Position numbers and translations under genes: made by a program. Positions 1 through 64,000 of a stretch of DNA of 64,000 nucleotides are shown in pieces (within the stretch, counting starts at the first letter, position 1; each line of letters opens with the position of its first letter). The DNA is from Allomuricauda sp. (GTDB lineage Bacteria; Bacteroidota; Bacteroidia; Flavobacteriales; Flavobacteriaceae). The notes below the pieces were generated by a model. That model saw only the letters and a program-made list of their open reading frames with translations. It was not told the origin of the DNA and searched no databases. The DNA is taken from the NCBI GenBank assembly GCA_017795045.1, contig CP051244.1:3034533-3098532 (forward strand), read 5' to 3'.

Positions 1-224
1 CCCTCACCAATGTGGAAGTGCATACGTCCTATGAAAAAACCCATGCCGTGGATTGTGAAAACTGTGAAAATGAAGGGACAAAAATCGATACATTTTACCG
101 GGAAATACAATTGACAGGCGATTTGGATGGGCAACAAAAGACCCGTATCCTGGAGATTGCCGATAAATGTCCCGTACACAAAACCCTGCACAGTAAAACA
201 CAGGTGATAAACAAATTGATTTAA
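1..224 (+). CDS. OsmC-family protein, C-terminal fragment (5' end outside window)
   Basis: The reading frame is open from base 3 to the TAA at 222-224 and has no convincing start, so this is the end of a gene that begins upstream. The last third contains ADKCPVHKTL, the second conserved cysteine block of the OsmC/Ohr superfamily, followed by a short tail. These proteins reduce organic peroxides with a cysteine pair; many Bacteroidota versions are fused behind an alpha/beta hydrolase, which cannot be judged here. The first cysteine lies outside the window. A second OsmC-family gene at 33740-34291 lacks this C-terminal cysteine. Confidence 0.75.
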   Translation, partial: LTNVEVHTSYEKTHAVDCENCENEGTKIDTFYREIQLTGDLDGQQKTRILEIADKCPVHKTLHSKTQVINKLI

Positions 225-236
225 GTAGTGAGGAGA

Positions 237-479
237 TTACAGCCTCATGTGCCGGATATCAAAATAATCCAGTTCCAGTTCAATTACGGCATTGTAGATA
301 TTGCGCAATGATTTTACATACTCCCTTTGGTTGATGTAGCCTTTTAGTTTGTTTTCCTTCAAACGGTGGTATCCTTTACAAAAAGACCTTTTCTTTTTGC
401 AGTAGATCAAGAAGTTGATATAGTCCGTGGCTGTACTGACCAAAATGAGTTTGTTTGATGTTGAAATCCAATAGTACAT
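237..479 (-). CDS. small hypothetical protein (80 aa)
   Basis: An 80-residue open frame lies tail-to-tail with the OsmC fragment (12 bp gap). An in-frame TAG sits directly before the ATG, so the start cannot lie further upstream. The product is basic in the middle (KKKRSFCKGYHRLKENKLKG) and acidic/hydrophobic at the end, with no signal peptide or clear membrane segment. No family was recognised. Base composition matches the surroundings and no overlapping frame is better, so it is kept as a possible gene, but it could be spurious. Confidence 0.4.
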   Translation of the reverse strand: MYYWISTSNKLILVSTATDYINFLIYCKKKRSFCKGYHRLKENKLKGYINQREYVKSLRNIYNAVIELELDYFDIRHMRL

Positions 480-550
480 CTATAACGGTCCCACCCATAA
501 AATCGTATGCTTTCCTTTGGAAAACCATAAAGTGATTGATGGGAAAATTG

Positions 551-581
551 TTGACACCTCCCTAAATAATGATTACCTTAG
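551..581 (+). promoter_or_regulatory. Bacteroidota-type promoter for the YceI gene
   Basis: TTG at 551-553 and TACCTTAG at 574-581 are 20 bp apart, matching TTG-N(17-23)-TAnnTTTG at all but one position. Transcription would start near 588, leaving a leader of about 17 nt before the ATG at 605. Confidence 0.5.
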
Positions 582-604
582 ACTGAACCTAAAAATTCTT
601 ACTA

Positions 605-1225
605 ATGAAAAAAATACCCGCAGTGGTAATTGGATTGGCCTTACTGGCCGTCTTTAGCTGCAAACAGGCTAAAAAAGAAGAAAACAAAACAGAATCCAAG
701 CAGGCGTACAGCATTGTCGAAGATTCCACAAATGTCCGATTCACAGCCTATAAAACAACTGAAAAAAAGCCTGTAGGAGGTACATTCACCAAAATAGACC
801 TTACTTATTCAGCCGGGGAAACTCCCATGGAAACGTTGGACGGGTTGGAATTTTCCATTCCGGTGAGCAGCCTTTTCACCAATGACGCCACCAACACCAG
901 GGACCCAAAAATAATACACTTCTTTTTTGATGTAATGGCAGAGACCCAATCCATCAAGGGAACTTTTTCTTTTGACAACGACAAGAAATGTTCGGTAAAC
1001 CTTACCATGAATGGCGTTTCCACAAATCTCCCCATGGACTATGAGATCCTTGATAGTGGCCAAGTCAATTTCAATGGTGTTATGGACCTTAAAAACTGGA
1101 ATGCCTTGGAAGCCTTGGCATCTTTGAACAAAGCTTGTGAAGCATTGCATACCGGACCTGATGGAGTAAGCAAAACCTGGGAAGATGTGGCTATCAATGC
1201 CTCTGTATTCTTAAGTAAAATGTAA
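605..1225 (+). CDS. YceI-family lipoprotein
   Basis: 206 aa. The N-terminus is a lipoprotein signal with the acylated cysteine at residue 19 (VFSCKQ), followed by a Lys/Glu-rich linker and then a YceI-like domain from about residue 40 (VRFTAYKTTEKKPVGGTF) to the end. YceI domains are small lipocalin-like barrels that bind isoprenoid or other amphiphilic ligands in the periplasm. This version is probably anchored in the periplasm or outer membrane. The gene is monocistronic, with its own promoter and a terminator at 1247-1273. Family membership is clear; the ligand is unknown. Confidence 0.85.
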   Translation: MKKIPAVVIGLALLAVFSCKQAKKEENKTESKQAYSIVEDSTNVRFTAYKTTEKKPVGGTFTKIDLTYSAGETPMETLDGLEFSIPVSSLFTNDATNTRDPKIIHFFFDVMAETQSIKGTFSFDNDKKCSVNLTMNGVSTNLPMDYEILDSGQVNFNGVMDLKNWNALEALASLNKACEALHTGPDGVSKTWEDVAINASVFLSKM

Positions 1226-1246
1226 TTCCTCCCACCATACTATAGT

Positions 1247-1273
1247 AAAGAGGCTGCCTAGGTGGCCTCTTTT
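1247..1273 (+). terminator. Rho-independent terminator after the YceI gene
   Basis: An 8-bp stem, AAAGAGGC (1247-1254) with GCCTCTTT (1265-1272), a 10-nt loop and a short T run. Confidence 0.7.
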
Positions 1274-1310
1274 GGGTTAGGCGGAGAAAAATCCATATAT
1301 CCTTCTAATC

Positions 1311-1610
1311 ATGAAACAAGAATATCAGCTTGTGAACAATGCGGAAGCCAAACAATTTGAGTTTGATTTGGGCGACGCCATTGCCAAAATAGAATACATC
1401 CGCGCCAAGGAAAAAATCTATCTTACCCATACCGAAGTTCCGGAATCCTATGAAGGAAAGGGTATTGGTTCCCAATTGATCCGGAAAACCTTGGAACATA
1501 TCAAAGCCCATGACCTCACCCTAATTCCCCTTTGTCCGTTTGTTGCCCTGTACCTCAGCAGGCATCCAGAATGGAAATCACTGGTCCTAAAGGGGATAAA
1601 TATCGGATAG
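1311..1610 (+). CDS. GNAT-like small N-acetyltransferase (YidJ/NATD1 type)
   Basis: 99 aa, the usual size for this minimal Gcn5-related family (COG2388). EVPESYEGKGIGSQLIRKTLEHIKA carries the acetyl-CoA pyrophosphate loop (GKGIGSQL), and LIPLCPFVALYLSRHPEW is the characteristic C-terminal block with Cys-Pro-Phe and His-Pro. It probably acetylates a small molecule or protein amine in the cytoplasm; the substrate is unknown. It lies between the YceI terminator and the ECF sigma gene and is likely a single-gene unit. Confidence 0.8.
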   Translation: MKQEYQLVNNAEAKQFEFDLGDAIAKIEYIRAKEKIYLTHTEVPESYEGKGIGSQLIRKTLEHIKAHDLTLIPLCPFVALYLSRHPEWKSLVLKGINIG

Positions 1611-1682
1611 ACCATTAATATTGACATTCCACCGCGAATCCATAATGGGAAAGGCTTTTTTTATATCTTTAGCTGACCCGCT

Positions 1683-2210
1683 ATGGACTTAGACAACCTC
1701 ATACAAAGATTCCAGAAAAAAGATACGGTAGCTTTTGAGGCTTTGTATGACATGTACGCGGAAAACATTTGTGGGGTGATCAATGTGATCCTCAAAGACC
1801 CTGAACGCTCCCAAGAGCTTTGTCAGGATGTTTTTGTGAAAATCTGGAGCAAATCGGACCAATATGACACTTCCAAAGGTCGTTTCTTTACCTGGATATT
1901 AAACATTGCCCGCAATGCCGCCATCGATGAACTGCGTTCGAAGAGCCATAAAAACCAAAAGAAAAACCTCCCTGTGGATTCTCTCGTAGGTATTTATGAA
2001 AACAGTGAAGATCTTAATGGCAAAATAGATACTATAGGACTACAATCCCTATTAAAGGGACTTAAGGATAAATGCATTCTTTTGATTGACCTGCTCTACT
2101 TTAAGGGGTTTACACAAAAAGAGGCCGCAAAAGAACTAAAGACACCAATAGGAACCATAAAAACACGGATCAGAAGTTGTATTTCCGAAATTCGGAAAAA
2201 TATGGCATAG
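1683..2210 (+). CDS. ECF RNA polymerase sigma factor
   Basis: 175 aa. Sigma region 2 spans roughly residues 20-90 (ELCQDVFVKIWSKSDQYD, GRFFTWILNIARNAAIDELR) and region 4 roughly residues 120-172 (FKGFTQKEAAKELKTPIGTIKTRIR, a helix-turn-helix). There is no region 1 or 3, as expected for extracytoplasmic-function sigma factors. The next gene, 4 bp downstream, encodes a membrane anti-sigma factor, which fits control by sequestration at the membrane. A TATCTTTA box at 1664-1671 could be its -7 element. The signal and regulon cannot be read from the sequence. Confidence 0.9.
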   Translation: MDLDNLIQRFQKKDTVAFEALYDMYAENICGVINVILKDPERSQELCQDVFVKIWSKSDQYDTSKGRFFTWILNIARNAAIDELRSKSHKNQKKNLPVDSLVGIYENSEDLNGKIDTIGLQSLLKGLKDKCILLIDLLYFKGFTQKEAAKELKTPIGTIKTRIRSCISEIRKNMA

Positions 2211-2214
2211 TAAC

Positions 2215-3009
2215 ATGGATGTGAAAGCGTACATAGCATCAGGAATTTTGGAACTCTACGTAGCAGGAGCATTGAGCCCCGAGGAGAACTTGGAGGTACA
2301 ACACTACGCCCTACAATACCCTGAGGTGAAGTCAGAGATTGAAGCTATCGAGAAGTCCATTCTAGAGCTTACCCGGACAACCTCGCCCAAACTATCCAAA
2401 GACAGCTTTAAAACAGTCCGTGCCCAATTGGACGATGTCATCCAATTCAAACCTGAAGCTTCGGAAAGGAAAACTCCCTGGGGCAATTATATGGGCTGGG
2501 CAGCTTCCATATTACTTGCAGTTGGCCTTATTGGTGTATATCTACAGAACAATCAGCTTAAAACCGAGATAGAGATCACCAATCAGGAAAAGGAGAATCT
2601 GGAACAAATTCTATCCACCACCCAGGAAAAGGTTATTGATAAGGAAGCGCTTTTACAACAACTTCGGGCTAAAAATATTACCGTAGTGGCGTTGGGCGGA
2701 CAGGCTGTATCTCCAGATTCATATGCCAAGGCCTATTGGAACCCGGAAGAGAGCAAGGTTATCATTGATGCCCAAGGACTTCCTGAACCCCCACCGGGCT
2801 ATGCCTATCAAGTTTGGTCCTTGAAACTGACCCCGCTTACCCCCACCAGCATTGGCCTTCTTGAAGATTTTGCCACGGATGAGAGTAAATTGTTCGCGCT
2901 GTCCAATCCCAATGAATCCGAAGCTTTTGGCATTACCTTGGAGCCTGAAGGCGGTAGCGAAACCCCTACTTTGGAACAACTTTACACCTTGGGGGCTGTA
3001 GGCCCTTAG
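2215..3009 (+). CDS. anti-sigma factor, RskA-type
   Basis: 264 aa. A short cytoplasmic helical region (YIASGILELYVAGALSPEE, the anti-sigma head) is followed by one transmembrane helix near residues 90-108 (MGWAASILLAVGLIGVYL), a coiled coil (about 110-145) and a periplasmic RskA domain (about 150-264, with QAVSPDSYAKAYWNPEESKV and PPGYAYQVWSLK). It should hold the ECF factor encoded 4 bp upstream at the inner membrane and release it on an envelope signal. No zinc-binding HxxxCxxC motif is visible in the head, so it is not of the ZAS type. Confidence 0.87.
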   Translation: MDVKAYIASGILELYVAGALSPEENLEVQHYALQYPEVKSEIEAIEKSILELTRTTSPKLSKDSFKTVRAQLDDVIQFKPEASERKTPWGNYMGWAASILLAVGLIGVYLQNNQLKTEIEITNQEKENLEQILSTTQEKVIDKEALLQQLRAKNITVVALGGQAVSPDSYAKAYWNPEESKVIIDAQGLPEPPPGYAYQVWSLKLTPLTPTSIGLLEDFATDESKLFALSNPNESEAFGITLEPEGGSETPTLEQLYTLGAVGP

Positions 3010-3033
3010 TTTCTTCACTTACACTTTTTTTAT

Positions 3034-3076
3034 GTAACCAGTTACTTATTTTTCATATATTTACGTAACCAGTTAC
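3034..3076 (+). promoter_or_regulatory. twin palindromic operators upstream of the MarR-GNAT gene
   Basis: GTAACCAGTTAC occurs twice, at 3034-3045 and 3065-3076, each a 5-bp inverted repeat (GTAAC/GTTAC) around CA. The spacing is 31 bp, about three helical turns, so both sites lie on the same face of the DNA. TATATTTA at 3056-3063, a near match to the -7 box TAnnTTTG, sits between them. Winged-helix MarR dimers typically bind such palindromes, so autoregulation is likely. Confidence 0.65.
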
Positions 3077-3085
3077 ATTTTTATA

Positions 3086-4078
3086 ATGACCGATGACTTT
3101 CTCCAAGAAATAGCACATTTAGGTTTTACCGCCCGTATAAAACGGTTGAACGAGAAAATTGTATCCAGCACCTTGGACCACTATTCCCGATTGGGATTGC
3201 CCATTGAACCCAATTGGCACGTTGTCTTTTTATTGCTGAAAGAAAACGGAAGGCTCACGGTTACCGAAATGGCCAGTACCTTGGGGTTTTCCCATCCTGC
3301 CATCATCAAGATTGTCAAAAAAATGAAGGACCAAGGGTATTTGGGAAGTCAAAAAGATTCCGAAGATGGACGGAAAACCTTTATCTATCTTTCCCAAAAA
3401 GGAGAGCGGGCATTAAGCTCACTTGAGGCGGAGTGGCATCGCATCCAACAGGTACTCAAGGAATTTGTAAACCCTGATTTTTTGGAGGGATTGCGCCAAC
3501 TGGAACAGGAATTCGATTCCAAAGGATTCCAGGAACGTTATCAAGAACGTTTTGGTCACAAAGGCTTTTACATCCGCACAGCAAAACCCTCTGAATTTGA
3601 TGCCATAGGAAAATTGATGGTGGATGTTTATTCGGGTCTAGAAGGGTTCCCCAAAGCAAACGAACAGCCCAAATACTATGAAACCTTGGCCAACATAGGT
3701 GATTTTACCCAAAAACCCGGTGTGGAACTTCTGGCTGCTGTTTCCCCCAACGAGAAGGTTTTGGGGGCAGTCCTTTATTTTGAACATATGGAACATTATG
3801 GTGCCGGGGGTATAGCAAAACAAGAAAAAAATGCGTCTGGATTCCGCTTATTGGCCGTTGACCCGGCAACCAGAGGAATGGGAATAGGGAAAGCCTTAAG
3901 CGAAGCCTGTATTGAAAGGGCCAAAAATCGAGGACATCTCAATGTAGTCATACACAGCACCTCGTTCATGAAAGTGGCCTGGAGAATGTATGAAAAGTTG
4001 GGGTTTGTTGCTTCTCCCGATTTGGATTTTAATCAAGGAAAACTCCAAGTCTATGGATTTCGCTTGCCTTTAGCGTAA
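3086..4078 (+). CDS. MarR-type regulator fused to a GNAT acetyltransferase
   Basis: 330 aa with two domains. Residues 1-150 form a MarR winged helix (NGRLTVTEMASTLGFSHPAIIKIVKKMKDQGYL is the recognition region, SQKDSEDGRKTFIYLSQKG the wing). Residues 158-330 form a GNAT domain (LLAVDPATRGMGIGKALSEACIERAKNRG is the acetyl-CoA site). This two-domain arrangement is known in several phyla, but the acetyl acceptor is generally unknown. Twin palindromes directly upstream suggest the protein represses its own gene. It is transcribed alone and ends at a strong bidirectional terminator. Confidence 0.88.
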   Translation: MTDDFLQEIAHLGFTARIKRLNEKIVSSTLDHYSRLGLPIEPNWHVVFLLLKENGRLTVTEMASTLGFSHPAIIKIVKKMKDQGYLGSQKDSEDGRKTFIYLSQKGERALSSLEAEWHRIQQVLKEFVNPDFLEGLRQLEQEFDSKGFQERYQERFGHKGFYIRTAKPSEFDAIGKLMVDVYSGLEGFPKANEQPKYYETLANIGDFTQKPGVELLAAVSPNEKVLGAVLYFEHMEHYGAGGIAKQEKNASGFRLLAVDPATRGMGIGKALSEACIERAKNRGHLNVVIHSTSFMKVAWRMYEKLGFVASPDLDFNQGKLQVYGFRLPLA

Positions 4079-4093
4079 GTCTTGTTTATAATA

Positions 4094-4130
4094 CTGAAAG
4101 GCGTTCTGGAAATTCCAGAACGCCTTTCAG
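4094..4130. terminator. bidirectional terminator, 18-bp palindrome
   Basis: CTGAAAGGCGTTCTGGAA (4094-4111) is matched exactly by its reverse complement at 4113-4130. It lies between two convergent genes (MarR-GNAT and OmpW) and can serve both. Confidence 0.75.
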
Positions 4131-4156
4131 AGCATTGGTCAGTGTTAAAAATCACC

Positions 4157-4807
4157 CTATAGTTTTACACCTACCCCGAATCCAAATATCCATGGGTTGA
4201 TATCCACATCGGCCACCACAGTGGCTCCCAATGCGGTAGTGGCATTAACGGTGGCATCTGTATTCAGAAACAGTTTTTTCACATCCACATTCAAAAACCA
4301 TTTATCATTGAGCATAAAGTCGAATCCTCCTTGCAATGCATACCCCACGGCGGTATCGTAATCCACATCATCGGCCACAGGTCCTTCATCTACCCCATAA
4401 AAGAGGGTAAGGTTCAATCCAGCTCCCAAATAGGGTACAAAATCACCTCCGGTAAAATGGTATTGGCCGGTCAAGGTTGGAGGAAGTAACCACACATGCC
4501 CCAGATCAATATCCCCGGCCAGGGTCCCAACGGCTTCCACATCATGTTTTGTGGTGGCCAAAATCAACTCCAAAGACCAATTCTCGTTGAAAAAGTAAGA
4601 GATATCCAACTCTGGTACAAACGCAGTGGAAATGGATGCATCCCCTCCAATGGCTTCTATATCCGCACTTTCATCCGGCGTCACCACAATTCCCCGAAGC
4701 CGGAACTGCCAAGGACTGCCGCCGTCACCCGACGAAGCATCCTGAGCTATCCCCATGTTGATGAATCCCATTAACGCCATCGCTGCAAAAAGTACTGTTC
4801 TTCTCAT
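4157..4807 (-). CDS. OmpW-family outer-membrane beta-barrel protein
   Basis: 216 aa with a Sec signal peptide cut after about residue 21 (GIAQ-DA). The mature chain is an 8-strand OmpW barrel: WQFRLRGIVVTPDE at the start, YFFNENWSLELILATTKHDV in the middle, and the signature ending DINPWIFGFGVGVKL with aromatic and hydrophobic terminal residues. OmpW proteins are small channels for hydrophobic compounds in the outer membrane. The leftward gene is 150 bp downstream of corA; an exact TAGCTTTG -7 box at 4830-4837 suggests its own promoter. Confidence 0.9.
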   Translation of the reverse strand: MRRTVLFAAMALMGFINMGIAQDASSGDGGSPWQFRLRGIVVTPDESADIEAIGGDASISTAFVPELDISYFFNENWSLELILATTKHDVEAVGTLAGDIDLGHVWLLPPTLTGQYHFTGGDFVPYLGAGLNLTLFYGVDEGPVADDVDYDTAVGYALQGGFDFMLNDKWFLNVDVKKLFLNTDATVNATTALGATVVADVDINPWIFGFGVGVKL

Positions 4808-4829
4808 TTTTTTGAATTTTAAGATGAGA

Positions 4830-4887
4830 CAAAGCTACAATGCGATATATGCAGGAAATATGACGTTTATCATTGGATAATAAACGT
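4830..4887 (-). promoter_or_regulatory. promoter and inverted repeat upstream of the OmpW gene
   Basis: On the minus strand TAGCTTTG (4837-4830) matches the -7 consensus exactly, though no TTG lies at the usual distance. ACGTTTAT (4863-4870) and ATAAACGT (4880-4887) form an 8-bp inverted repeat further upstream, at a position suited to an activator or repressor site. Confidence 0.4.
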
Positions 4888-4957
4888 TCATGCCATCCCT
4901 TGAATGACATACAACTGAATAAAAATTAATGGACCATCCAAAAACCGAAATGGCACC

Positions 4958-5938
4958 TTAAAACCACTTTTTTCGTTTAAAGATGAGTATGGAAATGAGG
5001 GTAACGACCAGCATGAGGCCCAAAAGAATAAAATAGCCGTACGGCCATTTAAGTTCTGGGATGTTCTCAAAATTCATCCCATAGATGCCTGCCAAAAAAG
5101 TCAGGGGAATGAATATTACCGAAAAGATGGTCAACGTCTTCATCACCTCATTGAGGCGATGGCCCTGAATACTGAAAAATAGGTTGATTTGACTTTCCAA
5201 CTCTTGGGTATCGGAATCAATGTCATTGGCCAAACCATTGATCTGTTCCCTAAGCTCACTGAAATATTTGGTATGGAACCCTTTTACCTCTACCCTTTCC
5301 AGTCGGGTCACAATGTCCCTCAAACCATGTGATGCTTTCTTAAAGTGTTGGATCATGGCCTTTTTTTGTTCTACTTCGAACATAAACTCCGGTGTGGGTT
5401 CCATTTTGGTGGCACGATCCAGCATGTTTTCCATCAAAACCATTTCCTCATACTTTTCCTTGTAGTTGGAAATCAAGGTTTCCAGGATAAAAAACAGAAG
5501 GTAATCGGCCTTCTTTTTTCGTATGATTCCCTTATTATCGAATATTCTTGCCCGTATCCAATCAAAATGGTCTCCCCATTTTTCCTGGATACACCATACA
5601 AAATCCTTGGCCACGACAAAAAACATCTGTTCCGACTCCAAGTTTTGATTCTCGGTCTTTATAATCCGTGCCGCAATAAAAAGCTGTTCTTCCAGCTCTA
5701 TCACTTTATTGCCAAAGTTCTGGTTGAGCAGCAACCTGAGAAGGAAATCGTCCAATTCATTATGGAGTACCATCTTCCTAAACTCTTCCGTGTAGCCCAG
5801 ACCATACGTGTTCACCCAAGTAATGCTCTTGTCATTTTTGGACAGTTGCGCATCTTCATCCATGGAAAATTTCCGATTGTAGTAATCCTCAAGGGAATAG
5901 TTGATGACCCATGTATTATTTTCGAAATCTGTAACCAT
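4958..5938 (-). CDS. corA: CorA-type magnesium/cobalt transporter
   Basis: 326 aa, normal length for CorA. A large cytoplasmic alpha/beta funnel with long helices (about 1-260) is followed by two C-terminal membrane helices; the first ends in the selectivity motif GMN at residues 287-289 (AGIYGMNF) and the second runs YGYFILLGLMLVVTLISILIF to a basic tail (KRKKWF), as in all CorA pentamers. It imports Mg2+ and possibly Co2+/Ni2+ across the inner membrane. It is divergent from the mscS-like gene with a 71-bp gap. Confidence 0.93.
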   Translation of the reverse strand: MVTDFENNTWVINYSLEDYYNRKFSMDEDAQLSKNDKSITWVNTYGLGYTEEFRKMVLHNELDDFLLRLLLNQNFGNKVIELEEQLFIAARIIKTENQNLESEQMFFVVAKDFVWCIQEKWGDHFDWIRARIFDNKGIIRKKKADYLLFFILETLISNYKEKYEEMVLMENMLDRATKMEPTPEFMFEVEQKKAMIQHFKKASHGLRDIVTRLERVEVKGFHTKYFSELREQINGLANDIDSDTQELESQINLFFSIQGHRLNEVMKTLTIFSVIFIPLTFLAGIYGMNFENIPELKWPYGYFILLGLMLVVTLISILIFKRKKWF

Positions 5939-6009
5939 TATAGTAAAAGTAAAATGGGTTATTCGTAGTTTAGAGCAATAAGTTAACCCAAATTTAGCAA
6001 GATTGGATC

Positions 6010-6552
6010 ATGGTAGGCGTAATGTCTTTTAAAACCGAAATTTTAGTCACGGGAATTTTACTGGTTGTTGTATTTGTTTTGAACTCTTTGACCAAAAGGG
6101 CCATACGGAGATTTGGCAGGACCAGTGCCATTGATATGAACAATAGAAAAATCATCTTCTATCTCAGCAATCTTTTCTTTTATGGATTTGCCCTTGTTGG
6201 AATTTCGCTGATATGGGGGATGAATTTGAAGGATTTCTCCCTTTTCCTTTCCTCAACCTTGGCCATATTGGGTGTAGGTTTTGTGGCTCAATGGTCCATC
6301 CTTTCCAATTTAACGGCCAGTGTGATCCTATTTTTTAGCCACCCCTTGCGTTTGGGGGACAGGATCAGGGTATTGGACAAGGATTTTGATTGGACTGGAA
6401 AGGTAGAGGATATAAGCGGCTTTTACCTTTTTATGCGTACAGATGATGGTAGAAGGATAACCATCCCTACCAATTTGGTCATACAAAAAGGTATTGAAAT
6501 CCTTAAGAACGAGGAGGAAGATACCGATGAGGAAGAATTCATTGAAAATTGA
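6010..6552 (+). CDS. small MscS-family mechanosensitive channel
   Basis: 180 aa, a minimal MscS core. There are three membrane helices (about 8-25, 50-75, 78-105; the last, STLAILGVGFVAQWSILSNLTASVILFF, is the Gly/Ala-rich pore helix) and the beta domain (HPLRLGDRIRVLDKDFDWTGKVEDISGFYLFMRTDDGRRITIPTNLV). The usual C-terminal alpha/beta cage is missing; the chain ends in an acidic tail. It probably releases solutes on hypo-osmotic shock or acts as a small-conductance channel. An alternative start is the ATG at 6022, which would remove four residues. Confidence 0.87.
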   Translation: MVGVMSFKTEILVTGILLVVVFVLNSLTKRAIRRFGRTSAIDMNNRKIIFYLSNLFFYGFALVGISLIWGMNLKDFSLFLSSTLAILGVGFVAQWSILSNLTASVILFFSHPLRLGDRIRVLDKDFDWTGKVEDISGFYLFMRTDDGRRITIPTNLVIQKGIEILKNEEEDTDEEEFIEN

Positions 6553-6639
6553 TAGGATGCGCCATAAAAGATTCATGACGCATCCAAACAACAACCAAGT
6601 AGCAACCCAAAAACCACTACTTTACCTTCAATTCCCTGC

Positions 6640-7923
6640 CTATAAGCTCAATATTTGATGTTCCTTTACCGGGCCCAATTCATAAATGGCCCCCGTTAGT
6701 TCCTGCTTCAGTTCCTGGACCTTTTTATATTCACCATTGGCCTTATAGACTTCAGCTGCTTGACTGAGCGTGGACGGTTCATAGGTTTTCCCTTCAATAT
6801 GGGTCTTTACCAATTGTAGAGCCTTTTTCTTTTCTCCCTTTTTTAGATAACTATAGGCCAAAAGACCATAAGTTTCCGGAGTAGGCCTATTCCCTACCTC
6901 CCGTTTTGCCAATGTAAGGGCCCTTTCCGTAACGTCCATGGCAATAAGAAAATCCACATTGTGGGCATTGTACATCTCCCCATAATCCATGTTTCCCACT
7001 TTTTTATGGAAGTTGTCCAAGGCTTGTAATTTTAAGGACTCATTACCCATAAATTCTGCAATCTCGGCTTTGAGCAAATCATATTCCGGCGACTGATGCT
7101 TTTGAATGATACTATCCATGATGCGCAAGGCCTCCTTTCCATTTCGTTCATGGGAATACACGATCCAGGCGATCCCTTTTTTGGCATAGGCGTTTTTGGG
7201 GTCCATTTCCAATGTTTTTAAATACAACCTGTACGAATCCTCTATACGGCCTGCGTGCCCATAAAAATCGGCCAAATTGGTAGTGGACCATAATAAAAGG
7301 TCCCTATTGTTGGACATTCTCGCCCTATCATAAGCCTTTTCCATAAACCGAATGGCGGTGTCCAAATCGCCCTTATGATCATTCCATTTGGCCAACCGGA
7401 TCAGGTATCCAAAATCTGACATGTTCCGGATGCTGTCCAAATACATATGCGCCTTTTCGTAATTCCCCAGTTCCATTTGCACATCGAACAAGAGAGCCTG
7501 TGTGGCATTGACCCCGCTTCCTTGCTTTCGCGCTGCTTGGGCCAGTTCCAAAGACTCCTTAAACCTATGTTGGGAGATATAATTTCTCGCCAAGGCTCGC
7601 ATATACCCTGCTTTTCCCAACGCAGCCACTTCCAATGCCTTTTCCAAGGAGCGTTCGGCCATCTTTAGGTATTTGATATCCCCGGTCCCCTGAAAGAACC
7701 GGTTGTATTCACTGGCCACATTGGCCAGTCCCATCATTTGTAAACTATCCTGTTTTATTTTGGAGTCCCAAAGCTGAAAATATTTTGAAGTGGTTTTCAC
7801 AGGTGTGGAGGCCAAATAGTGGTCATAGTCCTTCTTATTGGTCTTAAATACCTTTTCTTCTTCCTTGCACGAGAACAATAGTACCGTGATCAAAAGGAAG
7901 AGTTTAATTTTTGTTGCTTCCAT
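6640..7923 (-). CDS. tetratricopeptide-repeat lipoprotein
   Basis: 427 aa from the ATG at 7921-7923, chosen because it gives a proper lipoprotein signal with Cys19 (LLFSCKEEE); the longer frame starting at 7974 does not. The rest is a run of TPR-like helices (for example IEDSYRLYLKTLEMDPKNAYAKKGIAWI and TYGLLAYSYLKKGEKKKALQLV). It is the last gene of a leftward operon behind two DUF4331 genes, 66 bp from the nearer one. It is likely a periplasmic or outer-membrane scaffold for them. No enzymatic motif is seen. Confidence 0.85.
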   Translation of the reverse strand: MEATKIKLFLLITVLLFSCKEEEKVFKTNKKDYDHYLASTPVKTTSKYFQLWDSKIKQDSLQMMGLANVASEYNRFFQGTGDIKYLKMAERSLEKALEVAALGKAGYMRALARNYISQHRFKESLELAQAARKQGSGVNATQALLFDVQMELGNYEKAHMYLDSIRNMSDFGYLIRLAKWNDHKGDLDTAIRFMEKAYDRARMSNNRDLLLWSTTNLADFYGHAGRIEDSYRLYLKTLEMDPKNAYAKKGIAWIVYSHERNGKEALRIMDSIIQKHQSPEYDLLKAEIAEFMGNESLKLQALDNFHKKVGNMDYGEMYNAHNVDFLIAMDVTERALTLAKREVGNRPTPETYGLLAYSYLKKGEKKKALQLVKTHIEGKTYEPSTLSQAAEVYKANGEYKKVQELKQELTGAIYELGPVKEHQILSL

Positions 7924-7989
7924 AATCTTGTTGTTGTTTTTATAAAAAGGGAGAGGACGAATCCTCCCCCCCATTCCCTTTCATAGCGA

Positions 7990-8718
7990 TTACTCGGGAT
8001 TTCCCAAGTAAGGGAAACTTGTTGAAATATCTGCTGTAAGGGCAACCCCGTCAGAAGTCAACCTAGGCAGGTCCGCCATTCCATCATCATCCAAATCCTG
8101 ACCACTGAAGCGGTCTCCTTCCATCCCTCCAAAGAAAAGAATGAGGGACACATCTATGATATCATCATTAGGATGTCTGCCTGTCAAGGCCACCTCATCT
8201 CCATCTGGCACCAAAATGCGACCGTCATTATCAAAATCGGTTCCCGGATTAAAGTAGGTTGTGGGCAAATCAGGGGCCACTTCCAGAACATCTGCTGCCA
8301 AAACAGTGGTCAGGGTGGCCGCATCCAATCCCAAAATATTGTTCTCATAATCCACATCAGCAGGGTCCAGTCCCAACTTTATGGCATACACATCATGGTA
8401 TTGTTCCAACCTTGCTTGAAAACCGGCCTGAAAAGCCGTGGACATTTCCGAAGGAATTGTGGTATTGTGTGCGTCTTTTACGCTGGGTTCCCCTTCCATA
8501 TCAAAACTTAAGGTGGTATTGATGCCGGGACGTCCTATGTGGTCCACTTGGGCATAGGTCCCTGAAAAATCGGTTCCCATCATATCATCGTCATCATTCA
8601 TCATCATATCGTCATCCATTCCCATCTGATATGGGGCCTCATCATCATTACTGCATCCAATGACCAATCCTAAGGTCAATATCAGCGCTGCGAAATATAT
8701 TGCTTGTCTTCGTATCAT
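7990..8718 (-). CDS. DUF4331-family lipoprotein (C-terminal half of the domain)
   Basis: 242 aa. The lipoprotein signal ends at Cys22 (LVIGCSND). Residues 29-48 are a low-complexity Asp/Met stretch (runs of MDDD and DDDDMM). The remainder resembles the second half of DUF4331: VDHIGRPGINTTL, then Asp-rich loops (NPGTDFDNDGRILVPDGDE, GQDLDDDGMADLPRL) and the ending TSFPYLGNP. The first half is carried by the gene immediately upstream (22 bp gap), so the usual single-chain protein appears split. The Asp loops suggest Ca2+ binding. Function of the family is unknown. Confidence 0.75.
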   Translation of the reverse strand: MIRRQAIYFAALILTLGLVIGCSNDDEAPYQMGMDDDMMMNDDDDMMGTDFSGTYAQVDHIGRPGINTTLSFDMEGEPSVKDAHNTTIPSEMSTAFQAGFQARLEQYHDVYAIKLGLDPADVDYENNILGLDAATLTTVLAADVLEVAPDLPTTYFNPGTDFDNDGRILVPDGDEVALTGRHPNDDIIDVSLILFFGGMEGDRFSGQDLDDDGMADLPRLTSDGVALTADISTSFPYLGNPE

Positions 8719-8740
8719 TTTTTTTAATGCTTTAAGTTGC

Positions 8741-9430
8741 TTATTGTTTTCTATTTGTGGTCACCCAAGTTTTATATACCGTGAGTCCCAAGGCATTGGT
8801 GGCCGTAGGGGCTCCCAGCATGGCGTTGGGGATTTCCACAATTATGGAAAGGGTATTGGCACCATCAAAGGTGTCCGCTGCCTCTTCTGGCGGAAGAAAT
8901 CCACCGGGGGCCGATTCCATCTCAGGGGAAATGACCGCATTGAATTGGAAGAAATCAAAAAAGAAGGGGTCCTGCCTTGGTCCTGCGAACAACGAAACCC
9001 CATTGGCGGTTTCCACGATGGGCGTTGCCCCCGAAATTTCCACATCACCAAGGGGAGAGTCCGTTAATACTTGACTGTTCAATCCTGTTTGTGATGGCGT
9101 TGCCGGTCCAAAGAAATACATTCTACCATCCCTAGCAATGGCTTGGATCACTTGGTCTTCTACCAAATCCCCATCCAAATCTATATTGATTTCGGTAAGT
9201 ACATCCTCATCAAAGGTGCCATACGCCAATTCGGGCAACACATTGGATTGGACGTCCACTACGAAAACCGTATTATCCGAACCTTCACTGGGTTCAAAGG
9301 CGTAAAAATCGGCAATATCCGAAGTGGTACCAGCGGTCGAAGGTGCATCAATATGGTCTGCGGACACCAGAACAATTGCCGATGCGACCAAAGCACCTAA
9401 GCCTATTACATACTTTGTTGTTTTTTTCAT
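8741..9430 (-). CDS. DUF4331-family secreted protein (N-terminal half of the domain)
   Basis: 229 aa. The signal peptide ends before the family hallmark ADHIDAPSTAGTTSDIADFYAFEP (about residues 24-47). Further DUF4331 blocks are INIDLDGDLVEDQVIQAI, SLFAGPRQDPFFFDFFQFN and NTLSIIVEIPNAML, ending in VYKTWVTTNRKQ. It leads the leftward operon DUF4331-N, DUF4331-C lipoprotein, TPR lipoprotein. The two DUF4331 products presumably associate at the cell surface. The 167-bp upstream region is shared with the divergent LETM1-related gene. Confidence 0.85.
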   Translation of the reverse strand: MKKTTKYVIGLGALVASAIVLVSADHIDAPSTAGTTSDIADFYAFEPSEGSDNTVFVVDVQSNVLPELAYGTFDEDVLTEINIDLDGDLVEDQVIQAIARDGRMYFFGPATPSQTGLNSQVLTDSPLGDVEISGATPIVETANGVSLFAGPRQDPFFFDFFQFNAVISPEMESAPGGFLPPEEAADTFDGANTLSIIVEIPNAMLGAPTATNALGLTVYKTWVTTNRKQ

Positions 9431-9597
9431 ATCATTTGTTTTTAAAGTTTCCTACACCCCTACCTACGCAACTTGTTCTGGAGCGGTTTGGTTCTTAAAT
9501 GTTAAAAAAAACTTAATGGATTTTTAATGTGAGCTAGGCCTATTGTTCATGATAAAGTCCCATAATTGTTTTACTTTGGTCTGTAAATAATCACCCA

Positions 9598-10788
9598 ATG
9601 AACCCTTCTGCTTCTGGATGGATCAAGAAGTTTGGCCACCTTGCTACCAAAGAGGCCACTTTTTTTCAAGACTTTGATAGCTTGTACCATGAACTCAAAA
9701 GAAGCGGTTTTGTCTATGGGGTACATCTAGACATTCCGCCCTTTATTGAAGCGGAGCATACCCTTAGTGAAGACGAAATAGCCAAGATCAATCTCCTCAC
9801 GGCACTCTATTTTACCTTTCAATTTGAAAAAGGAAAGGCCCGTTTTGATCATTTTGTCAATACTGTTTTTGAATACTATCAGTCCTTGGAGGTGGCCCAC
9901 ATCTCCTTTCTGAGCAAAATATTGAGTGGAAAACATACCGAGGCCCAATTGGAGAAATTGATTGATTCCCGGATTTATTTGGGCGGCAATGCATTTAACC
10001 GGGCCTTGGGCAGTAGCTTGACCAATTCGCTGCTTTATGTGGATGTGCTCATCTTTAAAAACTATTTACAGTCCCGGGAGTCTTTCAAGGAACATGCCCA
10101 ACTTTTGGAGTACGTGACCATCAACATTGCCTACCATACCCTAAACTCCAAAGAGGCCAAAAAGAATGATGACAAACTCATTCAACTTTTGGATGCTTCC
10201 CTTACCTATGTGAACCTCGATGAAGCAAAATTTGATGGTACCTATCTAGAACTTTTAGATCAAAATTTTTCCTCTTTTGAAAAGGATTATTTTTTGGATA
10301 TGGCCTGTCTGACCATATGGGAAGATAAGTCGATTGACTACACCGAATCCGATTATATTTTTGGTCTTGGAACCCATCTTGGAAAGTCAAAGAAAGAGGT
10401 GGAAACCACCCTCGAATATGTGCAAAAATTCTTTGAGGAAAACAAGGAAAAAATTGCCTATTTGAACGATAAGAATTTGGCCCTTCAATTCTATGATGGC
10501 ATGTCCAAAAATGTGAGTAAACTTATTTTGAGAAATAGCAAAAGACTCAAAAAAGAACTTCAGGAAAGTAGGGAATTAATGTCGCTTTTGTCCAAATCAA
10601 CCGTGAAGGATTTAACGGAAGACGAGAAGAAAAAAGTGCAGAACCAACTCATCGACATTTTTAAAAGTATCCCGTCCTTGGCCATTTTTATGTTGCCTGG
10701 AGGGGCGGTTCTCTTGCCCATTTTTATCAAGCTCATCCCAAAGTTGCTTCCCTCCGCTTTTGACGATAACCGCATAGAGGAAAATTGA
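9598..10788 (+). CDS. LETM1-related biofilm-associated protein
   Basis: 396 aa, mostly helical. The C-terminus (about 345-396) carries the LETM1-like signature IFMLPGGAVLLPIFIKLIPKLLPSAF, preceded by a Lys/Glu-rich helix (KDLTEDEKKKVQNQL). This matches a family known in Flavobacteriia as LETM1-related biofilm-associated proteins; the mitochondrial relative is a cation/proton exchanger. Only one strongly hydrophobic segment is evident, so it is probably a peripheral or single-span membrane protein. Its transport role is not established. It is transcribed alone towards a bidirectional terminator shared with the LytTR gene. Confidence 0.8.
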   Translation: MNPSASGWIKKFGHLATKEATFFQDFDSLYHELKRSGFVYGVHLDIPPFIEAEHTLSEDEIAKINLLTALYFTFQFEKGKARFDHFVNTVFEYYQSLEVAHISFLSKILSGKHTEAQLEKLIDSRIYLGGNAFNRALGSSLTNSLLYVDVLIFKNYLQSRESFKEHAQLLEYVTINIAYHTLNSKEAKKNDDKLIQLLDASLTYVNLDEAKFDGTYLELLDQNFSSFEKDYFLDMACLTIWEDKSIDYTESDYIFGLGTHLGKSKKEVETTLEYVQKFFEENKEKIAYLNDKNLALQFYDGMSKNVSKLILRNSKRLKKELQESRELMSLLSKSTVKDLTEDEKKKVQNQLIDIFKSIPSLAIFMLPGGAVLLPIFIKLIPKLLPSAFDDNRIEEN

Positions 10789-10802
10789 CCATTTTAGCTT
10801 AA

Positions 10803-10837
10803 AAAAGCCACTATAAAGAAAACTTATAGTGACTTTT
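10803..10837. terminator. bidirectional terminator
   Basis: AAAAGCCACTATAA (10803-10816) pairs with TTATAGTGACTTTT (10824-10837) with a single mismatch; A and T runs flank both sides. It lies between convergent genes. Confidence 0.75.
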
Positions 10838-10878
10838 AAATTAAATCAATTATTTGATAGTCAGTTGTTTTTAATCAT

Positions 10879-11634
10879 TTATTCCAACCATAACTTAAAG
10901 TCCCTTACACGCTCCCTACTTACAATGATTTCTTGCCCATTGAAGTGGTTCAACTTGAGTTGAAGCCTGGAATTTGTATATGAAATGATGTCTTTTATAT
11001 GGTTGATGTTCACATAAAATTTACGGCTTACCCGGAAGAAAATCTTTGGGGACAACTCCTCCTCCAACTGTTCCAAGGTTGTGTCCAACAAATAATTTCT
11101 ACCCTCTGAAGTCGCGGCATACGTTCCTTTGTTCTCACTGTAAAAACATTCCACATCTTCCGCATTTATGATTTTGAGATGCTGCCCTACCTTGACCGTA
11201 AACCGCTTTTTGTATTCGCGTTCCAAAGGGTCTGCCAACAGCTTTTTTATGTCGTCAAAATCGACCGAAATTTTATGTTGGTTCGGTTTAAAATCACGGT
11301 ACTTTTTCACCGCCCTTTCCAGCTCTTCATCATCGATGGGTTTCAACAAATAATCTATGCTGTTCAACTTGAAAGCCTGTAGTGCATATTCATCAAAAGC
11401 CGTGGTAAAAATGATGGCGCTTTTCACTTCGACCACATCAAAAATTTCAAAGGATAATCCATCGGATAATTGGATGTCCAAAAAAATAAGATCGGGGTGC
11501 GGATGGTTTTGAAACCAGTCAATGGATTCTTCAACGGAATGCAACATGGTGGAGACCTCTACTTCCAAATCGGACAATAAGCGACCCAATCTTCTGGCCG
11601 CTGGTTTTTCATCTTCAATGATGATCACATTCAT
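10879..11634 (-). CDS. LytTR-family response regulator
   Basis: 251 aa. The receiver domain (1-118) has the acidic pair IIIEDE, phospho-acceptor Asp53 (IFLDIQLSDG), a Thr at TTAFDEYALQAF and Lys98 (YLLKPI). A LytTR DNA-binding domain (about 145-251) follows, with FTVKVGQHLKIINAEDVECFYSENKGTYA and RVSRKFYVNINHIKDI. It is the last gene of a leftward operon with a LytS-type kinase and three 2TM genes, 3 bp from the nearest, so it is the cognate regulator of that kinase. Confidence 0.93.
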   Translation of the reverse strand: MNVIIIEDEKPAARRLGRLLSDLEVEVSTMLHSVEESIDWFQNHPHPDLIFLDIQLSDGLSFEIFDVVEVKSAIIFTTAFDEYALQAFKLNSIDYLLKPIDDEELERAVKKYRDFKPNQHKISVDFDDIKKLLADPLEREYKKRFTVKVGQHLKIINAEDVECFYSENKGTYAATSEGRNYLLDTTLEQLEEELSPKIFFRVSRKFYVNINHIKDIISYTNSRLQLKLNHFNGQEIIVSRERVRDFKLWLE

Positions 11635-11637
11635 TTC

Positions 11638-11943
11638 TTACAGGTATTTGTCCATTTCCCTTTTGTCCTTTTCGATGAACTTTTGGATTTGGCGTTCCTC
11701 CCAATTTTTTCCAAACAATGGGTTAAAACCAAAAACCTTGGCCGCATGAAAGGCCAACCCTATCCCCCAACCAAAAAGGGTCACAAAATGGGGCCATGTC
11801 CAAAAAGTGTCGGCATTGATATAAATGCTTATCAATATAAAGGCATTAATGACCAAGTACACCATCAGGTGAATATAAAACGACTTGATTTCCTCTACGC
11901 GTTTCTTGGCCCTAGTAAATTTTTCTTGCTCAAAATTTTCCAT
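11638..11943 (-). CDS. 2TM-domain protein
   Basis: 101 aa. An amphipathic N-terminus (QEKFTRAKKRVEEIKSFYIH) leads into two membrane helices (LMVYLVINAFILISIYI and FVTLFGWGIGLAFHAAKVF), then FNPLFGKNWEERQIQKFIEKDKREMDK, the conserved 2TM ending. The start is placed at MENFEQ because it mirrors the paralogues (MENLDR, MEDSNK) and gives a TGA-TC-ATG junction with the upstream gene; an ATG at 11955 would overlap it. It is probably a small membrane partner of the kinase in the same operon. Confidence 0.87.
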   Translation of the reverse strand: MENFEQEKFTRAKKRVEEIKSFYIHLMVYLVINAFILISIYINADTFWTWPHFVTLFGWGIGLAFHAAKVFGFNPLFGKNWEERQIQKFIEKDKREMDKYL

Positions 11944-11945
11944 GA

Positions 11946-12251
11946 TCATCTCCATTTTGTGGTTTCATCCTCTTCTTCTTTCATAAACTCCCTTATCTTC
12001 TTTTCTTCCCATCCTTTCCCAAAAAAGGGATTCAGGTTGAAGGTTCCAATGGCATGGAACATGACTCCTACGCCCCACCCAAAAGCGGCCCATAAAAACC
12101 ACATATAGCTGAACCCGTTGGTAAGATAGTTGATCAAGGCCAATACCGTCATGACCATGATGTAGGACCATACATGGGCATAAAACTTTTTAAGCTCGCC
12201 AACCCGTTCCTTGGCCCTCATGTACTTGCTTTCCCTGTCCAAATTTTCCAT
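11946..12251 (-). CDS. 2TM-domain protein
   Basis: 101 aa, paralogous to both neighbours: YMRAKERVGELKKFYAHVWSY, two hydrophobic helices (IMVMTVLALINYLTN and FLWAAFGWGVGVMFHAIGTF) and NLNPFFGKGWEEKKIREFMKEEEDE. The ATG at 12249-12251 is taken because its N-terminus matches the paralogues; the upstream extension to 12428 is unlike the family. It sits 2 bp from the next 2TM gene, indicating translational coupling. Confidence 0.87.
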   Translation of the reverse strand: MENLDRESKYMRAKERVGELKKFYAHVWSYIMVMTVLALINYLTNGFSYMWFLWAAFGWGVGVMFHAIGTFNLNPFFGKGWEEKKIREFMKEEEDETTKWR

Positions 12252-12289
12252 ACTATAGACTTTTTGGCTACTGCTAAATATAAACATTG

Positions 12290-12565
12290 TTAAAATTCTT
12301 TTCGCTCCATGAACTCTTTGATCTTGCGTTCTTCCCATCCCCTTCCCAAAAGAGGGTTGTAGCCTTGTGCACAGAACCACATTCCCAGAAGACCTATGCC
12401 CCATCCCACCGCCGGAAAAATAATCCAAGGGTAACTGGTTGTTCTATAATTGAGGTAGGCCAAAATCGGGATTACGATGCAATAGGCCAATAAACTGGCA
12501 TAAAAAGACTTTAGCTTTTCCACTTTCTCTTTGGCCCTATCGTATTTTTTGTTCGAATCTTCCAT
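12290..12565 (-). CDS. 2TM-domain protein
   Basis: 91 aa: YDRAKEKVEKLKSFYASLLAY, helices IVIPILAYLNYRTTSYPWIIF and VGWGIGLLGMWFCAQGY, then NPLLGRGWEERKIKEFMERKEF. It is closest of the three small paralogues to the C-terminal 2TM domain of the kinase (shared Y..C.VIP.L...N.RTT pattern and EF ending), suggesting a recent internal duplication. It is 164 bp downstream of the kinase gene. Confidence 0.87.
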   Translation of the reverse strand: MEDSNKKYDRAKEKVEKLKSFYASLLAYCIVIPILAYLNYRTTSYPWIIFPAVGWGIGLLGMWFCAQGYNPLLGRGWEERKIKEFMERKEF

Positions 12566-12694
12566 AACGGTTCGTTTTTATGATTTAGTGATTATGTATG
12601 CTCCAAAATTCATCATTTACCGAAAGTGAGGGAAAAATAGATTCGTGAACCGTCAATTATCGTGGATGAGTTGTTGGGAGGTTTTACTATAACC

Positions 12695-12719
12695 TGACAT
12701 CCGACTTCTGACATCTGAG
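12695..12719. repeat. short heptamer repeat (about 3.5 units)
   Basis: TGACATC (12695-12701), CGACTTC (12702-12708), TGACATC (12709-12715), then TGAG. It has the same period and core as the 15-copy array at 40294-40398, and like that array it lies just beyond a stop codon (kinase gene ends at 12730). Confidence 0.6.
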
Positions 12720-12729
12720 CTAAAAAGGA

Positions 12730-14073
12730 TTAAAACTCATCCTTATCCATAAGTTCCTGGATTTTTTGTTCTTCCCAACGTTTGCCCCACAGTGGGTTGT
12801 AACCAAAAGCTTCCATCCCATGCATGACCACACCAAATCCCCAACCCAAGGTGGGAAAAAAGGCCCAAAGAAAGTCTGTGGTCCTTAAATTGATCCACCA
12901 CAAAAATGGAATTACCATACAATACGTAATCAAGTTGCTGTAAAAGTCCTTTATGGCCTTCACCTGTTCTTTGGCTTTGGCGTATCGTTTTTGCGCTATA
13001 TAATCTTTTTGGGTTTCCACAACGGTCAGTTTTTGGGTGAGTATGGGTAAGGATACCTTAAACTCTACATCCGTTTTTTGGATGACCACCTCCCGGTCCG
13101 TTAAAATATTATAGCGTTGCTTAATGTTCTGCAGGCCCACCCCACTGCTCTTTTTCACTACCTGTTTTTCTTGGAGATTGTTGCTTACCACCAACATTCC
13201 ACCTTCCTCGAACACTTTTATGTGCAACGGTCTGGAAGCGGTCACCACGTTGTGTTTTACCGCATTTTCCAAAAGCAACTGTAAGGAAAGCGGGACTATT
13301 CTAGCTTCGGGTTGGGTGCAACTTTCCGGAATTTCAAAAACAATACTGTCCTCAAAGCGCATTTTTAACAGCCGCACATAGGTTCGGGCAAAATTGAGTT
13401 CCTCATCCACCGTGACCAAGTCCTTATTCTTTTGTTCCAATACGTATCTGTATACCTTGGAAAGCGAAGTGGTGAACTTTTGTGCTTGATCGGGGTCTTC
13501 TTCAATGAGACTGGTGAGCACATTGAGGCTGTTGAAGAGAAAATGGGGATCCAATTGGTTCTTAAGGGCATCAAATCTTGCCGAAGCGGTCCCGGCGATG
13601 ATCTTTTGCTCCTTTACCCGCTTTTCTTGCCAATTCTTGTAAAAATATGCCGCATAGAAAAACACAGACACTACCACGGTTATTAAAAGTGCCACGATGT
13701 AGAACATAGGGTCTTCCCCTTTCACAAAAGTTTCCCATGTTTCTCCCTCAAAACCCAAGTTAATTACAATGCGTATCCAAAAGATACCCAAAAGGGTAAG
13801 CACAACCCCTCCAATGCCACTAATGAATATGCGGTAATTTGCAAACCTCTTCCATTGCACCCGATGGTTGATGTAATCGTAGTACAGACTATTAATGAAG
13901 GTGAGCACGATGGAGTACAGCACATAGTGACCCACTTCACCCATTAAATCCTTGCCAAACACCACTTCCCGGCCCAAGAGTGCCTCTACACTTATGAAGA
14001 TTAGCGCTATCAACAGCCCCAATCCTATTGCAGTAAGCAACAATTTGCCAATGTATCGGAATGTTTTTTCCAT
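12730..14073 (-). CDS. LytS-type sensor histidine kinase with C-terminal 2TM domain
   Basis: 447 aa from the ATG at 14071-14073 (MEKTFRY); a start at 14112 is possible but adds an unlikely charged leader. Four N-terminal membrane helices (about 8-29, 47-65, 83-105, 123-145) precede a His_kinase domain with phospho-acceptor His177 (LDPHFLFNSLNVLTSLI) and an ATPase domain (LLLENAVKHN, SSGVGLQNIKQRY). After the ATPase domain come about 80 residues of 2TM domain (YAKAKEQVKAIKDFYSN to the end), homologous to the three proteins encoded downstream. The catalytic core is thus held by membrane segments at both ends. Its partner is the LytTR regulator at 10879. Confidence 0.92.
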   Translation of the reverse strand: MEKTFRYIGKLLLTAIGLGLLIALIFISVEALLGREVVFGKDLMGEVGHYVLYSIVLTFINSLYYDYINHRVQWKRFANYRIFISGIGGVVLTLLGIFWIRIVINLGFEGETWETFVKGEDPMFYIVALLITVVVSVFFYAAYFYKNWQEKRVKEQKIIAGTASARFDALKNQLDPHFLFNSLNVLTSLIEEDPDQAQKFTTSLSKVYRYVLEQKNKDLVTVDEELNFARTYVRLLKMRFEDSIVFEIPESCTQPEARIVPLSLQLLLENAVKHNVVTASRPLHIKVFEEGGMLVVSNNLQEKQVVKKSSGVGLQNIKQRYNILTDREVVIQKTDVEFKVSLPILTQKLTVVETQKDYIAQKRYAKAKEQVKAIKDFYSNLITYCMVIPFLWWINLRTTDFLWAFFPTLGWGFGVVMHGMEAFGYNPLWGKRWEEQKIQELMDKDEF

Positions 14074-14312
14074 GATTGCTAATCGGGTTGGTGGATGAAT
14101 ACGCTTGACCATCCCACCTTATGATGATTAAAATTAACAAAAACCATAGGTTTATTCAGAAGGTTGGCCCCATCACCTTCCAAATTAGGCAAAGTGAGAA
14201 AAAAGACCGTCCGTTTTTTGATTGATGTCCCAAAATTGCAGTTTTCTTGAAAACACAGAAAAAATGAATTACCGAACTGTGGTTTTTCCCTGATGGATCG
14301 TATGAATAAAAA

Positions 14313-14340
14313 AAGCCCGATGATAAAAATCATCGGGCTT
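14313..14340 (-). terminator. terminator of the glycoside-hydrolase-like gene
   Basis: A 12-bp perfect stem, AAGCCCGATGAT (14313-14324) with ATCATCGGGCTT (14329-14340), has an AAAA loop and a U run on the minus-strand transcript. Confidence 0.8.
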
Positions 14341-14359
14341 CTAAATGCAATCAAAAAAA

Positions 14360-15496
14360 TTATTTTGCGGAATAGTCCTTGTAGATAGCCTCTTCAAAAG
14401 CTTTCCAATGGGCGTCCGTCATCCTTCCTGGTGTGAAAAGACAGATACCCGCAGCTCCATTCTCCATGGATACTTTAATGGCCTCCCCGATTTCCCCGGG
14501 CAACAAACCGTGATTTTCAGGATCCTTTTCATCGCCTTTCTTTTCTGGTTTTGGACAGATGAACAATCCACTGTACACAGGAGCTCCATCCTTTGCCGTG
14601 GCGACCTCTTCGGCAACCATTTCCCCGACCCATTGGGGACCTTCCAAATAAAAGTCGTTGTAGTTCATGGGATATATGGCATCCAAGTCCCATTTGCCCC
14701 AATCCTGTCTTACCAATTTCTTGGCGATGGATGGACCAGGGAAAACCGCCCCATTGATCTTCTTGTTTTTAGAATGTACCACTTCGGTCAAACGGTTGAC
14801 CATATTGGTGATCAAATCATATCGGAATTGTTTCCATTCCATCACCTGTGAAGGGTCTTCCGCCTCTAGAATATCGATACCTGTTTTGTCTTTAAATGCC
14901 GAAGTACAGTCGTCACAGTAGCAATAATCAAACTGTGGGAACTCACGATCCATGACCAGTCCGTATTTGTCCCAAAGGCCACGGGCCAATATCACGTCGG
15001 GAAAACGGATGTAATCCAAATGAATGCCATCCACATGCTCAACCTCTGCCACGCTTCCGTATAGATCGGCCAAGAAGTTGTACACCCCTTCCTTGCTGGG
15101 GCATAAAAAGGTATAGTGCGAAACATAGGCAGGCTTATCAAAAGCCGATTCACCTTTCCCATTTACGGCATACCACTCTTCTTTCAACTTGGGGTTTTTT
15201 CCCTGTACCATGGTAGGAATCCATGTATGGAACTCCATACCGGCCTCTTTAACGAGCTTCCCTACCCTTTTGTACGTTTCCGGGTCGTGTCCGCCATTGT
15301 ACATAAGCCCATCGATGCCCTTTGCCTTGAGGTCGGCAAACTTTGCGGTTAATTCTTCATCCGTGGCTTCACCAGGCCCATAGTCCCAGGCATAAACAGG
15401 AATTTTCGTCTTTTCGGTAGACGTTTCCTCCGCTTTTTTATCCTTACATGCTGCGATTGAGATGGCCAAGGCCATCAGCATTAAAAATTTCTGCAT
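14360..15496 (-). CDS. family-10-like (GHL10/COG1649) glycosyl-hydrolase lipoprotein
   Basis: 378 aa from the ATG at 15494-15496, which gives a lipoprotein signal with Cys17 (SIAACKDKK). A TIM-barrel-like domain follows: IPVYAWDYGPGEATDEELTAKFADLKAKGIDGLMYN, EFHTWIPTM and HVDGIHLDYIRFPD, the last being the hallmark strand of the glycosyl-hydrolase-like family 10 group, then DAIYPMNYNDFY and GICLFTPG. YCYCDDC is an unusual Cys-rich loop near residues 190-200 that might bind a metal. It is probably surface-exposed and acts on glycans; the substrate is unknown. Monocistronic. Confidence 0.8.
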   Translation of the reverse strand: MQKFLMLMALAISIAACKDKKAEETSTEKTKIPVYAWDYGPGEATDEELTAKFADLKAKGIDGLMYNGGHDPETYKRVGKLVKEAGMEFHTWIPTMVQGKNPKLKEEWYAVNGKGESAFDKPAYVSHYTFLCPSKEGVYNFLADLYGSVAEVEHVDGIHLDYIRFPDVILARGLWDKYGLVMDREFPQFDYCYCDDCTSAFKDKTGIDILEAEDPSQVMEWKQFRYDLITNMVNRLTEVVHSKNKKINGAVFPGPSIAKKLVRQDWGKWDLDAIYPMNYNDFYLEGPQWVGEMVAEEVATAKDGAPVYSGLFICPKPEKKGDEKDPENHGLLPGEIGEAIKVSMENGAAGICLFTPGRMTDAHWKAFEEAIYKDYSAK

Positions 15497-15774
15497 TTTT
15501 TGTTTTTGTTTAGTTGGCATGAAATTAATCAAACTTCTTTGTTGAACCTATTATTCTTAGCCCAACGACATATCCTACGGTATGAATATCAAATTGTAAA
15601 AATCCCGAAGCGTTCTATCCACTTCATGGACACTTTGGAATCATTTTTATTTCTGGAGGTCAATTCAAAACAGGGTTTCATAAACTCAACTCCCTCATCC
15701 GTCAAAAGTCATGGTCAAGTACAGAAAAAAAAAGCTAATATTTCCCTATCATATTAATTATAAACAAACTACCA

Positions 15775-17520
15775 ATGAAAGAAGTGATAGGAATCATACT
15801 GTTCATTGCCTTAGGACTGGGAAATGTTCAAAACGCAAAAGCACAACTGGGAAAATTGGGCAAGAAAGTGTCCAACAAAGCAAAAACCGAAGAACGGAAG
15901 CTTAAAAAAAGTGTTAGCAATATTGAAAAAACGGGCAAGCTTCCAAAATCAGGTGAAAACCGAACCACTCCAAAGTCATCACCCAATCCCACATCCACAA
16001 ACCCAAAACAGGCAGAAATTGGGATTGGAATCGAGGATGGTTGTAAGGGAACCGATTATTATTTTAAAATGGCCCGCAAGGATTTGGCCAAAATCATGGA
16101 ACCAGAAAGTGATGACGAGAACCTTTCAGTCTTTGAGATGGAAACCGTGCTAAAACGGGTAGAAGACAATTATCTGAAAAAAATCCATGACAGAGATCCA
16201 AATTGCAATACCTCTAAATTGGAAAGCGAAATTGCTGAAGCAGAAAAACTGATCAACACAAAAAAAGGAGGCTCTTCATTTTTACCGGAAGGCACTTATG
16301 CTGCAACCGGGGTATGGGAGAGTTTGGAGTTTGGCAATGTTGTGCATGGAAGATACTCAAATGAGCAAGAAATTGAAATAAAAGGCTATCTGGGCGACCT
16401 AAAAGGCGCTCTAAAGTACAAATCCACAGGAGAAACCCCAGAAAACGTGGGTGTTGAAATAGAAGGTTTGGGGATAGGCGCCATTGTTCCGCAAAAAGAT
16501 GAATCTGGCAATATTGAATACTACCAACTGGCCATTTTTCAAGAAAAAACACTCATGGCCATGGTATTCTTCAGTAACACCAAAAGTCGTGATGCCCTGG
16601 AAAAAATCATGGAGCAACGCTCCAAGGAGAAAGTGGAAAAAGCCAACTTGGAACCCTTCATCAAAAATAATTTGGGAAAAGTTCTAGTCTCAACGGAAGG
16701 GCCAATCTATGCCAACGGCAAAAAAGAAGGACAAGCTACAGCAACGGACATAGAGCTAACCAATTCCTTCACCTTTGGTAATTCCGCTTGGGTACGTATC
16801 ATTACCAAAGAAGACAGGCCTCCTATGGAGCTTCTTAAATTAATTGGATTTCCCCCAGCCGGAGAAATGGGAGCCGCCATAAGAACCCGAATCCTTTTCG
16901 ATGGAGAGGAAGTGGGCCAAGATCTTTTCAGAGCTGTCAGAGGTGATGATCTTAAGGTTGTTAATGAATGGAAACATTACAGGGAGCCGTTCTTTTTGCC
17001 AAATGGGCCTGCACAAGATGCCTATAGAGAAGGGATTGAAGGCATTTTTTCAAAAAACCCAAGCATTGGCGAACATACCATGGAAATACAAAAATGGGTC
17101 GTCAATATCAACGTTACTGATGGCAAAACATTTCCCTTGGAAGTTATGATGGCCACATCGGGGCCGTTAAAAATAAAGGTTACAGAACAAGGCTGGAAAA
17201 CGTTCTGCAATAGTGGCAGCAGTAATTACGGCGCTACAACTGGAGCCACAAACGACCTTTCAAAATCTCTTTTGGCCGCTGTAAAACGTGAAGCAGCAAA
17301 ATCTGGCTGGAAGGAAAAACCATCACAAGCCGTACACACTAAATCCACTAAAGTTTACCATGAGATTACAGGCAAATATATGTATACCATACATGAAGGC
17401 TATGTGCAATCCAAGATGCCCAATGGAGCTAGATTGGAACAAGGGTTCCAAATGGTGGATGGAAGCTATCATGGCACAATCCATGGCACCCAACGCTATC
17501 TACCTGCCATATGTAATTGA
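15775..17520 (+). CDS. large secreted protein of unknown function
   Basis: 581 aa with a Sec signal peptide (LFIALGLGNVQNAKAQ), a Lys-rich stretch (about 25-85), a Cys at about 90 (EDGCKGTDYYF), a helical segment and then a mainly beta C-terminal part of roughly 400 residues (starting SSFLPEGTYAATGVWESLEFGN). Repeated N-G-x-x-K/x patterns and VDGSYHGTIHGTQ near the end resemble beta-rich surface proteins. No family or catalytic motif was recognised. It has its own 278-bp upstream region and a strong terminator at 17541. It is kept as a real gene on length, signal peptide and codon pattern. Confidence 0.8.
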   Translation: MKEVIGIILFIALGLGNVQNAKAQLGKLGKKVSNKAKTEERKLKKSVSNIEKTGKLPKSGENRTTPKSSPNPTSTNPKQAEIGIGIEDGCKGTDYYFKMARKDLAKIMEPESDDENLSVFEMETVLKRVEDNYLKKIHDRDPNCNTSKLESEIAEAEKLINTKKGGSSFLPEGTYAATGVWESLEFGNVVHGRYSNEQEIEIKGYLGDLKGALKYKSTGETPENVGVEIEGLGIGAIVPQKDESGNIEYYQLAIFQEKTLMAMVFFSNTKSRDALEKIMEQRSKEKVEKANLEPFIKNNLGKVLVSTEGPIYANGKKEGQATATDIELTNSFTFGNSAWVRIITKEDRPPMELLKLIGFPPAGEMGAAIRTRILFDGEEVGQDLFRAVRGDDLKVVNEWKHYREPFFLPNGPAQDAYREGIEGIFSKNPSIGEHTMEIQKWVVNINVTDGKTFPLEVMMATSGPLKIKVTEQGWKTFCNSGSSNYGATTGATNDLSKSLLAAVKREAAKSGWKEKPSQAVHTKSTKVYHEITGKYMYTIHEGYVQSKMPNGARLEQGFQMVDGSYHGTIHGTQRYLPAICN

Positions 17521-17540
17521 TTCTCATTGCCAAATATATT

Positions 17541-17570
17541 AAAGAGCCCTGTACAGGGCTCTTTTTTTTT
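17541..17570 (+). terminator. Rho-independent terminator
   Basis: AAAGAGCCCTG (17541-17551) pairs with CAGGGCTCTTT (17554-17564), followed by a T run to 17570. Confidence 0.85.
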
Positions 17571-17717
17571 GATGCAATGGTACTTGCCCCCTTGCCTTTT
17601 TACAAAAAAATGCATTTAACAAATAACCCCATGCAACCCTTTACTTTTTGGGCTGTCTTTTAGGGCGAATGAATCAAAAAACGATTTCATCTTAACCTGT
17701 AATTCAAAAAATCACAA

Positions 17718-20117
17718 ATGAAACAAAAAAAGAAAAGGTATGGCCCGGCATTTTGGCTTTTGGGTCTGTGCCTCTTATTGGGTACAACGCTCGTTCATGC
17801 CCAAAGCAATTTCACCATTAGCGGAAAAATATCGGACGGCACCAATGGGGAGACCTTGTTTGGCACCTCCATTTTTTTACGCGGCACCGATATTGGTGCC
17901 ATCAGCAACGAATATGGTTTTTATTCCATCAGTGCCCCTCAAGGAACCTACACTCTAGTGTTTTCATACATGGGGTACAATGAAATGACCCGTGAGGTTC
18001 TCCTCGACCAAAACATGACCCTTGATGTGGAATTATTGGAGTCGTCCACCCAACTTGATGAGGTGGAGGTCACTGCTGAAGAGCCCGAACGCGCACTACT
18101 CCGCAAACCTGAAATGAGTGTCTCTAAACTCAACATCAAGACTGTAAAACAAATGCCTGTGGTTTTGGGCGAAGTGGACATTATAAAGTCCCTTCAGATT
18201 CTACCAGGGGTCACCAACAATGGGGAAGGTTCCAGCGGATTTCATGTTCGCGGGGGAGCTGTGGACCAAAACCTGGTGTTATTGGATGAGGCCATTATAT
18301 ACAATACATCCCATTTATTGGGCTTCTTTTCGGTCTTCAATGCCGATGCTGTAAAAGACCTCAAACTGTACAAAGGGGGCATCCCTGCCCGGTTTGGAGG
18401 TCGGGTTTCATCGGTATTGGATGTAAGGCAGAAAGATGGAAACAGTAAAGAATTTGCCATGACCGGGGGCATTGGGGCCATTTCCAGTCGACTGGCCCTT
18501 GAAGGGCCCATGTTCAACGACCGGGGGTCCTTCTTGATTGCCGGACGCGGATCGTATGCCCACCTGTTCCTAAAATTGGCCGGGGAAGATAACAGCGCCA
18601 ATTTTTACGATCTTAACCTAAAGACCAATTACAATCTCAACCAAAACAATAAACTGTACCTCTCAGGGTACTTTGGTCGTGACCTTTTCAATATCGGGGG
18701 GTCTTTTAGCAGCAGCTACGGGAATGCATCGGGGAACCTACGTTGGAACCATATTTTCAACGATAGGCTCTTCTCCAATCTATCATTGATCTATAGCAAT
18801 TATGATTACGAACTGGGTATTGATTTCTTTGATTTTGATTGGGTCTCTTCCATCCAAAACTACAATGTAAAATACGACCTTAAATACTATTTCAATGATG
18901 CATTCAAGCTCGATTTTGGAGTGAGCACCATAAAGTATGTGTTTGATCCCGGTCGTATAAAACCCACTGATCCAGCTTCTGCGATCAATGAGTTGCAGCT
19001 GGACAAAAAACGGGCTCTGGAAAGTGCGGCCTACATCAATGCGGAGCATAAGCTTACGGATAGATTAACCGCTCGGTACGGTATTCGGTTCAGTCATTTT
19101 AACCGCATGGGCGGACAGCCTTTGAACGAATACTTGAACGATAGACCTTTGGTCTATAACAACACCCTTCGGATTTACGAAAGGCAAGATCCCATTGACG
19201 AAGTCAATTATAAAAAGAGTGAGAGCATTGAAACCTTCAGTAATTTTGAGCCTAGGATCTCCCTCGCCTATCAACTCAACGAGCTCTCTTCTGTAAAATT
19301 GGGGTATTCCCGTGCCGCCCAATACATCCATCTATTGTCCAATACATCATCGGTAACCCCCATTGATGTTTGGACCCCGAGCGGAAAGTACATCAAGCCC
19401 CAGTTATCGGACCAATTTGCCTTGGGGTATTTTAAAAACTTTAAGGGCAATGTCTATTCCATGGAGGTGGAGACTTTCTACAAGACCGTGGATAACCGAA
19501 TCGACTATATTGATGGTTCCGACTTGATTGGAAACAATACCATAGAACGTGAAATCCTGAACGGCGAATCAAAAGCCTACGGTGTTGAACTCCTGTTACG
19601 AAAAAATGAAGGTGCTTTTACCGGTTGGTTGGCCTACACTTGGTCCAAATCACAGCAACGGACTCCCGGAGGGGACGCCGGTGGGCCGGGAATCAACAAT
19701 GGGGATTGGTACAGCACTGCACATGACCGCACCCATGACGTATCGCTCACCGGGGCCTATGCCCTGAACGAAAAATGGAGTTTTGGGGCCAATGCCATTT
19801 TTCAAACGGGAAGACCTGTGACCTACCCCAATGGGCAATACCAGTATGAGGGGATTTCCGTGGCCAGTTACTCGGATCGTAATGCCGATCGTTTGCCGGC
19901 TTACCACCGATTGGACGTTTCGGCCACCTACCGTCCCAATAGAAAGCCCCAAAATCGATGGAAGGGCGAATGGGTTTTTGGCATCTACAACGTGTTCAAT
20001 AGGAGGAATGCCGCATCGATATCCTTTGGACAGAATATGGAAACGGGCGCCAATGAAGCCACCCGTACCACCATTTTCGGCATTGTTCCCTCTGTAACGT
20101 ACAACTTTAAATTTTAA
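17718..20117 (+). CDS. TonB-dependent receptor with carboxypeptidase-like regulatory domain
   Basis: 799 aa. Signal peptide (LLGTTLVHAQ), then a CarboxypepD_reg-like beta-sandwich (about 30-120: FTISGKISDGTNGETLFGTSIFLRG), a plug domain (about 125-240: VDIIKSLQILPGVTNNGEGSSGFHVRGG, NLVLLDEAIIYNTSHLLG) and a C-terminal barrel ending VPSVTYNFKF with the terminal aromatic. It takes up a ligand across the outer membrane using TonB energy. The DUF4249 lipoprotein gene 4 bp downstream is the usual partner of this receptor subclass. The substrate cannot be deduced. Confidence 0.92.
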   Translation: MKQKKKRYGPAFWLLGLCLLLGTTLVHAQSNFTISGKISDGTNGETLFGTSIFLRGTDIGAISNEYGFYSISAPQGTYTLVFSYMGYNEMTREVLLDQNMTLDVELLESSTQLDEVEVTAEEPERALLRKPEMSVSKLNIKTVKQMPVVLGEVDIIKSLQILPGVTNNGEGSSGFHVRGGAVDQNLVLLDEAIIYNTSHLLGFFSVFNADAVKDLKLYKGGIPARFGGRVSSVLDVRQKDGNSKEFAMTGGIGAISSRLALEGPMFNDRGSFLIAGRGSYAHLFLKLAGEDNSANFYDLNLKTNYNLNQNNKLYLSGYFGRDLFNIGGSFSSSYGNASGNLRWNHIFNDRLFSNLSLIYSNYDYELGIDFFDFDWVSSIQNYNVKYDLKYYFNDAFKLDFGVSTIKYVFDPGRIKPTDPASAINELQLDKKRALESAAYINAEHKLTDRLTARYGIRFSHFNRMGGQPLNEYLNDRPLVYNNTLRIYERQDPIDEVNYKKSESIETFSNFEPRISLAYQLNELSSVKLGYSRAAQYIHLLSNTSSVTPIDVWTPSGKYIKPQLSDQFALGYFKNFKGNVYSMEVETFYKTVDNRIDYIDGSDLIGNNTIEREILNGESKAYGVELLLRKNEGAFTGWLAYTWSKSQQRTPGGDAGGPGINNGDWYSTAHDRTHDVSLTGAYALNEKWSFGANAIFQTGRPVTYPNGQYQYEGISVASYSDRNADRLPAYHRLDVSATYRPNRKPQNRWKGEWVFGIYNVFNRRNAASISFGQNMETGANEATRTTIFGIVPSVTYNFKF

Positions 20118-20121
20118 ACAC

Positions 20122-20961
20122 ATGAAACCATTTTATATAGTATGCATTGGCGTATTGCTCTTGGCCACATCCTGCACCGACGTTATTGAGGTGGATGTTC
20201 CTGAAGGCCCTGAAAGGCTGGTCATAGAAGCTTCTTTGGATTGGGAGAAAGGAACTCAAGGAAACAATCAGACCATTGTACTGAGTACTTCCACCCCTTT
20301 CTTTGCCGAACAGAAATTTGCTCCCGTACTTGGTGCCTCGGTCAAGGTCATTAATACCGATACAGCCGCTGAATTCACCTTTGCCAGTCAAAACAACGGA
20401 GAGTACACCACCTCATCCTTTGCGCCTATCGTAGGGGATACCTATCAACTGGAGGTCATCTATAATGAAGAGACCTACACAGCCACCGAAACCCTATATC
20501 CTTTGGTGGACACCATCGAGGTTTCCCAATCCAAGGACGGCGGAGAGGACGATGAGGCCCTTGAGGTAAACGTAACCTTTGAGGACCCCGAAGGTCTTGG
20601 AGACCACTACTTCCTTCGCTTCAAAAGTCAGAACGACCTACTTTCGGAGCTCTATTACATCAAGGATGAATTCATTGACGGCAATGAAGCCACCTTATAT
20701 TATGAAAAGTTGGAAGGCGAAGATAGCGTTGATGAGTTTAAACCCGGCGATGTCGTGGATGTGGCCTTAATGGGCATTTCTAAACAGTACCATGATTACC
20801 TAAGGCTTTTGGTAGACCAGTATGAAAATGCGGGGACCCCGTTCAGCCCCACCCCGGTTCCCTTGGTGGGCAATTGCGTGAATCTGGACAACCCCAACAA
20901 TTTGGCGTATGGCTATTTTCGGGTTACCGAAACCATACAGACAGAGTATACTTTTGAATAA
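20122..20961 (+). CDS. DUF4249 lipoprotein, partner of the upstream TonB receptor
   Basis: 279 aa. The lipoprotein signal ends at Cys18 (LLATSCTDVIEVDVPEGPERLVIEASLDW, a typical DUF4249 opening). The beta-rich body includes YQLEVIYNEETYTATETLYPLVDTIEV and ends NPNNLAYGYFRVTETIQTEYTFE. DUF4249 proteins are nearly always encoded beside a carboxypeptidase-regulated TonB receptor and may cap it, like SusD caps SusC. Only 4 bp separate the two genes, so they form an operon closed by the hairpin at 20970-21010. Confidence 0.9.
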   Translation: MKPFYIVCIGVLLLATSCTDVIEVDVPEGPERLVIEASLDWEKGTQGNNQTIVLSTSTPFFAEQKFAPVLGASVKVINTDTAAEFTFASQNNGEYTTSSFAPIVGDTYQLEVIYNEETYTATETLYPLVDTIEVSQSKDGGEDDEALEVNVTFEDPEGLGDHYFLRFKSQNDLLSELYYIKDEFIDGNEATLYYEKLEGEDSVDEFKPGDVVDVALMGISKQYHDYLRLLVDQYENAGTPFSPTPVPLVGNCVNLDNPNNLAYGYFRVTETIQTEYTFE

Positions 20962-20969
20962 AATCCGGG

Positions 20970-21010
20970 GGCATGTTGGACACCTTATATCCGACATGTC
21001 CCTTCTTTTT
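20970..21010 (+). terminator. terminator of the TonB receptor/DUF4249 operon
   Basis: GGCATGTTGGA (20970-20980) pairs with TCCGACATGTC (20990-21000), 11 bp including two G-U pairs, followed by a T-rich tract. Confidence 0.7.
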
Positions 21011-21499
21011 TCACTGGAATACACCATCACAACCCATATTTCACGAAAAACCAACCGAATTGCGTAAGAAAACACCCTGGATTTGACTGATTTCAATCAA
21101 AAAACATATCATTTAAACTACTGATTGACAGTTTTTTATTATATTTATAAGACCGACTGTTTACAACTTTCCCCCTTGCATTCTTCTCGGCAAGTCCCAC
21201 ATCTAAATAGATCTTTGTACTTGCATGTCATGCTGACCCACGCCGTTCGCAATTGAGCAAGTTGACTTTGTACCACAGATTTCCACAACCTGTAACTCAA
21301 TGTTTTGAAAACACTGACGATTCTGGCTCATTTGACCCATGAAGATTGTGCAAATTCGCTACGTATGGAATGCTTTGCCTCTGGAAACCCATTCGTGATA
21401 CGTACAAAGCCTCATTTTTCCTGTTTCAAATTAAATAAAGCATATGCCCCGGCCCCTGTGGTCGGGGTATTTTTTATACTAACCTTAAATCAACAAACA
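21011..21499. other. non-coding gap with an internal terminator; possible small RNA
   Basis: No credible gene lies in these 489 bp: one frame is open from 21305, but its first 65 residues look unnatural and the lipoprotein start at 21500 is clearly right. A hairpin, ATGCCCCG (21444-21451) with CGGGGTAT (21463-21470) and T run to 21475, forms a terminator only 25 bp before the next gene's ATG. A TATATTTA box (-7-like) at 21140-21147 could start a transcript of roughly 320 nt ending at that hairpin. The alternative is a long attenuated leader for the NTF2-like gene. Confidence 0.45.
21444..21475 (+). terminator. terminator or attenuator directly before the NTF2-like gene
   Basis: An 8-bp G+C-rich stem (one G-U pair), an 11-nt loop and a six-T tract, 25 bp upstream of the ATG at 21500. 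It ends either an upstream small transcript or prematurely ends the leader. Confidence 0.6.
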
Positions 21500-22015
21500 A
21501 TGAAAAAAATTCTTTTATCATGTGGGATTGTGGCCCTATTGCTCGGCGCTTGCCAACAGGGTCCGGTGCGGTACACCCAGAACTCCCCAGAAATTGACAC
21601 TGTCAAGAAATTGATTGCCAATTATGACAGTAAAAACTACGATACCAGCATGTACGCTGATACTTCCAAGACCTATTACAACACCAATGACGATGCCATG
21701 TCGCCCTCGGAGGCCATGGATTATCACAGACAATCGGAGGTCAATTATACCTCGCGCGGCTTTGGGAATGACCATCAAGAATATGAAATGGTAGTGACCG
21801 ATGATGGTGAAACCTGGGTAAACAGTTGGCTGGAATGGGGATGCACCCTTGCGGCAAACGGAAAGCAAATAAGTATTCCCGTTCACCTGACCTTTCAATT
21901 TGTAGATGGAAAAATTGTCAAGGAATATGGCTATTGGGACCCTACCGAAATTGTATTGGAACTCCAAAAAATTGAGGCTGAGGCCAAAATGATGGAGGAA
22001 GAACAAACAGAATGA
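21500..22015 (+). CDS. NTF2-like (SnoaL-type) lipoprotein
   Basis: 171 aa from the ATG at 21500-21502, giving a lipoprotein signal with Cys18 (LLLGACQQG). The mature chain follows the NTF2 cone fold: VKKLIANYDSKNYDTSMYADTSKTYYN, SPSEAMDYHRQ, then VNSWLEWGCTLAANGKQISIPVHLTFQFVDGKIVKEYGYWDPTEIV. Such proteins bind small ligands or act as simple isomerases or immunity-type domains; no catalytic residues stand out. It precedes the 255-aa secreted protein by 27 bp and is probably co-transcribed with it. Confidence 0.82.
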   Translation: MKKILLSCGIVALLLGACQQGPVRYTQNSPEIDTVKKLIANYDSKNYDTSMYADTSKTYYNTNDDAMSPSEAMDYHRQSEVNYTSRGFGNDHQEYEMVVTDDGETWVNSWLEWGCTLAANGKQISIPVHLTFQFVDGKIVKEYGYWDPTEIVLELQKIEAEAKMMEEEQTE

Positions 22016-22042
22016 TCAAAAACTAAACTAAAACTAAAGACA

Positions 22043-22810
22043 ATGAAACGATTACTTTTAACCCTAGTACTGGTGCCTATCGTAATGATGGGCCAACAGA
22101 CCGAACAGGCTCCCATTTTTATGAATGTGATGATGACCCCTCATCCAGAAAAGATTGAGGCATTTGAGGCGGGAATGGCAACCCATAATAAGAAATATCA
22201 TGCCAACAATCCAGGCTCAGTCAGTGTGTTTTGGGTGGCCAGTGGTGAAAATTCCGGAAAATATGTGTGGAGTATGGGCCCAACCTCTTGGGCGGCCATG
22301 GACGATGTGAGCAATTATGACGATGCCCACACCAAGGATTGGAATACCAATGTGGCCGCCAATGCATTGGCCAAAATGGAAACCACCTATTGGAAAAACG
22401 ATCTAAAACATTCCAATTTCAGCAGGGATTTTAACCTGAAGAACCTTTCCATTTTTATGGTGGATGTGAAACGATTCAAGCAAATGGAGTTCTCCTCTAT
22501 TTTAGATCGCGTGCAAAAAGTCTTCAAGACCAAAGACCCGGACCATCAATGGGGTAGTTACTTCAACGAACTCCCCAATATGGACGGTCAGGATTTTGTT
22601 TGGGTCGATTTTTTTGACAAATCGGCCTGGATGGGAGAAGAGGACAAGTTTATGCAATGGTATGAAGAAGTTCATGGAACAGGTAGTTTTTCAGACTTTT
22701 TAAAGGATGTTGAAGCTGCCACAAATGGAGATCGCGGGGAATTATGGATCTACAGGGGTGATCTTAGCGGTTCTAGTGGAGAAGTGAAAACAAGGGGTGA
22801 CGGACAGTGA
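22043..22810 (+). CDS. secreted protein of unknown function, possibly with ABM-like halves
   Basis: 255 aa with a signal peptide (LLLTLVLVPIVMMGQQ). Mature chain starts APIFMNVMMTPHPEKIEAFEAGMATHNKKYH and a second similar opening occurs near residue 140 (LSIFMVDVKRFKQMEFSSILDRVQKVF), suggesting two ferredoxin-like halves of the antibiotic-biosynthesis-monooxygenase type. Trp- and Asp-rich loops are frequent. This is a structural guess, not a family assignment. It is the second gene of an operon with the NTF2-like lipoprotein and has a clear terminator. Confidence 0.75.
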   Translation: MKRLLLTLVLVPIVMMGQQTEQAPIFMNVMMTPHPEKIEAFEAGMATHNKKYHANNPGSVSVFWVASGENSGKYVWSMGPTSWAAMDDVSNYDDAHTKDWNTNVAANALAKMETTYWKNDLKHSNFSRDFNLKNLSIFMVDVKRFKQMEFSSILDRVQKVFKTKDPDHQWGSYFNELPNMDGQDFVWVDFFDKSAWMGEEDKFMQWYEEVHGTGSFSDFLKDVEAATNGDRGELWIYRGDLSGSSGEVKTRGDGQ

Positions 22811-22825
22811 TTTCACTAGTACAAG

Positions 22826-22850
22826 AAAGCGGGTTAAACCCGCTTTTTTA
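22826..22850 (+). terminator. Rho-independent terminator
   Basis: AAAGCGGGTT (22826-22835) pairs with AACCCGCTTT (22837-22846) and is followed by Ts. Confidence 0.85.
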
Positions 22851-22882
22851 TTTCATGTAGATTTCCATAAAGGCGGTATTGA

Positions 22883-22890
22883 TATATTTG
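22883..22890 (+). promoter_or_regulatory. -7 promoter element of the paiB-like gene
   Basis: TATATTTG is an exact match to TAnnTTTG. Transcription would start near 22897, 23 nt before the ATG. No TTG is found at the usual distance. Confidence 0.45.
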
Positions 22891-22919
22891 TATCCAATAT
22901 CCCATAAGAGCATTTTCCC

Positions 22920-23525
22920 ATGTACATTCCGCACTATTACAAAAATGAAAATCTTGATGAAATAAAGGACTTCTTGATCCAGAACAGTTTTGGCATTTTG
23001 ATCAATACGGTGGAGGGAAAGCCTTGGGGCACCCATATTCCCTTGGAACTGGATAAAAATGCTAAGGGCCAGGATATCCTTGTGGGGCACATTTCAAAGG
23101 CCAATCCGCAATGGAAAAACTTCAACAGCCCTTCAGAGGTATTGTGTATTTTCAATGGACCACACACCTATGTTTCCTCGTCATGGTATAAAGAAGAAGA
23201 AGTTCCCACTTGGAACTATATTGCCGTGCACGTCTATGGAAAAGTAACCGTTTTGGATGAGGAACAGACCATGGCCTCGATGTACAAGCTTGTGGATAAA
23301 TACGAGCAACACTCAAAAAATCCCATTTCCTTGGGCCATATGTCGCCCAAGACCCTACGCCAAGTTAAAGGTGTGGTAGGTTTCCAGATTGAAATCACAG
23401 AGATCCAGGCTGCCTATAAATTGTCACAGACCAGGGTGGATGACCACCCTTCCATCATCTCTGAGCTCAACGAGACCAACGACCCGGGAAGCAAAGCCAT
23501 TGCCTACAAGATGAAAAAGGGATAA
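22920..23525 (+). CDS. PaiB-type FMN-binding protein
   Basis: 201 aa, typical for PaiB. It opens MYIPHYYKNENLDEIKDFLIQNSFGILIN, has THIPLELD, GHISKANPQWK and GPHTYVSSSWYKEEEVPTWNYIAVHVYGKV (the split-barrel FMN-binding core), and KGVVGFQIEITEIQAAYKLSQ near the end. The Bacillus homologue is described as a negative regulator of sporulation and protease genes; in other bacteria it is more safely called an FMN/haem-type split-barrel protein. Monocistronic, convergent with the PorP/SprF gene. Confidence 0.88.
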   Translation: MYIPHYYKNENLDEIKDFLIQNSFGILINTVEGKPWGTHIPLELDKNAKGQDILVGHISKANPQWKNFNSPSEVLCIFNGPHTYVSSSWYKEEEVPTWNYIAVHVYGKVTVLDEEQTMASMYKLVDKYEQHSKNPISLGHMSPKTLRQVKGVVGFQIEITEIQAAYKLSQTRVDDHPSIISELNETNDPGSKAIAYKMKKG

Positions 23526-23536
23526 TCCTGATTGCT

Positions 23537-25321
23537 TTATTCGTTATCTTGGAAAATGGCATCGGCCCAATTGGAATATCGGGGGTTGTCCACATGCATG
23601 ATCCATATCTCGTCCGTGTACTTCCCTTTCATCTTGGAACGATACGCCGCGTAAGCCTGTTCGTTCTCTTCGTACTTGGCCAAATACACATAATTAAGAC
23701 CATTATCCGGATTTTTAAAGTATTCTACCTCCAAACCTTGCGCCTTGAGCTTGTTCATAAAACTCTTTAAATAGCGCTCGTTCTTGAACACATTGGCAAC
23801 TATATAGTGCCCTTGCCCTACTCCATCCAGATTGATGAACTTTTCAATGGGTTTATAATCCCCTCCTGAAAAAGAACCCGTAGTCTTAGGTTTGACACTA
23901 TTTCTGGAAGTACTGGTTGAATTATCTGCTAGCTGTGTTTGGGACATGGTTCTCGCCAAAGAATCCAAATCCTCACTCTTGGCCAAATAGAGTTCATGGG
24001 CTTTTTGCTCAATATCAGGCCTGGTATCCCCAGTCTGTTGTTTTACCATATGCATCACCATTTCAAACCGTTTTTCCAAGTCGCGTTGCCGGTTCTGCTC
24101 CATGGAATCCATCCGGAAAATAAGCTCATTGATCACGGCGTAATTGTCTTCTTGCTGTGCCCTTAATTGCTCAATCTGTTCTTCCCAGAACGCAAGGTCC
24201 TCTTTGTTGGAAGGTCGCAAGGTGGTTGCTACATCCAATTTGCTTTTCTGCACCTCTTTCTTGGATTTCTTGGCATCGGCCACCAAACCATCTCCCTCAA
24301 TAGGTTTTCTATTGTCGTTCTCGTCATTGGAGACCATAACATTCTTGGATAAAGTGGGTACAAAGGAATAGGCTATGGACACCTCATGGGTCACCCCAAG
24401 ATTGATCAGGTTATTGTTGATGTTCTTTTCAAAGTTATATCCAAAGGAAAGTCTTCGGTTCAGGTTAAATCCCGTTCCTGCAGAGGCTCCATAAAATTGG
24501 TCGTATCCACCTTGTACCCAACCCAATTTGGGAAGATCCAAGATAACTCCGCCACCAAAGATAGGGTCATTACTACCCTCAAACCTTGCCCGCGCCAAAG
24601 GCATGAGCCTACCATTTTCCAAAATTCCATGGGCATTCTCAAACTCATGGGTAAACTGAACATGCCCGGAGAATGTCTTCTCCGCAATATTGGTGAGTGA
24701 TTTTCCAGATTTAATGTTATAATCCACCAAATTCTGGGCAAAGACACCAAAATCAAACTTTCCCAAGGAAAGGTTGAGTCCTGGTTGGAAGGAAATGATG
24801 GAACTTTCGGATGCTTCGTTCAGCAAAGGGTCATCCTCAAGCGCCACTGCCCTATCCGGGTCCAAGCTACTTACATAATAAGGGATGTTCACCCCAAAAG
24901 TAAGGCTGCTTTTCTGCCCCAATTGAATGCCATGGGAATAATTGGCCATCACCCCCAAGTTAGAGATCACCCCCGATTTTTGGTTGTACAAACTCAAGCC
25001 CAGACCTATCCTATCGTTGATTTGGCCACTATAACTCAAAAAGTAGTTCTGGTTATTGTCACTGAATTCCGCGCTTTGACTTCTGTGGAAAAAATTCACA
25101 TAGGATTTATCTTCGCGGACCGCTGAAAAAGTAGGGTTTATTAAAAACCGATTGTACTTGAGCAGATTCTGAAACGGAATATCATAGCTCACATAGGGAT
25201 TGCTTTCTTGCGCCAATACCGAATGTGCGGAAAGCCAACAGAAAAGTATCAAGGGTACGATTCCACTAGAACGGAATAGGCGGAGGGGGTTTCTTAAAGA
25301 GAATAGTAGTAGTTTTTCCAT
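23537..25321 (-). CDS. PorP/SprF-type outer-membrane protein with C-terminal SPOR-like domain
   Basis: 594 aa. Signal peptide (FCWLSAHSVLAQ), then a PorP/SprF barrel (about 40-330: YDIPFQNLLKYNRFLINPTFSAVREDKSYVNFFHRSQ, FGVFAQNLVDYN, GVTHEVSIAYSF). A Lys/Gln-rich coiled coil (about 375-430) follows, and then a SPOR-like repeat (about 505-585: GQGHYIVANVFKNERYLKSFMNKLKAQGLEVEYFKNPDNG). PorP/SprF proteins work with the type IX secretion system and usually sit next to a giant adhesin gene; none is adjacent here. SPOR domains bind septal or glycan-stripped peptidoglycan, so this protein may tie a secretion-linked barrel to the cell wall. Confidence 0.87.
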   Translation of the reverse strand: MEKLLLFSLRNPLRLFRSSGIVPLILFCWLSAHSVLAQESNPYVSYDIPFQNLLKYNRFLINPTFSAVREDKSYVNFFHRSQSAEFSDNNQNYFLSYSGQINDRIGLGLSLYNQKSGVISNLGVMANYSHGIQLGQKSSLTFGVNIPYYVSSLDPDRAVALEDDPLLNEASESSIISFQPGLNLSLGKFDFGVFAQNLVDYNIKSGKSLTNIAEKTFSGHVQFTHEFENAHGILENGRLMPLARARFEGSNDPIFGGGVILDLPKLGWVQGGYDQFYGASAGTGFNLNRRLSFGYNFEKNINNNLINLGVTHEVSIAYSFVPTLSKNVMVSNDENDNRKPIEGDGLVADAKKSKKEVQKSKLDVATTLRPSNKEDLAFWEEQIEQLRAQQEDNYAVINELIFRMDSMEQNRQRDLEKRFEMVMHMVKQQTGDTRPDIEQKAHELYLAKSEDLDSLARTMSQTQLADNSTSTSRNSVKPKTTGSFSGGDYKPIEKFINLDGVGQGHYIVANVFKNERYLKSFMNKLKAQGLEVEYFKNPDNGLNYVYLAKYEENEQAYAAYRSKMKGKYTDEIWIMHVDNPRYSNWADAIFQDNE

Positions 25322-25590
25322 AGCCGATTGGAATTTGTAGGTTAAGGTACCTGATGGGGTCAGGCGTGTGTATTTGGTTTAGTCTCATTGCAAGATTTGG
25401 GAACTTGTAAGAGTTTTATTACTAATATGAGTTGTAATATTACGCAATAAATCGGTAAACAACCAATTTTTTCGTTGAACGGAGAGGTTAATTACATATA
25501 TAACGCAGCTAGGCGAAAAAAATTGGTTATTCCACTCAAAAAAAGAGGGTTATGGTACAAATGCCTGACATACTTTTCAAGGTTTCCCCG

Positions 25591-25598
25591 TAACTTTG
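25591..25598 (+). promoter_or_regulatory. -7 promoter element of the GNAT gene
   Basis: TAACTTTG is an exact TAnnTTTG match; transcription would begin near 25604, which argues for translation from 25624 rather than the ATG at 25600. Confidence 0.4.
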
Positions 25599-25623
25599 TA
25601 TGGTAACTTTTTATCGATTCGCC

Positions 25624-26103
25624 ATGGCCATTTCCCCTAAAATAGTACCCTATTCCGACACTTATCGAAAGGCATTCAGGATTCTCAATGAGGAATGGAT
25701 AAACACCTATTTTAAGATGGAGGAAGCGGACCGTGTTTCCCTCCACCATCCCAAGGAGAACATTTTGGACAAAGGTGGTTACATTGCTGTGGCCTTGTTG
25801 GAGAATGAGCCCGTTGGCGTATGTGCCCTTATCCCCAGTAAACATGACGGCTATGATTTTGAATTGGCCAAAATGGGAGTTTCCCCGAAAGCGCAAGGAA
25901 AAGGGATCGGCAAACTTTTGGGCATGCATATTGTTGACAAGGCCAAGTCCTTGGGGGCCCAGAAACTCTATCTGGAGAGCAACAGAATACTGCAACCTGC
26001 CCTCAACCTCTACAGGAAGCTTGGCTTTGTTGAAATTGTTGGGGTTTCATCGCCCTATGAGCGCAGTGATATCCAAATGGAATTGGTTTTGGAAAACGGA
26101 TAG
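25624..26103 (+). CDS. GNAT-family N-acetyltransferase
   Basis: 159 aa from MAISPKIVPYSD; the ATG at 25600 would add eight residues but lies at or before the predicted transcription start. The fold is clear: FELAKMGVSPKAQGKGIGKLLGMHIVDKAKSLGAQKLYLESN holds the acetyl-CoA loop (QGKGIGK), and PALNLYRKLGFVEI is the C-terminal GNAT motif. It acetylates an unknown cytoplasmic amine. Transcribed alone, divergent from the PorP/SprF gene. Confidence 0.88.
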   Translation: MAISPKIVPYSDTYRKAFRILNEEWINTYFKMEEADRVSLHHPKENILDKGGYIAVALLENEPVGVCALIPSKHDGYDFELAKMGVSPKAQGKGIGKLLGMHIVDKAKSLGAQKLYLESNRILQPALNLYRKLGFVEIVGVSSPYERSDIQMELVLENG

Positions 26104-26243
26104 AACCACGATCGGAATACAAACTTTCAAGCTTTCCCTCTTCAATAAACATTAGACTAAAAACAGGGTTTTACCACGGATTAATTTCCACATGTCACTA
26201 AAAATGAGTACCTTATAGTATTCAACCTATAAATCCGTTCATT

Positions 26244-26666
26244 ATGGGAACCGTAAAGGACTTAAACAAATGGGCAAATGCCCATACCTATTATCCGTTG
26301 GATTTGTTGCGTATTGCCCTAGGGATTTTTCTTTTTATCAAGGGTATTGAATTTATGACAAATCATGAGCAGATGGCCTTGATGGCCAAGCCTTTTGAAG
26401 GAGTGCCGGGAGGTATGATCTTACTGCACTATATTACCCCTGCCCATTTTGTGGGTGGTTTTTTAATTGTAATTGGCCTATTGACCCGTTGGGCGGTAAT
26501 TGCACAGTTGCCCATTCTATTCGGTGCCGTACTCACCAATTTCTTGGGAACCATGAACACCTCCAATTTAATTATGGCAACCTTGGTACTATTGGCCTGT
26601 ATTTTCTTTGCCGTTTATGGGTCGGGAAAACATTCCGCGGATTACTATCTAAAAATGCAGCAATAA
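26244..26666 (+). CDS. DoxX-family membrane protein
   Basis: 140 aa with four membrane helices (LLRIALGIFLFIKGIEFM, LHYITPAHFVGGFLIVIGLL, WAVIAQLPILFGAVLTNFL, NLIMATLVLLACIFFAVYG), matching the four-helix DoxX bundle. The LRIALGIFLFIKGIEF opening is typical. DoxX proteins occur in quinone- and thiol-linked membrane complexes; the particular role here is unknown. It is a single-gene unit ending at an imperfect hairpin. Confidence 0.87.
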   Translation: MGTVKDLNKWANAHTYYPLDLLRIALGIFLFIKGIEFMTNHEQMALMAKPFEGVPGGMILLHYITPAHFVGGFLIVIGLLTRWAVIAQLPILFGAVLTNFLGTMNTSNLIMATLVLLACIFFAVYGSGKHSADYYLKMQQ

Positions 26667-26690
26667 TCCATACAACTACCTGAAAGTTTG

Positions 26691-26728
26691 AAGTGATCCG
26701 CACCGAGCCATTTTTGTGGGTATCACTT
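26691..26728 (+). terminator. imperfect hairpin after the DoxX gene
   Basis: AAGTGAT (26691-26697) pairs with ATCACTT (26722-26728), extended inwards by CAC/GTG with two mismatches. The T run is weak, so termination is only probable. Its right arm overlaps the promoter of the next gene. Confidence 0.4.
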
Positions 26729-26744
26729 TAATGCACTACATTTA
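26714..26744 (+). promoter_or_regulatory. promoter of the TPR-kinase-cyclase gene
   Basis: TTG (26714-26716), 20 bp, TACATTTA (26737-26744; one mismatch to TAnnTTTG). Transcription would start near 26750, leaving about 26 nt before the ATC proposed as start codon at 26776. The first TTG codon, at 26956, would instead leave a leader of over 200 nt that encodes a signal peptide in frame. Confidence 0.55.
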
Positions 26745-26775
26745 ACTTACTGTTTATCAACCTAAAGCCAACACT

Positions 26776-29700
26776 ATCAAACGCTCTGCATTCATACTAT
26801 TCTTCGTATGTCTTGTTGCCACCACTACGCAGGGACAGACAGGGCTTATAGACAGTCTTCAGCAAAAATATTCCACCGTTGACTCTGACTCTCTTCGGAT
26901 ACGGATACTTAAGGATATTGCTTGGGAATACCTGAACAATCGCGGGAACCCAGATTTGGCAAAAAAGCATATCGATAGCTTGTACACCATCAGCCAAAAT
27001 GCAAACCTGTCTTGGGGAATTGCCATGGCGGATTATCAATATGCCGTGTGGGAAAGACAGATTGGAAACTACAGCAAAGCCCTGAATCATATTGATGGGT
27101 ATTTGAACCATTACCGTACCCAAAAAGAACCTTTTGCACTGGCCAATGGCCTATACCAAAAGGCCATTATTTTGGATAATCTGGGAGATTTTGACAAAAG
27201 CTTGGGAATCTACTACGATATCCTGAAAATATATGAAGACCATGATGATCGGTTCAGTATTGCCACCACACTGAATGCCATGGGTGAAATCCTGAAAAAG
27301 ACCGGAAAAATGTCCGAGGCCATGGACCATTACAATAGAGCCTTGGAGATCTTCAGTGCCTTGAACGATAAAACGGAAATAGCCAATTGCCTTTTCAACA
27401 TTGGGGACACGTTCATGCACCAAGAAGATTATGATCAAGCCTTGGAATACTTGAACCGGGCCTTGGCCTTGGACCAAGAGACCAACAGCGATTGGGGAAA
27501 AGCTTTTGATTATGAGGCCTTGGGAAAGGTATACGGGCGTCAAAAAAGATACGCCCAAGCTCTGGAGCACCACAACAAGGCACTTGCCCTAAGGGAAAAA
27601 TTGGGCATGAGATTGGAGCTCTCCATGAGCTATACCCAAATAGGAACCATCAATCTTGAAATGGGCAAGCCCGAACAGGCAGAAAAATCCATCCTAAATG
27701 CCATTGCCATAGCCGAAGAAATTGGTGCACGCTCCCACCTTCAGGAAAACTATGACATCCTTTCCCGCATTTATGAGAGCAACAAGGAATACAACAAGGC
27801 GCTGATCTATAAAAATAAGTTTGTGGCCTTGAAGGACAGTTTGTTCAATGAGGCCAAATCCAAGCAGATTGAAGAACTCCAGGTAAGGTTCGACACTGAA
27901 AAAAAACAGGATGCCATCGCCACGCTCCAAAAAGATGCGGAAATCAACCAGTTGAAGATCAAGCAACAGAAAACCCTTCGGAACATTATCATAGGACTGG
28001 CCGTGGCCGCATTATTATTCCTCTGGTTCGCCTTTAAACGCTATAAGCAGAATCAGCGTGTAAAACAGGCCGACGAGGAAAAAAGACGTGCCGTCCAAGA
28101 AGAACGAAAGCGTACGGAGATTGAAAGACAGCGAGTGGCGGAACTTCAAAAAATAGATGCGTTGAAAGATGAATTCCTGGCCAACACTTCCCACGAACTG
28201 AGAACGCCCTTGGTGGGCATCATTGGCTTATCGGAATCCTTAAAAGATGGCATAGCGGGCAAACTGCCCCAAGCGGCCTTGGAGAATTTGGACATGATTT
28301 CCAACAGTGGTAAACGACTTTCCCACTTGGTCAACGACATCCTTGATTTTTCAAAACTTAAGAACCAGGACCTGTCGCTTACCCTTCAGCCTGTGGATCT
28401 TTATGCCATATCCAACATTGTACTGCGGTTGTCCCAGCCCCTGCTCAAGGACAAAAAACTAAAACTCATCAATTCCATCCCAAAGGACATCCCTTTGGTG
28501 ACCGCCGATGAAAACCGGGTACAACAGATTATGCACAATCTCATTGGCAATGCCATTAAGTTTACCGAGAAGGGGTACATTACCCTTTTTGCCGAAGCGA
28601 AGGATACCATGATTTCCATCTCCATATCGGATACGGGAATTGGTATTTCAAAAGATAAGCAGGATACCATTTTTAATTCCTTTGAACAAGGGGACGGGTC
28701 CATCCAAAGGACCTATGGCGGTACTGGGCTTGGCCTTTCGGTCACAAAACATTTGGTGGAACTGCACGGGGGCACCATTCAGGTTGAATCGGAACCGGGA
28801 AAAGGGGCCATTTTCTCCTTTACCCTACCCGTTAGCGAAATCAAACGAAGAGAACTCAAACAAAAGGGACAAATGGGTCAAGACGTTGTCCAAACCATAA
28901 GTCGTGGCAACGAAGACCTACTTCCCAAACAAATAAAGACCAACTCCCTAGAAGGATCCACAAAAATACTTGTAGTGGATGATGAACCCGTAAACCGGAG
29001 GGTTTTGGAAAACCATCTTACGGTGGAAGGGTATGAAGTCATTGAAGCAAGTTCAGGTAAGGAGGCCTTAAAATTATTGGATGGGGAGATTCCGTTCCAA
29101 TTGGTGTTATTGGATATTATGATGCCTGGACTTTCCGGATACGAGGTCTGTGAGACCATTCGGAAGCAATATACGGCCAGTGATCTGCCCATCATCCTGC
29201 TCACTGCCAAAAACACGGTCAATGATTTGGTCATCGGATTCAATTCCGGTGCCAACGATTACCTCACCAAACCCTTTTCAAAGGGTGAATTGCTGAGTCG
29301 GATACGGACCCACATCAACCTGAACACCATTCATAGGGCCACTTCCAAGTTTGTTCCCTCCGAATTTGTACAATCCGTGGGAAAAGAATCCATCACCGAT
29401 GTCAAGTTGGGTGATCATATTGAAAAGAACGTGACGGTACTTTTTTCTGATATCCGGGATTACACCTCCCTAGCTGAAGGAATGACACCGGAGCAAAACT
29501 TCAAGTTTGTCAATGCCTATGTGGGTCGAATGGGACCCATCATCAAAGAAAATGAAGGCTTTGTGAACCAATATCTCGGGGATGGCATCATGGCCCTATT
29601 CCCAAAAACTCCAGAAAATGCCTTGGATGCCGCTGTTGAAATGCAGCGCGCCCTTTCCTTGTACAACAAAAGAAGGGTCGAAGAGAAAGGATACAAACCC

Positions 29701-30201
29701 CTATCCATTGGAATAGGCTTGCACACCGGACCATTGATCATGGGAATCATCGGGGATTCCAAACGAAACGATCCCGCCGTGATCGCAGATACCGTCAACA
29801 GTGCGGCCCGGGTCGAAGGAGTCACCAAACATTTCGGGGCCAATATCATTATTAGTGAGGATAGCATACAGACCATGGAGGATGCCACAGGATTCAATTT
29901 CAGATATTTGGGAAAAGTGCGGGTAAAGGGAAAGCAAAAGGCCATTGAAATCTACGAATGTATAGATGGAGACAGCATTGAGAGCATTTCCCTAAAGCTC
30001 GAGACCCTGACCCACTACACCGAAGGCATCGAAGCCTATTTCAAAGGGGAATTCAATGCAGCTTCCACTGCTTTTGAGTGGGTCCTTTACAAAAACCCCG
30101 GCGATTCCGTAGCCCACTATTTTAATGACCAAGCCAAAAAATATGCCGTGTTGGGTGCTCCGGAGGGTTGGGCCTCCGGAACCGTGATACACGAAAAGTA
30201 G
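26776..30201 (+). CDS. TPR hybrid histidine kinase / receiver / class III nucleotide cyclase
   Basis: 1141 aa if started at ATC 26776. This gives a typical signal peptide (residue 2 on: KRSAFILFFVCLVATTTQGQ) in frame with the rest; no ATG, GTG or TTG exists between the in-frame stop at 26743-26745 and TTG 26956, which would cut into the first TPR. Order: signal peptide, six to seven periplasmic TPRs (about 60-340), one membrane helix (about 403-423), coiled coil, HisKA with His473 (NTSHELRTPLVG), HATPase (NLIGNAIKFTEKG, GTGLGLSVTKHL), receiver with Asp780 (LLDIMMPGLSG), and a class III cyclase with metal aspartates 892 (LFSDIRDYTS) and 936 (YLGDGIMALF) and the DTVNSAARVEG block. It should turn a periplasmic signal into phosphotransfer and cyclic nucleotide synthesis. 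It is convergent with nifJ, 13 bp apart. Confidence 0.88.
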   Translation: MKRSAFILFFVCLVATTTQGQTGLIDSLQQKYSTVDSDSLRIRILKDIAWEYLNNRGNPDLAKKHIDSLYTISQNANLSWGIAMADYQYAVWERQIGNYSKALNHIDGYLNHYRTQKEPFALANGLYQKAIILDNLGDFDKSLGIYYDILKIYEDHDDRFSIATTLNAMGEILKKTGKMSEAMDHYNRALEIFSALNDKTEIANCLFNIGDTFMHQEDYDQALEYLNRALALDQETNSDWGKAFDYEALGKVYGRQKRYAQALEHHNKALALREKLGMRLELSMSYTQIGTINLEMGKPEQAEKSILNAIAIAEEIGARSHLQENYDILSRIYESNKEYNKALIYKNKFVALKDSLFNEAKSKQIEELQVRFDTEKKQDAIATLQKDAEINQLKIKQQKTLRNIIIGLAVAALLFLWFAFKRYKQNQRVKQADEEKRRAVQEERKRTEIERQRVAELQKIDALKDEFLANTSHELRTPLVGIIGLSESLKDGIAGKLPQAALENLDMISNSGKRLSHLVNDILDFSKLKNQDLSLTLQPVDLYAISNIVLRLSQPLLKDKKLKLINSIPKDIPLVTADENRVQQIMHNLIGNAIKFTEKGYITLFAEAKDTMISISISDTGIGISKDKQDTIFNSFEQGDGSIQRTYGGTGLGLSVTKHLVELHGGTIQVESEPGKGAIFSFTLPVSEIKRRELKQKGQMGQDVVQTISRGNEDLLPKQIKTNSLEGSTKILVVDDEPVNRRVLENHLTVEGYEVIEASSGKEALKLLDGEIPFQLVLLDIMMPGLSGYEVCETIRKQYTASDLPIILLTAKNTVNDLVIGFNSGANDYLTKPFSKGELLSRIRTHINLNTIHRATSKFVPSEFVQSVGKESITDVKLGDHIEKNVTVLFSDIRDYTSLAEGMTPEQNFKFVNAYVGRMGPIIKENEGFVNQYLGDGIMALFPKTPENALDAAVEMQRALSLYNKRRVEEKGYKPLSIGIGLHTGPLIMGIIGDSKRNDPAVIADTVNSAARVEGVTKHFGANIIISEDSIQTMEDATGFNFRYLGKVRVKGKQKAIEIYECIDGDSIESISLKLETLTHYTEGIEAYFKGEFNAASTAFEWVLYKNPGDSVAHYFNDQAKKYAVLGAPEGWASGTVIHEK

Positions 30202-30214
30202 TGAATGATCCCGT

Positions 30215-33200
30215 CTAATATACCGGACTCAATTCCAGCGACTTGGAAACAGCCAAATGGCTATACCGTTCAAACCGATCATCCACATTTTGCTGGGCTT
30301 TTTGAAAGAATCTTGTAGAAGCATCATCCTCACTATCAAAAAAGGCATCAAACCGTTTTTCCATACGTAAATAGTATTCCACAGGTAGACTGGGTCGTTC
30401 CGAATCCAATTGTAGGGAAGCAAGACCTTTTTCCACCCTCGAGGGATCATTACGATACAACAACCACTGCCCCGATGCGACTGCGGCTTTGTGGTATTGT
30501 GAGGGATGTTTCATATCAATCCCATGTGTAGGGCTATGGCAATACGCAATAATGATGGACGGTCCGTTATGCCGTTCCGCTTCCACAAAAGCCTTCAAGG
30601 TTTGTTCTTGATCTGCCCCTATGGCCACGGATGCTACATAAACCTCTTCATACTGCATGGCCAATGCGCCCAAATCCTTTTTTGATTTCTGTTTTCCCTT
30701 GGCAGCAAATCTTGCCGAAGCCCCATACGGCGTCGCTTTTGACATTTGTCCGCCCGTATTGGAGTACACCTCGTTGTCCAATACCAAGATGTTCACATTC
30801 TTTCCCGATGCCAAAACATGGTCCAATCCTCCATACCCAATATCGTAGGCCCAACCATCTCCCCCAACGATCCATACACTCTTCTTCACCAAACTATCGA
30901 CATTTTGGGACAGTATTCGTGCTTCGGGCATCTGGACTTTCTTCAGTATGGATTTTAATTGGTCAACGCGGTTCCTTTGTTGGTTGATTTCCTGCTCCGT
31001 GGTTTGCTTGGCATTTAAAATATCCCGAACCAATCGGTCCCCTATAAATCCTGAAAGTTTTTGAAGCAACTTCTTTGCTTCCAATTCCTGCTGGTCCAAG
31101 GACAATCTATACCCCAAACCAAACTCCGCATTGTCCTCAAACAAGGAGTTGGACCAGGCAGGTCCCCTGCCCTCCTTGGTTTTGCCCCAAGGAGTGGTAG
31201 GAAGTGCACCTCCGAAAATAGAACTTGCCCCTGTGGCATTGGCCACCAACAAACGGTCACCAAACAATTGCGACATTACTTTTAAGTAAGGGGCCTGCCC
31301 GCACCCATCCTCCCCCATAGGATACTTGAACAGGGGTTCCTGCAATTGTTGTTGACTTACTTTGGAAGCATCAATTTTATTTCGGTCCATCTCTGGAATG
31401 GTATCGAAATAAGCCCAATGTTCCCTTTCCTGCTCCAAACGGGATTTGCCATGGGTCATTACAAGAGCCTTTGCAGGACAAGCATCCACACAGTTATGAC
31501 AACCTGTACACTGATCGGGATTTACTTGAATGGTATAATCCAATAGATTGAATCCTTCCATTTCCTCCAACATCTTCATGGATTTCCACTGTAAGGGTGT
31601 TTCCCTTAAACTCTTGGCATCATAGGCTTTTATACGGAGTGCCCCAGATGGACACGCCATGCTGCAAGCACCACATTGTATACACTGGTCCGGGGTCCAA
31701 TCGGGGAGTTCTTTGGCCAGTTCCCTGTCATTATATATGGATGTTCCCGTTGGATAGGTCCCATCCACTGGGAATAGACTCACCGGGGCTTCGTCTCCCT
31801 TACCAGCCAAAAGCCGACCTAGGAGTGTTTGGGCGAAAACCTCATCTTCACACAACTCTTGTTCGCTATTTTGATTTTTGGATGACGTATCCACCCTTTT
31901 AATTTCATCACGGCCAACGGAAAAGATTTCATTGTTGACAACTGAGTTGTTCATTATCAAATAGCTGGCATGCAGAACGGAAATATTTTCACCACTACGC
32001 TTTATATATTCCAATAGTTTTTCACTGTTGACCGCATAGAGCTTCACCTGCTTCTTTTGGATGGTCTTTTGGGTTTCCTCGGAAAGTGCCTTCCAAACTT
32101 CAGTGGGCTGGTCTTCGGATAGCACCACTACTACCCCTTGAAAGGCTACACGTTCCAAGACAGAGTCTTTTTCAAGAAATTCAAGATTTTCACAGGCTGC
32201 AAAATCCGCATGGGATACTAAAAAAGGTGCTTTTATCGGCGAATTTGAAGCCCGGAAATGAGCCACATTCCGAGAGCTTGATTTTCTGTAGTCACACTCC
32301 TCATAGCCTTGCACAAATTTGCCCTCCGTATTTCCCACATACTGCAAAAGATTCTTAAACTGCTCTAAAGTTTTTGGATTTTTAATCGAATAAAACAAGG
32401 CCTGACCATTAAAGGGAATGGTAACCTCCATTTCAGGTTTGGGAAGGCTTAAATGGGTCACATCGTCCGAAATGCCCACCGTAAAATTATTCTTCGGCAC
32501 TTCTTGCTTTAAATTGGTGATAATGGATTTGACCATTGAGGGTGTAAATTCCTTGGAACCCAGCCCATACCTACCTCCAACAATTTTGGGGAGAAAACCA
32601 TTTTTATGGTTTTGCACAAAGGCTTGGGTAACATCCAAATACAAAGGTTCCCCTACGGAACCAGGTTCTTTGGTCCGATCCAAAACGGCAATGGCCCTAC
32701 ACGTATCCGGTAGGCTTTTGATAAAATGCTCGGCACTGAAAGGTCGATACAATCGCACCTTGACCAGTCCAATCTTTTCTCCTTGGGCATTTAGATGCCC
32801 TATGGTCGTTTCAATGGTTTCGGTACCTGAAGCCATGGCAATGATCACTTGTTCCGCTTGGGGGTGTCCCACATACTCAAAAATGTGGTACTGCCTTCCG
32901 GTAAGCTGGGCAAATTCATCCATTTTTTGCTGCACGATTTCTGGACAGGCATTATAAAAGGTATTCACCGCTTCCCGACTTTGAAAAAACACATCGGGAG
33001 CTTGGGAAGTTCCCCTAATCACGGGAGCATTGGGATTCAACGCCCTGTCTTTGTGGGCTTGTATGGTTTCGATATCCATCATCTGTCTGATAACAGTATC
33101 AGATACCTTTCCTATTTTGGAAACTTCATGGGAAGTTCTAAAGCCATCAAAAAAGTGAACAAATGGAATTCTTGATGCCAAGGATGCCGCTTGGGAAATC

Positions 33201-33664
33201 AGTGCAAAATCCATAGCTTCCTGAACCGAAGCCGACCCCAATAAGGCATATCCGGTATTGCGAACAGCCATGACATCGCTATGGTCGCCAAAAACGGACA
33301 AGGCATGTGTTGCCACAGATCTTGTGGCCACATGGATCACATTTGGGCTAAGTTCGCCCGCAATTTTGTACATGTTGGGCATCATCAAAAGCAATCCTTG
33401 TGATGCCGTAAAGGTGGAGGTCAATGATCCGGTCTGCAAGGCACCGTGCATGGCCCCTGCCACACCGGCTTCGCTTTGCATTTCAAAAACCGAAGGAACA
33501 TTGCCAAAAATATTTTCGTGTTGGTAAGCGCTCCACTCCTCTACCAGTTCAGACATTTCCGAAGATGGGGTAATGGGATAAATGGGAAATACCTCATTGG
33601 TTCGATAGGCCACATGTGCTACGGCCTGATTTCCATTTACGATACTGTATTTCTGGTTTTGCAT
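30215..33664 (-). CDS. nifJ: pyruvate:ferredoxin (flavodoxin) oxidoreductase
   Basis: 1149 aa, the single-chain form. Pyruvate-binding domain I starts [28 protein letters not shown]. Two 4Fe-4S clusters follow in the middle ([16 protein letters not shown] and [16 protein letters not shown]), and a thiamine diphosphate domain lies near the end ([40 protein letters not shown]). It oxidises pyruvate to acetyl-CoA and CO2, reducing ferredoxin or flavodoxin. It follows the OsmC gene 75 bp downstream beyond a terminator; no separate TAnnTTTG promoter was found, so partial read-through from the sigma-54 promoter is possible. Confidence 0.95.
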   Translation of the reverse strand: [1149 protein letters not shown]

Positions 33665-33698
33665 GGGAGCGAGGTAAAAAATTTGTTAGTTGGATAAA

Positions 33699-33730
33699 AA
33701 ATAAGCCGCCCATTTTTAGACGGCTTATTT
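33699..33730 (-). terminator. terminator between the OsmC gene and nifJ
   Basis: On the minus strand AAATAAGCCG (33730-33721) pairs with CGGCTTATTT (33708-33699) across a 12-nt loop, followed by a U run. It may act as an attenuator for nifJ, whose ATG lies 35 bp beyond. Confidence 0.75.
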
Positions 33731-33739
33731 TACGTGATC

Positions 33740-34291
33740 TTACTTTTCAAATTCGATGGTAACCGGAGTTGGGTTGGTTATCATATCGAATACGGGAGAG
33801 AATTGTGACAAGGCTCTCAATTGCTCTTCGGAAGCATCGGACTTCACTTTGAATTTTACAGTGATTCCCTTGTAACCTTTACGTACTTCTGGGTCAAGAC
33901 CCAAGAACCCGTGAAGGTCAGCTTCACCACTCAAGGTACTTTCCATACCTTCAATGTCGATACCGTTGGCAGCAGCATGGTAGGCCATAGCTCCAGTTAG
34001 GCAAGATCCCAAAGCGTGCAAAACAATCTCTGCAGGGTTGGGCGCTTGGTCTTTCCCCAAAAGCACCTCAACGTGGTCGGCCTCCAAGGTAAAGTCTCCT
34101 TTTCTAGTTGGGTGTTCTTGTCCTACACCATAGTAATCCTGAACACTGGTCACACAATGACCGCCTTCGATCCAGTTGTTTTTTGCCCTGAACTCGAACT
34201 TAGCCAATTCTGGGTTTTCCTGTACTGCGTTGATCGTGTCTACGAGTTGATCTACGTTTACTCCGTTCTTAATGTTTGCTGTTGTAATCAT
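33740..34291 (-). CDS. OsmC-family protein under sigma-54 control
   Basis: 183 aa. ALGSCLTGAMAYHAAANGIDIEGMES is the first OsmC cysteine block. At the position of the second, normally Cys-Pro-, the sequence reads LSQFSPVFDMITNPTPV, that is Ser in place of Cys. An additional cysteine lies in GGHCVTSVQDYYG. The canonical two-cysteine peroxidase cycle is therefore doubtful, and it may be a one-cysteine reductase or binding protein. The promoter is a near-perfect sigma-54 site with three upstream palindromes, and the neighbouring gene encodes a sigma-54 activator. Downstream is nifJ, beyond a terminator. Confidence 0.88.
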   Translation of the reverse strand: MITTANIKNGVNVDQLVDTINAVQENPELAKFEFRAKNNWIEGGHCVTSVQDYYGVGQEHPTRKGDFTLEADHVEVLLGKDQAPNPAEIVLHALGSCLTGAMAYHAAANGIDIEGMESTLSGEADLHGFLGLDPEVRKGYKGITVKFKVKSDASEEQLRALSQFSPVFDMITNPTPVTIEFEK

Positions 34292-34337
34292 GTTTTTAGA
34301 TTTTTAAGATTAATTGATTAACATTTGCTTTAGAATA

Positions 34338-34353
34338 TGCATCCGCCGTGCCA
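34338..34353 (-). promoter_or_regulatory. sigma-54 (RpoN) promoter of the OsmC gene
   Basis: The minus strand reads TGGCACGGCGGATGCA, matching the sigma-54 consensus TGGCAC-N5-TTGCA at all but one base, with the invariant GG-N10-GC. Transcription should start near 34327, giving a 36-nt leader before the ATG at 34291. Confidence 0.85.
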
Positions 34354-34412
34354 AATAATGCAATTAATTGGTAATCAATTATTTATATCTTAAAATACAA
34401 TGAAGAGTGTTT

Positions 34413-34464
34413 ACGAAATTTCGTTAATTTACGAGATGTCGTTAGTTTATTTACGGGATTTCGT
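34413..34464 (-). promoter_or_regulatory. three palindromic enhancer sites (UAS) for the sigma-54 activator
   Basis: ACGAAATTTCGT (34413-34424, perfect palindrome), ACGAGATGTCGT (34431-34442) and ACGGGATTTCGT (34453-34464) share the pattern ACGnnATnTCGT, each preceded by TT. Their centres lie about 91, 109 and 131 bp upstream of the predicted start, the usual range for bacterial enhancers. They abut the 3' end of the activator gene (stop at 34469). Fis-type helix-turn-helix dimers bind such palindromes. Confidence 0.75.
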
Positions 34465-34468
34465 CAAC

Positions 34469-36307
34469 TTAGACCGGTCTGGAGATTCCCAGTGCCTTTA
34501 TCTTGGAGGTAAGTGTGGTGGGACGCAGCCCCAGAAGCGCTGCGGCGCCATTTTTCCCTGAAATCTTCCATTGGGATTTCTTGAGGGCGTTAAGAATATT
34601 CTGCTTTTCCAGCTGTATCAATTCTTGGGAAGTATAAATGTGTTCACTCTTGGTCTTTGGCGTCATCTCCTCCGAAGGATTGGAATTTGGTATGATTTCT
34701 GACCAATCTATCCCACCGTTTTGGGAAACAATAACAGCCCTTTCGATAAGGTTTTGAAGTTCACGAACATTTCCAGGCCATCCATATTTCAAAAACAATT
34801 GCTGCTGTGCTGCGGTCAGCGGTTTGATTTTTCTACCCATTTTCTTGGAAAAGTATTCGATCATATCATCGGCAATCAAACAAACATCCCTTCCCCTATC
34901 CCGCAAAGCGGGAATTTCAATCGGAAACACGTTCAAACGATAAAACAGGTCTTCCCTAAACTTACCTTCCTTGGACAGTGTTAGCAAATCCCGATGGGTA
35001 GCGGCGATGATACGTACATTCACCTTTATGGTCGTTGAGCTTCCCACAGGATCAAACTCCCCCTCTTGGATCACCCGCAACAACTTGGGTTGGAGATCCA
35101 ACGGAAGTTCCCCGATCTCATCCAAGAAAATAGTGCCTTTGTCCGCCAATAAAAACCGCCCCTTTCTACTGTTGGTCGCTCCCGTAAAAGCACCCTTTTC
35201 ATGTCCAAAAAGTTCGCTCTCTATCAAATTGGCAGGAATGGCCCCGCAATTAATGCGAATCAAAGGACCATCGCTCCTAGCGCTAGCTTTATGAATGGCC
35301 CGGGCCACCAATTCCTTCCCCGTACCGGTTTCGCCATGCACCAAAACCGTAGCTTGGGTTTGGGCCACTTGTTGAATGAGCTCCAGCACCTTTATCATGG
35401 AACCGTGTTCCGCAATGATACCGTGGTCATGGGTCAGCTCCTTGATTTCTTCCTGCAAATATTCAGTCTGGCTTTCCAGGGAGGTAATCTTATTTTCGGC
35501 CAATAAGCGATCTTCCATATTCCGAAGAATCAACGTATAAAATGTATCGGTATCGTTACCGTAATGGCTCAACGTTCCCTCATTGAGGGTTTCCTTTCCA
35601 TCGGACCCAATGACCTTTACCATCTTGGGCAAATAGGTGTTTGAACCTTCGGCCCCGTTCTGGCAGATGGATTCCAACAGCTGGGCCGATTCATCATCCA
35701 AAAAGAAAAGCACATTCCGCTGGTCCACATCCTCATTTTCCAATAGTTTTTTTGCGGAGTCGTTGGCCAAGAATATCCTAAAGTTGGCGTCGAACATCAG
35801 AATGGCGTCCATGGCGCCGTCAATCAAACCCATCATCTTGGAGTTGGTCAGTTCCAATTCTTGCTTTGATGAGGCCAGACGCTCTTGGACCCTATCGAGC
35901 TCCCTGTGTCTTTTAATGAGAACGGACATGATCCCTTTTACGAATCCGGTGTTCGAATCCATCAATTCCTGAAAATGGGTGGTCTCTATTTTCAATAGAA
36001 GGGTTTCTTCTTCCGCAGTGACCGACACCGATCGTGGTTTGCTGTCAATCAAGGCATATTCGCCAAAACATTCGCCCTTATGGAGCTTTCCGTATACATG
36101 GTCTTTATCATGCACCCTGACATGGCCTTCCAAAATAACATACATGGCCTCCCCCAACTCTCCCTTTCTTATTATGGTCCTATTGATAGGATACTGCTCC
36201 TCCACCGCATTTTTACACAACTGCAGCAGCGAGGCCTTATCCACTTCGGAGAAGAATGGGACTTCCTTTAAAAAATTCACCAAATCCATGAGTCGGGCCG
36301 AGGTCAT
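34469..36307 (-). CDS. sigma-54-dependent activator with cyclic-nucleotide-binding and PAS-like domains
   Basis: 612 aa from the ATG at 36305-36307; the longer frame to 36358 would start inside the promoter. Residues 15-130 are a CRP-type cyclic-nucleotide-binding domain that keeps the ribose-binding Glu83 (FGEYAL) and phosphate-binding Arg92 (KPRSVSV). A PAS-like domain (about 170-270), coiled coil, and AAA+ domain follow (Walker [15 protein letters not shown] at 372-377 for sigma-54 contact, Walker [23 protein letters not shown]). The C-terminal Fis-type helix-turn-helix is [21 protein letters not shown]. It probably activates the downstream OsmC gene, and perhaps others, in response to a cyclic nucleotide and a PAS signal. 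Confidence 0.93.
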
Positions 36308-36336
36308 TATACGGTTACAAGTGGTTATAGATGAAA

Positions 36337-36365
36337 TAAATATAGGGATTTGCCGCATAATACAA
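36337..36365 (-). promoter_or_regulatory. promoter of the sigma-54 activator gene
   Basis: On the minus strand TTG (36365-36363), 18 bp, TATATTTA (36344-36337). Start near 36330, leader of about 23 nt to the ATG at 36307. Confidence 0.5.
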
Positions 36366-36472
36366 GCTTGGCCAAAATCTATTATTCCATTTTCACGGAA
36401 GGAAACATATCTGGCTTTACCATAAATTAAACTGATGGTTTTTTATACTTTTATGCTTCAAATTTATAATTG

Positions 36473-37414
36473 ATGACCATTACCCAACTTCAGTATGTAC
36501 TTGCTGTTGCAGAACACAAGAATTTTACCTTGGCCGCCGAAAAAAGTTTTGTTACCCAACCCACTTTGAGCATGCAGGTGCAAAAATTGGAGGATGAACT
36601 TGGTGTTTTAATATTTGATCGGAGTAAAAAACCCATTTCCATCACTGCTGTTGGAGAGAAAATCGTAAACCAGGCCAAAAATATTGTCGCCGAAGCTGAG
36701 CGTATCAAAGACATTGTGGACCAAGACAAGGGGTTCATTGGTGGGGATTACACTTTGGGGATCATTCCTACGGTAATGCCCACTTTGCTGCCCATGTTCC
36801 TCAATACATTCATTAAAAAGTATCCCAAGGTCAATCTTATTATAAAGGAGCAGCCCACGGATGCCATGATACGAAATATCTTGGATGGGCATTTGGATGC
36901 GGGTATCGCTGCCACTCCATTGGAGATTGAATTCATCAAGGAACGGCCCCTTTATTATGAGCCTTTTGTGGGCTATGTTCCACAAAGCCACCGATTGTCC
37001 CAGGAACCCATGCTCACCACTGAAGATTTGGATGTGAACGATGTGCTGCTCTTGCAGGACGGACATTGTTTTAGGGACGGGGTGATCAACCTGTGCAAGG
37101 CCTCCAAAAATATACAGGGAGAAATGTTCAAAATTGAAAGTGGCAGTTTTGAAACTTTGGTGAGTTTGGCAGATGAAGGTATGGGCATGACCTTGCTCCC
37201 TTATCTAAATTCCTTGCATCTAGACCCTAAAAAGCAGCCTAACATACGACCCTTTAAAAATCCATCCCCAGCCCGCGAAATCAGTCTGATCTATCATAAA
37301 AGTGAATTGAAGATACAGATAACCGATGCCCTCAAAGACGTCATTTCCGGTATTGTCCGTGGGGCCATTGCCTTTCAGGATGTAAAAATTGTGAGCCCTT
37401 TGGCCCAAAAATAA
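36473..37414 (+). CDS. oxyR: OxyR, LysR-type peroxide sensor
   Basis: 313 aa from ATG 36473. N-terminal LysR helix-turn-helix (TITQLQYVLAVAEHKNFTLAAEKSFVTQPTLSMQVQKLEDELG) and a substrate-binding-type effector domain. The effector domain contains LLLQDGHCFRDGVINLC, with cysteines at 199 and 208, the same numbers and spacing as the redox pair of E. coli OxyR. Peroxide should form a disulfide between them and switch the protein to an activator. It is divergent from the sigma-54 activator gene with 165 bp between; a TACTTTTA box at 36446-36453 may be its -7 element. Confidence 0.92.
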   Translation: MTITQLQYVLAVAEHKNFTLAAEKSFVTQPTLSMQVQKLEDELGVLIFDRSKKPISITAVGEKIVNQAKNIVAEAERIKDIVDQDKGFIGGDYTLGIIPTVMPTLLPMFLNTFIKKYPKVNLIIKEQPTDAMIRNILDGHLDAGIAATPLEIEFIKERPLYYEPFVGYVPQSHRLSQEPMLTTEDLDVNDVLLLQDGHCFRDGVINLCKASKNIQGEMFKIESGSFETLVSLADEGMGMTLLPYLNSLHLDPKKQPNIRPFKNPSPAREISLIYHKSELKIQITDALKDVISGIVRGAIAFQDVKIVSPLAQK

Positions 37415-37416
37415 AA

Positions 37417-37436
37417 GGGCCGCTGATCAGCGGCCC
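37417..37436. terminator. terminator palindrome between oxyR and the small convergent gene
   Basis: GGGCCGCTGATCAGCGGCCC is a perfect 20-bp palindrome. Its T-rich side lies on the minus strand, so it chiefly serves the gene ending at 37441, but it follows the oxyR stop by only 2 bp and can serve both. Confidence 0.75.
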
Positions 37437-37440
37437 GTAT

Positions 37441-37626
37441 TTATGCTTTTAACAATAATAGTGTGGGTTGTAATTCTGGTTTATCCAAAATATAGAATTG
37501 TAACCAGATTTTAAGTTCCTCTATTTCACTTGGCAATAGCCTGGAAACAGCTTTCTTCAATTCTTTAGCGAAGAGTTTGGCATCAAAACTCACCTTTTGA
37601 AGGATTGTTTTGGTGTAATCTAACAT
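37441..37626 (-). CDS. small conserved Flavobacteriaceae protein (61 aa)
   Basis: 61 aa from MLDYTKTILQKVSFDAKLFAKELKKA; the ATG at 37638 adds four residues and is less typical. The protein is basic and helical, without signal peptide or membrane helix. The opening MLDYTKTILQKVSFD is one I associate with short uncharacterised proteins found throughout this family. It has its own terminator. Function unknown. Confidence 0.7.
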   Translation of the reverse strand: MLDYTKTILQKVSFDAKLFAKELKKAVSRLLPSEIEELKIWLQFYILDKPELQPTLLLLKA

Positions 37627-37704
37627 GGCTCTGGGCATTGAATTTTTGATTAAATTGGATTAAATGGTTGCACTACTAATTTAGAAAAAATCTTAATTGA
37701 TTGA

Positions 37705-37736
37705 TTGTGCCCGCAGTTAAAAATTGGATAAATTCG
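37705..37736 (+). promoter_or_regulatory. promoter of the PBP4-type gene
   Basis: TTG (37705-37707), 21 bp, TAAATTCG (37729-37736; one mismatch). Start near 37743, so the ATG at 37760 rather than the TTG at 37724 is the start codon. Confidence 0.45.
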
Positions 37737-37759
37737 TGTTAAATTCGATAAACGACCTC

Positions 37760-39031
37760 ATGCAGATAGTATTCAAGTATTTGAAATACAGTATTTTAAT
37801 ATCATTATTCTTAACCATTGGATGCTCTTCCGTAAAGAAAACCCTCAATACACAGTTACAAAAAGATCCCTTAAAAAATTCATTCCATGGTTTGGTGGTG
37901 GTTGATGCCCATTCCCAAAAAACCATATATGATCAAAACGGTGACCGCTATTTTCTGCCTGCCAGCAATACCAAAGTGGTAACATTCTATACAGGTGTAA
38001 AAATGCTCCCCAAAAACATCCCTACCCTAAAATATGCCGTGGCCAACGACACCCTTTTTATTGAAGGAACCGGAGACCCATCATGGTTACATCCACACTT
38101 AAAGGATAGCACGGCCATTCAATGGCTGAAAAAACAAGGCACCATTGCACTCTACCTCAACAATATCGAAGAAGATAGATATGGCCCCGGTTGGGCTTGG
38201 GAGGATTACGACACTTACTTTTCCCCCGAAAGGGGAAGCCTTCCCTTGTATGCCAACGTAGTGACCCTGTCCGCAGTGGATAGCTTACAAGTATCCCCGC
38301 CTTATTTTACCGAGAATGTGAGCCTGCAAAAAAAACCTAAAAGCAGGGTGGAGTTCTCCAATCAATTTTTTATCGACCCCATGGAGCAGGACACTTTGGA
38401 AGTTCCTTACATCACGGACAAGAATATCACCAAAGCGTTATTGGAGACCGTGCTGGAAAAGGAGATTACCCTAGTGGACCATTTTCCCGATACTCCCAAG
38501 CAAACCCTTTATGGCATGGAAACCGACTCCATTTATAAACAGATGTTGTACAAGAGCGATAATTTCTTGGCGGAACAACTGCTGATTGCGGCCTCCTCTA
38601 CCATTTCGGACACTTTGGGCACCCAAAAAGCCATGGATTATATGCTGGAGCACGATTACAGCGACCTCAGCCAAAAACCCCGGTGGGTGGATGGTTCCGG
38701 ATTGTCTAGATATAATCTTTTTACCCCTAGGTCCTTTGTGGAGATTCTCCAAAAACTCCATAATGAGGTGCCGGAAGAGCGATTGTTCGGGATCTTTCCC
38801 ATGTGGGGTCCGTCCAGTACCGTAAAGGAGTGGGAAGACCCCACTACTGAACCTTTTCTTTTTGCCAAATCCGGCTCTTTTGGCAATAACTACAATTTAA
38901 GTGGTTATGTGAAGACCAAATCAGGAAAGTTGCTCATCTTCAGTTTTATGAACAATCATTTTAGAATTCCGTCTTCCGAAGTGCGCAAAACCATGTACGA
39001 GACGCTCAAAGAGCTATATCTTACTTACTGA
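37760..39031 (+). CDS. dacB: D-alanyl-D-alanine carboxypeptidase/endopeptidase (PBP4, peptidase S13)
   Basis: 423 aa. Lipoprotein signal with Cys22 ([10 protein letters not shown]). The three serine-acyl-enzyme motifs are present and in order: Ser69-Asn-Thr-Lys72 (PASNTKVV), Ser266-Asp-Asn268 ([10 protein letters not shown]) and Lys370-Ser-Gly372 ([16 protein letters not shown]). It trims D-Ala from, or cleaves cross-links in, peptidoglycan in the periplasm. It is shorter than E. coli PBP4, with a reduced insert domain. Its stop overlaps the end of the convergent nudK-like gene by 11 bp, with no terminator between. Confidence 0.9.
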
Positions 39032-39608
39032 AAAGGTTGTTGATTTGAGCGTATTGAAGCAGCATGATGGTCTTGGCATCTTTGATTTCGCCTGTTTCCA
39101 TCATCCGTAGGGCTTCATGGAAATCCATTTCCAAGACTTCGATGTTCTCCGTTTCATCCTCGGCCCCACCGCCTTCGCTTACTTTCATGGCATCCTCATA
39201 CTGTCCAATAAAAAAGTATAGTATTTCGGTAACGGAACCTGGGGACATATAGGCCTCGAACACATTTTTTACTTGGTCTATCTTATACCCGGTCTCTTCC
39301 TCCACTTCCATTTTAATGGTTTCTTCGGCATTGCCCTTCTCCAAAAGTCCAGCACAGGCCTCGACCATCATCCCATCCTCATTTCCATTCAAGTAGGTGG
39401 GCATGCGGAACTGCCGTGTAAGCACCACGGTTCCTTTTTGGACATTGTACAACAAGATGACCGCCCCATTACCACGGTCATAGGCTTCCCGGATTTGAGT
39501 CTCCCACTCCCCATCTTCCCTCTGATATTCAAAAGTGACCTTATTCAGGGTATACCAATTGTTGGAGAGCAATTCCTTTGTGATGTTTCTTACGTTCCCA
39601 TGTTTCAT
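39021..39608 (-). CDS. NudK-type Nudix hydrolase (GDP-mannose/ADP-sugar pyrophosphatase)
   Basis: 195 aa. The Nudix box reads [23 protein letters not shown], with the one-residue variations seen in NudK rather than the strict consensus; [23 protein letters not shown] upstream and [20 protein letters not shown] downstream are also typical of NudK/ADP-ribose pyrophosphatases. It hydrolyses nucleoside-diphosphate sugars. It overlaps the upstream DUF2461 gene by 4 bp (ATGA), so translation is probably coupled. Confidence 0.87.
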
Positions 39609-40258
39609 ACCGATGCAGCTTTGTTCAGATATTGGCGAAAAGGGAGCATTTCTTTATACACCACCACGATTTTTTCCTTGAATCCTTTTTGAAAGACCTC
39701 TTCCCTTTTCAGCTCATGGACCACCGCAAAGGTCTTGTTCCGTAATAAATGAATGTACGGATGGTTGTTGGAAAACCCTTTGGGGGCATTCGTCAATTTT
39801 TCATCTTCGTACAGACCGCCAAACAATTTTCTGAAAGAAGGTTTGTCCAAGATAGCTTGTAGCTCCTCTCCATTGTAATCTATCCCATCGCGAATACTGC
39901 GCAGGGTCTTGGGGCCGGGTCGCCAAAATCCTCCCGCCAACATGCAGTGCTTTAATCCAATTTCGATATAAAAATCAGCAGAATGGGGTGCTTTGTCCAA
40001 GCCCGCACCAAAATGGTCCTTGTAAATGGGCTTGTTGGGATGGAACATAAGGTTATTGTTGATTCGGTTGATGCCTTTTTTCCCCGAAGTGGGATAATAA
40101 TCGGAATGCAATTGGGCCATAGTCAAATCCAGATCATCCAACCACCCGATAAAATCACTGCGGAGGGATTTGTACCGTTTCCGGTTGACATCCATCCACT
40201 CCTTTGAATTGTTTTGTTGAAGTTCTTCCAGAAATTGGAACAGGTCTGTAAAGTTCAT
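39605..40258 (-). CDS. DUF2461 (TIGR02453) family protein
   Basis: 217 aa, the usual length. Signature blocks: [21 protein letters not shown] at the N-terminus, [23 protein letters not shown] in the middle, then [31 protein letters not shown]. The family is widespread and uncharacterised, with no catalytic site known. It is the first gene of a two-gene unit with the NudK-like gene. The 7-bp tandem array begins 35 bp upstream of its ATG, in its promoter region. Confidence 0.88.
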
Positions 40259-40293
40259 GCTACGAACATAGGAAAAATACCCTTAACCGTTCT

Positions 40294-40398
40294 TCGGAAA
40301 TCAGACATTAGATATCGGAAATCAGACATCAGATATCGGACATCGGACATCGGACATCGGACATCGGACATCAGACATCAGACATCAGACATCAGAAA
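40294..40398. repeat. heptanucleotide tandem array, 15 units
   Basis: Fifteen consecutive 7-bp units of the form TCRGAnA fill 40294-40398 exactly. They begin with mixed units (TCGGAAA, TCAGACA, TTAGATA, TCGGAAA, TCAGACA, TCAGATA), continue with five TCGGACA (40336-40370) and three TCAGACA (40371-40391), and end with TCAGAAA. The array fills the gap between the DUF2461 start and the AIM24-like stop codon, which it meets after 1 bp. Confidence 0.95.
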
Positions 40399-40399
40399 C

Positions 40400-41203
40400 T
40401 TAAAATTTATTGTCCCCGTCCAACAAATCGCCAATACCGCCCAGAAGACTACCTTCCCCTTTGTCCTTTCCGCCTCCTTTGGGAGCAGCGGCCCATACCC
40501 TACTGGCCAATCGGCTAAACGGCAATGATTGTACATACACGGTACCGGGTCCCCGCAAAGTGGCAAAGAACAATCCTTCGCCGCCAAAAACAGTATTCTT
40601 GATTCCGCCCACAAACTCAATATTATAATCCACAGTTTGTGAAAAACCCACAATACATCCGGTATCCACTTTCAAGACCTCGCCCGGACCCAAGACCTTT
40701 TTGGCCATGGTTCCCCCGGCATGCACAAAGGCCATTCCGTCACCTTCCAGTTTTTGCATGATAAAACCCTCGCCTCCAAAAAATCCGCGGCCCAAGCGCT
40801 TGGAAAACTCTATTCCTACCGAAACTCCTTTGGCGGCGCATAGAAATGCATCTTTCTGGCAAATGAACTTACCCCCTTTTTCCGAAAGGTCTATGGGAAT
40901 GATCTTACCTGGATAGGGCGAAGCAAAGCTTACCAGCTTTTTGCCCTGGCCTATATTAAGGAAGGCGGTCATAAAAAGACTCTCGCCCGTGAGCAAACGC
41001 TTGCCTGCGGAGAACAGTTTCCCCAAAACCCCAGAATCTTGGTTGGAGCCATCACCAAAAATGGTGTCCATTTGAATATCGGAATCCATCATCATAAAAC
41101 TGCCGGCCTCGGCCACAACGGCCTCTTGGGGATCCAGTTCAATCTCCACATATTGCATTTCTTCCCCGTAAATGTGATAGTCTATTTCGTGATTTGTTCC
41201 CAT
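40400..41203 (-). CDS. AIM24/TIGR00266-family protein
   Basis: 267 aa. The family's twin beta-helix-like repeats are visible: YVEIELDPQEAVVAEAGSFMMMDSDIQMDT, then GESLFMTAFLNIGQGKKLVSFASPYPGKIIPIDL, GFIMQKLEGDGMAFVHAGGTMAKKVLGPGEVLKVDTGCIVGFS and GLFFATLRGPGTVYVQSLPFSRLASRV. A Gly/Lys-rich C-terminal tail follows. The family, related to mitochondrial AIM24, has no settled biochemical role. Transcribed leftward; the heptamer array starts 1 bp beyond its stop and may contain its 3' untranslated region. Confidence 0.9.
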   Translation of the reverse strand: MGTNHEIDYHIYGEEMQYVEIELDPQEAVVAEAGSFMMMDSDIQMDTIFGDGSNQDSGVLGKLFSAGKRLLTGESLFMTAFLNIGQGKKLVSFASPYPGKIIPIDLSEKGGKFICQKDAFLCAAKGVSVGIEFSKRLGRGFFGGEGFIMQKLEGDGMAFVHAGGTMAKKVLGPGEVLKVDTGCIVGFSQTVDYNIEFVGGIKNTVFGGEGLFFATLRGPGTVYVQSLPFSRLASRVWAAAPKGGGKDKGEGSLLGGIGDLLDGDNKF

Positions 41204-41405
41204 TTAGGTTTAACTTTATTGTATTAAATATACAGTTATCTTTACAACCTATTAGTAGGTGTCTTTAGAATATTGTTACACTTAAAAGGCAAAAATCAAT
41301 ATCTTTTAAGGAATCCTTCCCATTGAACATGATACCAGACCTTCCATTTCAAGAGGCAAGGTAATATTTGCCATCATCCTAATGCAACATATCCAATGGG
41401 CCTTA

Positions 41406-41855
41406 TCATTGACTTTGGTGGGTTTTCTCGATCAAGGTTCCCATAAGAAAATGGAACTCATCCAACTTCATGAATTTTGACACAATTGGGATTGGTTCCT
41501 CCAAGTACTTCAAGTGTATATTTACACACAAAACGGAATCAGATGTATCGATGCCAAAGTCTTTTATATCACTATAATTGATTTCAATCCCGAAAAGAGA
41601 AAAATTATGCTCTCTAAAAATAATCTTGTCATCTTTCAACCGGTAAAACTGCGAAAACGAATATATCAGGTACACGGACCACCCAATAATACCCAGAACT
41701 GCAATTAGGCATACCTGATTAATCCATGCTTCTTTTATGGTCAACACTCCCAATCTATAGATGACAAAAGCACCATATAATTGACCTATCCCTAAAAATA
41801 GCAAGGCATATAATGGCTTAATTTTTATTATTTTCAACGGTTCTGCCATAATCAT
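41406..41855 (-). CDS. hypothetical membrane protein, possibly with a PH-like domain
   Basis: 149 aa. Two membrane helices (LYALLFLGIGQLYGAFVIYRL and VCLIAVLGIIGWSVYLIYSF) are followed by about 75 residues with a PH-like pattern (YRLKDDKIIFREHNFSLFGIEINYSDIKDFGI, then VNIHLKYLEEPIPIVSKFMKLDEFHFLMGTL). A start two codons later (41849) is equally possible. No family was assigned. This and the next two genes are visibly richer in A+T than the surroundings. Confidence 0.65.
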   Translation of the reverse strand: MIMAEPLKIIKIKPLYALLFLGIGQLYGAFVIYRLGVLTIKEAWINQVCLIAVLGIIGWSVYLIYSFSQFYRLKDDKIIFREHNFSLFGIEINYSDIKDFGIDTSDSVLCVNIHLKYLEEPIPIVSKFMKLDEFHFLMGTLIEKTHQSQ

Positions 41856-41888
41856 TCACTATCTTCCTACTCCTTTTTAAAGAATTCC

Positions 41889-42185
41889 ATGGTTAGCCTT
41901 TTTGTTTTGTTACTCGTTTTCATTTGGGGATATAAGTTGACAAAAATTCTACTTAATTCAAAAGATTTGATAAGATTCGCGGAAGAATTTGACAAGCTCT
42001 CCAAGAAATACAAATTTTCAGATGCACAGAAATCAGAGCATTATAGGAAAGAGGCTAAACACTACAGGTCGTTCAATAAAAAAACAACTAGGTCCAGCTT
42101 AATTTGGTTTTTATTTGAAGTAGGGAGCATCGTGTTGATTTATTTAGTTTTTGTAAAAAAATATTTTTCATCCAATCTATTCTAG
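41889..42185 (+). CDS. small hypothetical membrane protein
   Basis: 98 aa: an N-terminal hydrophobic helix (SLFVLLLVFIWGYKLTKILL), a charged helical middle (EEFDKLSKKYKFSDAQKSEHYRKEAKHYRSF) and a second hydrophobic helix (LIWFLFEVGSIVLIYLVFVKKYF). The middle segment would lie on one side of the membrane. It is divergent from the 149-aa membrane protein gene (33 bp gap). No homologue recognised. Confidence 0.6.
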   Translation: MVSLFVLLLVFIWGYKLTKILLNSKDLIRFAEEFDKLSKKYKFSDAQKSEHYRKEAKHYRSFNKKTTRSSLIWFLFEVGSIVLIYLVFVKKYFSSNLF

Positions 42186-42228
42186 TTCTGCTTTTAATGC
42201 TGGGAAAAGACTGGAATTACCACAATTA

Positions 42229-42774
42229 CTACTCGCACATTTCTAGAGCCTTCCCAATTTCTTTTTCAAAATCATCTTCTTTAATAGGTAATTCCAATAC
42301 AATTGATTCTTTGTTATATCTATAACCCCGATTTGGGCCTGTTGAACCACCATTTACGGAAGGGGTGATTTCAATCCGTCTTTTGTTTCTAGAGATTGAT
42401 ATCATTCTTGAATCTTGCATCTGTTTTTTAATTGATTTTCTACCCGTTAGCTTGGCAACTACATCAAAGGCTCTATGCTTATCAATATTTACCACTCCCC
42501 ATCTAGATTTATCCAAGTGTTTCAAAACAATACTTGCAAGTTGAGGTTGTTCGTTATTTTCTTTATCAATTTTACTTATAATATCACTGTGAATACCTGG
42601 GCCGTTTTTTAAGGTATGAATCGTTATAACCAAAAAGTAATCTGGGTATTCAATCAAATTAGCATGTCTCCATTTAGGTAAACCTTTGATTTTAAACCTT
42701 ATCTTTTGCCTTAGATTTCGAAAAAACTGATTAATTCGAATCTTATAAATAATTTTTCGAGTCTTCCAATCCAT
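42229..42774 (-). CDS. hypothetical protein, weakly reminiscent of CdiI_3/DUF1436 immunity proteins
   Basis: 181 aa. The N-terminus is strongly basic (WKTRKIIYKIRINQFFRNLRQKIRFKIKG). The C-terminal half (SIKKQMQDSRMISISRNKRRIEITPSVNGG, then IVLELPIKEDDFEKEIGKALEMC) recalls the layout of DUF1436 contact-dependent-inhibition immunity proteins, in which a similar basic block is followed by an EIG-A---C ending. No toxin gene is adjacent, so the assignment is only a suggestion. Base composition is unlike the flanking genes, which fits recent acquisition. Confidence 0.6.
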   Translation of the reverse strand: MDWKTRKIIYKIRINQFFRNLRQKIRFKIKGLPKWRHANLIEYPDYFLVITIHTLKNGPGIHSDIISKIDKENNEQPQLASIVLKHLDKSRWGVVNIDKHRAFDVVAKLTGRKSIKKQMQDSRMISISRNKRRIEITPSVNGGSTGPNRGYRYNKESIVLELPIKEDDFEKEIGKALEMCE

Positions 42775-42784
42775 CTTTCCAAAC

Positions 42785-43243
42785 TTATACCCCCTTGACC
42801 TTCACCGTCCACTCAAAGTGAAAGGTGGATACTTCCACTCCATCGGCATTCACGCCCACGGACTTCATCCAACAGGTTTGCCCCTCTCCAGTGGCTATGG
42901 TTTTTTGGATGGCGTCGGCAATCAAATGGCCATCCTCACAGGTAAAGGTGATACGTCCCGTGGCCTTTTTGGTAAAGGTGGCCTTGTTGTTGGCCACGAG
43001 CATGGAGATTTTCTTGCCACTTTTTTGGATTTCGTTCATGACCAAGGCCCCGGTACTCAGTTCTGCGGCCATACCCTGCACGGCCCAAAACATGGATTTA
43101 AACGGGTTTTGGTTGACCCACCGATGCTTTACAGTGGTCATTGCCCTCTGCCCATCTATATACGTTAAGCGAATTCCCGTCCACCATGCGGAAGGAAGCT
43201 TTAAGAAGGTAAAAGTGTTGATTTTACTGGGTGTCAGTGCCAT
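42785..43243 (-). CDS. DUF4442 hotdog-fold protein
   Basis: 152 aa, typical for DUF4442. Blocks: PSAWWTGIRLTYIDGQRAMTTVKHRWVNQNPFKSMFWAVQGMAAELSTGALVM, then KKATGRITFTCEDGHLIADAIQKTIATGEGQ, and a C-terminal strand STFHFEWTVKVKG. It has the hotdog fold of acyl-CoA thioesterases but is uncharacterised. It lies 10 bp upstream of the 181-aa hypothetical gene on the same strand. Base composition returns to the local norm here. Confidence 0.87.
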   Translation of the reverse strand: MALTPSKINTFTFLKLPSAWWTGIRLTYIDGQRAMTTVKHRWVNQNPFKSMFWAVQGMAAELSTGALVMNEIQKSGKKISMLVANNKATFTKKATGRITFTCEDGHLIADAIQKTIATGEGQTCWMKSVGVNADGVEVSTFHFEWTVKVKGV

Positions 43244-43327
43244 ATCATTAATTTAGGAAGTCTAAAAATAGTCAAATTTGAATTGACTTCACTTTGTTAA
43301 AAAAATGTTAATTTATAGTACTTTGTT

Positions 43328-43359
43328 TTGCATAGTACTGTCTTTTGGATATATATTTG
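43328..43359 (+). promoter_or_regulatory. promoter of the DUF4870/PadR/PspC cluster
   Basis: TTG (43328-43330), 21 bp, TATATTTG (43352-43359), an exact match to TTG-N(17-23)-TAnnTTTG. Start near 43366, leaving a leader of about 125 nt that contains the palindromic pair at 43383-43468. Confidence 0.7.
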
Positions 43360-43382
43360 CATCGTAAGCTAATAGGTGATGC

Positions 43383-43468
43383 TTGTCATCAACCTGAACT
43401 TGATTCAGGTTCTCATCAAAATAGAGGCCAGCTTTCATAAAGATTCTGAACCAAATTTAGAATGACAA
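43383..43468. repeat. REPIN-like pair of inverted palindromic units
   Basis: Left unit 43383-43416 begins TTGTCAT and contains AACCTGAA-cttga-TTCAGGTT (43391-43411), an 8-bp hairpin. Right unit 43437-43468, read on the minus strand, also begins TTGTCAT and continues with a diverged version (TTTGGTTCAGAATCT). The two units are thus related and face each other, like REP pairs. It lies in the leader of the DUF4870 gene. Confidence 0.6.
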
Positions 43469-43490
43469 TTTGTAAATCATCAATCAAAAA

Positions 43491-43973
43491 ATGGCTACAA
43501 CATTAACCAAACACGAACGAAATCTATCCGCGATCATACATGCGTCCACCTTTTCAAAGTATTTTATTCCCTTTGGGAATTTCATACTTCCCTTGATTTT
43601 GTGGACCGCCAATAAGAAAGAGCATCAATTTGTGGATTACAATGGCAAGCAGGCGCTCAATTTTCAAATGAGCATGCTCCTCTACTCCATTGTGGCCGGC
43701 TTGATCAGCATTCCCTTTTTTATCGGTGCCTTGCCAGATCTGTTCGATTGGAACTTCTTGGGGATCCATAGATTAAGCGACCTCAATACCCTAAACATCC
43801 ATATAGACAGTGACAACTTTAGGCTTGGACGGTTGTTTTGGCCTGCAGGCATCAGTGGGATAATCCAAGTGGGATTGGCTTTGGTGAACGTTGTGTATTC
43901 CATCTTGGCCACCATCAGAACCAACGAAGGGGAATATTTTAAGTATCCCTTCACCATAAAATTCATCAAGTAA
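43491..43973 (+). CDS. DUF4870-domain membrane protein
   Basis: 160 aa. KHERNLSAIIHASTFSKYFIPFGNFILPLILW and KKEHQFVDYNGKQALNFQMSMLLYS are the DUF4870 (Tic20-like) signature; four membrane helices are expected, with a longer loop of about 30 residues than usual between helices 3 and 4 (DLFDWNFLGIHRLSDLNTLN). The ATG is preceded directly by AATCATCAATCAAAAA, a leader motif repeated before other genes of the cluster. The ATG of the next gene overlaps its stop by 1 bp. Confidence 0.87.
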   Translation: MATTLTKHERNLSAIIHASTFSKYFIPFGNFILPLILWTANKKEHQFVDYNGKQALNFQMSMLLYSIVAGLISIPFFIGALPDLFDWNFLGIHRLSDLNTLNIHIDSDNFRLGRLFWPAGISGIIQVGLALVNVVYSILATIRTNEGEYFKYPFTIKFIK

Positions 43974-44761
43974 TGCAAAAGACAAAGTACATATTGGGAA
44001 TGGGCATCATGCTCCTATCGCTTAGCCTTCAAGGGCAAGTCGCCAAGGACACTGAGCTGTACAAGACCTTGAAATCCAAGGACAGTATTTTGTTCGATGC
44101 CGCGTTCAATCAATGTGATGTGCCCACCTTGGAATCCTTGTTCACCGAAGATTTTGAGTTCTACCATGACAGAGGAGGCTTTACCGATGGCAGGGAGGCA
44201 TTCTTGAAATCTGTTCGAGAGAATTGTGCGAGCCGAAATCCATCCGAGCCCCAAAACTCGAAACGAATCTTGGTGGACGGAAGTTTGGAAGTATATCCCC
44301 TCTACAAGGACGGGGAATTTTATGGGGCCATTCAGCATGGGGTACATACCTTTGAGTTTTTAAACGACAGAAAAGAATATCAAAAAGGGGATATTGCCAA
44401 GTTTACCCACGTTTGGTTGTTGAAAGACGGACAATGGCAGGTGAAAAGGGAATTGAGCTATGACCATCATGCCCAAACAGCATCCAAAGAGGCAATCGTC
44501 CTTTCGGATAGTACCTTGAGCAGCTATGTGGGGGATTATGAATCGCCCCAAGCGGGGAAGGTGACCATAACCAAGGATTCCGATCACTTGCTATTGCAAT
44601 CAAACGGATTTGAAGCGAATCTGTATCCAGAGGCCGAAAACACTTTTTTCTTGAAGGAACGGGGTACCAAGTTCAAATTCATTAAAGACAATGGCCATGA
44701 GGTTTCAAAAATGATCATCTTGGAAAACGATACCGTTGTGGACGAAGCGAAAAAGATCTAA
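43973..44761 (+). CDS. NTF2-like (DUF4440-type) secreted protein
   Basis: 262 aa. Signal peptide (LGMGIMLLSLSLQGQ), then an NTF2-like domain (about 25-145: LKSKDSILFDAAFNQCDVPTLESLFTEDFEFYHDRGGFTDGREAFLKSV, ending FTHVWLLKDGQWQVKRELSYDH) and a C-terminal beta domain of about 95 residues (SSYVGDYESPQAGKVTITKDSDHLLLQSNG) resembling the lipocalin-like end seen in secreted beta-lactamase-type proteins. It is coupled to the DUF4870 gene by a TAATG overlap. Ligand unknown. Confidence 0.82.
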   Translation: MQKTKYILGMGIMLLSLSLQGQVAKDTELYKTLKSKDSILFDAAFNQCDVPTLESLFTEDFEFYHDRGGFTDGREAFLKSVRENCASRNPSEPQNSKRILVDGSLEVYPLYKDGEFYGAIQHGVHTFEFLNDRKEYQKGDIAKFTHVWLLKDGQWQVKRELSYDHHAQTASKEAIVLSDSTLSSYVGDYESPQAGKVTITKDSDHLLLQSNGFEANLYPEAENTFFLKERGTKFKFIKDNGHEVSKMIILENDTVVDEAKKI

Positions 44762-44777
44762 ATAAAAAAGGGAGTTT

Positions 44778-44829
44778 AATCATCAATCAAAAAACGAACA
44801 ATTCATCAATCAATCATCAATCAAAAACC
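44778..44829 (+). repeat. repeated leader motif ATCATCAATCAAAAA
   Basis: AATCATCAATCAAAAAA at 44778-44794 and AATCATCAATCAAAAA at about 44812-44827, separated by a further CATCAATCA. The same motif occurs immediately before the ATG of the DUF4870 gene (43475-43490) and, with extended similarity, at 47074-47098 before the GIN gene. Confidence 0.7.
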
Positions 44830-44871
44830 GTTTCCACTCCCCTGCTCATCACAGGGGACTGGAGTGGAAAC
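44830..44871 (+). promoter_or_regulatory. long hairpin in the padR leader
   Basis: GTTTCCACTCC (44830-44840) pairs perfectly with GGAGTGGAAAC (44861-44871); inside, CCTG (44841-44844) pairs with CAGG (44852-44855) with a bulge. No T run follows on the plus strand, so it is a leader structure rather than an ordinary terminator. It ends 36 bp before the padR ATG. Confidence 0.55.
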
Positions 44872-44907
44872 AAAAGCGAACAGTTAATTTAATAGAACCA
44901 TGAAGTT

Positions 44908-45237
44908 ATGAACATAGAAAACACAAAAGCACAGATGCGCAAGGGGGTTCTGGAATACTGTATCCTGTCCATCCTAAGGGATGATGACAAGTATGCATCG
45001 GAAATTCTGGAGGCCTTGAAAGACGCCAAGATGCTAGTAGTGGAAGGGACCATTTACCCTTTGTTGACGAGGTTGAAAAATGCGGGGCTGCTCAACTATC
45101 GTTGGGAAGAATCCACATCAGGACCTCCACGGAAATATTACGCCCTCACCGAAACGGGCCGTTTGTTCCTCAAAGAACTCAACGGTACTTGGGATGAACT
45201 AAGAAACGCAGTGAATTTGGTAACCAACACTAAATAA
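44908..45237 (+). CDS. PadR-family transcriptional regulator
   Basis: 109 aa, the short PadR class without a long C-terminal domain. MRKGVLEYCILSILRDDDKYASEILEALKDAKMLVVEGTIYPLLTRLKNAGLLNYRWEESTSGPPRKYYALTE shows the PadR winged helix, including the wing motif GPPRKYY. It likely represses its own operon, which includes the PspC and GIN genes; the same gene order is frequent in Bacteroidota. The PspC gene follows after 10 bp. Confidence 0.92.
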   Translation: MNIENTKAQMRKGVLEYCILSILRDDDKYASEILEALKDAKMLVVEGTIYPLLTRLKNAGLLNYRWEESTSGPPRKYYALTETGRLFLKELNGTWDELRNAVNLVTNTK

Positions 45238-45247
45238 CAATCTAAAA

Positions 45248-46990
45248 ATGAACAAGACAGTAAATATAAATTTGGCCAATACGCTCTTCCATATAGACGA
45301 TGACGCGTATAACAAGCTAAGACGCTATCTCGAGTCCATAAAACGTTCGTTTGCAGGGACTCCCGGAAGCGATGAGATCATAGCCGACATTGAAGCACGC
45401 ATCGCCGAGCTCTTTCTCGAGAAAATGGAGAACGAACGACAGGTCATCACCCAAAAACAAGTGGATGAGGTGATCAACGTCATGGGACAGCCCGAAGACT
45501 ATATGGTGGACGAGGATATTTTTGAGGACGAACCCAAAAAGGCCTACGAACGCACCACCACTACCCGTTCCAAGAAATTGTACCGGGACATCGACCAGAA
45601 ATACATCGGTGGGGTCTGCTCCGGTCTGGAGCACTACTTGGGGTTTGATGCCCTATGGATCCGTTTGATCTTTATCCTTTTGGCGGTATTCACCGGTTTT
45701 GGGTTGATTGCCTATATCCTACTCTGGATTTTGGTACCCGAAGCTGCCACAACCTCGCAAAAATTGGACATGCGGGGAGAGCCTATCAACATCAGCAATA
45801 TAGAACGCAAGGTTAAAGAGGGGTTTGGTGATGTTGCCGACAAGGTAAAAAATGTTGACTACGAGAAAGTGGGCAACAAGGTCAAAAGCGGCTCCAAGAC
45901 CTTTTTCGACACCTTAGGGGATATCATCATGTTCCTGTTCAAAGTCTTTGGCAAGTTCATTGGTATAATGTTGATCATCATAGGTGCATCCGCCTTGATT
46001 GCATTGTTTGTGGCCCTCTTCACGGTGGGCATGTTCAACGCGGTGAACTTTCCCGGAGTGGATTTCTACGAAATCGTGAATACCACTGGCGCCCCGGTTT
46101 GGGCGGTTTCCCTGCTATTATTCTTTGCCTTAGGCATTCCATTCTTCTTTATCCTTTATTTAGGATTGAAGATTTTGGTGAACAACCTAAAATCCATCGG
46201 GAACATTGCCAAATTCTCCCTTTTGGGACTGTGGTTACTTTCCATAGGCGCCCTATTTGCCTTGGGAGTTCGCCAAGCCGCTGAATTTGCCAATGTAGGC
46301 AGTGTACACGAGGACTATGAAGTGGTGATGGAAAATCCCGCGGACACCTTGTTCATCAGCATGAAGGACACAGGTTACCCATATGGAATGCAGGATGTTC
46401 ACTTTGGGCGCATGACCTTTACTTATGATAAGGACGACAATAGAATCCTGATTTCGGACGAAGTCGATATCAGAATCCGCCAATCTGATGATGAACAAGT
46501 GAAGATCAACGTGCGTAAGGATTCCCAAGGAAGCTCGGTACGCGCAGCCCGGGAACGGGCCAAGAACATCAATTTTAACTATGAAGTCATCGGAAACCAA
46601 ATTTTTCTGGACGAACATTTGACCACCGATGTTTCCAACAAGGCCAGAAACCAAGAGGTTACGGTAACCATTTATGTGCCCGAAGGAAAGATCCTGATTC
46701 TCAAAGAATCCACCCATGGTCATATTGGACGTGGCATAGAAAACGACAAGGATTATTACCGAAGTAGTATTGTGGGATATACCTGGGTCATGGGCAGCGA
46801 TGGGGAACTCAAGTGCCAGGATTGTCCCGAAGAGGATGAGGAAAACCCCGACGAGAATGAAGAGGGAGGAAAAATCATCATTGATGAAAATGGGGTGAAC
46901 ATTGACATCAAGGACCATAACGATTCTTTTGAAATGAAAATCGGCGAAGGCGGAATTAAGGTTAAGACGGGAGATAAGGACAACAATTGA
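45248..46990 (+). CDS. PspC-domain membrane protein
   Basis: 580 aa. An N-terminal cytoplasmic helical domain (1-95: YNKLRRYLESIKRSF, ADIEARIAELFLEKM, VINVMGQPEDYMVDEDIF, similar to the HAAS domain seen with PadR) precedes a PspC domain (about 110-175: KKLYRDIDQKYIGGVCSGLEHYLGFDALWIRLIFILLAVFTGFGLIAYILLWILVPE). Three or four further membrane helices (about 225-360) and a large C-terminal beta-rich extracytoplasmic domain with an acidic tail follow. It is probably a membrane-stress or envelope regulator controlled by the PadR protein encoded 10 bp upstream. Confidence 0.9.
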   Translation: MNKTVNINLANTLFHIDDDAYNKLRRYLESIKRSFAGTPGSDEIIADIEARIAELFLEKMENERQVITQKQVDEVINVMGQPEDYMVDEDIFEDEPKKAYERTTTTRSKKLYRDIDQKYIGGVCSGLEHYLGFDALWIRLIFILLAVFTGFGLIAYILLWILVPEAATTSQKLDMRGEPINISNIERKVKEGFGDVADKVKNVDYEKVGNKVKSGSKTFFDTLGDIIMFLFKVFGKFIGIMLIIIGASALIALFVALFTVGMFNAVNFPGVDFYEIVNTTGAPVWAVSLLLFFALGIPFFFILYLGLKILVNNLKSIGNIAKFSLLGLWLLSIGALFALGVRQAAEFANVGSVHEDYEVVMENPADTLFISMKDTGYPYGMQDVHFGRMTFTYDKDDNRILISDEVDIRIRQSDDEQVKINVRKDSQGSSVRAARERAKNINFNYEVIGNQIFLDEHLTTDVSNKARNQEVTVTIYVPEGKILILKESTHGHIGRGIENDKDYYRSSIVGYTWVMGSDGELKCQDCPEEDEENPDENEEGGKIIIDENGVNIDIKDHNDSFEMKIGEGGIKVKTGDKDNN

Positions 46991-47073
46991 ACCATCATTT
47001 TCTACAGTTGGGTAAGCTTTACTGTATAAAAAAGAAAACAAATACGAGTTTTACACTGAAATAATCAAGTAAC

Positions 47074-47098
47074 AATCATCAATCAAATCACGAACAGT
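47074..47098 (+). repeat. leader motif copy before the GIN-domain gene
   Basis: AATCATCAATCAAATCACG at the start of this stretch matches 44778-44802 (AATCATCAATCAAAAAACG) and the similarity continues through GAACAGT/GAACAAT. Confidence 0.6.
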
Positions 47099-47132
47099 CC
47101 TTGACAAACGTTCAGGGCAAAAAACAACAACC

Positions 47133-47855
47133 ATGACAACACTAGCAAGATTAGCAATCGCAGTACTTTTTTCCTTATTCGCCTCTTCCTGTATGATGGA
47201 CATCAACTTTGGAAGCGGTAAAAAAGGAAATGGCCAAGTGGTGGAAGAAACCCGAAATGTCTCTGAAGATTTCACCATGATCTCCGCATCGGAGGGGCTG
47301 GATGTATACATTACCCAAGACCGGGATTTTAAAATCTCTGTGGAAGCGGATGAGAACATTATAGACTTGATCGCCACCGATGTCAGGGATGGAAGACTTA
47401 AAATCCATACTACAGAGAACATAGGCAGGGCCACTAAAAAAATCTATGTATCCCTTCCTGAGATCACCGCTTTGGAAAGCTCAAGTGGGGCAGATCTTAT
47501 TGTTCAAAATGTCATTGAGGTCCAAAAGATTGAACTGGATGCCAGCAGCGGGTCCGACCTACAGGTTGAGCTTGTGGCCGATGAAATCTCGGCAGAGGCC
47601 AGTAGTGGTGCCGATATCAAGATTTCCGGAAAGGCGAATATGCTCTATGCCGACGCCAGTAGTGGGTCTGACATCAAAGCAAGGGAATTGACCACTATAA
47701 AATGTAATGCCGATGCCAGTAGCGGTGCCGATATTTCCGTGAACGTAACCGAATCATTGATTGCAGACGCCAGCAGCGGAGCGGATATCTCGTATACCGG
47801 TGAGGCCAGTGTGCAAAAGAAAAAATCCGTTTCTGGGAGCATTCATAAATACTGA
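47133..47855 (+). CDS. head-GIN-domain (DUF2807) lipoprotein
   Basis: 240 aa. Lipoprotein signal with Cys20 (FASSCMMDINFGSG). From about residue 110 the chain becomes a regular right-handed repeat: LESSSGADLIV, LDASSGSDLQV, AEASSGADIKI, ADASSGSDIKA, ADASSGADISV, ADASSGADISY. This gives stacked short strands separated by Ser-Ser-Gly turns, the usual DUF2807 beta-solenoid. It is probably a surface or periplasmic adhesion-like or regulatory protein linked to the PadR/PspC genes. The repeats are also visible at DNA level but are coding. Confidence 0.9.
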   Translation: MTTLARLAIAVLFSLFASSCMMDINFGSGKKGNGQVVEETRNVSEDFTMISASEGLDVYITQDRDFKISVEADENIIDLIATDVRDGRLKIHTTENIGRATKKIYVSLPEITALESSSGADLIVQNVIEVQKIELDASSGSDLQVELVADEISAEASSGADIKISGKANMLYADASSGSDIKARELTTIKCNADASSGADISVNVTESLIADASSGADISYTGEASVQKKKSVSGSIHKY

Positions 47856-47880
47856 ACAAACCAAACCTTCCAAAATCTTG

Positions 47881-47908
47881 AAAACCCGCTGAAATTTCAG
47901 CGGGTTTT
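47881..47908 (+). terminator. terminator of the PadR/PspC/GIN cluster
   Basis: A perfect 14-bp palindrome arm, AAAACCCGCTGAAA (47881-47894) with TTTCAGCGGGTTTT (47895-47908). Its T run provides the TTG of the next promoter. Confidence 0.85.
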
Positions 47909-47940
47909 TGCTTTTTCAACAACTGATGTGGTTATCTTAG
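47908..47940 (+). promoter_or_regulatory. promoter of the murein-peptide recycling operon
   Basis: TTG (47908-47910), 22 bp, TATCTTAG (47933-47940; one mismatch). Start near 47947, 17 nt before the ATG at 47964. The longer frame from 47928 would begin inside the promoter. Confidence 0.5.
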
Positions 47941-47963
47941 CAAGTCCAAAAATCATTGTACAA

Positions 47964-48974
47964 ATGCGCATAGAAATCAAAAAATACGTGTTGCAACTGC
48001 AACATCCCTTTGGCATCTCAAGAGAAACCCATGTAACCCAAGACACCATGATTGTCTGTATTTCGCTCAACGGAGAAACCGGCTATGGGGAAGCCACTTC
48101 CAATCCGTATTACAACATCACGGTGGAAAGCATGAAGGCCGAAATAGAAGGGGTACAACAGGAAATAGAGGCCTACGATTTTGATACGCCTGAAAAGTTC
48201 CATGCGTTCTTAAAAGGTTTAGGGCTCCAAAACTTCACCCTTTGCGCCATGGATTTGGCCGCCAATGATCTGTATGGGAAACTTCAGGGGAAACCTCTAT
48301 ATGAAATCTGGGGCACCAATACCTCCAAATACCCTATAACCAATTACACGATTGGTATCGATACCATTCCCAAAATGGTTGAAAAGCTACAGGAAAAACC
48401 ATGGCCAGTCTACAAAATAAAACTGGGCACATCGGATGACGTGGCCATTGTACGCGAATTGCGTAAACATACGGATAGCGTATTCCGCATAGATGCCAAT
48501 TGCGCATGGACCGCCGAAGAAACCCTTAGAAACGCTCCTCTTTTAAAAGAGTTGGGGGTTGAATTTTTGGAACAGCCCTTAAAGGCGGATGATTGGGAAG
48601 GCATGGAAAAAGTGAAAAAGGAATGTGTGCTCCCGGTCATTGCCGATGAAAGCTGTATCGTGGAAAGCGATGTTGAGAATTGTGGCGGCTACTTTGATGG
48701 TATCAATATAAAATTGACCAAATGTGGTGGCCTTACCCCTGCCCTTAGGATGATCCAAAAAGCCAAGGAACTGGGATTAAAAGTAATGGTAGGTTGTATG
48801 ACCGAGTCCACCGTGGGCATATCGGCCATTGCCCAGCTACTGCCCCAACTGGATTATGTGGATATGGATGGGCCGTTGTTGTTAAAAACCGACATTGCAA
48901 AAGGCGTACAGATTCTGGATGATGGTAAACTCATTTTCCCTGAGCTTCCGGGCAGTGGAATACAATTGCTGTAA
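47964..48974 (+). CDS. dipeptide epimerase (enolase superfamily, L-Ala-D/L-Glu type)
   Basis: 336 aa. The enolase-superfamily capping domain is followed by a TIM barrel with the expected residues: Lys151-x-Lys153 (VYKIKLGTSDD), Asp177 (FRIDANCAWTAEE), Glu in FLEQPL, Asp in IADESC and Lys in INIKLTKCGG. The C-terminal DMDG motif of dipeptide epimerases is present (YVDMDGPLLL). It epimerises L-Ala-D-Glu from peptidoglycan turnover to L-Ala-L-Glu. An NlpC/P60 peptidase in the same operon supports this. Confidence 0.9.
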   Translation: MRIEIKKYVLQLQHPFGISRETHVTQDTMIVCISLNGETGYGEATSNPYYNITVESMKAEIEGVQQEIEAYDFDTPEKFHAFLKGLGLQNFTLCAMDLAANDLYGKLQGKPLYEIWGTNTSKYPITNYTIGIDTIPKMVEKLQEKPWPVYKIKLGTSDDVAIVRELRKHTDSVFRIDANCAWTAEETLRNAPLLKELGVEFLEQPLKADDWEGMEKVKKECVLPVIADESCIVESDVENCGGYFDGINIKLTKCGGLTPALRMIQKAKELGLKVMVGCMTESTVGISAIAQLLPQLDYVDMDGPLLLKTDIAKGVQILDDGKLIFPELPGSGIQLL

Positions 48975-50026
48975 TGGCCCATTTGGTGCAACACATACCT
49001 GACCGGACCATAATGGTGGACGGTAAGGAGTATCTCTATTTTGGGGGCACTGCTTATCTGGGACTGCAGTCCCATGCTCCTTTCATGGAAATATTCTTAA
49101 AGAATGTGCAGCAATACGGACTCCATTATGGGGCGTCCCGAAAGTCCAATGTAGCCTTGGAAGTATATCCCCAAGCCGAAGATTGGTTGAGCCAATGGGT
49201 AGGCAGCGAGGCCTGTGTGACCCTGTCATCAGGATATTTGGCCGCCCAATTGGTGGTCCAGACCCTTTTACAAAAAGGGCATTCCCTTTTTGCCGCTCCC
49301 AATACACATACAGCCCTCCTTGTCCATGGTGTAGTCCAAACCCAAAGTTTTGAGGAGCTACACCAGCACATCATCCTAACCTTGGAAGAAAATCCCAAGG
49401 GCAAACCTCCCGTGGTGCTTTTTGACACTTTGGATTTTTCAGGCGGACAGTTTCCCAATTTTGAGGCCTTACGGGAACTTCCTTTGGAGAAAATCATTTT
49501 AGTGGGCGATGATTCCCATGGTATTGGTATTGTGGGAGAACAGGGTAAGGGTTGCTATACAATGCTGAAAAATCTAAATCCGGCACAGCTTATGGTCTGC
49601 TGTTCCTTGGGAAAAGGTCTCGGCATACAGGCAGGGGCCGTATTGGGAACCGCTGACAGCATACAAATGCTCCGAAACACGGCTTTTTATGGAGGTGCGA
49701 GTCCGGCTCCCCCCGCTTTTATGGGTACCCTTTTGGATGCAGGTCCTATTTACAGGGAAAGAAGGACCGCTGTCATGGAACATCTGGAACTTTTTAAAAA
49801 ATCCTTGCATTCTTTGGAAACCTTCACCCATATTGAAGGACATCCCTCCTTTGAGTTTTCCAATCCAGAATTGGCCAAGTCACTGGAAAAGAATGGTTTT
49901 GTCTTTACCAATTTCAACTATCCGGATAAAAATGGGCCCATAGTCAGTAGAATTGTATTGAGCGCCTACCATCTAAAAGAGGACATCCTACAATTGACCA
50001 ATGGTCTAAACCGTCTAATGCGTTAA
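48974..50026 (+). CDS. PLP-dependent aminotransferase/acyltransferase of the AONS-like class
   Basis: 350 aa. Fold-type I PLP enzyme: LYFGGTAYLGLQSH, HYGASRKSNVALEVYPQAEDWLSQWVGSEACVTLSSGYLA, DSHGIGIVG (Asp-x-His for the cofactor) and Lys214 in CCSLGKGLGIQAGAVLG as the Schiff-base lysine. It resembles 8-amino-7-oxononanoate synthase but is shorter and, being coupled (TAATG) to the dipeptide epimerase gene, probably acts on an amino acid or dipeptide from cell-wall recycling rather than in biotin synthesis. The exact reaction is unknown. Confidence 0.82.
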   Translation: MAHLVQHIPDRTIMVDGKEYLYFGGTAYLGLQSHAPFMEIFLKNVQQYGLHYGASRKSNVALEVYPQAEDWLSQWVGSEACVTLSSGYLAAQLVVQTLLQKGHSLFAAPNTHTALLVHGVVQTQSFEELHQHIILTLEENPKGKPPVVLFDTLDFSGGQFPNFEALRELPLEKIILVGDDSHGIGIVGEQGKGCYTMLKNLNPAQLMVCCSLGKGLGIQAGAVLGTADSIQMLRNTAFYGGASPAPPAFMGTLLDAGPIYRERRTAVMEHLELFKKSLHSLETFTHIEGHPSFEFSNPELAKSLEKNGFVFTNFNYPDKNGPIVSRIVLSAYHLKEDILQLTNGLNRLMR

Positions 50027-50091
50027 GTCCATCTCACTCTAATTGGTTATTTTGCATGGATTAACCAACCAAAACATTTAAAAATACATTC

Positions 50092-51294
50092 ATGAAGTAT
50101 CCAAGCTTTCGCGAAAAAGGATTATCACTCCTACTGACACTATTCATTCTCTTTACGTCATGCAAAACAGATACGACTACGGAAAATGACAAGGTCGATG
50201 CCCTTATTTCAACCACCAAGGAAACCTTTGCTCCGGACAAACGCGTAGCCATCTTTGACCTAGAGGTCGAGAAAAACCCAGAAGGTTATCTTATTAAAGG
50301 TGTGACCAATCTCCCTGATGCGCTACAATCTTTCCGAGAAGAGCTTGAAAGTCAAAAAATCAGCTATACCGACAGTATTGAAGTGCTCCCGTCGGCAACC
50401 TTGGAAGGTAAAATTCAAGGTGTGGTAACAGTTTCAGTTGCCAATTTAAGGGGAAATCCCTCCCATTCCGCCGAAATGGTGACCCAAGCAACCTTGGGCA
50501 CCCCATTAAAAGTGTATCAGAAAGAACGAAACTGGTACCGCGTACAAACCCCTGATCATTATTTGGGATGGGTAGATAGCGGTGGATTGGAATTGATGGA
50601 CAAATCTGTTTTTGGGGAATGGCAAGCTTCCGATAAGTTGATCTATACCCAAACCTATGGAAATGCCTTTGCCGAGGCAGATGCTGCTTCCCAAGTGGTA
50701 TCTGATTTAGTCTTTGGCAATATTTTGCAACTGGTCTCTGAACAGGCTGGTTTTTATGAAGTGAACTATCCTGATGGGAGAAAAGGCTTTATTTCCAAAT
50801 CGGAAGCAGCTCCTTACGCAACGTGGACCTCCTCATTGCCCCTGACCAAGGAGGCCTTGGTGGCCACCTCCAAGAAAATGCTGGGTGTACCGTACCTGTG
50901 GGGAGGAACCTCTGCCAAAGGGGTGGATTGCAGCGGTTTTACCAAAACTGTATATTTCATGAACGGGATGATCATACCCCGTGATGCCTCCCAACAAATT
51001 CACGAAGGAATTTTAATCGATGATTCAAAGGATTTTGACAAATTGGTTCCCGGTGACCTGCTTTTCTTTGGAAGAAAGGCAACCGATACAAGCCCAGAAA
51101 GGGTGATCCATGTGGGCATGTGGATTGGAAACAATGAATTTATCCATTCGGCTGGGGATGTACACATCAGCAGTATGGACAAGGACGCAGAAAATTTTGA
51201 TGAGTACAATTACAATCGCTATCTCCGTAGCAAACGTATTCTAAACGAAACGGACGAGGGACTTTTGTACTTAACGGAAAAGAATATCTTTTAG
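50092..51294 (+). CDS. NlpC/P60 (C40) peptidase with SH3 domains, YkfC-like
   Basis: 400 aa. Lipoprotein signal with Cys24 (LFTSCKTD). Two bacterial SH3 domains (about 115-180: GVVTVSVANLRGNPSHSAEMVTQATLGTPLKVYQKERNWYRVQTPDHYLGWV; about 185-245) precede the C40 domain, with catalytic Cys280 (GVDCSGFTKTVYF), a His in VIHVGMWIGNNEF and a polar residue following in FIHSAGDVHIS. The architecture matches gamma-D-glutamyl-diamino-acid endopeptidases that release L-Ala-D-Glu, the substrate of the epimerase encoded two genes upstream. Confidence 0.9.
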   Translation: MKYPSFREKGLSLLLTLFILFTSCKTDTTTENDKVDALISTTKETFAPDKRVAIFDLEVEKNPEGYLIKGVTNLPDALQSFREELESQKISYTDSIEVLPSATLEGKIQGVVTVSVANLRGNPSHSAEMVTQATLGTPLKVYQKERNWYRVQTPDHYLGWVDSGGLELMDKSVFGEWQASDKLIYTQTYGNAFAEADAASQVVSDLVFGNILQLVSEQAGFYEVNYPDGRKGFISKSEAAPYATWTSSLPLTKEALVATSKKMLGVPYLWGGTSAKGVDCSGFTKTVYFMNGMIIPRDASQQIHEGILIDDSKDFDKLVPGDLLFFGRKATDTSPERVIHVGMWIGNNEFIHSAGDVHISSMDKDAENFDEYNYNRYLRSKRILNETDEGLLYLTEKNIF

Positions 51295-51314
51295 ACTCAA
51301 AATATTCAACAGCA

Positions 51315-51346
51315 AAAAGGCCACCCCGATCGGGATGGCCTTTTTT
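51315..51346 (+). terminator. terminator of the murein-peptide operon
   Basis: AAAGGCCA and CCCG on the left pair with CGGG and TGGCCTTT on the right with one mismatch, followed by a T run. Confidence 0.8.
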
Positions 51347-51370
51347 ATTATACTCTAGGTCTATTATTAT

Positions 51371-52858
51371 CTATTCGTCCCACCAAACAGGAGCAACGGG
51401 GTCTTTTTGATTGGCCAGTACGTTGGCTTCGTTCCTGTTCAACTCACTGGAAGGGTAATTTGCCCTTCTGAACCATTGGCCAGGAAACTCCGTATCCGCA
51501 CTTTCTTCTTCACTTCTGATTTCCAATCCGGTGAAAACATCATCTGAAAAATCATATCTCCTGTAATCCACAAAGGTTTCTGGGTTCAAGAAATTATGGA
51601 TGTACTTTTCTTTCATGATATGGCTCAACATCAGAGCGCCTTCACCCACAGCAATAGCTCCGTCCGCTATATAATCCGCTCCATCTGCTCCATACATTTC
51701 CATACTGGCGGCAATTCCGTCCATATATGCGGTGTATGCCGTTGCATTGGAGCCCACACTAGTGGTAGTGCCCCCATTCGCCAAGAAAGCGGCTTCCGCC
51801 TTAATGAACAATACTTCGGCATAACTGATGAGAATCAGGGGGGAATCTACGCTGGTGTAAAACCCATCCGTTCTAAAGCCTGTGTTGGCATCAGTACCAT
51901 CTGGCGCCACACCGCCACCGCCACTTACGTAGCCTTTGTACTCCGCTTCATCATTATTTTCGGCAAACAAGGGAAGCCTTGGGTCTATTTCCACGGTTCC
52001 CCCTAGAAAAGGGAAATACTCCCCGTTCATGGAACTAACCAATTGACTTGCGATATCCTTGCTCAGGTTTCCTGTATTTCGGGCCAAAACTTCCTCGGAA
52101 TACCAAGGGTTGATGTTTCTATCGTCATAATACATGGCGAAGTTGTCCTCGTTCGAGGTAAACCCATTATCTACTGTGGCCAGTACATCATTTGGTGAAA
52201 CAACCCCTTTGTTGACCAAATGCAGTTGATAACGTGCTTTTAATGAATACGCGGCCCTTAGCCATTTGTCAGTATCCCCTCCATAGATCAAATCGGAGGA
52301 ACCCAAGTCGAACACAGAGGTATCCGCAGCTTCCAATTTGGCAATTGCAGCATCCAACAGACTGAAAATCTGCGTGTAGATTTCCTCTTGGGTATCGAAC
52401 GTTGGGAAATTGTTCGCTGGGCCATCGCCTGCTTCAGAATATGGGATATTGTCCCAAGTATCCGTAGCGATACCAATATTCGCCGCTATAAGAATGTCTG
52501 AAACGGCTTCTATATGGGTCGCTCCATTTTCCACTGCCTTTGCCTTTATCACTTCAAGATTGGGCAATATATAGAGATACACCTGACTCCAAAGTCCTGA
52601 GGCGGAGGTCTGCCCAGCAGCGCCTCCTCCCGTATTCACAAAATATTGTACGTAATTGCCAAAGGAAAGTTCGGCAGATCGTTGCCCTTCCATGGTGCTA
52701 TGTATCACAGGAGCCATAAGGTCCTGCATACGCAGCGCTTCCTCAGTGGCGGTATTGGAAGGGGTGTTCACATCGAAATAATCCTCACTGCAGCCCACAA
52801 TAAACACTAGGGAGCACAGTAGAAAAACCTTATCTATACTTATTCTTACTCTTTTCAT
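51371..52858 (-). CDS. SusD/RagB-like nutrient-binding lipoprotein
   Basis: 495 aa from the ATG at 52856-52858 (an ATG two codons earlier is possible). Lipoprotein signal with Cys23 (FIVGCSEDYFDVNTPSN), the EDYFDVNTPSNT opening typical of the SusD-like_2 group, TPR-like helices in the middle and SVDSPLILISYAEVLFIKAEAAF near residue 350, a conserved SusD block. It caps the SusC channel encoded 9 bp upstream and binds the ligand at the cell surface. No glycan enzymes are adjacent, so the substrate may be a peptide or other oligomer. Confidence 0.93.
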   Translation of the reverse strand: MKRVRISIDKVFLLCSLVFIVGCSEDYFDVNTPSNTATEEALRMQDLMAPVIHSTMEGQRSAELSFGNYVQYFVNTGGGAAGQTSASGLWSQVYLYILPNLEVIKAKAVENGATHIEAVSDILIAANIGIATDTWDNIPYSEAGDGPANNFPTFDTQEEIYTQIFSLLDAAIAKLEAADTSVFDLGSSDLIYGGDTDKWLRAAYSLKARYQLHLVNKGVVSPNDVLATVDNGFTSNEDNFAMYYDDRNINPWYSEEVLARNTGNLSKDIASQLVSSMNGEYFPFLGGTVEIDPRLPLFAENNDEAEYKGYVSGGGGVAPDGTDANTGFRTDGFYTSVDSPLILISYAEVLFIKAEAAFLANGGTTTSVGSNATAYTAYMDGIAASMEMYGADGADYIADGAIAVGEGALMLSHIMKEKYIHNFLNPETFVDYRRYDFSDDVFTGLEIRSEEESADTEFPGQWFRRANYPSSELNRNEANVLANQKDPVAPVWWDE

Positions 52859-52867
52859 AGTCATTTT

Positions 52868-55800
52868 TTAAAATGCAATATTTAAACCAAACGAATAGCT
52901 TTCACTCAATGGAATGTTCAATCCGGTGAAACCATAGACATTGCTACCGGCACTGTACTGGTTTCCTTCTGGATCATACCCATCAAAAGGAGTCCAGAGC
53001 AAAACGTTATTGACACTGGCGGAAACACTAACCTTTTCCAAGTTCAAATCCTTGATGATCTTACTTTGGATATCATAGGACAATGATACACTTCTGAGTT
53101 TCACCCATGAGGCATCCTGAACCAAAACTTCCGAAGCACGGTTGTACGCGTTGGAGTTCCTGTAGTAATTGGCATCTATCAAAGTCTCTGTTGTATTGGG
53201 AACAAATCCTCCATTTCCGTCATCCATGACACCATCCAGCACCACATTGACATCACGCTGAAGGGTACTCTCCAATATTCCGTTTCTGATGGAATTTCTT
53301 TGGCCTGCATCGTACAAATCCCCTCCTTTCTTGTATTCCAACAAGAAATTGAAGCCAATACCTTTCCATTTGAGGTTACTTCCAATGGAAGAGATGAAAT
53401 CAGGGAAAGCATTCCCTACTATTACCCTTTCGTCTGTATTGATTACTGGTAAACCATTGGCATCTATGTAACGTTCCCCGTTTTCATAGACCCATTTGTA
53501 TCCGTATAGATTCCCCATTTTATCACCTTCCCTTACTTCCGAGGTAACCCCGGCAAATCCAGAGTCGGCAAAAATGATGGATTCAACATCGTCAGGAATT
53601 TCAAGTACCTCCCCTTCACTGGTAGACCAGTTCAGGATAAGTTCCCATCTAAGGTTTTGGTTCCGGATGACATCAGCGCTCAAGAGAAACTCATGTCCAA
53701 AGACTTTGTAATCCCCTGCATTTCGGAAAATTTGGGAATATCCAGAGGAGTTGGCCACACCTACACCAAATATTTGATCTTTGACACGGGAGTTGTAATA
53801 GGCATAATCCAACCGGATACGGTTGTCCATAAACCTAAGGTCCGCACCAAACTCAGTGGATTGGTTCTTTTCGGGTACAATTTCGAAACCTCTCTGGGTA
53901 CTTCTTCTATATCCACCTACACCACCAAAGGGAAAGTCTCCATCCACTACATAGTACTGTCCTGCCTGCCCAAAACCTGGGCCTTTACCTACCTCTGCCC
54001 ATGAAGCTCTCAGCTTACCAAAGGTAAATACACTGTTCTCACCGAATAGATCGGATATATCATAGGCCAAACTTGCCGATGGATAAAAGAACGATCTGTT
54101 TTCAGCAGGCAAGGTCGAGATCCAGTCATTTCTTCCGGTCAAAGACAGGAATAATTTGTCCTTGTATCCGAATTTGAGTTCACCAAAAACACCCATAACG
54201 CGTTCTTGCACCACACTTTTATTGATAAAAAAGTTGGTGGTATTGCCTATTTCGTTCAATCCGGGAATATTCAATCCCTCTCCCCTAGCTTCAAGATAGG
54301 ATCGTTTTGAATCGGACAATTGATGCCCAACGGTCAAATCCGTTGTAAAATCATCTGACCACGACTTATTGAACGCTGCCAAAAAGTTGGATTCCAACCC
54401 GGTGAAGTTAATATTCTGTTCCAGGATAAAACCGCCCACTTGCGAGCCTCCATCCAAATCGGGGCCCACATATCGGTTTCTGGCATCAGAGTAGTTGTCT
54501 ATCTGGGCAGCATAGGTAAAGGTGACCCAATCTTTTGGGGACCAAGTCATGGTAGTGTTCCCAATCCATCGGTTTACGTCATCCTCCAGATTACTGGTTT
54601 CCATGAGATACCTTGGGTTGTCTATAATACCAAAGGAATAATCACGCTCACTTCCATCAGGGTTCTTATAATCATTTATAGGAAAGGTCCCTGAAAAGTA
54701 GGAAAGGGCACTCATCACGGACTTATCTCCTCCATTGGCCCTCTTTCCTCCTGAATTGGAGAACGCTACCGAACCATCAATGGTGAAGTTATCCGTTACC
54801 TTATACCCCGCCTTTAACCTAAAATTGGTCTTTTTATAATCCGTATTGGGCAAAACACCTTGCTCGCTGTTGTTTCCCACGGAGAAATAATAGTTCAACC
54901 GCTCACTGGCACCACTAAGGTTCATGTTGAGCTGGGAGTTGAACCCAGTTCTAAAAATATCATACGGACTGTAGAAACGGTCATTGGACAAGTCAACAAT
55001 CTCTCCTCCACCCAAATCGTAGGAATCCAGAGCATACTCGGGACCCCATGAGTAGAAAGAGGTTGCATTTTGAACCCGGTTGAAACCAGTTTCGGAGTTG
55101 GGGTCGTACAAGGTTCTTGGAGCTCCCGAAAACCCTTCCCTGTATTTGGTCTGAAGGGGTGGAGTGGTCCTTACCGTCCTAAAAGTAGTGGAAGCGGTCA
55201 GATTAACCTTAGCCTTGCCCTGTTTTCCTTTCTTAGTGGTAATAATAATTGCACCATTGGAGGCCCGCACCCCATAAAGTGCCGTTGCCGCTGCACCCTT
55301 TAACACGTTAAAACTTTCGATATCCTCTGGGTTAAGATCCCCTGCCCTGTTCGAAAAAGCAAACTGCTCCGAACTGTTTGGCGAATTGGAACCTGCACTG
55401 GGCCTTACTTCACCCGCAAAGGTATCGTTGTTAAGGGCCAGACCGTCCACAATGATCAAAGGTTGGTTGCCCCGGGAAGGGTCAATGGAGGTTACCCCAC
55501 GGATCAAGATGTCCACCCCACCACCGGAAGTTCCCGATGTACGATTGATCTGCACACCTGCAATACGCCCTTGCAAGGTTTCGATCGGGTTGGCTTGGCC
55601 AACAAGGTTAACATCTTCCGCACTTACCTTGGTAACCGAATACCCAAGGGATTTTTGCTTCTGTTCAACACCAAAAGCGGTTACCACCACTTCATCCAGT
55701 TGTGTTGAATCTTCTTCCATGACCACATTAAGCCTAGTCTGTGACCCAACGGTCACGTCTTGCGTCTGCATTCCCAAATACGAAAATTGCAGTACCTGTC

Positions 55801-55987
55801 CGCTTGAAGCGGTGACGGAGTAATTCCCATCAAAATCTGTTGTCGTGCCGTTTGTTGTTCCTTGAACAACAATGGTGACACCCGGTAGAGGTTGGCCTGA
55901 TGAATCAGTTACCGTTCCTGTGATGGTCTGTCCATAGGCGGTAATCCCCATAAACAGCCCCATCAAAATGAAATAAACGTTCTTCAT
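52868..55987 (-). CDS. SusC/RagA-family TonB-linked outer-membrane protein
   Basis: 1039 aa. Signal peptide (FILMGLFMGITAYGQ), carboxypeptidase-like regulatory domain (about 20-95: ITGTVTDSSGQPLPGVTIVVQGTTNGTTTDFDGNYSV), the TonB box region LDEVVVTAFGVEQKQKSLGYSV, a plug with GRIAGVQINRTSGTSGGGVDILIRGVTS and IIVDGLALNN, then a 22-strand barrel ending SYSFGLNIAF. It forms the transport pore with the SusD partner encoded next. A 288-bp upstream region separates it from the divergent lipocalin-like gene. Confidence 0.95.
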   Translation of the reverse strand: MKNVYFILMGLFMGITAYGQTITGTVTDSSGQPLPGVTIVVQGTTNGTTTDFDGNYSVTASSGQVLQFSYLGMQTQDVTVGSQTRLNVVMEEDSTQLDEVVVTAFGVEQKQKSLGYSVTKVSAEDVNLVGQANPIETLQGRIAGVQINRTSGTSGGGVDILIRGVTSIDPSRGNQPLIIVDGLALNNDTFAGEVRPSAGSNSPNSSEQFAFSNRAGDLNPEDIESFNVLKGAAATALYGVRASNGAIIITTKKGKQGKAKVNLTASTTFRTVRTTPPLQTKYREGFSGAPRTLYDPNSETGFNRVQNATSFYSWGPEYALDSYDLGGGEIVDLSNDRFYSPYDIFRTGFNSQLNMNLSGASERLNYYFSVGNNSEQGVLPNTDYKKTNFRLKAGYKVTDNFTIDGSVAFSNSGGKRANGGDKSVMSALSYFSGTFPINDYKNPDGSERDYSFGIIDNPRYLMETSNLEDDVNRWIGNTTMTWSPKDWVTFTYAAQIDNYSDARNRYVGPDLDGGSQVGGFILEQNINFTGLESNFLAAFNKSWSDDFTTDLTVGHQLSDSKRSYLEARGEGLNIPGLNEIGNTTNFFINKSVVQERVMGVFGELKFGYKDKLFLSLTGRNDWISTLPAENRSFFYPSASLAYDISDLFGENSVFTFGKLRASWAEVGKGPGFGQAGQYYVVDGDFPFGGVGGYRRSTQRGFEIVPEKNQSTEFGADLRFMDNRIRLDYAYYNSRVKDQIFGVGVANSSGYSQIFRNAGDYKVFGHEFLLSADVIRNQNLRWELILNWSTSEGEVLEIPDDVESIIFADSGFAGVTSEVREGDKMGNLYGYKWVYENGERYIDANGLPVINTDERVIVGNAFPDFISSIGSNLKWKGIGFNFLLEYKKGGDLYDAGQRNSIRNGILESTLQRDVNVVLDGVMDDGNGGFVPNTTETLIDANYYRNSNAYNRASEVLVQDASWVKLRSVSLSYDIQSKIIKDLNLEKVSVSASVNNVLLWTPFDGYDPEGNQYSAGSNVYGFTGLNIPLSESYSFGLNIAF

Positions 55988-56275
55988 TCTTTAGTTTTTG
56001 TTATTTAATGATGAATATTGACAAAAAAATTTAATAATCAAACAATAACTTAAAAAAATGTTGTATTTGTAAAAATATTGAGGTAAGAGTGTGCAATATT
56101 CAAAAAAATCATGGAACCGCAACTTTTTTCCAATTTTTTATTTCTCCCATACATTCAACATCAAAAACTCCTTGGATTGAAATACTGTTAATTTTTTACT
56201 GCTCTTTTTGTGGATTTTTCAGTTTTTATCGTATCTTATTAAGGCTTAACAATCATTAACTTAAACACACCGATC

Positions 56276-56725
56276 ATGAAAAAAATACTTGGATTGGTTT
56301 TATTGGTGTTGGTTTTTATTTCCGCAGCATGGCTCACACCGCCAAAACCTGAAACAATGCATTCCATTGAGGGAACATGGGAATTAAAGAGTTTTTACAG
56401 CTACGATGATGGAGTAAACATTTCGGACACGGTACCCAAAGCAGATGGATACCGACAGGTAAAAATGTATTATAACGGCAGGGTCATGTGGTCTCGTTAT
56501 GTGCCACAGGATACTGTGGAATGGTTTGGGTATGGTCGATATAAGATTACGCCCGATTCTTTGATCGAAACCTTGGAATATGCCTCTTCCTCCATGATGA
56601 GTGCCTTGGATACCTTACGGGTATTCCGCTTTGAGCTTAATATCACAGAGGATACCTATAGCCAAATAAGCTTTGATGAAGAAGGAAACAGGACCTTCTC
56701 CGAAAACTACATCCGAATTGATTGA
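56276..56725 (+). CDS. lipocalin-like secreted protein
   Basis: 149 aa. Signal peptide or anchor (LGLVLLVLVFISAAWLTPP), then HSIEGTWELKSFYSYDDG, a typical lipocalin-like GxW opening, followed by alternating strands (YRQVKMYYNGRVMWSRYVPQDTVEWFGYGRYKITPDSLIETLEY) to RTFSENYIRID. It probably binds a small hydrophobic molecule in the periplasm. It is transcribed alone; a weak promoter (TTG 56208-56210, 21 bp, TATCTTAT 56232-56239) lies upstream and a strong terminator downstream. Confidence 0.75.
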   Translation: MKKILGLVLLVLVFISAAWLTPPKPETMHSIEGTWELKSFYSYDDGVNISDTVPKADGYRQVKMYYNGRVMWSRYVPQDTVEWFGYGRYKITPDSLIETLEYASSSMMSALDTLRVFRFELNITEDTYSQISFDEEGNRTFSENYIRID

Positions 56726-56743
56726 TTAAATCAAGGTTGCACT

Positions 56744-56776
56744 AAAAAAGGCACTGGAAATTCCAGTGCCTTTTTT
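56744..56776. terminator. terminator between the lipocalin-like gene and trxB
   Basis: AAAAAAGGCACTGGAA (56744-56759) pairs perfectly with TTCCAGTGCCTTTTTT (56761-56776). Runs on both sides let it serve the two convergent genes. Confidence 0.85.
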
Positions 56777-56800
56777 AATTTCATGAAATATCTTTCAAGC

Positions 56801-57769
56801 TTAGGATACCAAGGTCTCCTTGCTTTCCACAGTGGCCAAATAGCGCTCTGCATCCAAGGCAGCCATACAACCTGTTCCTGCAGCGGTTATAGCTTGTCTG
56901 TATATTTTATCTTGGGCATCGCCACTGGCAAAAACACCTGGTTTGCTGGTCTTGGTGGATTTGGGTTCGGTAATCAGATACCCTGTTTCATCCATTTCCA
57001 GTTGTCCTTTAAAAATATCGGTATTGGGCTTGTGTCCAATTGCGATGAAAAGTCCCGTGATGGCAATTTCTTCTTTTTCCCCTGTTTGGTTGTTTACCAT
57101 TCTAAGGCCTTCCACCACTTGGTCCCCAATTACTTCATCAACTTCGGTATTGTACCGAACCTCTATATTTTCAAGACTGTTCACCCTGTGTTGCATAGCC
57201 TTTGAGGCCCTCATTTCGTCTTTACGGACGAGCATGGTGACCTTTTTGCAGATATTGGCAAGGTATGATGCTTCTTCGGCAGCAGTATCCCCACCACCTA
57301 CAATGGCCACTTCCTGACCTTTGTAAAAGAATCCATCACAAACGGCGCAGGCTGATACTCCACCACCCCTTAAACGTTGCTCGCTGGGGATGTTCAAGTA
57401 TTTTGCAGACGCTCCTGTTGAAATGATAATGGTCTCGGCTTCCACAATTTTGGAATCATCCACGGTAACTTTGTGGATTCCTCCCACCTCATCGCTTAAA
57501 TCCACCGCAGTGATCATTCCTATCCGCACCTCGGTGCCAAATCGTTCCGCTTGCTGTTGCAATTGCATCATCATGGTGGGTCCGTCTATCCCTTCGGGAT
57601 ATCCAGGGAAATTATCCACCTCTGTTGTAGTGGTCAATTGCCCACCAGGTTCCATTCCAGTGTACAGTACAGGTTTCAAATCGGCCCTAGCAGCGTAGAT
57701 TGCAGCCGTGTACCCCGCAGGTCCCGAACCAACAATCAATGTTTTTACTCTTTCCAGTTGTTCTGACAT
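56801..57769 (-). CDS. trxB: thioredoxin reductase
   Basis: 322 aa from the ATG at 57767-57769. FAD-binding GSGPAGYTAAIYAARADL near the N-terminus, the redox pair Cys141-Ala-Val-Cys144 (VSACAVCDGFFYKGQEVAIVGGGDTAAEEASYL, also the NADPH-binding loop) and the C-terminal FAD block KPGVFASGDAQDKIYRQAITAAGTGCMAALDAERYL. It reduces thioredoxin with NADPH in the cytoplasm. A fully consensus promoter lies upstream. Confidence 0.96.
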   Translation of the reverse strand: MSEQLERVKTLIVGSGPAGYTAAIYAARADLKPVLYTGMEPGGQLTTTTEVDNFPGYPEGIDGPTMMMQLQQQAERFGTEVRIGMITAVDLSDEVGGIHKVTVDDSKIVEAETIIISTGASAKYLNIPSEQRLRGGGVSACAVCDGFFYKGQEVAIVGGGDTAAEEASYLANICKKVTMLVRKDEMRASKAMQHRVNSLENIEVRYNTEVDEVIGDQVVEGLRMVNNQTGEKEEIAITGLFIAIGHKPNTDIFKGQLEMDETGYLITEPKSTKTSKPGVFASGDAQDKIYRQAITAAGTGCMAALDAERYLATVESKETLVS

Positions 57770-57799
57770 AACAAAAATCTTCCTCAATATTCTATCCTA

Positions 57800-57831
57800 C
57801 AAAAGTAGGTTTTTTGTACAGAAACTTACAA
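57800..57831 (-). promoter_or_regulatory. promoter of trxB
   Basis: On the minus strand TTG (57831-57829), 21 bp, TACTTTTG (57807-57800), an exact consensus match. Start near 57793, 24 nt before the ATG. A small palindrome (CCTAC/GTAGG) overlaps the -7 box and could be an operator. Confidence 0.7.
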
Positions 57832-57926
57832 AGCAGGATTGGGCATTCCTCTTTGGATTTATTAAAAAGATGTGAACATTTATCATCAGGGGCATCAACC
57901 ATCATCATGAACATGTATAAATAGAA

Positions 57927-57956
57927 AAGAGCCGTTGGGAGCGGCTCTTCCTTTTT
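57927..57956. terminator. hairpin with T runs, possibly bidirectional
   Basis: AAGAGCCG (57927-57934) pairs with CGGCTCTT (57942-57949); CCTTTTT follows on the plus strand and TTTTCTATTT on the minus strand. No plus-strand gene lies upstream, so it ends either the leftward operon or an unannotated plus-strand RNA. Confidence 0.6.
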
Positions 57957-58006
57957 ATAAGTAGACTCAGTTCATGAAAAAACAATTTTGTCTGGCTTTT
58001 CAAAAA

Positions 58007-58053
58007 CCGTTACAACCAAGGGGCTCAACCTCAAAAACCCCCTGGCGCAACGG
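58007..58053 (-). terminator. nested hairpin after the leftward operon
   Basis: CCGTT (58007-58011) pairs with AACGG (58049-58053) as outer stem; inside, CCAAGGGG (58016-58023) pairs with CCCCCTGG (58038-58045) with one mismatch. On the minus strand a TTTTT run follows directly. Confidence 0.45.
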
Positions 58054-58330
58054 AAACCTCTTTAGAACTAGAACTTAGGTAAAGAACACTATGAGTACCC
58101 TACAATTACCCCATCCTATTTTAGGAGGTTTGTACTTTTAACCTTAAAGCACCTTGTTTTGACTGGGGTAAACTTACAGCGAATCGTTTTTTAAAATAGG
58201 GGTAAACTAACCAATGGCCCTTTTGCGTTCACGAATGGCCCTTTTGAATTCATATTTTTAAAATGACTTCTCCAAAACCGTGTATGGGGAAAGAAAATTC
58301 CTGCGAAAAATAATTTCCAATTGGAATTCT

Positions 58331-59701
58331 TTATCTGGAATATTTCAGCTTTTTCTCAATGGTCTCTATCATCACGTTGGCAATATCCATTCCTGTGGCG
58401 TTCTCTATGCCCTCCAAACCGGGGGAAGAATTCACCTCCAGGAGTAATGGCCCTCTATTGGAACGGATAATGTCCACTCCGGCCACATCCAAGTTGAGTA
58501 CCTTGGCGGATTTAATGGCCAACTTTCGTTCTTCCGGGGTTATTTTCACCAAAGAGGCGGCCCCACCTTGGTGGATATTGGCCCTGAACTCCCCTTTTTG
58601 TGCCTGGCGTTGCATGGAGGCCACTACTTTTCCATTCACCACAAAGCAGCGAATATCCTGACCATTGGCTTCCTTGATGAATTCTTGTACCAAAATGTTG
58701 GTCTGCACACTTTTAAAGGCATTGATGACACTTTCGGCCGCTTTGTTGGTCTCTGCCAATACCACGCCTTTGCCCTGTGTACTCTCCAAAAGCTTTATGA
58801 TCAATGGGGAACCGTTCACCATTCGGATAAGGTCCTTGGTATCCATGGGGGATTTGGCAAAACCGGTAATGGGGATATGGATGTCGTTCTTAGAGAACAA
58901 TTGCGAGGCAAACAACTTATCCCTGGACTTGCTAATGGAGTCAGCAGAATTGAGACAGTACACCCCAAGGGTATCAAACTGCCGTAACAGGGCGCACCCA
59001 TAAAAGGTAACGGATGGTTTTATCCGTGGAATCACCGCATCAAACTTATCCAAAATGTTCCCACCCCGGTACCGAATCTCGGGAGAGCCGGCATCCAGTT
59101 TCATGTACACATTTTCCACGTTCAGAAAAACCACTTTATGTCCCCGTAACTCTCCCGCCTCAACAATTCTCTTATTGCTGTACAGTTCTGGGTTGCTGGC
59201 CAAAAGGCCCAAGGTCAATCCCGACTTTTCGGTCATGAAAGGCCTGTATTTTTTGGTAATTTCGTCTTGGGGAACATCACCCTGACAAAAACTTTTCGAG
59301 GGGTCTACCAAAAAACGTCCATTAAGGGCTTCACGTCCCAAGAGCATCCGATACTCCATGGTATCCCTATTGGCAAGGGTCAGCTCTATTTCAAATGTTT
59401 CGTCACCAATGGTGACCGGGGTCTTGATCACTGGGCGCTCCTCGGAAATACCTTGGGAACTCTTTACGCTCCTAATATCGTACAACTTTGCTTGGCAAAG
59501 GATGGAAATACTACGGTTATCCTGCAATGGGTTTACTTCAAATCGTACCCAGTCTTCCAATCCCTTTGAAAAAATCTTGATTTTATTGGCCTGAATCGAA
59601 GAGGTCTTCGCCCCTGAATCCACCCGTGCCTTGATGGCCGGAATTCCCATTTCCTCCAAACGGCACCATTCCTCGCTGCCCAATATTTTTGCTATGTCCA
59701 A
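58331..59701 (-). CDS. RimB-RimK fusion: retropepsin-like protease domain plus ATP-grasp ligase
   Basis: 456 aa in two parts. Residues 1-145 match the RimB/PF05618 retropepsin-like family ([22 protein letters not shown], the Asp-Ser-Gly catalytic loop; [19 protein letters not shown]). Residues 160-456 are an RimK-type ATP-grasp ligase ([92 protein letters not shown]). RimK adds glutamates to the C-terminus of ribosomal protein S6, and RimB trims or processes this tail, so the fusion would join both steps. It is the last gene of a long leftward operon. Confidence 0.9.
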
Positions 59702-59713
59702 AATAAATTATGA

Positions 59714-60499
59714 TTAATTGATCAATCGCATAATGAACAGGTCCATGACCTCTACCAGAATCAAAATGATGATGATCCATTCCAGTCTACTGCTTTCCCT
59801 ATGGTCCATTATGTCCTTGAAAAGACTTAAATTTTCCTTTATGATGTATCCTTGTTCCTTTATGGTTCTGTATCTTTCCTTAAGATCAAAGGTCTGTTTT
59901 AAATTTTTGTCCAATCGGTCCAATGCCTCATCTTCCCAAGCCACTTCATGGGAATCAAAAATATAGAGGTTCTCGGATATCTGGTTGTTGATGTTCAGCA
60001 CCCTGCCGATATGTTTTTTCAGTTTCTTTCCGCCCAGGTCCAACTTCCCAAACCGTTCCAGATAGGTCGTATGGGCCCGCGTCTCTTTCATGATTTGTTC
60101 TGAAAGTCCGGCAAAGTAATCCAAGGCCACGGATTGTGAAAGATGGAGTAAGGTAAGACGCATGGCCTCCTTATTGGATTTTGGCAAAATCACCTTACTG
60201 TTGCCTACTTTGGGCTGAAAATCCTCCGATTCAAGTTGTACTTCAATCTCTTCCGTAAGCTCCGGGGAACGCCATTCCAGGCAAAAAGGTTTGATCATTT
60301 CCGAAATGTGGTTTATTCCATTCCAATCATACCCAAAGAACGATACAATTCCGTACTTGAATATGTACAAATACCCTACTGCATCGGAATAGAACAGCTC
60401 ATCACGGTCCCCGAACAGAAGCTCCCCCTTGATGGCCTGCCTACAACTGGAAATATCTATGCTTGCGGCCAAATGTACCGCTATAGCTTTTGTATCCAT
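59714..60499 (-). CDS. RMD1/YagE-type (DUF155) protein
   Basis: 261 aa. FYSDAVGYLYIFKYGIVSFFGYDWNGINHISEMIKPF is the DUF155 core (K-G-VVF-G--W pattern). A helical region follows (ALDYFAGLSEQIMKETRAHTTYLERFGKL, KKLKKHIGRVLNINNQISENLYIFDSHEVAWEDEALDRLDKNLKQTFDLKERYRTI), ending in a membrane helix (EWIIIILILVEVMDLFIM). Yeast and human relatives assist mitochondrial translation at the inner membrane. Co-transcription here with a ribosomal-protein-modifying enzyme is suggestive, but the role in bacteria is unknown. Confidence 0.87.
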   Translation of the reverse strand: MDTKAIAVHLAASIDISSCRQAIKGELLFGDRDELFYSDAVGYLYIFKYGIVSFFGYDWNGINHISEMIKPFCLEWRSPELTEEIEVQLESEDFQPKVGNSKVILPKSNKEAMRLTLLHLSQSVALDYFAGLSEQIMKETRAHTTYLERFGKLDLGGKKLKKHIGRVLNINNQISENLYIFDSHEVAWEDEALDRLDKNLKQTFDLKERYRTIKEQGYIIKENLSLFKDIMDHRESSRLEWIIIILILVEVMDLFIMRLIN

Positions 60500-60501
60500 T
60501 T

Positions 60502-60915
60502 TTACAGCGCGAAAATCTCGCTGGGGTCCTTAAAACTTTTGAACTCCACCATATAGCCATTAGGGTCTTGCACAAAAAAGGAAAGGTGTTCTCCCGTTTT
60601 GCTTTGCATGAAGGTAGCTTCGGTGGTGATTTCCAAATCCATCTGGAACAATCTCGAGTATAGCTCGCCCCACACATCCACGGGCACAATGACCCCAAAA
60701 TGGAACGAAGGCAAGATATAATCCTCCAAGCGGTAGTTTTTAAAATCGAAATTAAAACTGCCCGACTCGGTAAAGGTCAGCTGATGGCCAAAAAGGTCAA
60801 CATCCAACCATTTTTCAGTCTGCCTTCCAAAATTGGCCTTCACCACATCTTGGTAAAAAGCCTTGGTCTCCGCTATGTTCTTACATGGCAAGGCGAGATG
60901 AAACTTGATTTCCAT
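60502..60915 (-). CDS. VOC-superfamily (glyoxalase-like) protein
   Basis: 137 aa from MEIKFHLALPCKNIAETKAFYQDVV; the frame runs further upstream but only into the overlapping Nudix gene. Two beta-alpha-beta-beta-beta units are visible, with metal-ligand candidates His6 (FHLALP), FHFGVIVPVDVWGEL and FVQDPNGYMVEFKSF. It is a glyoxalase/dioxygenase-fold protein, substrate unknown. Its start lies 35 bp inside the Nudix gene and it is 2 bp from the RMD1-like gene. Confidence 0.85.
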   Translation of the reverse strand: MEIKFHLALPCKNIAETKAFYQDVVKANFGRQTEKWLDVDLFGHQLTFTESGSFNFDFKNYRLEDYILPSFHFGVIVPVDVWGELYSRLFQMDLEITTEATFMQSKTGEHLSFFVQDPNGYMVEFKSFKDPSEIFAL

Positions 60916-61333
60916 TATTCTTGTGTTTCTTTGTTTTTCTTTTAAAACTTTTGAAGTAGGATCGCACCGCCATTCGGTCCGATTTATCCATAAAGGGCAA
61001 GGCTTCTTTCCAAGGCATCCAATAGGTGGCGGCAAACTTGTGCTTTTCCTTCACTTTGATGGGCTTAGCCTCCAAGTGCACCAGATAATAGTTCTTGACG
61101 ACAGCGCCTTCTTTTCCTTTTTTAAGGTGGGAAAGGTAAAATTGGAACTGCCCAAGGGACAATTTCAGCTTAATCTCCTCCCCAACTTCACGGATCAGGG
61201 TCTCCTCCTCGGTCTCCTTTTTTTTCTTGACACCGCCGGGCAAGGTATATCGAAGTGGTTTATCCACTTTTTTCAATACCAACACCTTGTCCTTATGGGT
61301 GGCTACCAACCTAGATTTGACCACTTTTTTCAT
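60881..61333 (-). CDS. Nudix hydrolase
   Basis: 150 aa from MKKVVKSRLVATHKDKVLVLKK (ATG at 61331-61333). The Nudix box reads GGVKKKKETEEETLIREVGEEI, with the REVGEE core intact. The C-terminal tail is very basic (KSFKRKTKKHKNNGNQ), which might bind RNA or DNA. The substrate is not predictable. The 3' end overlaps the start of the VOC gene by 35 bp, an unusually long overlap for this operon. Confidence 0.87.
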   Translation of the reverse strand: MKKVVKSRLVATHKDKVLVLKKVDKPLRYTLPGGVKKKKETEEETLIREVGEEIKLKLSLGQFQFYLSHLKKGKEGAVVKNYYLVHLEAKPIKVKEKHKFAATYWMPWKEALPFMDKSDRMAVRSYFKSFKRKTKKHKNNGNQVSSRLAM

Positions 61334-61378
61334 TTGAAAGTGTATGGACAAGGGCAGAGCGTATCTGCCCTTATCTGA

Positions 61379-61684
61379 TTATTCCAATACTTTTAAATCC
61401 ACTATGACAAGAATGTCATACTCTTCTTCGTCTTCATCAATGGCGGTATCAACTTTGTAGGTAACCCTGAACAGTTTTCCCACTGAATCGGTTGAATCTA
61501 AATCATACTTTTGGGCCGCAGAGGGTTCAATCTCCGCAAATCCATAAGTAGATCCATCCGCATCGGTGAAATCGTACAAGTCCTCCACATAACCGTTAAA
61601 TGTAGCCTCCACAACAGATTCCTGGGTGGTAGGCACTTCCAAAAGTGCTGCCAAGGACAAAAACATTAAAAAAATAGTCTTCAT
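61379..61684 (-). CDS. small secreted acidic protein
   Basis: 101 aa. A short signal peptide (IFLMFLSLAALLEVPTTQ) precedes a small beta-rich domain: VVEATFNGYVEDLYDFTDADGSTYGFAEI, KLFRVTYKVDTAIDEDEEEYDILVIVDLKVLE. It is highly acidic and cysteine-free. No family recognised. It lies between the Nudix and acidic-tail genes in the leftward operon. Confidence 0.65.
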   Translation of the reverse strand: MKTIFLMFLSLAALLEVPTTQESVVEATFNGYVEDLYDFTDADGSTYGFAEIEPSAAQKYDLDSTDSVGKLFRVTYKVDTAIDEDEEEYDILVIVDLKVLE

Positions 61685-61737
61685 ACACTGAAAAAATTAA
61701 TGATCTGTACTCATTGTTTGGACCTTTTACTGGATGC

Positions 61738-62049
61738 TCACTCCTCTTCGGAAGTCTCCAACCCATCCGTGTCCAGGGATGTTTCTTCGTCGTTGTCGTT
61801 GTCGGATTCTTCGTGGTCCTCCATGGCCATGACCAATCGCTTGCTCACTTTTACCAAATATGCCGTGTCCTCGGTCCTGACCTCGATACATTCCACAATC
61901 TCATTGTCACTGTTTCTGTAGGTGACAATGTCCCTATCATCATACCCATCCGGATATTTTTCCACCAAAAGGTCCAGCACATGCCGGTTGAGTTTTTTAT
62001 AATCAACGATCACCCGTTTTAACCCTAAAGTTTGCCTGTTCTTCATCAT
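61738..62049 (-). CDS. small conserved protein with acidic C-terminal tail
   Basis: 103 aa from the tandem ATGs at 62044-62049; the longer frame to 62145 reads into the upstream gene. LGLKRVIVDYKKLNRHVLDLLVEKYPDGYDDRDIVTYRNSDNEIVECIEVRTEDTAYLVKVSKRLVMAMEDH is a compact folded domain, followed by about 28 mostly Asp/Glu residues. Its ATG overlaps the stop of the deoxyhypusine-synthase-like gene (TAATG), implying coupling. Function unknown; association with the polyamine genes is notable. Confidence 0.75.
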   Translation of the reverse strand: MMKNRQTLGLKRVIVDYKKLNRHVLDLLVEKYPDGYDDRDIVTYRNSDNEIVECIEVRTEDTAYLVKVSKRLVMAMEDHEESDNDNDEETSLDTDGLETSEEE

Positions 62050-63023
62050 TACATATTTAAAAGGTAGGCAAAAATCAAAGGCGCCACGATGGTCGCATCG
62101 GACTCGATGATATATTTTGGAGTATCGATATCCAATTTCCCCCAAGTGATCTTCTCATTGGGCACTGCCCCGGAGTACGACCCGTAACTGGTGGTCGAGT
62201 CGCTGATCTGACAGAAATAGCTCCAAAAAGGAGTTTCGGTCTGCTCCAGATCCTGATACAACATGGGCACCACACAGATCGGGAAATCCCCGGCAATACC
62301 TCCTCCAATTTGAAAAAAGCCAATGCCATTTTCAGAGTTCTTCTGGTACCAATCGGCCAAAAAGGTCATGTATTCTATACCCGATTTTACCGTACTGGCC
62401 TTTAACTCTCCCTTGATCACATAGCTGGCAAAAATGTTCCCCATGGTGCTATCTTCCCAACCAGGGACCACAATGGGCAGGTTTTTTTGTGCAGCGGCGT
62501 ACATCCAAGAATCCTTTATATCAATCTCGTAATACTCTTCTAAAACGCCAGATAAGAGCAATTGGTACATATACTCATGCGGAAAATATCTTTTTCCTTC
62601 TTCCTCGGCCTTCTTCCAAAGCTTGTAAATATGCTGTTGCAACCTTCTAAAGGCCTCTTCCTCCGGAATGCAGGTATCGGTAACACGGTTCAATCCCTTT
62701 TCCAGCAAATCCCATTCTTCCTGAGGGGTCAGATCCCTGTAGTTTGGGATTCTTTTGTAGTGGGAATGGGCCACCAAATTCATAAGGTCTTCCTCCAAGT
62801 TGGCTCCGGTACATGAGACAATGTGTACTTTGTCCTGGCGTATGATTTCTGAAAAAATCTTGCCCAACTCTGCGGTGCTCATCGCCCCCGCCAAGGAGAC
62901 CAGCATTTTGGCCCCTTGATCCAACTGCGTTTCATACCCCTTCGCTGCATCGACCAGTGAGGCCGCATTGAAGTGAAGGAAATATTTTTGAATGAATTGT
63001 GATATTTCTCCTTTGTTATTCAT
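62049..63023 (-). CDS. deoxyhypusine-synthase-like protein
   Basis: 324 aa. Family blocks: LVSLAGAMSTAELGKIFSEIIRQDKVHIVSCTGANLEEDLMNL, PIVVPGWEDSTMGN, FQIGGGIAGDFPICVVPML, and SGAVPNEKITWGKLDIDTPKYIIESDATIVAPLI, where the Trp-Gly-Lys lysine corresponds to the lysine that carries the aminobutyl group in eukaryotic deoxyhypusine synthase. Bacteria lack eIF5A, and bacterial homologues are thought to transfer the aminobutyl group between polyamines (homospermidine-type synthesis). It overlaps the agmatinase gene by 8 bp, consistent with a polyamine role. Confidence 0.9.
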   Translation of the reverse strand: MNNKGEISQFIQKYFLHFNAASLVDAAKGYETQLDQGAKMLVSLAGAMSTAELGKIFSEIIRQDKVHIVSCTGANLEEDLMNLVAHSHYKRIPNYRDLTPQEEWDLLEKGLNRVTDTCIPEEEAFRRLQQHIYKLWKKAEEEGKRYFPHEYMYQLLLSGVLEEYYEIDIKDSWMYAAAQKNLPIVVPGWEDSTMGNIFASYVIKGELKASTVKSGIEYMTFLADWYQKNSENGIGFFQIGGGIAGDFPICVVPMLYQDLEQTETPFWSYFCQISDSTTSYGSYSGAVPNEKITWGKLDIDTPKYIIESDATIVAPLIFAYLLNM

Positions 63024-63954
63024 CGTAATCGTCTAAAGCATTGGAAGATTTCTTAAAGCCGTCCTCAGCCTTTGAAAAACCTTCTTCCTGAAAATCGTTT
63101 TTCTTTAAAAATTTATAACTCAACATTTTGTAGTACAGCTTCGCGGCCAAAAAGTCCGAGGAACGGTCCACCTCATTGGGGCATAACTCCACAATATCAA
63201 AACCTACCACGTTCTTTTCCTCGAACACCCTTTTTAGGAAATCCAAGGTCTCGTACCAAAACAATCCTCCGGGTTCAGGGGTTCCTGTGGACGGAAGGAT
63301 GGAAGGATCAAAAGCGTCCAAATCAAAGGTAATGTAGACTGTGTCGGTCATCAAGTCCAACGCACTGTCCATCCAAAAGTCATCGGTCACCATTTCATGG
63401 GCAAAGAACACCTTATCCCTATCCATGACCAAGGTTTCGGCATGATCCATACTACGGATACCTACTTGTACCAAATTAGTAGTCTCATTGGCTTCAAAAA
63501 GGGCACAGGCATGATTGTACTTTGTGCCCAAGTACTCCTTACGCAAATCGGCATGGGCATCTATCTGAAGTACGGTCAAATCTTCAAAAGACTCATTAAA
63601 CGCCCGGATCGCACCAATGGATATGGAATGCTCTCCTCCGAACATAGTCACCAACTTGTTTCGTTTGATGTATTCCTTCACGGTTTTGTGCACCGCATGG
63701 ACCATGGTCTCGGGGGTTTCAAAATCCGTAATGGGCTCAGAAAGGTAAATACCTTCCTTGTACACCTCGCTATCGGTTTCAATATCGTATAGCTCCATGT
63801 TTTCCGAGGCATCCAAAAAGGCATCCGGACCTTTGTCCGCACCTTTTCCCCAAGTACTGGTGCCATCATAGGGAACGGGCAACAATACCACTTTGGCCTT
63901 TTCGGCCGAACCGTATTCCTTTGGAATACCGGCATATGTTTTATTCGTATTCAT
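63016..63954 (-). CDS. speB: agmatinase (ureohydrolase family)
   Basis: 312 aa. The binuclear manganese ligands of the ureohydrolase fold are all present: His109 (FGGEHS), Asp132, His134 and Asp136 (QIDAHADLR), Asp211 and Asp213 (ITFDLDAFDPS); TGTPEPGGLFWYE is the substrate loop. A C-terminal extension of about 30 residues (KKNDFQEEGFSKAEDGFKKSSNALDDYDE) is polar. It converts agmatine to putrescine and urea and feeds the deoxyhypusine-synthase-like enzyme encoded next. An arginine decarboxylase gene would be expected just upstream, beyond the window. Confidence 0.92.
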   Translation of the reverse strand: MNTNKTYAGIPKEYGSAEKAKVVLLPVPYDGTSTWGKGADKGPDAFLDASENMELYDIETDSEVYKEGIYLSEPITDFETPETMVHAVHKTVKEYIKRNKLVTMFGGEHSISIGAIRAFNESFEDLTVLQIDAHADLRKEYLGTKYNHACALFEANETTNLVQVGIRSMDHAETLVMDRDKVFFAHEMVTDDFWMDSALDLMTDTVYITFDLDAFDPSILPSTGTPEPGGLFWYETLDFLKRVFEEKNVVGFDIVELCPNEVDRSSDFLAAKLYYKMLSYKFLKKNDFQEEGFSKAEDGFKKSSNALDDYDE

Positions 63955-64000
63955 TTTAGTTTATTATTCGTATTCAGTTTTTGCTGGAAACCAGCAGCTT
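63955..64000. other. upstream end of window; not callable
   Basis: All three minus-strand frames are open here until close to the speB start, so the end of another leftward gene (speA would be expected) may lie here but cannot be identified. TTATTCGTATTCA occurs twice, at 63941-63953 and 63964-63976, a local duplication of the speB start region. Confidence 0.3.

Follow-up and report, generated by a model that had tools for sequence, protein, structure and literature searches.

Does the enhancer-binding protein gene that lies directly upstream of osmC in this flavobacterial locus control osmC through sigma-54 polymerase, and what kind of signal would such a circuit carry? The window, by which we mean the whole stretch of 64,000 nucleotides analysed here, comes from an Allomuricauda genome that consists of one contig of 3.76 Mb. 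Between 33740 and 36307 on its minus strand, an enhancer-binding protein gene, three palindromes (UAS), a -24/-12 promoter and osmC follow one another in the order of transcription. Our main reading, to which we assign a probability of about 0.8, is that they make up a local sigma-54 circuit in which the activator, acting from the three UAS, would drive osmC, probably with a cyclic nucleotide as the gate and with thiol/sulfur redox functions as the output.

The activator gene (34469..36307, minus strand) encodes 612 amino acids from the ATG at 36307, and a longer ORF starting at 36358 would encode 629. Pfam searches assigned cNMP_binding, PAS_9, Sigma54_activat, AAA lid and HTH_8 domains to the protein. 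The Sigma54_activat match reached 243.7 bits, and this AAA+ sigma-54 interaction domain (34916..35419) contains Walker A and GAFTGA motifs that show no variation among the aligned activator relatives (41 of 43 proteins; L078 and L018 were left out). The Fis-type helix-turn-helix at the C terminus (34493..34615) was recognised by HTH_8 with 24.1 bits against a cut-off of 22; the preliminary description of an adjoining gene with GAFTGA, Walker motifs and a Fis-type helix-turn-helix was thus borne out. The PAS-like domain (35516..35809; PAS_9, E 2.3e-5) scored 25.0 bits, which is under Pfam's own cut-off of 27. The cNMP-binding domain (35951..36199) carries a conserved phosphate-binding cassette, CFGEYALID...RS, in which F81, G82, E83, Y84, D88, R92 and S93 are identical throughout the 41 aligned sequences, so that the Glu and Arg of the cassette (E83 and R92) are both present and invariant in the family; Cys80, next to the cassette, is conserved in at least 90% of the same alignment. 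This cassette aligns with cGMP- and cAMP-kinase domains, and the nearest solved structures of the domain by sequence are those of parasite cGMP-dependent kinases, followed by cAMP kinases, while the nearest solved relatives of the AAA+ part are NifA, FleQ, NtrC1 and ZraR. An AlphaFold model of the activator matched sigma-54 AAA+ structures (mean pLDDT 79.5), with a pTM of 0.41 that makes its placement of the domains unreliable. Among the NCBIfam matches listed, no equivalog scored above its cut-off (NifA 357.6 against 528.85, NorR 342.1 against 476, FHL activator 332 against 830), and no CRP-type winged helix-turn-helix was listed by Pfam, though cNMP_binding is present. The N-terminal half is 95-96% identical to that of two named Flagellimonas species. 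Judged by its domains and motifs, the activator is an NtrC-type enhancer-binding protein, and its cNMP domain is predicted probably to bind a cyclic nucleotide.

The palindromes, given in plus-strand letters, are each 12 bp long: the distal UAS1, ACGGGATTTCGT (34453..34464); UAS2, ACGAGATGTCGT (34431..34442), 22 bp from UAS1; and the proximal UAS3, ACGAAATTTCGT (34413..34424), 18 bp from UAS2. A spacer of 71 bp leads from UAS3 to the promoter TGGCACGGCGGATGCA on the minus strand (34353-34338), an exact GG-N10-GC in a TGGCA...TGCA context, which had been reported at the correct coordinates. Within the spacer lies an IHF-like site (34361..34373, minus strand), whose position is conserved and which in the window differs by one mismatch from the IHF consensus WATCAANNNNTTR used for scoring. 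The transcription start is predicted from the -12 element at 34326..34327 (minus strand), where a conserved CA is found. The centres of the UAS then lie about 91, 110 and 131 bp upstream of the start, in agreement with the 91-131 bp proposed earlier. The promoter had been placed 36 nt before the ATG of osmC; its position was right, and the distance of about 36 nt is in fact that from the predicted start to the ATG, the promoter ending 46 nt before it. RpoN is encoded in the genome of the window, and also in 394 of the 397 genomes sampled from the same family, so its presence is non-discriminating and was left out as evidence.

Could such an arrangement arise by chance? Taken singly, the elements do not stand out. 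The single palindrome is not enriched genome-wide (12 hits at 9 places, three of the hits in this locus, against 26 for the reversed pattern), and the promoter pattern with one mismatch occurs in the window at chance level (6 against 5.99 expected). The strict pattern TTGGCAYN6TGCW has 13 matches in the genome against one for the reversed control; 12 of these fall inside longer ORFs and were set aside as evidence, and the one outside is that of osmC. The UAS pair with 18-bp spacing, by comparison, occurs with zero mismatch at one place in the 3.76 Mb, and the next-best places have 2-3 mismatches and are fewer than in the control (10 vs 44). When three UAS with these spacings were required, the 40 osmC promoters deviated at 0-5 of the 24 half-site bases, and none of 800 dinucleotide shuffles at fewer than 7. 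The arrangement of UAS and promoter, unlike the single elements, exceeds chance.

We then turned to the distribution of the locus in 397 genomes of the same family, covering 237 genera. With residues 1-283 (cNMP and PAS) as the query, the activator was found in 40 genomes from 32 genera, in one copy each; in a phylum-wide sample of 316 genomes the same N terminus appeared in two, both already among the known carriers. An osmC ortholog (at least 68% identity, E 2e-81 or better) is present in the same 40 genomes and in one further genome, G173, and the next matches drop to 46% identity or less. A PFOR gene of a divergent class, which follows osmC in the window, is present in 38 of the 40 (not in G219 and G378) and in G173, with classes assigned by eye from the hit pattern and the ambiguous G106 and G312 not counted in the second class. 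These co-occurrences are extreme by Fisher tests, the values being inflated by shared descent; synteny is inherited, and the 40 genomes are therefore not 40 independent cases. The module is patchy within its genus: G384, from the same genus as the window, has neither the activator nor the osmC ortholog nor the divergent PFOR.

All of the osmC promoters in the 40 activator genomes carry three UAS and, 70-72 bp from the start of UAS3, TGGCA, in a count that required TGGCA to be present, dropped L019 (same contig as L096), left out L016-L018 and replaced L083 and L069 by the osmC-bearing loci L121 and L122. The UAS spacings are 22/18 in 35 promoters and 21/18 in five; the distance from the start of UAS3 to TGGCA is 71 bp in 35, 70 in four and 72 in one (L096); and 32 of 40 promoters have all three distances (22/18/71) exactly. 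At -12, 33 promoters read GC and seven GT. When 42 loci were aligned without gaps on TGGCA as the anchor, the three UAS stood out together with the CA at the expected start and a conserved stretch immediately upstream of -24. The IHF consensus fits at one fixed offset, exactly in 15 of 42 loci and with at most one mismatch in 28, and none of the next five offsets by mean gave an exact match. A 132-bp matrix gave 115.9 at the window site, itself a member of the training set, and at best -38.2 elsewhere in the window; when each of the 38 training rows was scored with itself left out, the values ran from 6.3 to 123.3, and over 483 kb of loci, some of them overlapping, nothing else exceeded -20 save copies shifted by one base. 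The lack of conservation in relatives that would have counted against the proposal was thus not seen: the activator, three UAS, -24/-12 promoter and osmC occur together in 40 of 40 activator genomes. In G173, the one genome with osmC and PFOR in which no activator was detected, the region upstream of osmC has no UAS (12 mismatches) and no TGGCA.

The position of the activator relative to the cassette varies among the relatives. In six loci (L059, L060, L062, L063, L071 and L084), 0.2-1.8 kb of extra DNA, containing genes in four of them, separates the activator from osmC, and the cassette is at osmC in all six. A distance of 88 kb separates the activator from osmC-PFOR in G222, where osmC retains the cassette and no more than two decayed UAS are left next to the activator. 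In G011, osmC has its own cassette on another contig, and behind the activator stand a UAS triplet and promoter of its own, with a short ORF and mobile-element sequence after them. This second triplet and promoter (L069 4847-5100) lead into the short ORF, which is cut by the mobile-element sequence and is maybe a lost second target. Such loci bear on the idea that the palindromes are RNA elements of the 3' end of the activator rather than DNA sites. In the window, the first palindrome does start four bases beyond the activator stop, which ends at 34469; but the palindromes stay at osmC where the activator is 0.2-1.8 kb or 88 kb away, and they recur at unrelated genes, as described below. We rejected this explanation, which now appears exceedingly improbable.

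A second explanation would assign the palindromes to some other regulator, such as the nearby OxyR homologue, with a fortuitous -24/-12 sequence and osmC transcribed from a vegetative promoter. An OxyR homologue adjoins the activator in nine of 40 loci (the window and L060, L079 and L081-L084 among them), and a scan with a vegetative pattern from another phylum gave a single weak sigma-70-like match within the spacer, located on the opposite strand. However, 31 of 40 loci keep the cassette with no OxyR neighbour within the 10 kb examined; the cassette, including -24/-12 at fixed spacing, co-occurs with the activator; and the same pattern found no sigma-70-like site on the minus strand between the UAS and osmC. 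This explanation is accordingly very improbable, and we rejected OxyR as binder of the UAS. The OxyR homologue of the window, at 36470-37414, lies beside the activator, and in six loci a ferritin-like (Dps-type) gene stands between the two. The proposal that the activator controls the OsmC gene is supported by the joint conservation in all 40 activator genomes among the 397 sampled, and we regard control of osmC by this activator, through sigma-54 and the UAS, as highly probable on these comparative grounds. That proposal had included neither the cNMP domain and the linked cyclase described below nor the IHF-like site, the PFOR gene or the further targets.

The palindrome and its spacing had also been proposed as the seed of a genome-wide search. 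With at most two mismatches allowed, 38 of 42 genomes contained the UAS2-UAS3 pair, all but G384, G173, G191 and G222, and nearly always at osmC only. There were six extra places over the 42 genomes against nine control hits of the reversed pattern, which is no excess, and five of them were accepted only because in each a third UAS is present and TGGC follows at 69-71 bp. We dropped the sixth, in G129 (C31, L141), which falls inside a long ORF and has no promoter. The five extra cassettes are spread over four relatives (G219, G169, G240 and G148). They precede a TauE/SafE gene in G219 and G169, a redoxin gene in G219 and G240 (in G240 also with a DsbD_N-like gene), and a methyltransferase-redoxin-DsbD_N-like run in G148. 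GG-N10-GC is present in three of the five, the two in G219 being without a proper -12 GC; the matrix scores are 93.6, 59.6, 58.0, -4.8 and -13.9, the last two resulting from the 69-bp spacing. No further place of this kind turned up in the window's own genome, and a genome-wide UAS regulon there was rejected, the eight other UAS-pair places scoring far below zero with the cassette matrix. The seed thus led to cassettes before other genes in four relatives, and to none further in the genome of the window.

What might gate the activator? In the window, a TPR - histidine kinase - receiver - class III nucleotide cyclase hybrid (26956..30201, plus strand) lies tail to tail with the PFOR gene and is a candidate source of cyclic nucleotide. 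We searched the 40 activator genomes and two others for PF00211; in 36 of the 40, a match shared the contig of the activator at a distance of at most 15 kb, against 0.88 expected. Five genomes have a single PF00211 match, and in each of them it is within this distance. In G011 and G222 the cyclase adjoins osmC-PFOR rather than the activator, and in G145 and G148 there is no PF00211 match on the activator contig. The linked cyclases have two forms: a 677-aa cyclase-TPR protein beside the activator (L124 9468-11501), and the TPR-kinase-receiver-cyclase hybrid of the kind encoded tail to tail with PFOR in the window. It may be observed that two unrelated class III cyclase forms thereby occupy positions beside one type of module. 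The metal-binding Asp motifs are present in the linked cyclases, except in one fragmentary match (L096). In canonical class III adenylate cyclases, the Lys before the GDG loop specifies adenine; both forms have Gln at this position (in the window hybrid and the 25 neighbour matches listed), which leaves cAMP versus cGMP, and even cyclase activity, uncertain. As a separate observation, the redoxin/DsbD_N-like unit with a cassette in G240 adjoins another, strongly scoring class III cyclase gene (L142 1-1967, 2095-3091).

Under a different account of the same sigma-54 circuit, the cNMP and PAS domains would sense redox directly, for example through Cys80, or some other ligand, and the cyclase linkage would be unrelated. 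The near invariance of Cys80, the non-canonical active sites of the cyclases, and the OsmC, redoxin, DsrE and TauE targets, which suggest redox or sulfur chemistry, are in line with this account; the invariance of the phosphate-binding cassette and the linkage of the cyclase in 36 of 40 genomes, single-cyclase genomes included, argue against it. We consider direct sensing rather unlikely, and gating of the activator by a cyclic nucleotide from the linked cyclase probable, as far as linkage and residue conservation can indicate.

The gene predicted to be under this control, osmC (33740..34291, minus strand, ATG at 34291), encodes 183 amino acids of the OsmC family (PF02566, 53.7 bits). The protein is a possible OsmC/Ohr peroxidase: among 41 sequences the Cys of SCLT is nearly to fully conserved and GGHC is conserved, which gives candidates for a peroxidatic Cys; the usual second Cys seems to be absent. 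Downstream lies a terminator-like hairpin (33697..33731, minus strand), also present in relatives, and then the PFOR gene (30215..33664, minus strand), which encodes a divergent class of pyruvate:ferredoxin (flavodoxin) oxidoreductase. A strong hairpin between osmC and PFOR appeared in 39 of 39 folded spacers out of 40, as read by eye without a shuffle control, one 881-nt spacer being left unfolded and two of the 40 loci belonging to the same Robertkochia contig. The hairpin is conserved in position, not in sequence, and PFOR starts a few tens of bases beyond it. A consensus terminator scan did not list it, and the stem takes up most of its T run. The hairpin argues against full co-transcription of osmC and PFOR; it is possibly a partial terminator or attenuator, and PFOR may be expressed by read-through or independently. 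Single-chain PFORs of the family fall into two classes: the first gives one strong match of about 1700-1756 bits, and the second, which is divergent, reaches about 925-1432 bits and is matched in two pieces by the TIGR02176 model; the divergent class is the one that travels with the activator.

Downstream of osmC in G219 and G378 come a SoxA/TsdA-like cytochrome and a DsrE protein; six further loci have a homologue of the cytochrome behind PFOR (at the edges of L064, L076, L078, L086, L089 and L091). In L124 (3200-5342; the copy used for the Pfam run) and L125 (8019-10193), the cytochrome c is accompanied by a DsrE protein. The TauE, redoxin and cytochrome/DsrE neighbours suggest a theme of thiol or reactive-sulfur stress; sulfur or thiol stress as the actual stimulus is a tentative proposal, to which we give somewhat less than an even chance.

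We infer the following course of events. Dimers of the activator would bind the three palindromic UAS just past its own gene, and the AAA+ ring would assemble there and contact the sigma-54 polymerase waiting at the GG-N10-GC promoter, with the IHF-like site in the 71-bp spacer serving as a bend site. ATP hydrolysis would then open the promoter and lead to osmC transcription, and read-through past the hairpin into the PFOR gene might be a minor product. The ring would probably be gated by a cyclic nucleotide, supplied by the linked class III cyclase and bound to the N-terminal cNMP domain, with PAS as a possible second input; the output would be thiol/sulfur redox protection. A broader formulation, for which we see the odds as about even, is a second-messenger-to-sigma-54 module in which a cyclase (possibly making cGMP) signals to a cNMP-binding activator and, through it, to a rigid three-UAS/IHF/-24-12 cassette that is portable to TauE/SafE, redoxin/DsbD and methyltransferase genes, in a thiol/reactive-sulfur response.

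How does this compare with known systems? The NorR-norVW system has three UAS, an NO sensor and a dedicated activator beside its target. The present locus likewise has a dedicated activator adjoining a target with three UAS, but the activator reaches only 342 bits with the NorR model against a cut-off of 476, no GAF sensor was found in it, and the UAS sequence is different. CRP/FNR regulators that work with class III cyclases share a cNMP domain with phosphate-binding cassette and a cyclase partner, whereas the output here would be a sigma-54 AAA+ machine with a Fis helix-turn-helix, Pfam having listed no helix-turn-helix of the CRP type. NtrC/NifA-type systems resemble the locus in the AAA+ domain with GAFTGA, the Fis helix-turn-helix, UAS about 90-130 bp upstream and an IHF-like site between UAS and promoter, a role of IHF that is described in PMC7057263; they differ in that here the sensor is cNMP-binding and PAS-like, the register of three UAS and promoter is nearly fixed across genera, and the host belongs to the Bacteroidota. 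FisR of Acinetobacter and Cupriavidus, according to PMC7315123, is a local sigma-54 activator of sulfur detoxification genes that mediates a sulfide/persulfide response, with one N-terminal regulatory domain and with SQR, PDO and TauE as targets. The type of activator appears to be the same; on that description, the cNMP and PAS-like sensor and the core targets osmC and PFOR are different, TauE is a target in only two relatives, and a link to sulfur is hinted at by the target genes alone. For Desulfovibrio, pyruvate metabolism and TSUP-type transporters are predicted to be under sigma-54 control (PMC4641369), with pyruvate formate-lyase there where PFOR is found here; a search of that text gave no cyclic-nucleotide terms, and neither did a search of a second paper. 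Sigma-54 regulation in Bacteroidota is, according to PMC12316311, known mostly from predictions. Literature searches confined to open-access papers listed no system that joins a class III cyclase with a sigma-54 activator. The sequence of the present locus shows activator, enhancer, bend site and promoter down to single letters, in a geometry that is nearly invariant across 32 genera; should the activator be gated by a cyclic nucleotide, this would link class III cyclases to sigma-54 activators, two kinds of signalling that are usually seen apart. Compared with these systems, the sigma-54 enhancer circuit as such is known, and what is new is the pairing of sensor and cyclase together with the rigid, portable cassette.
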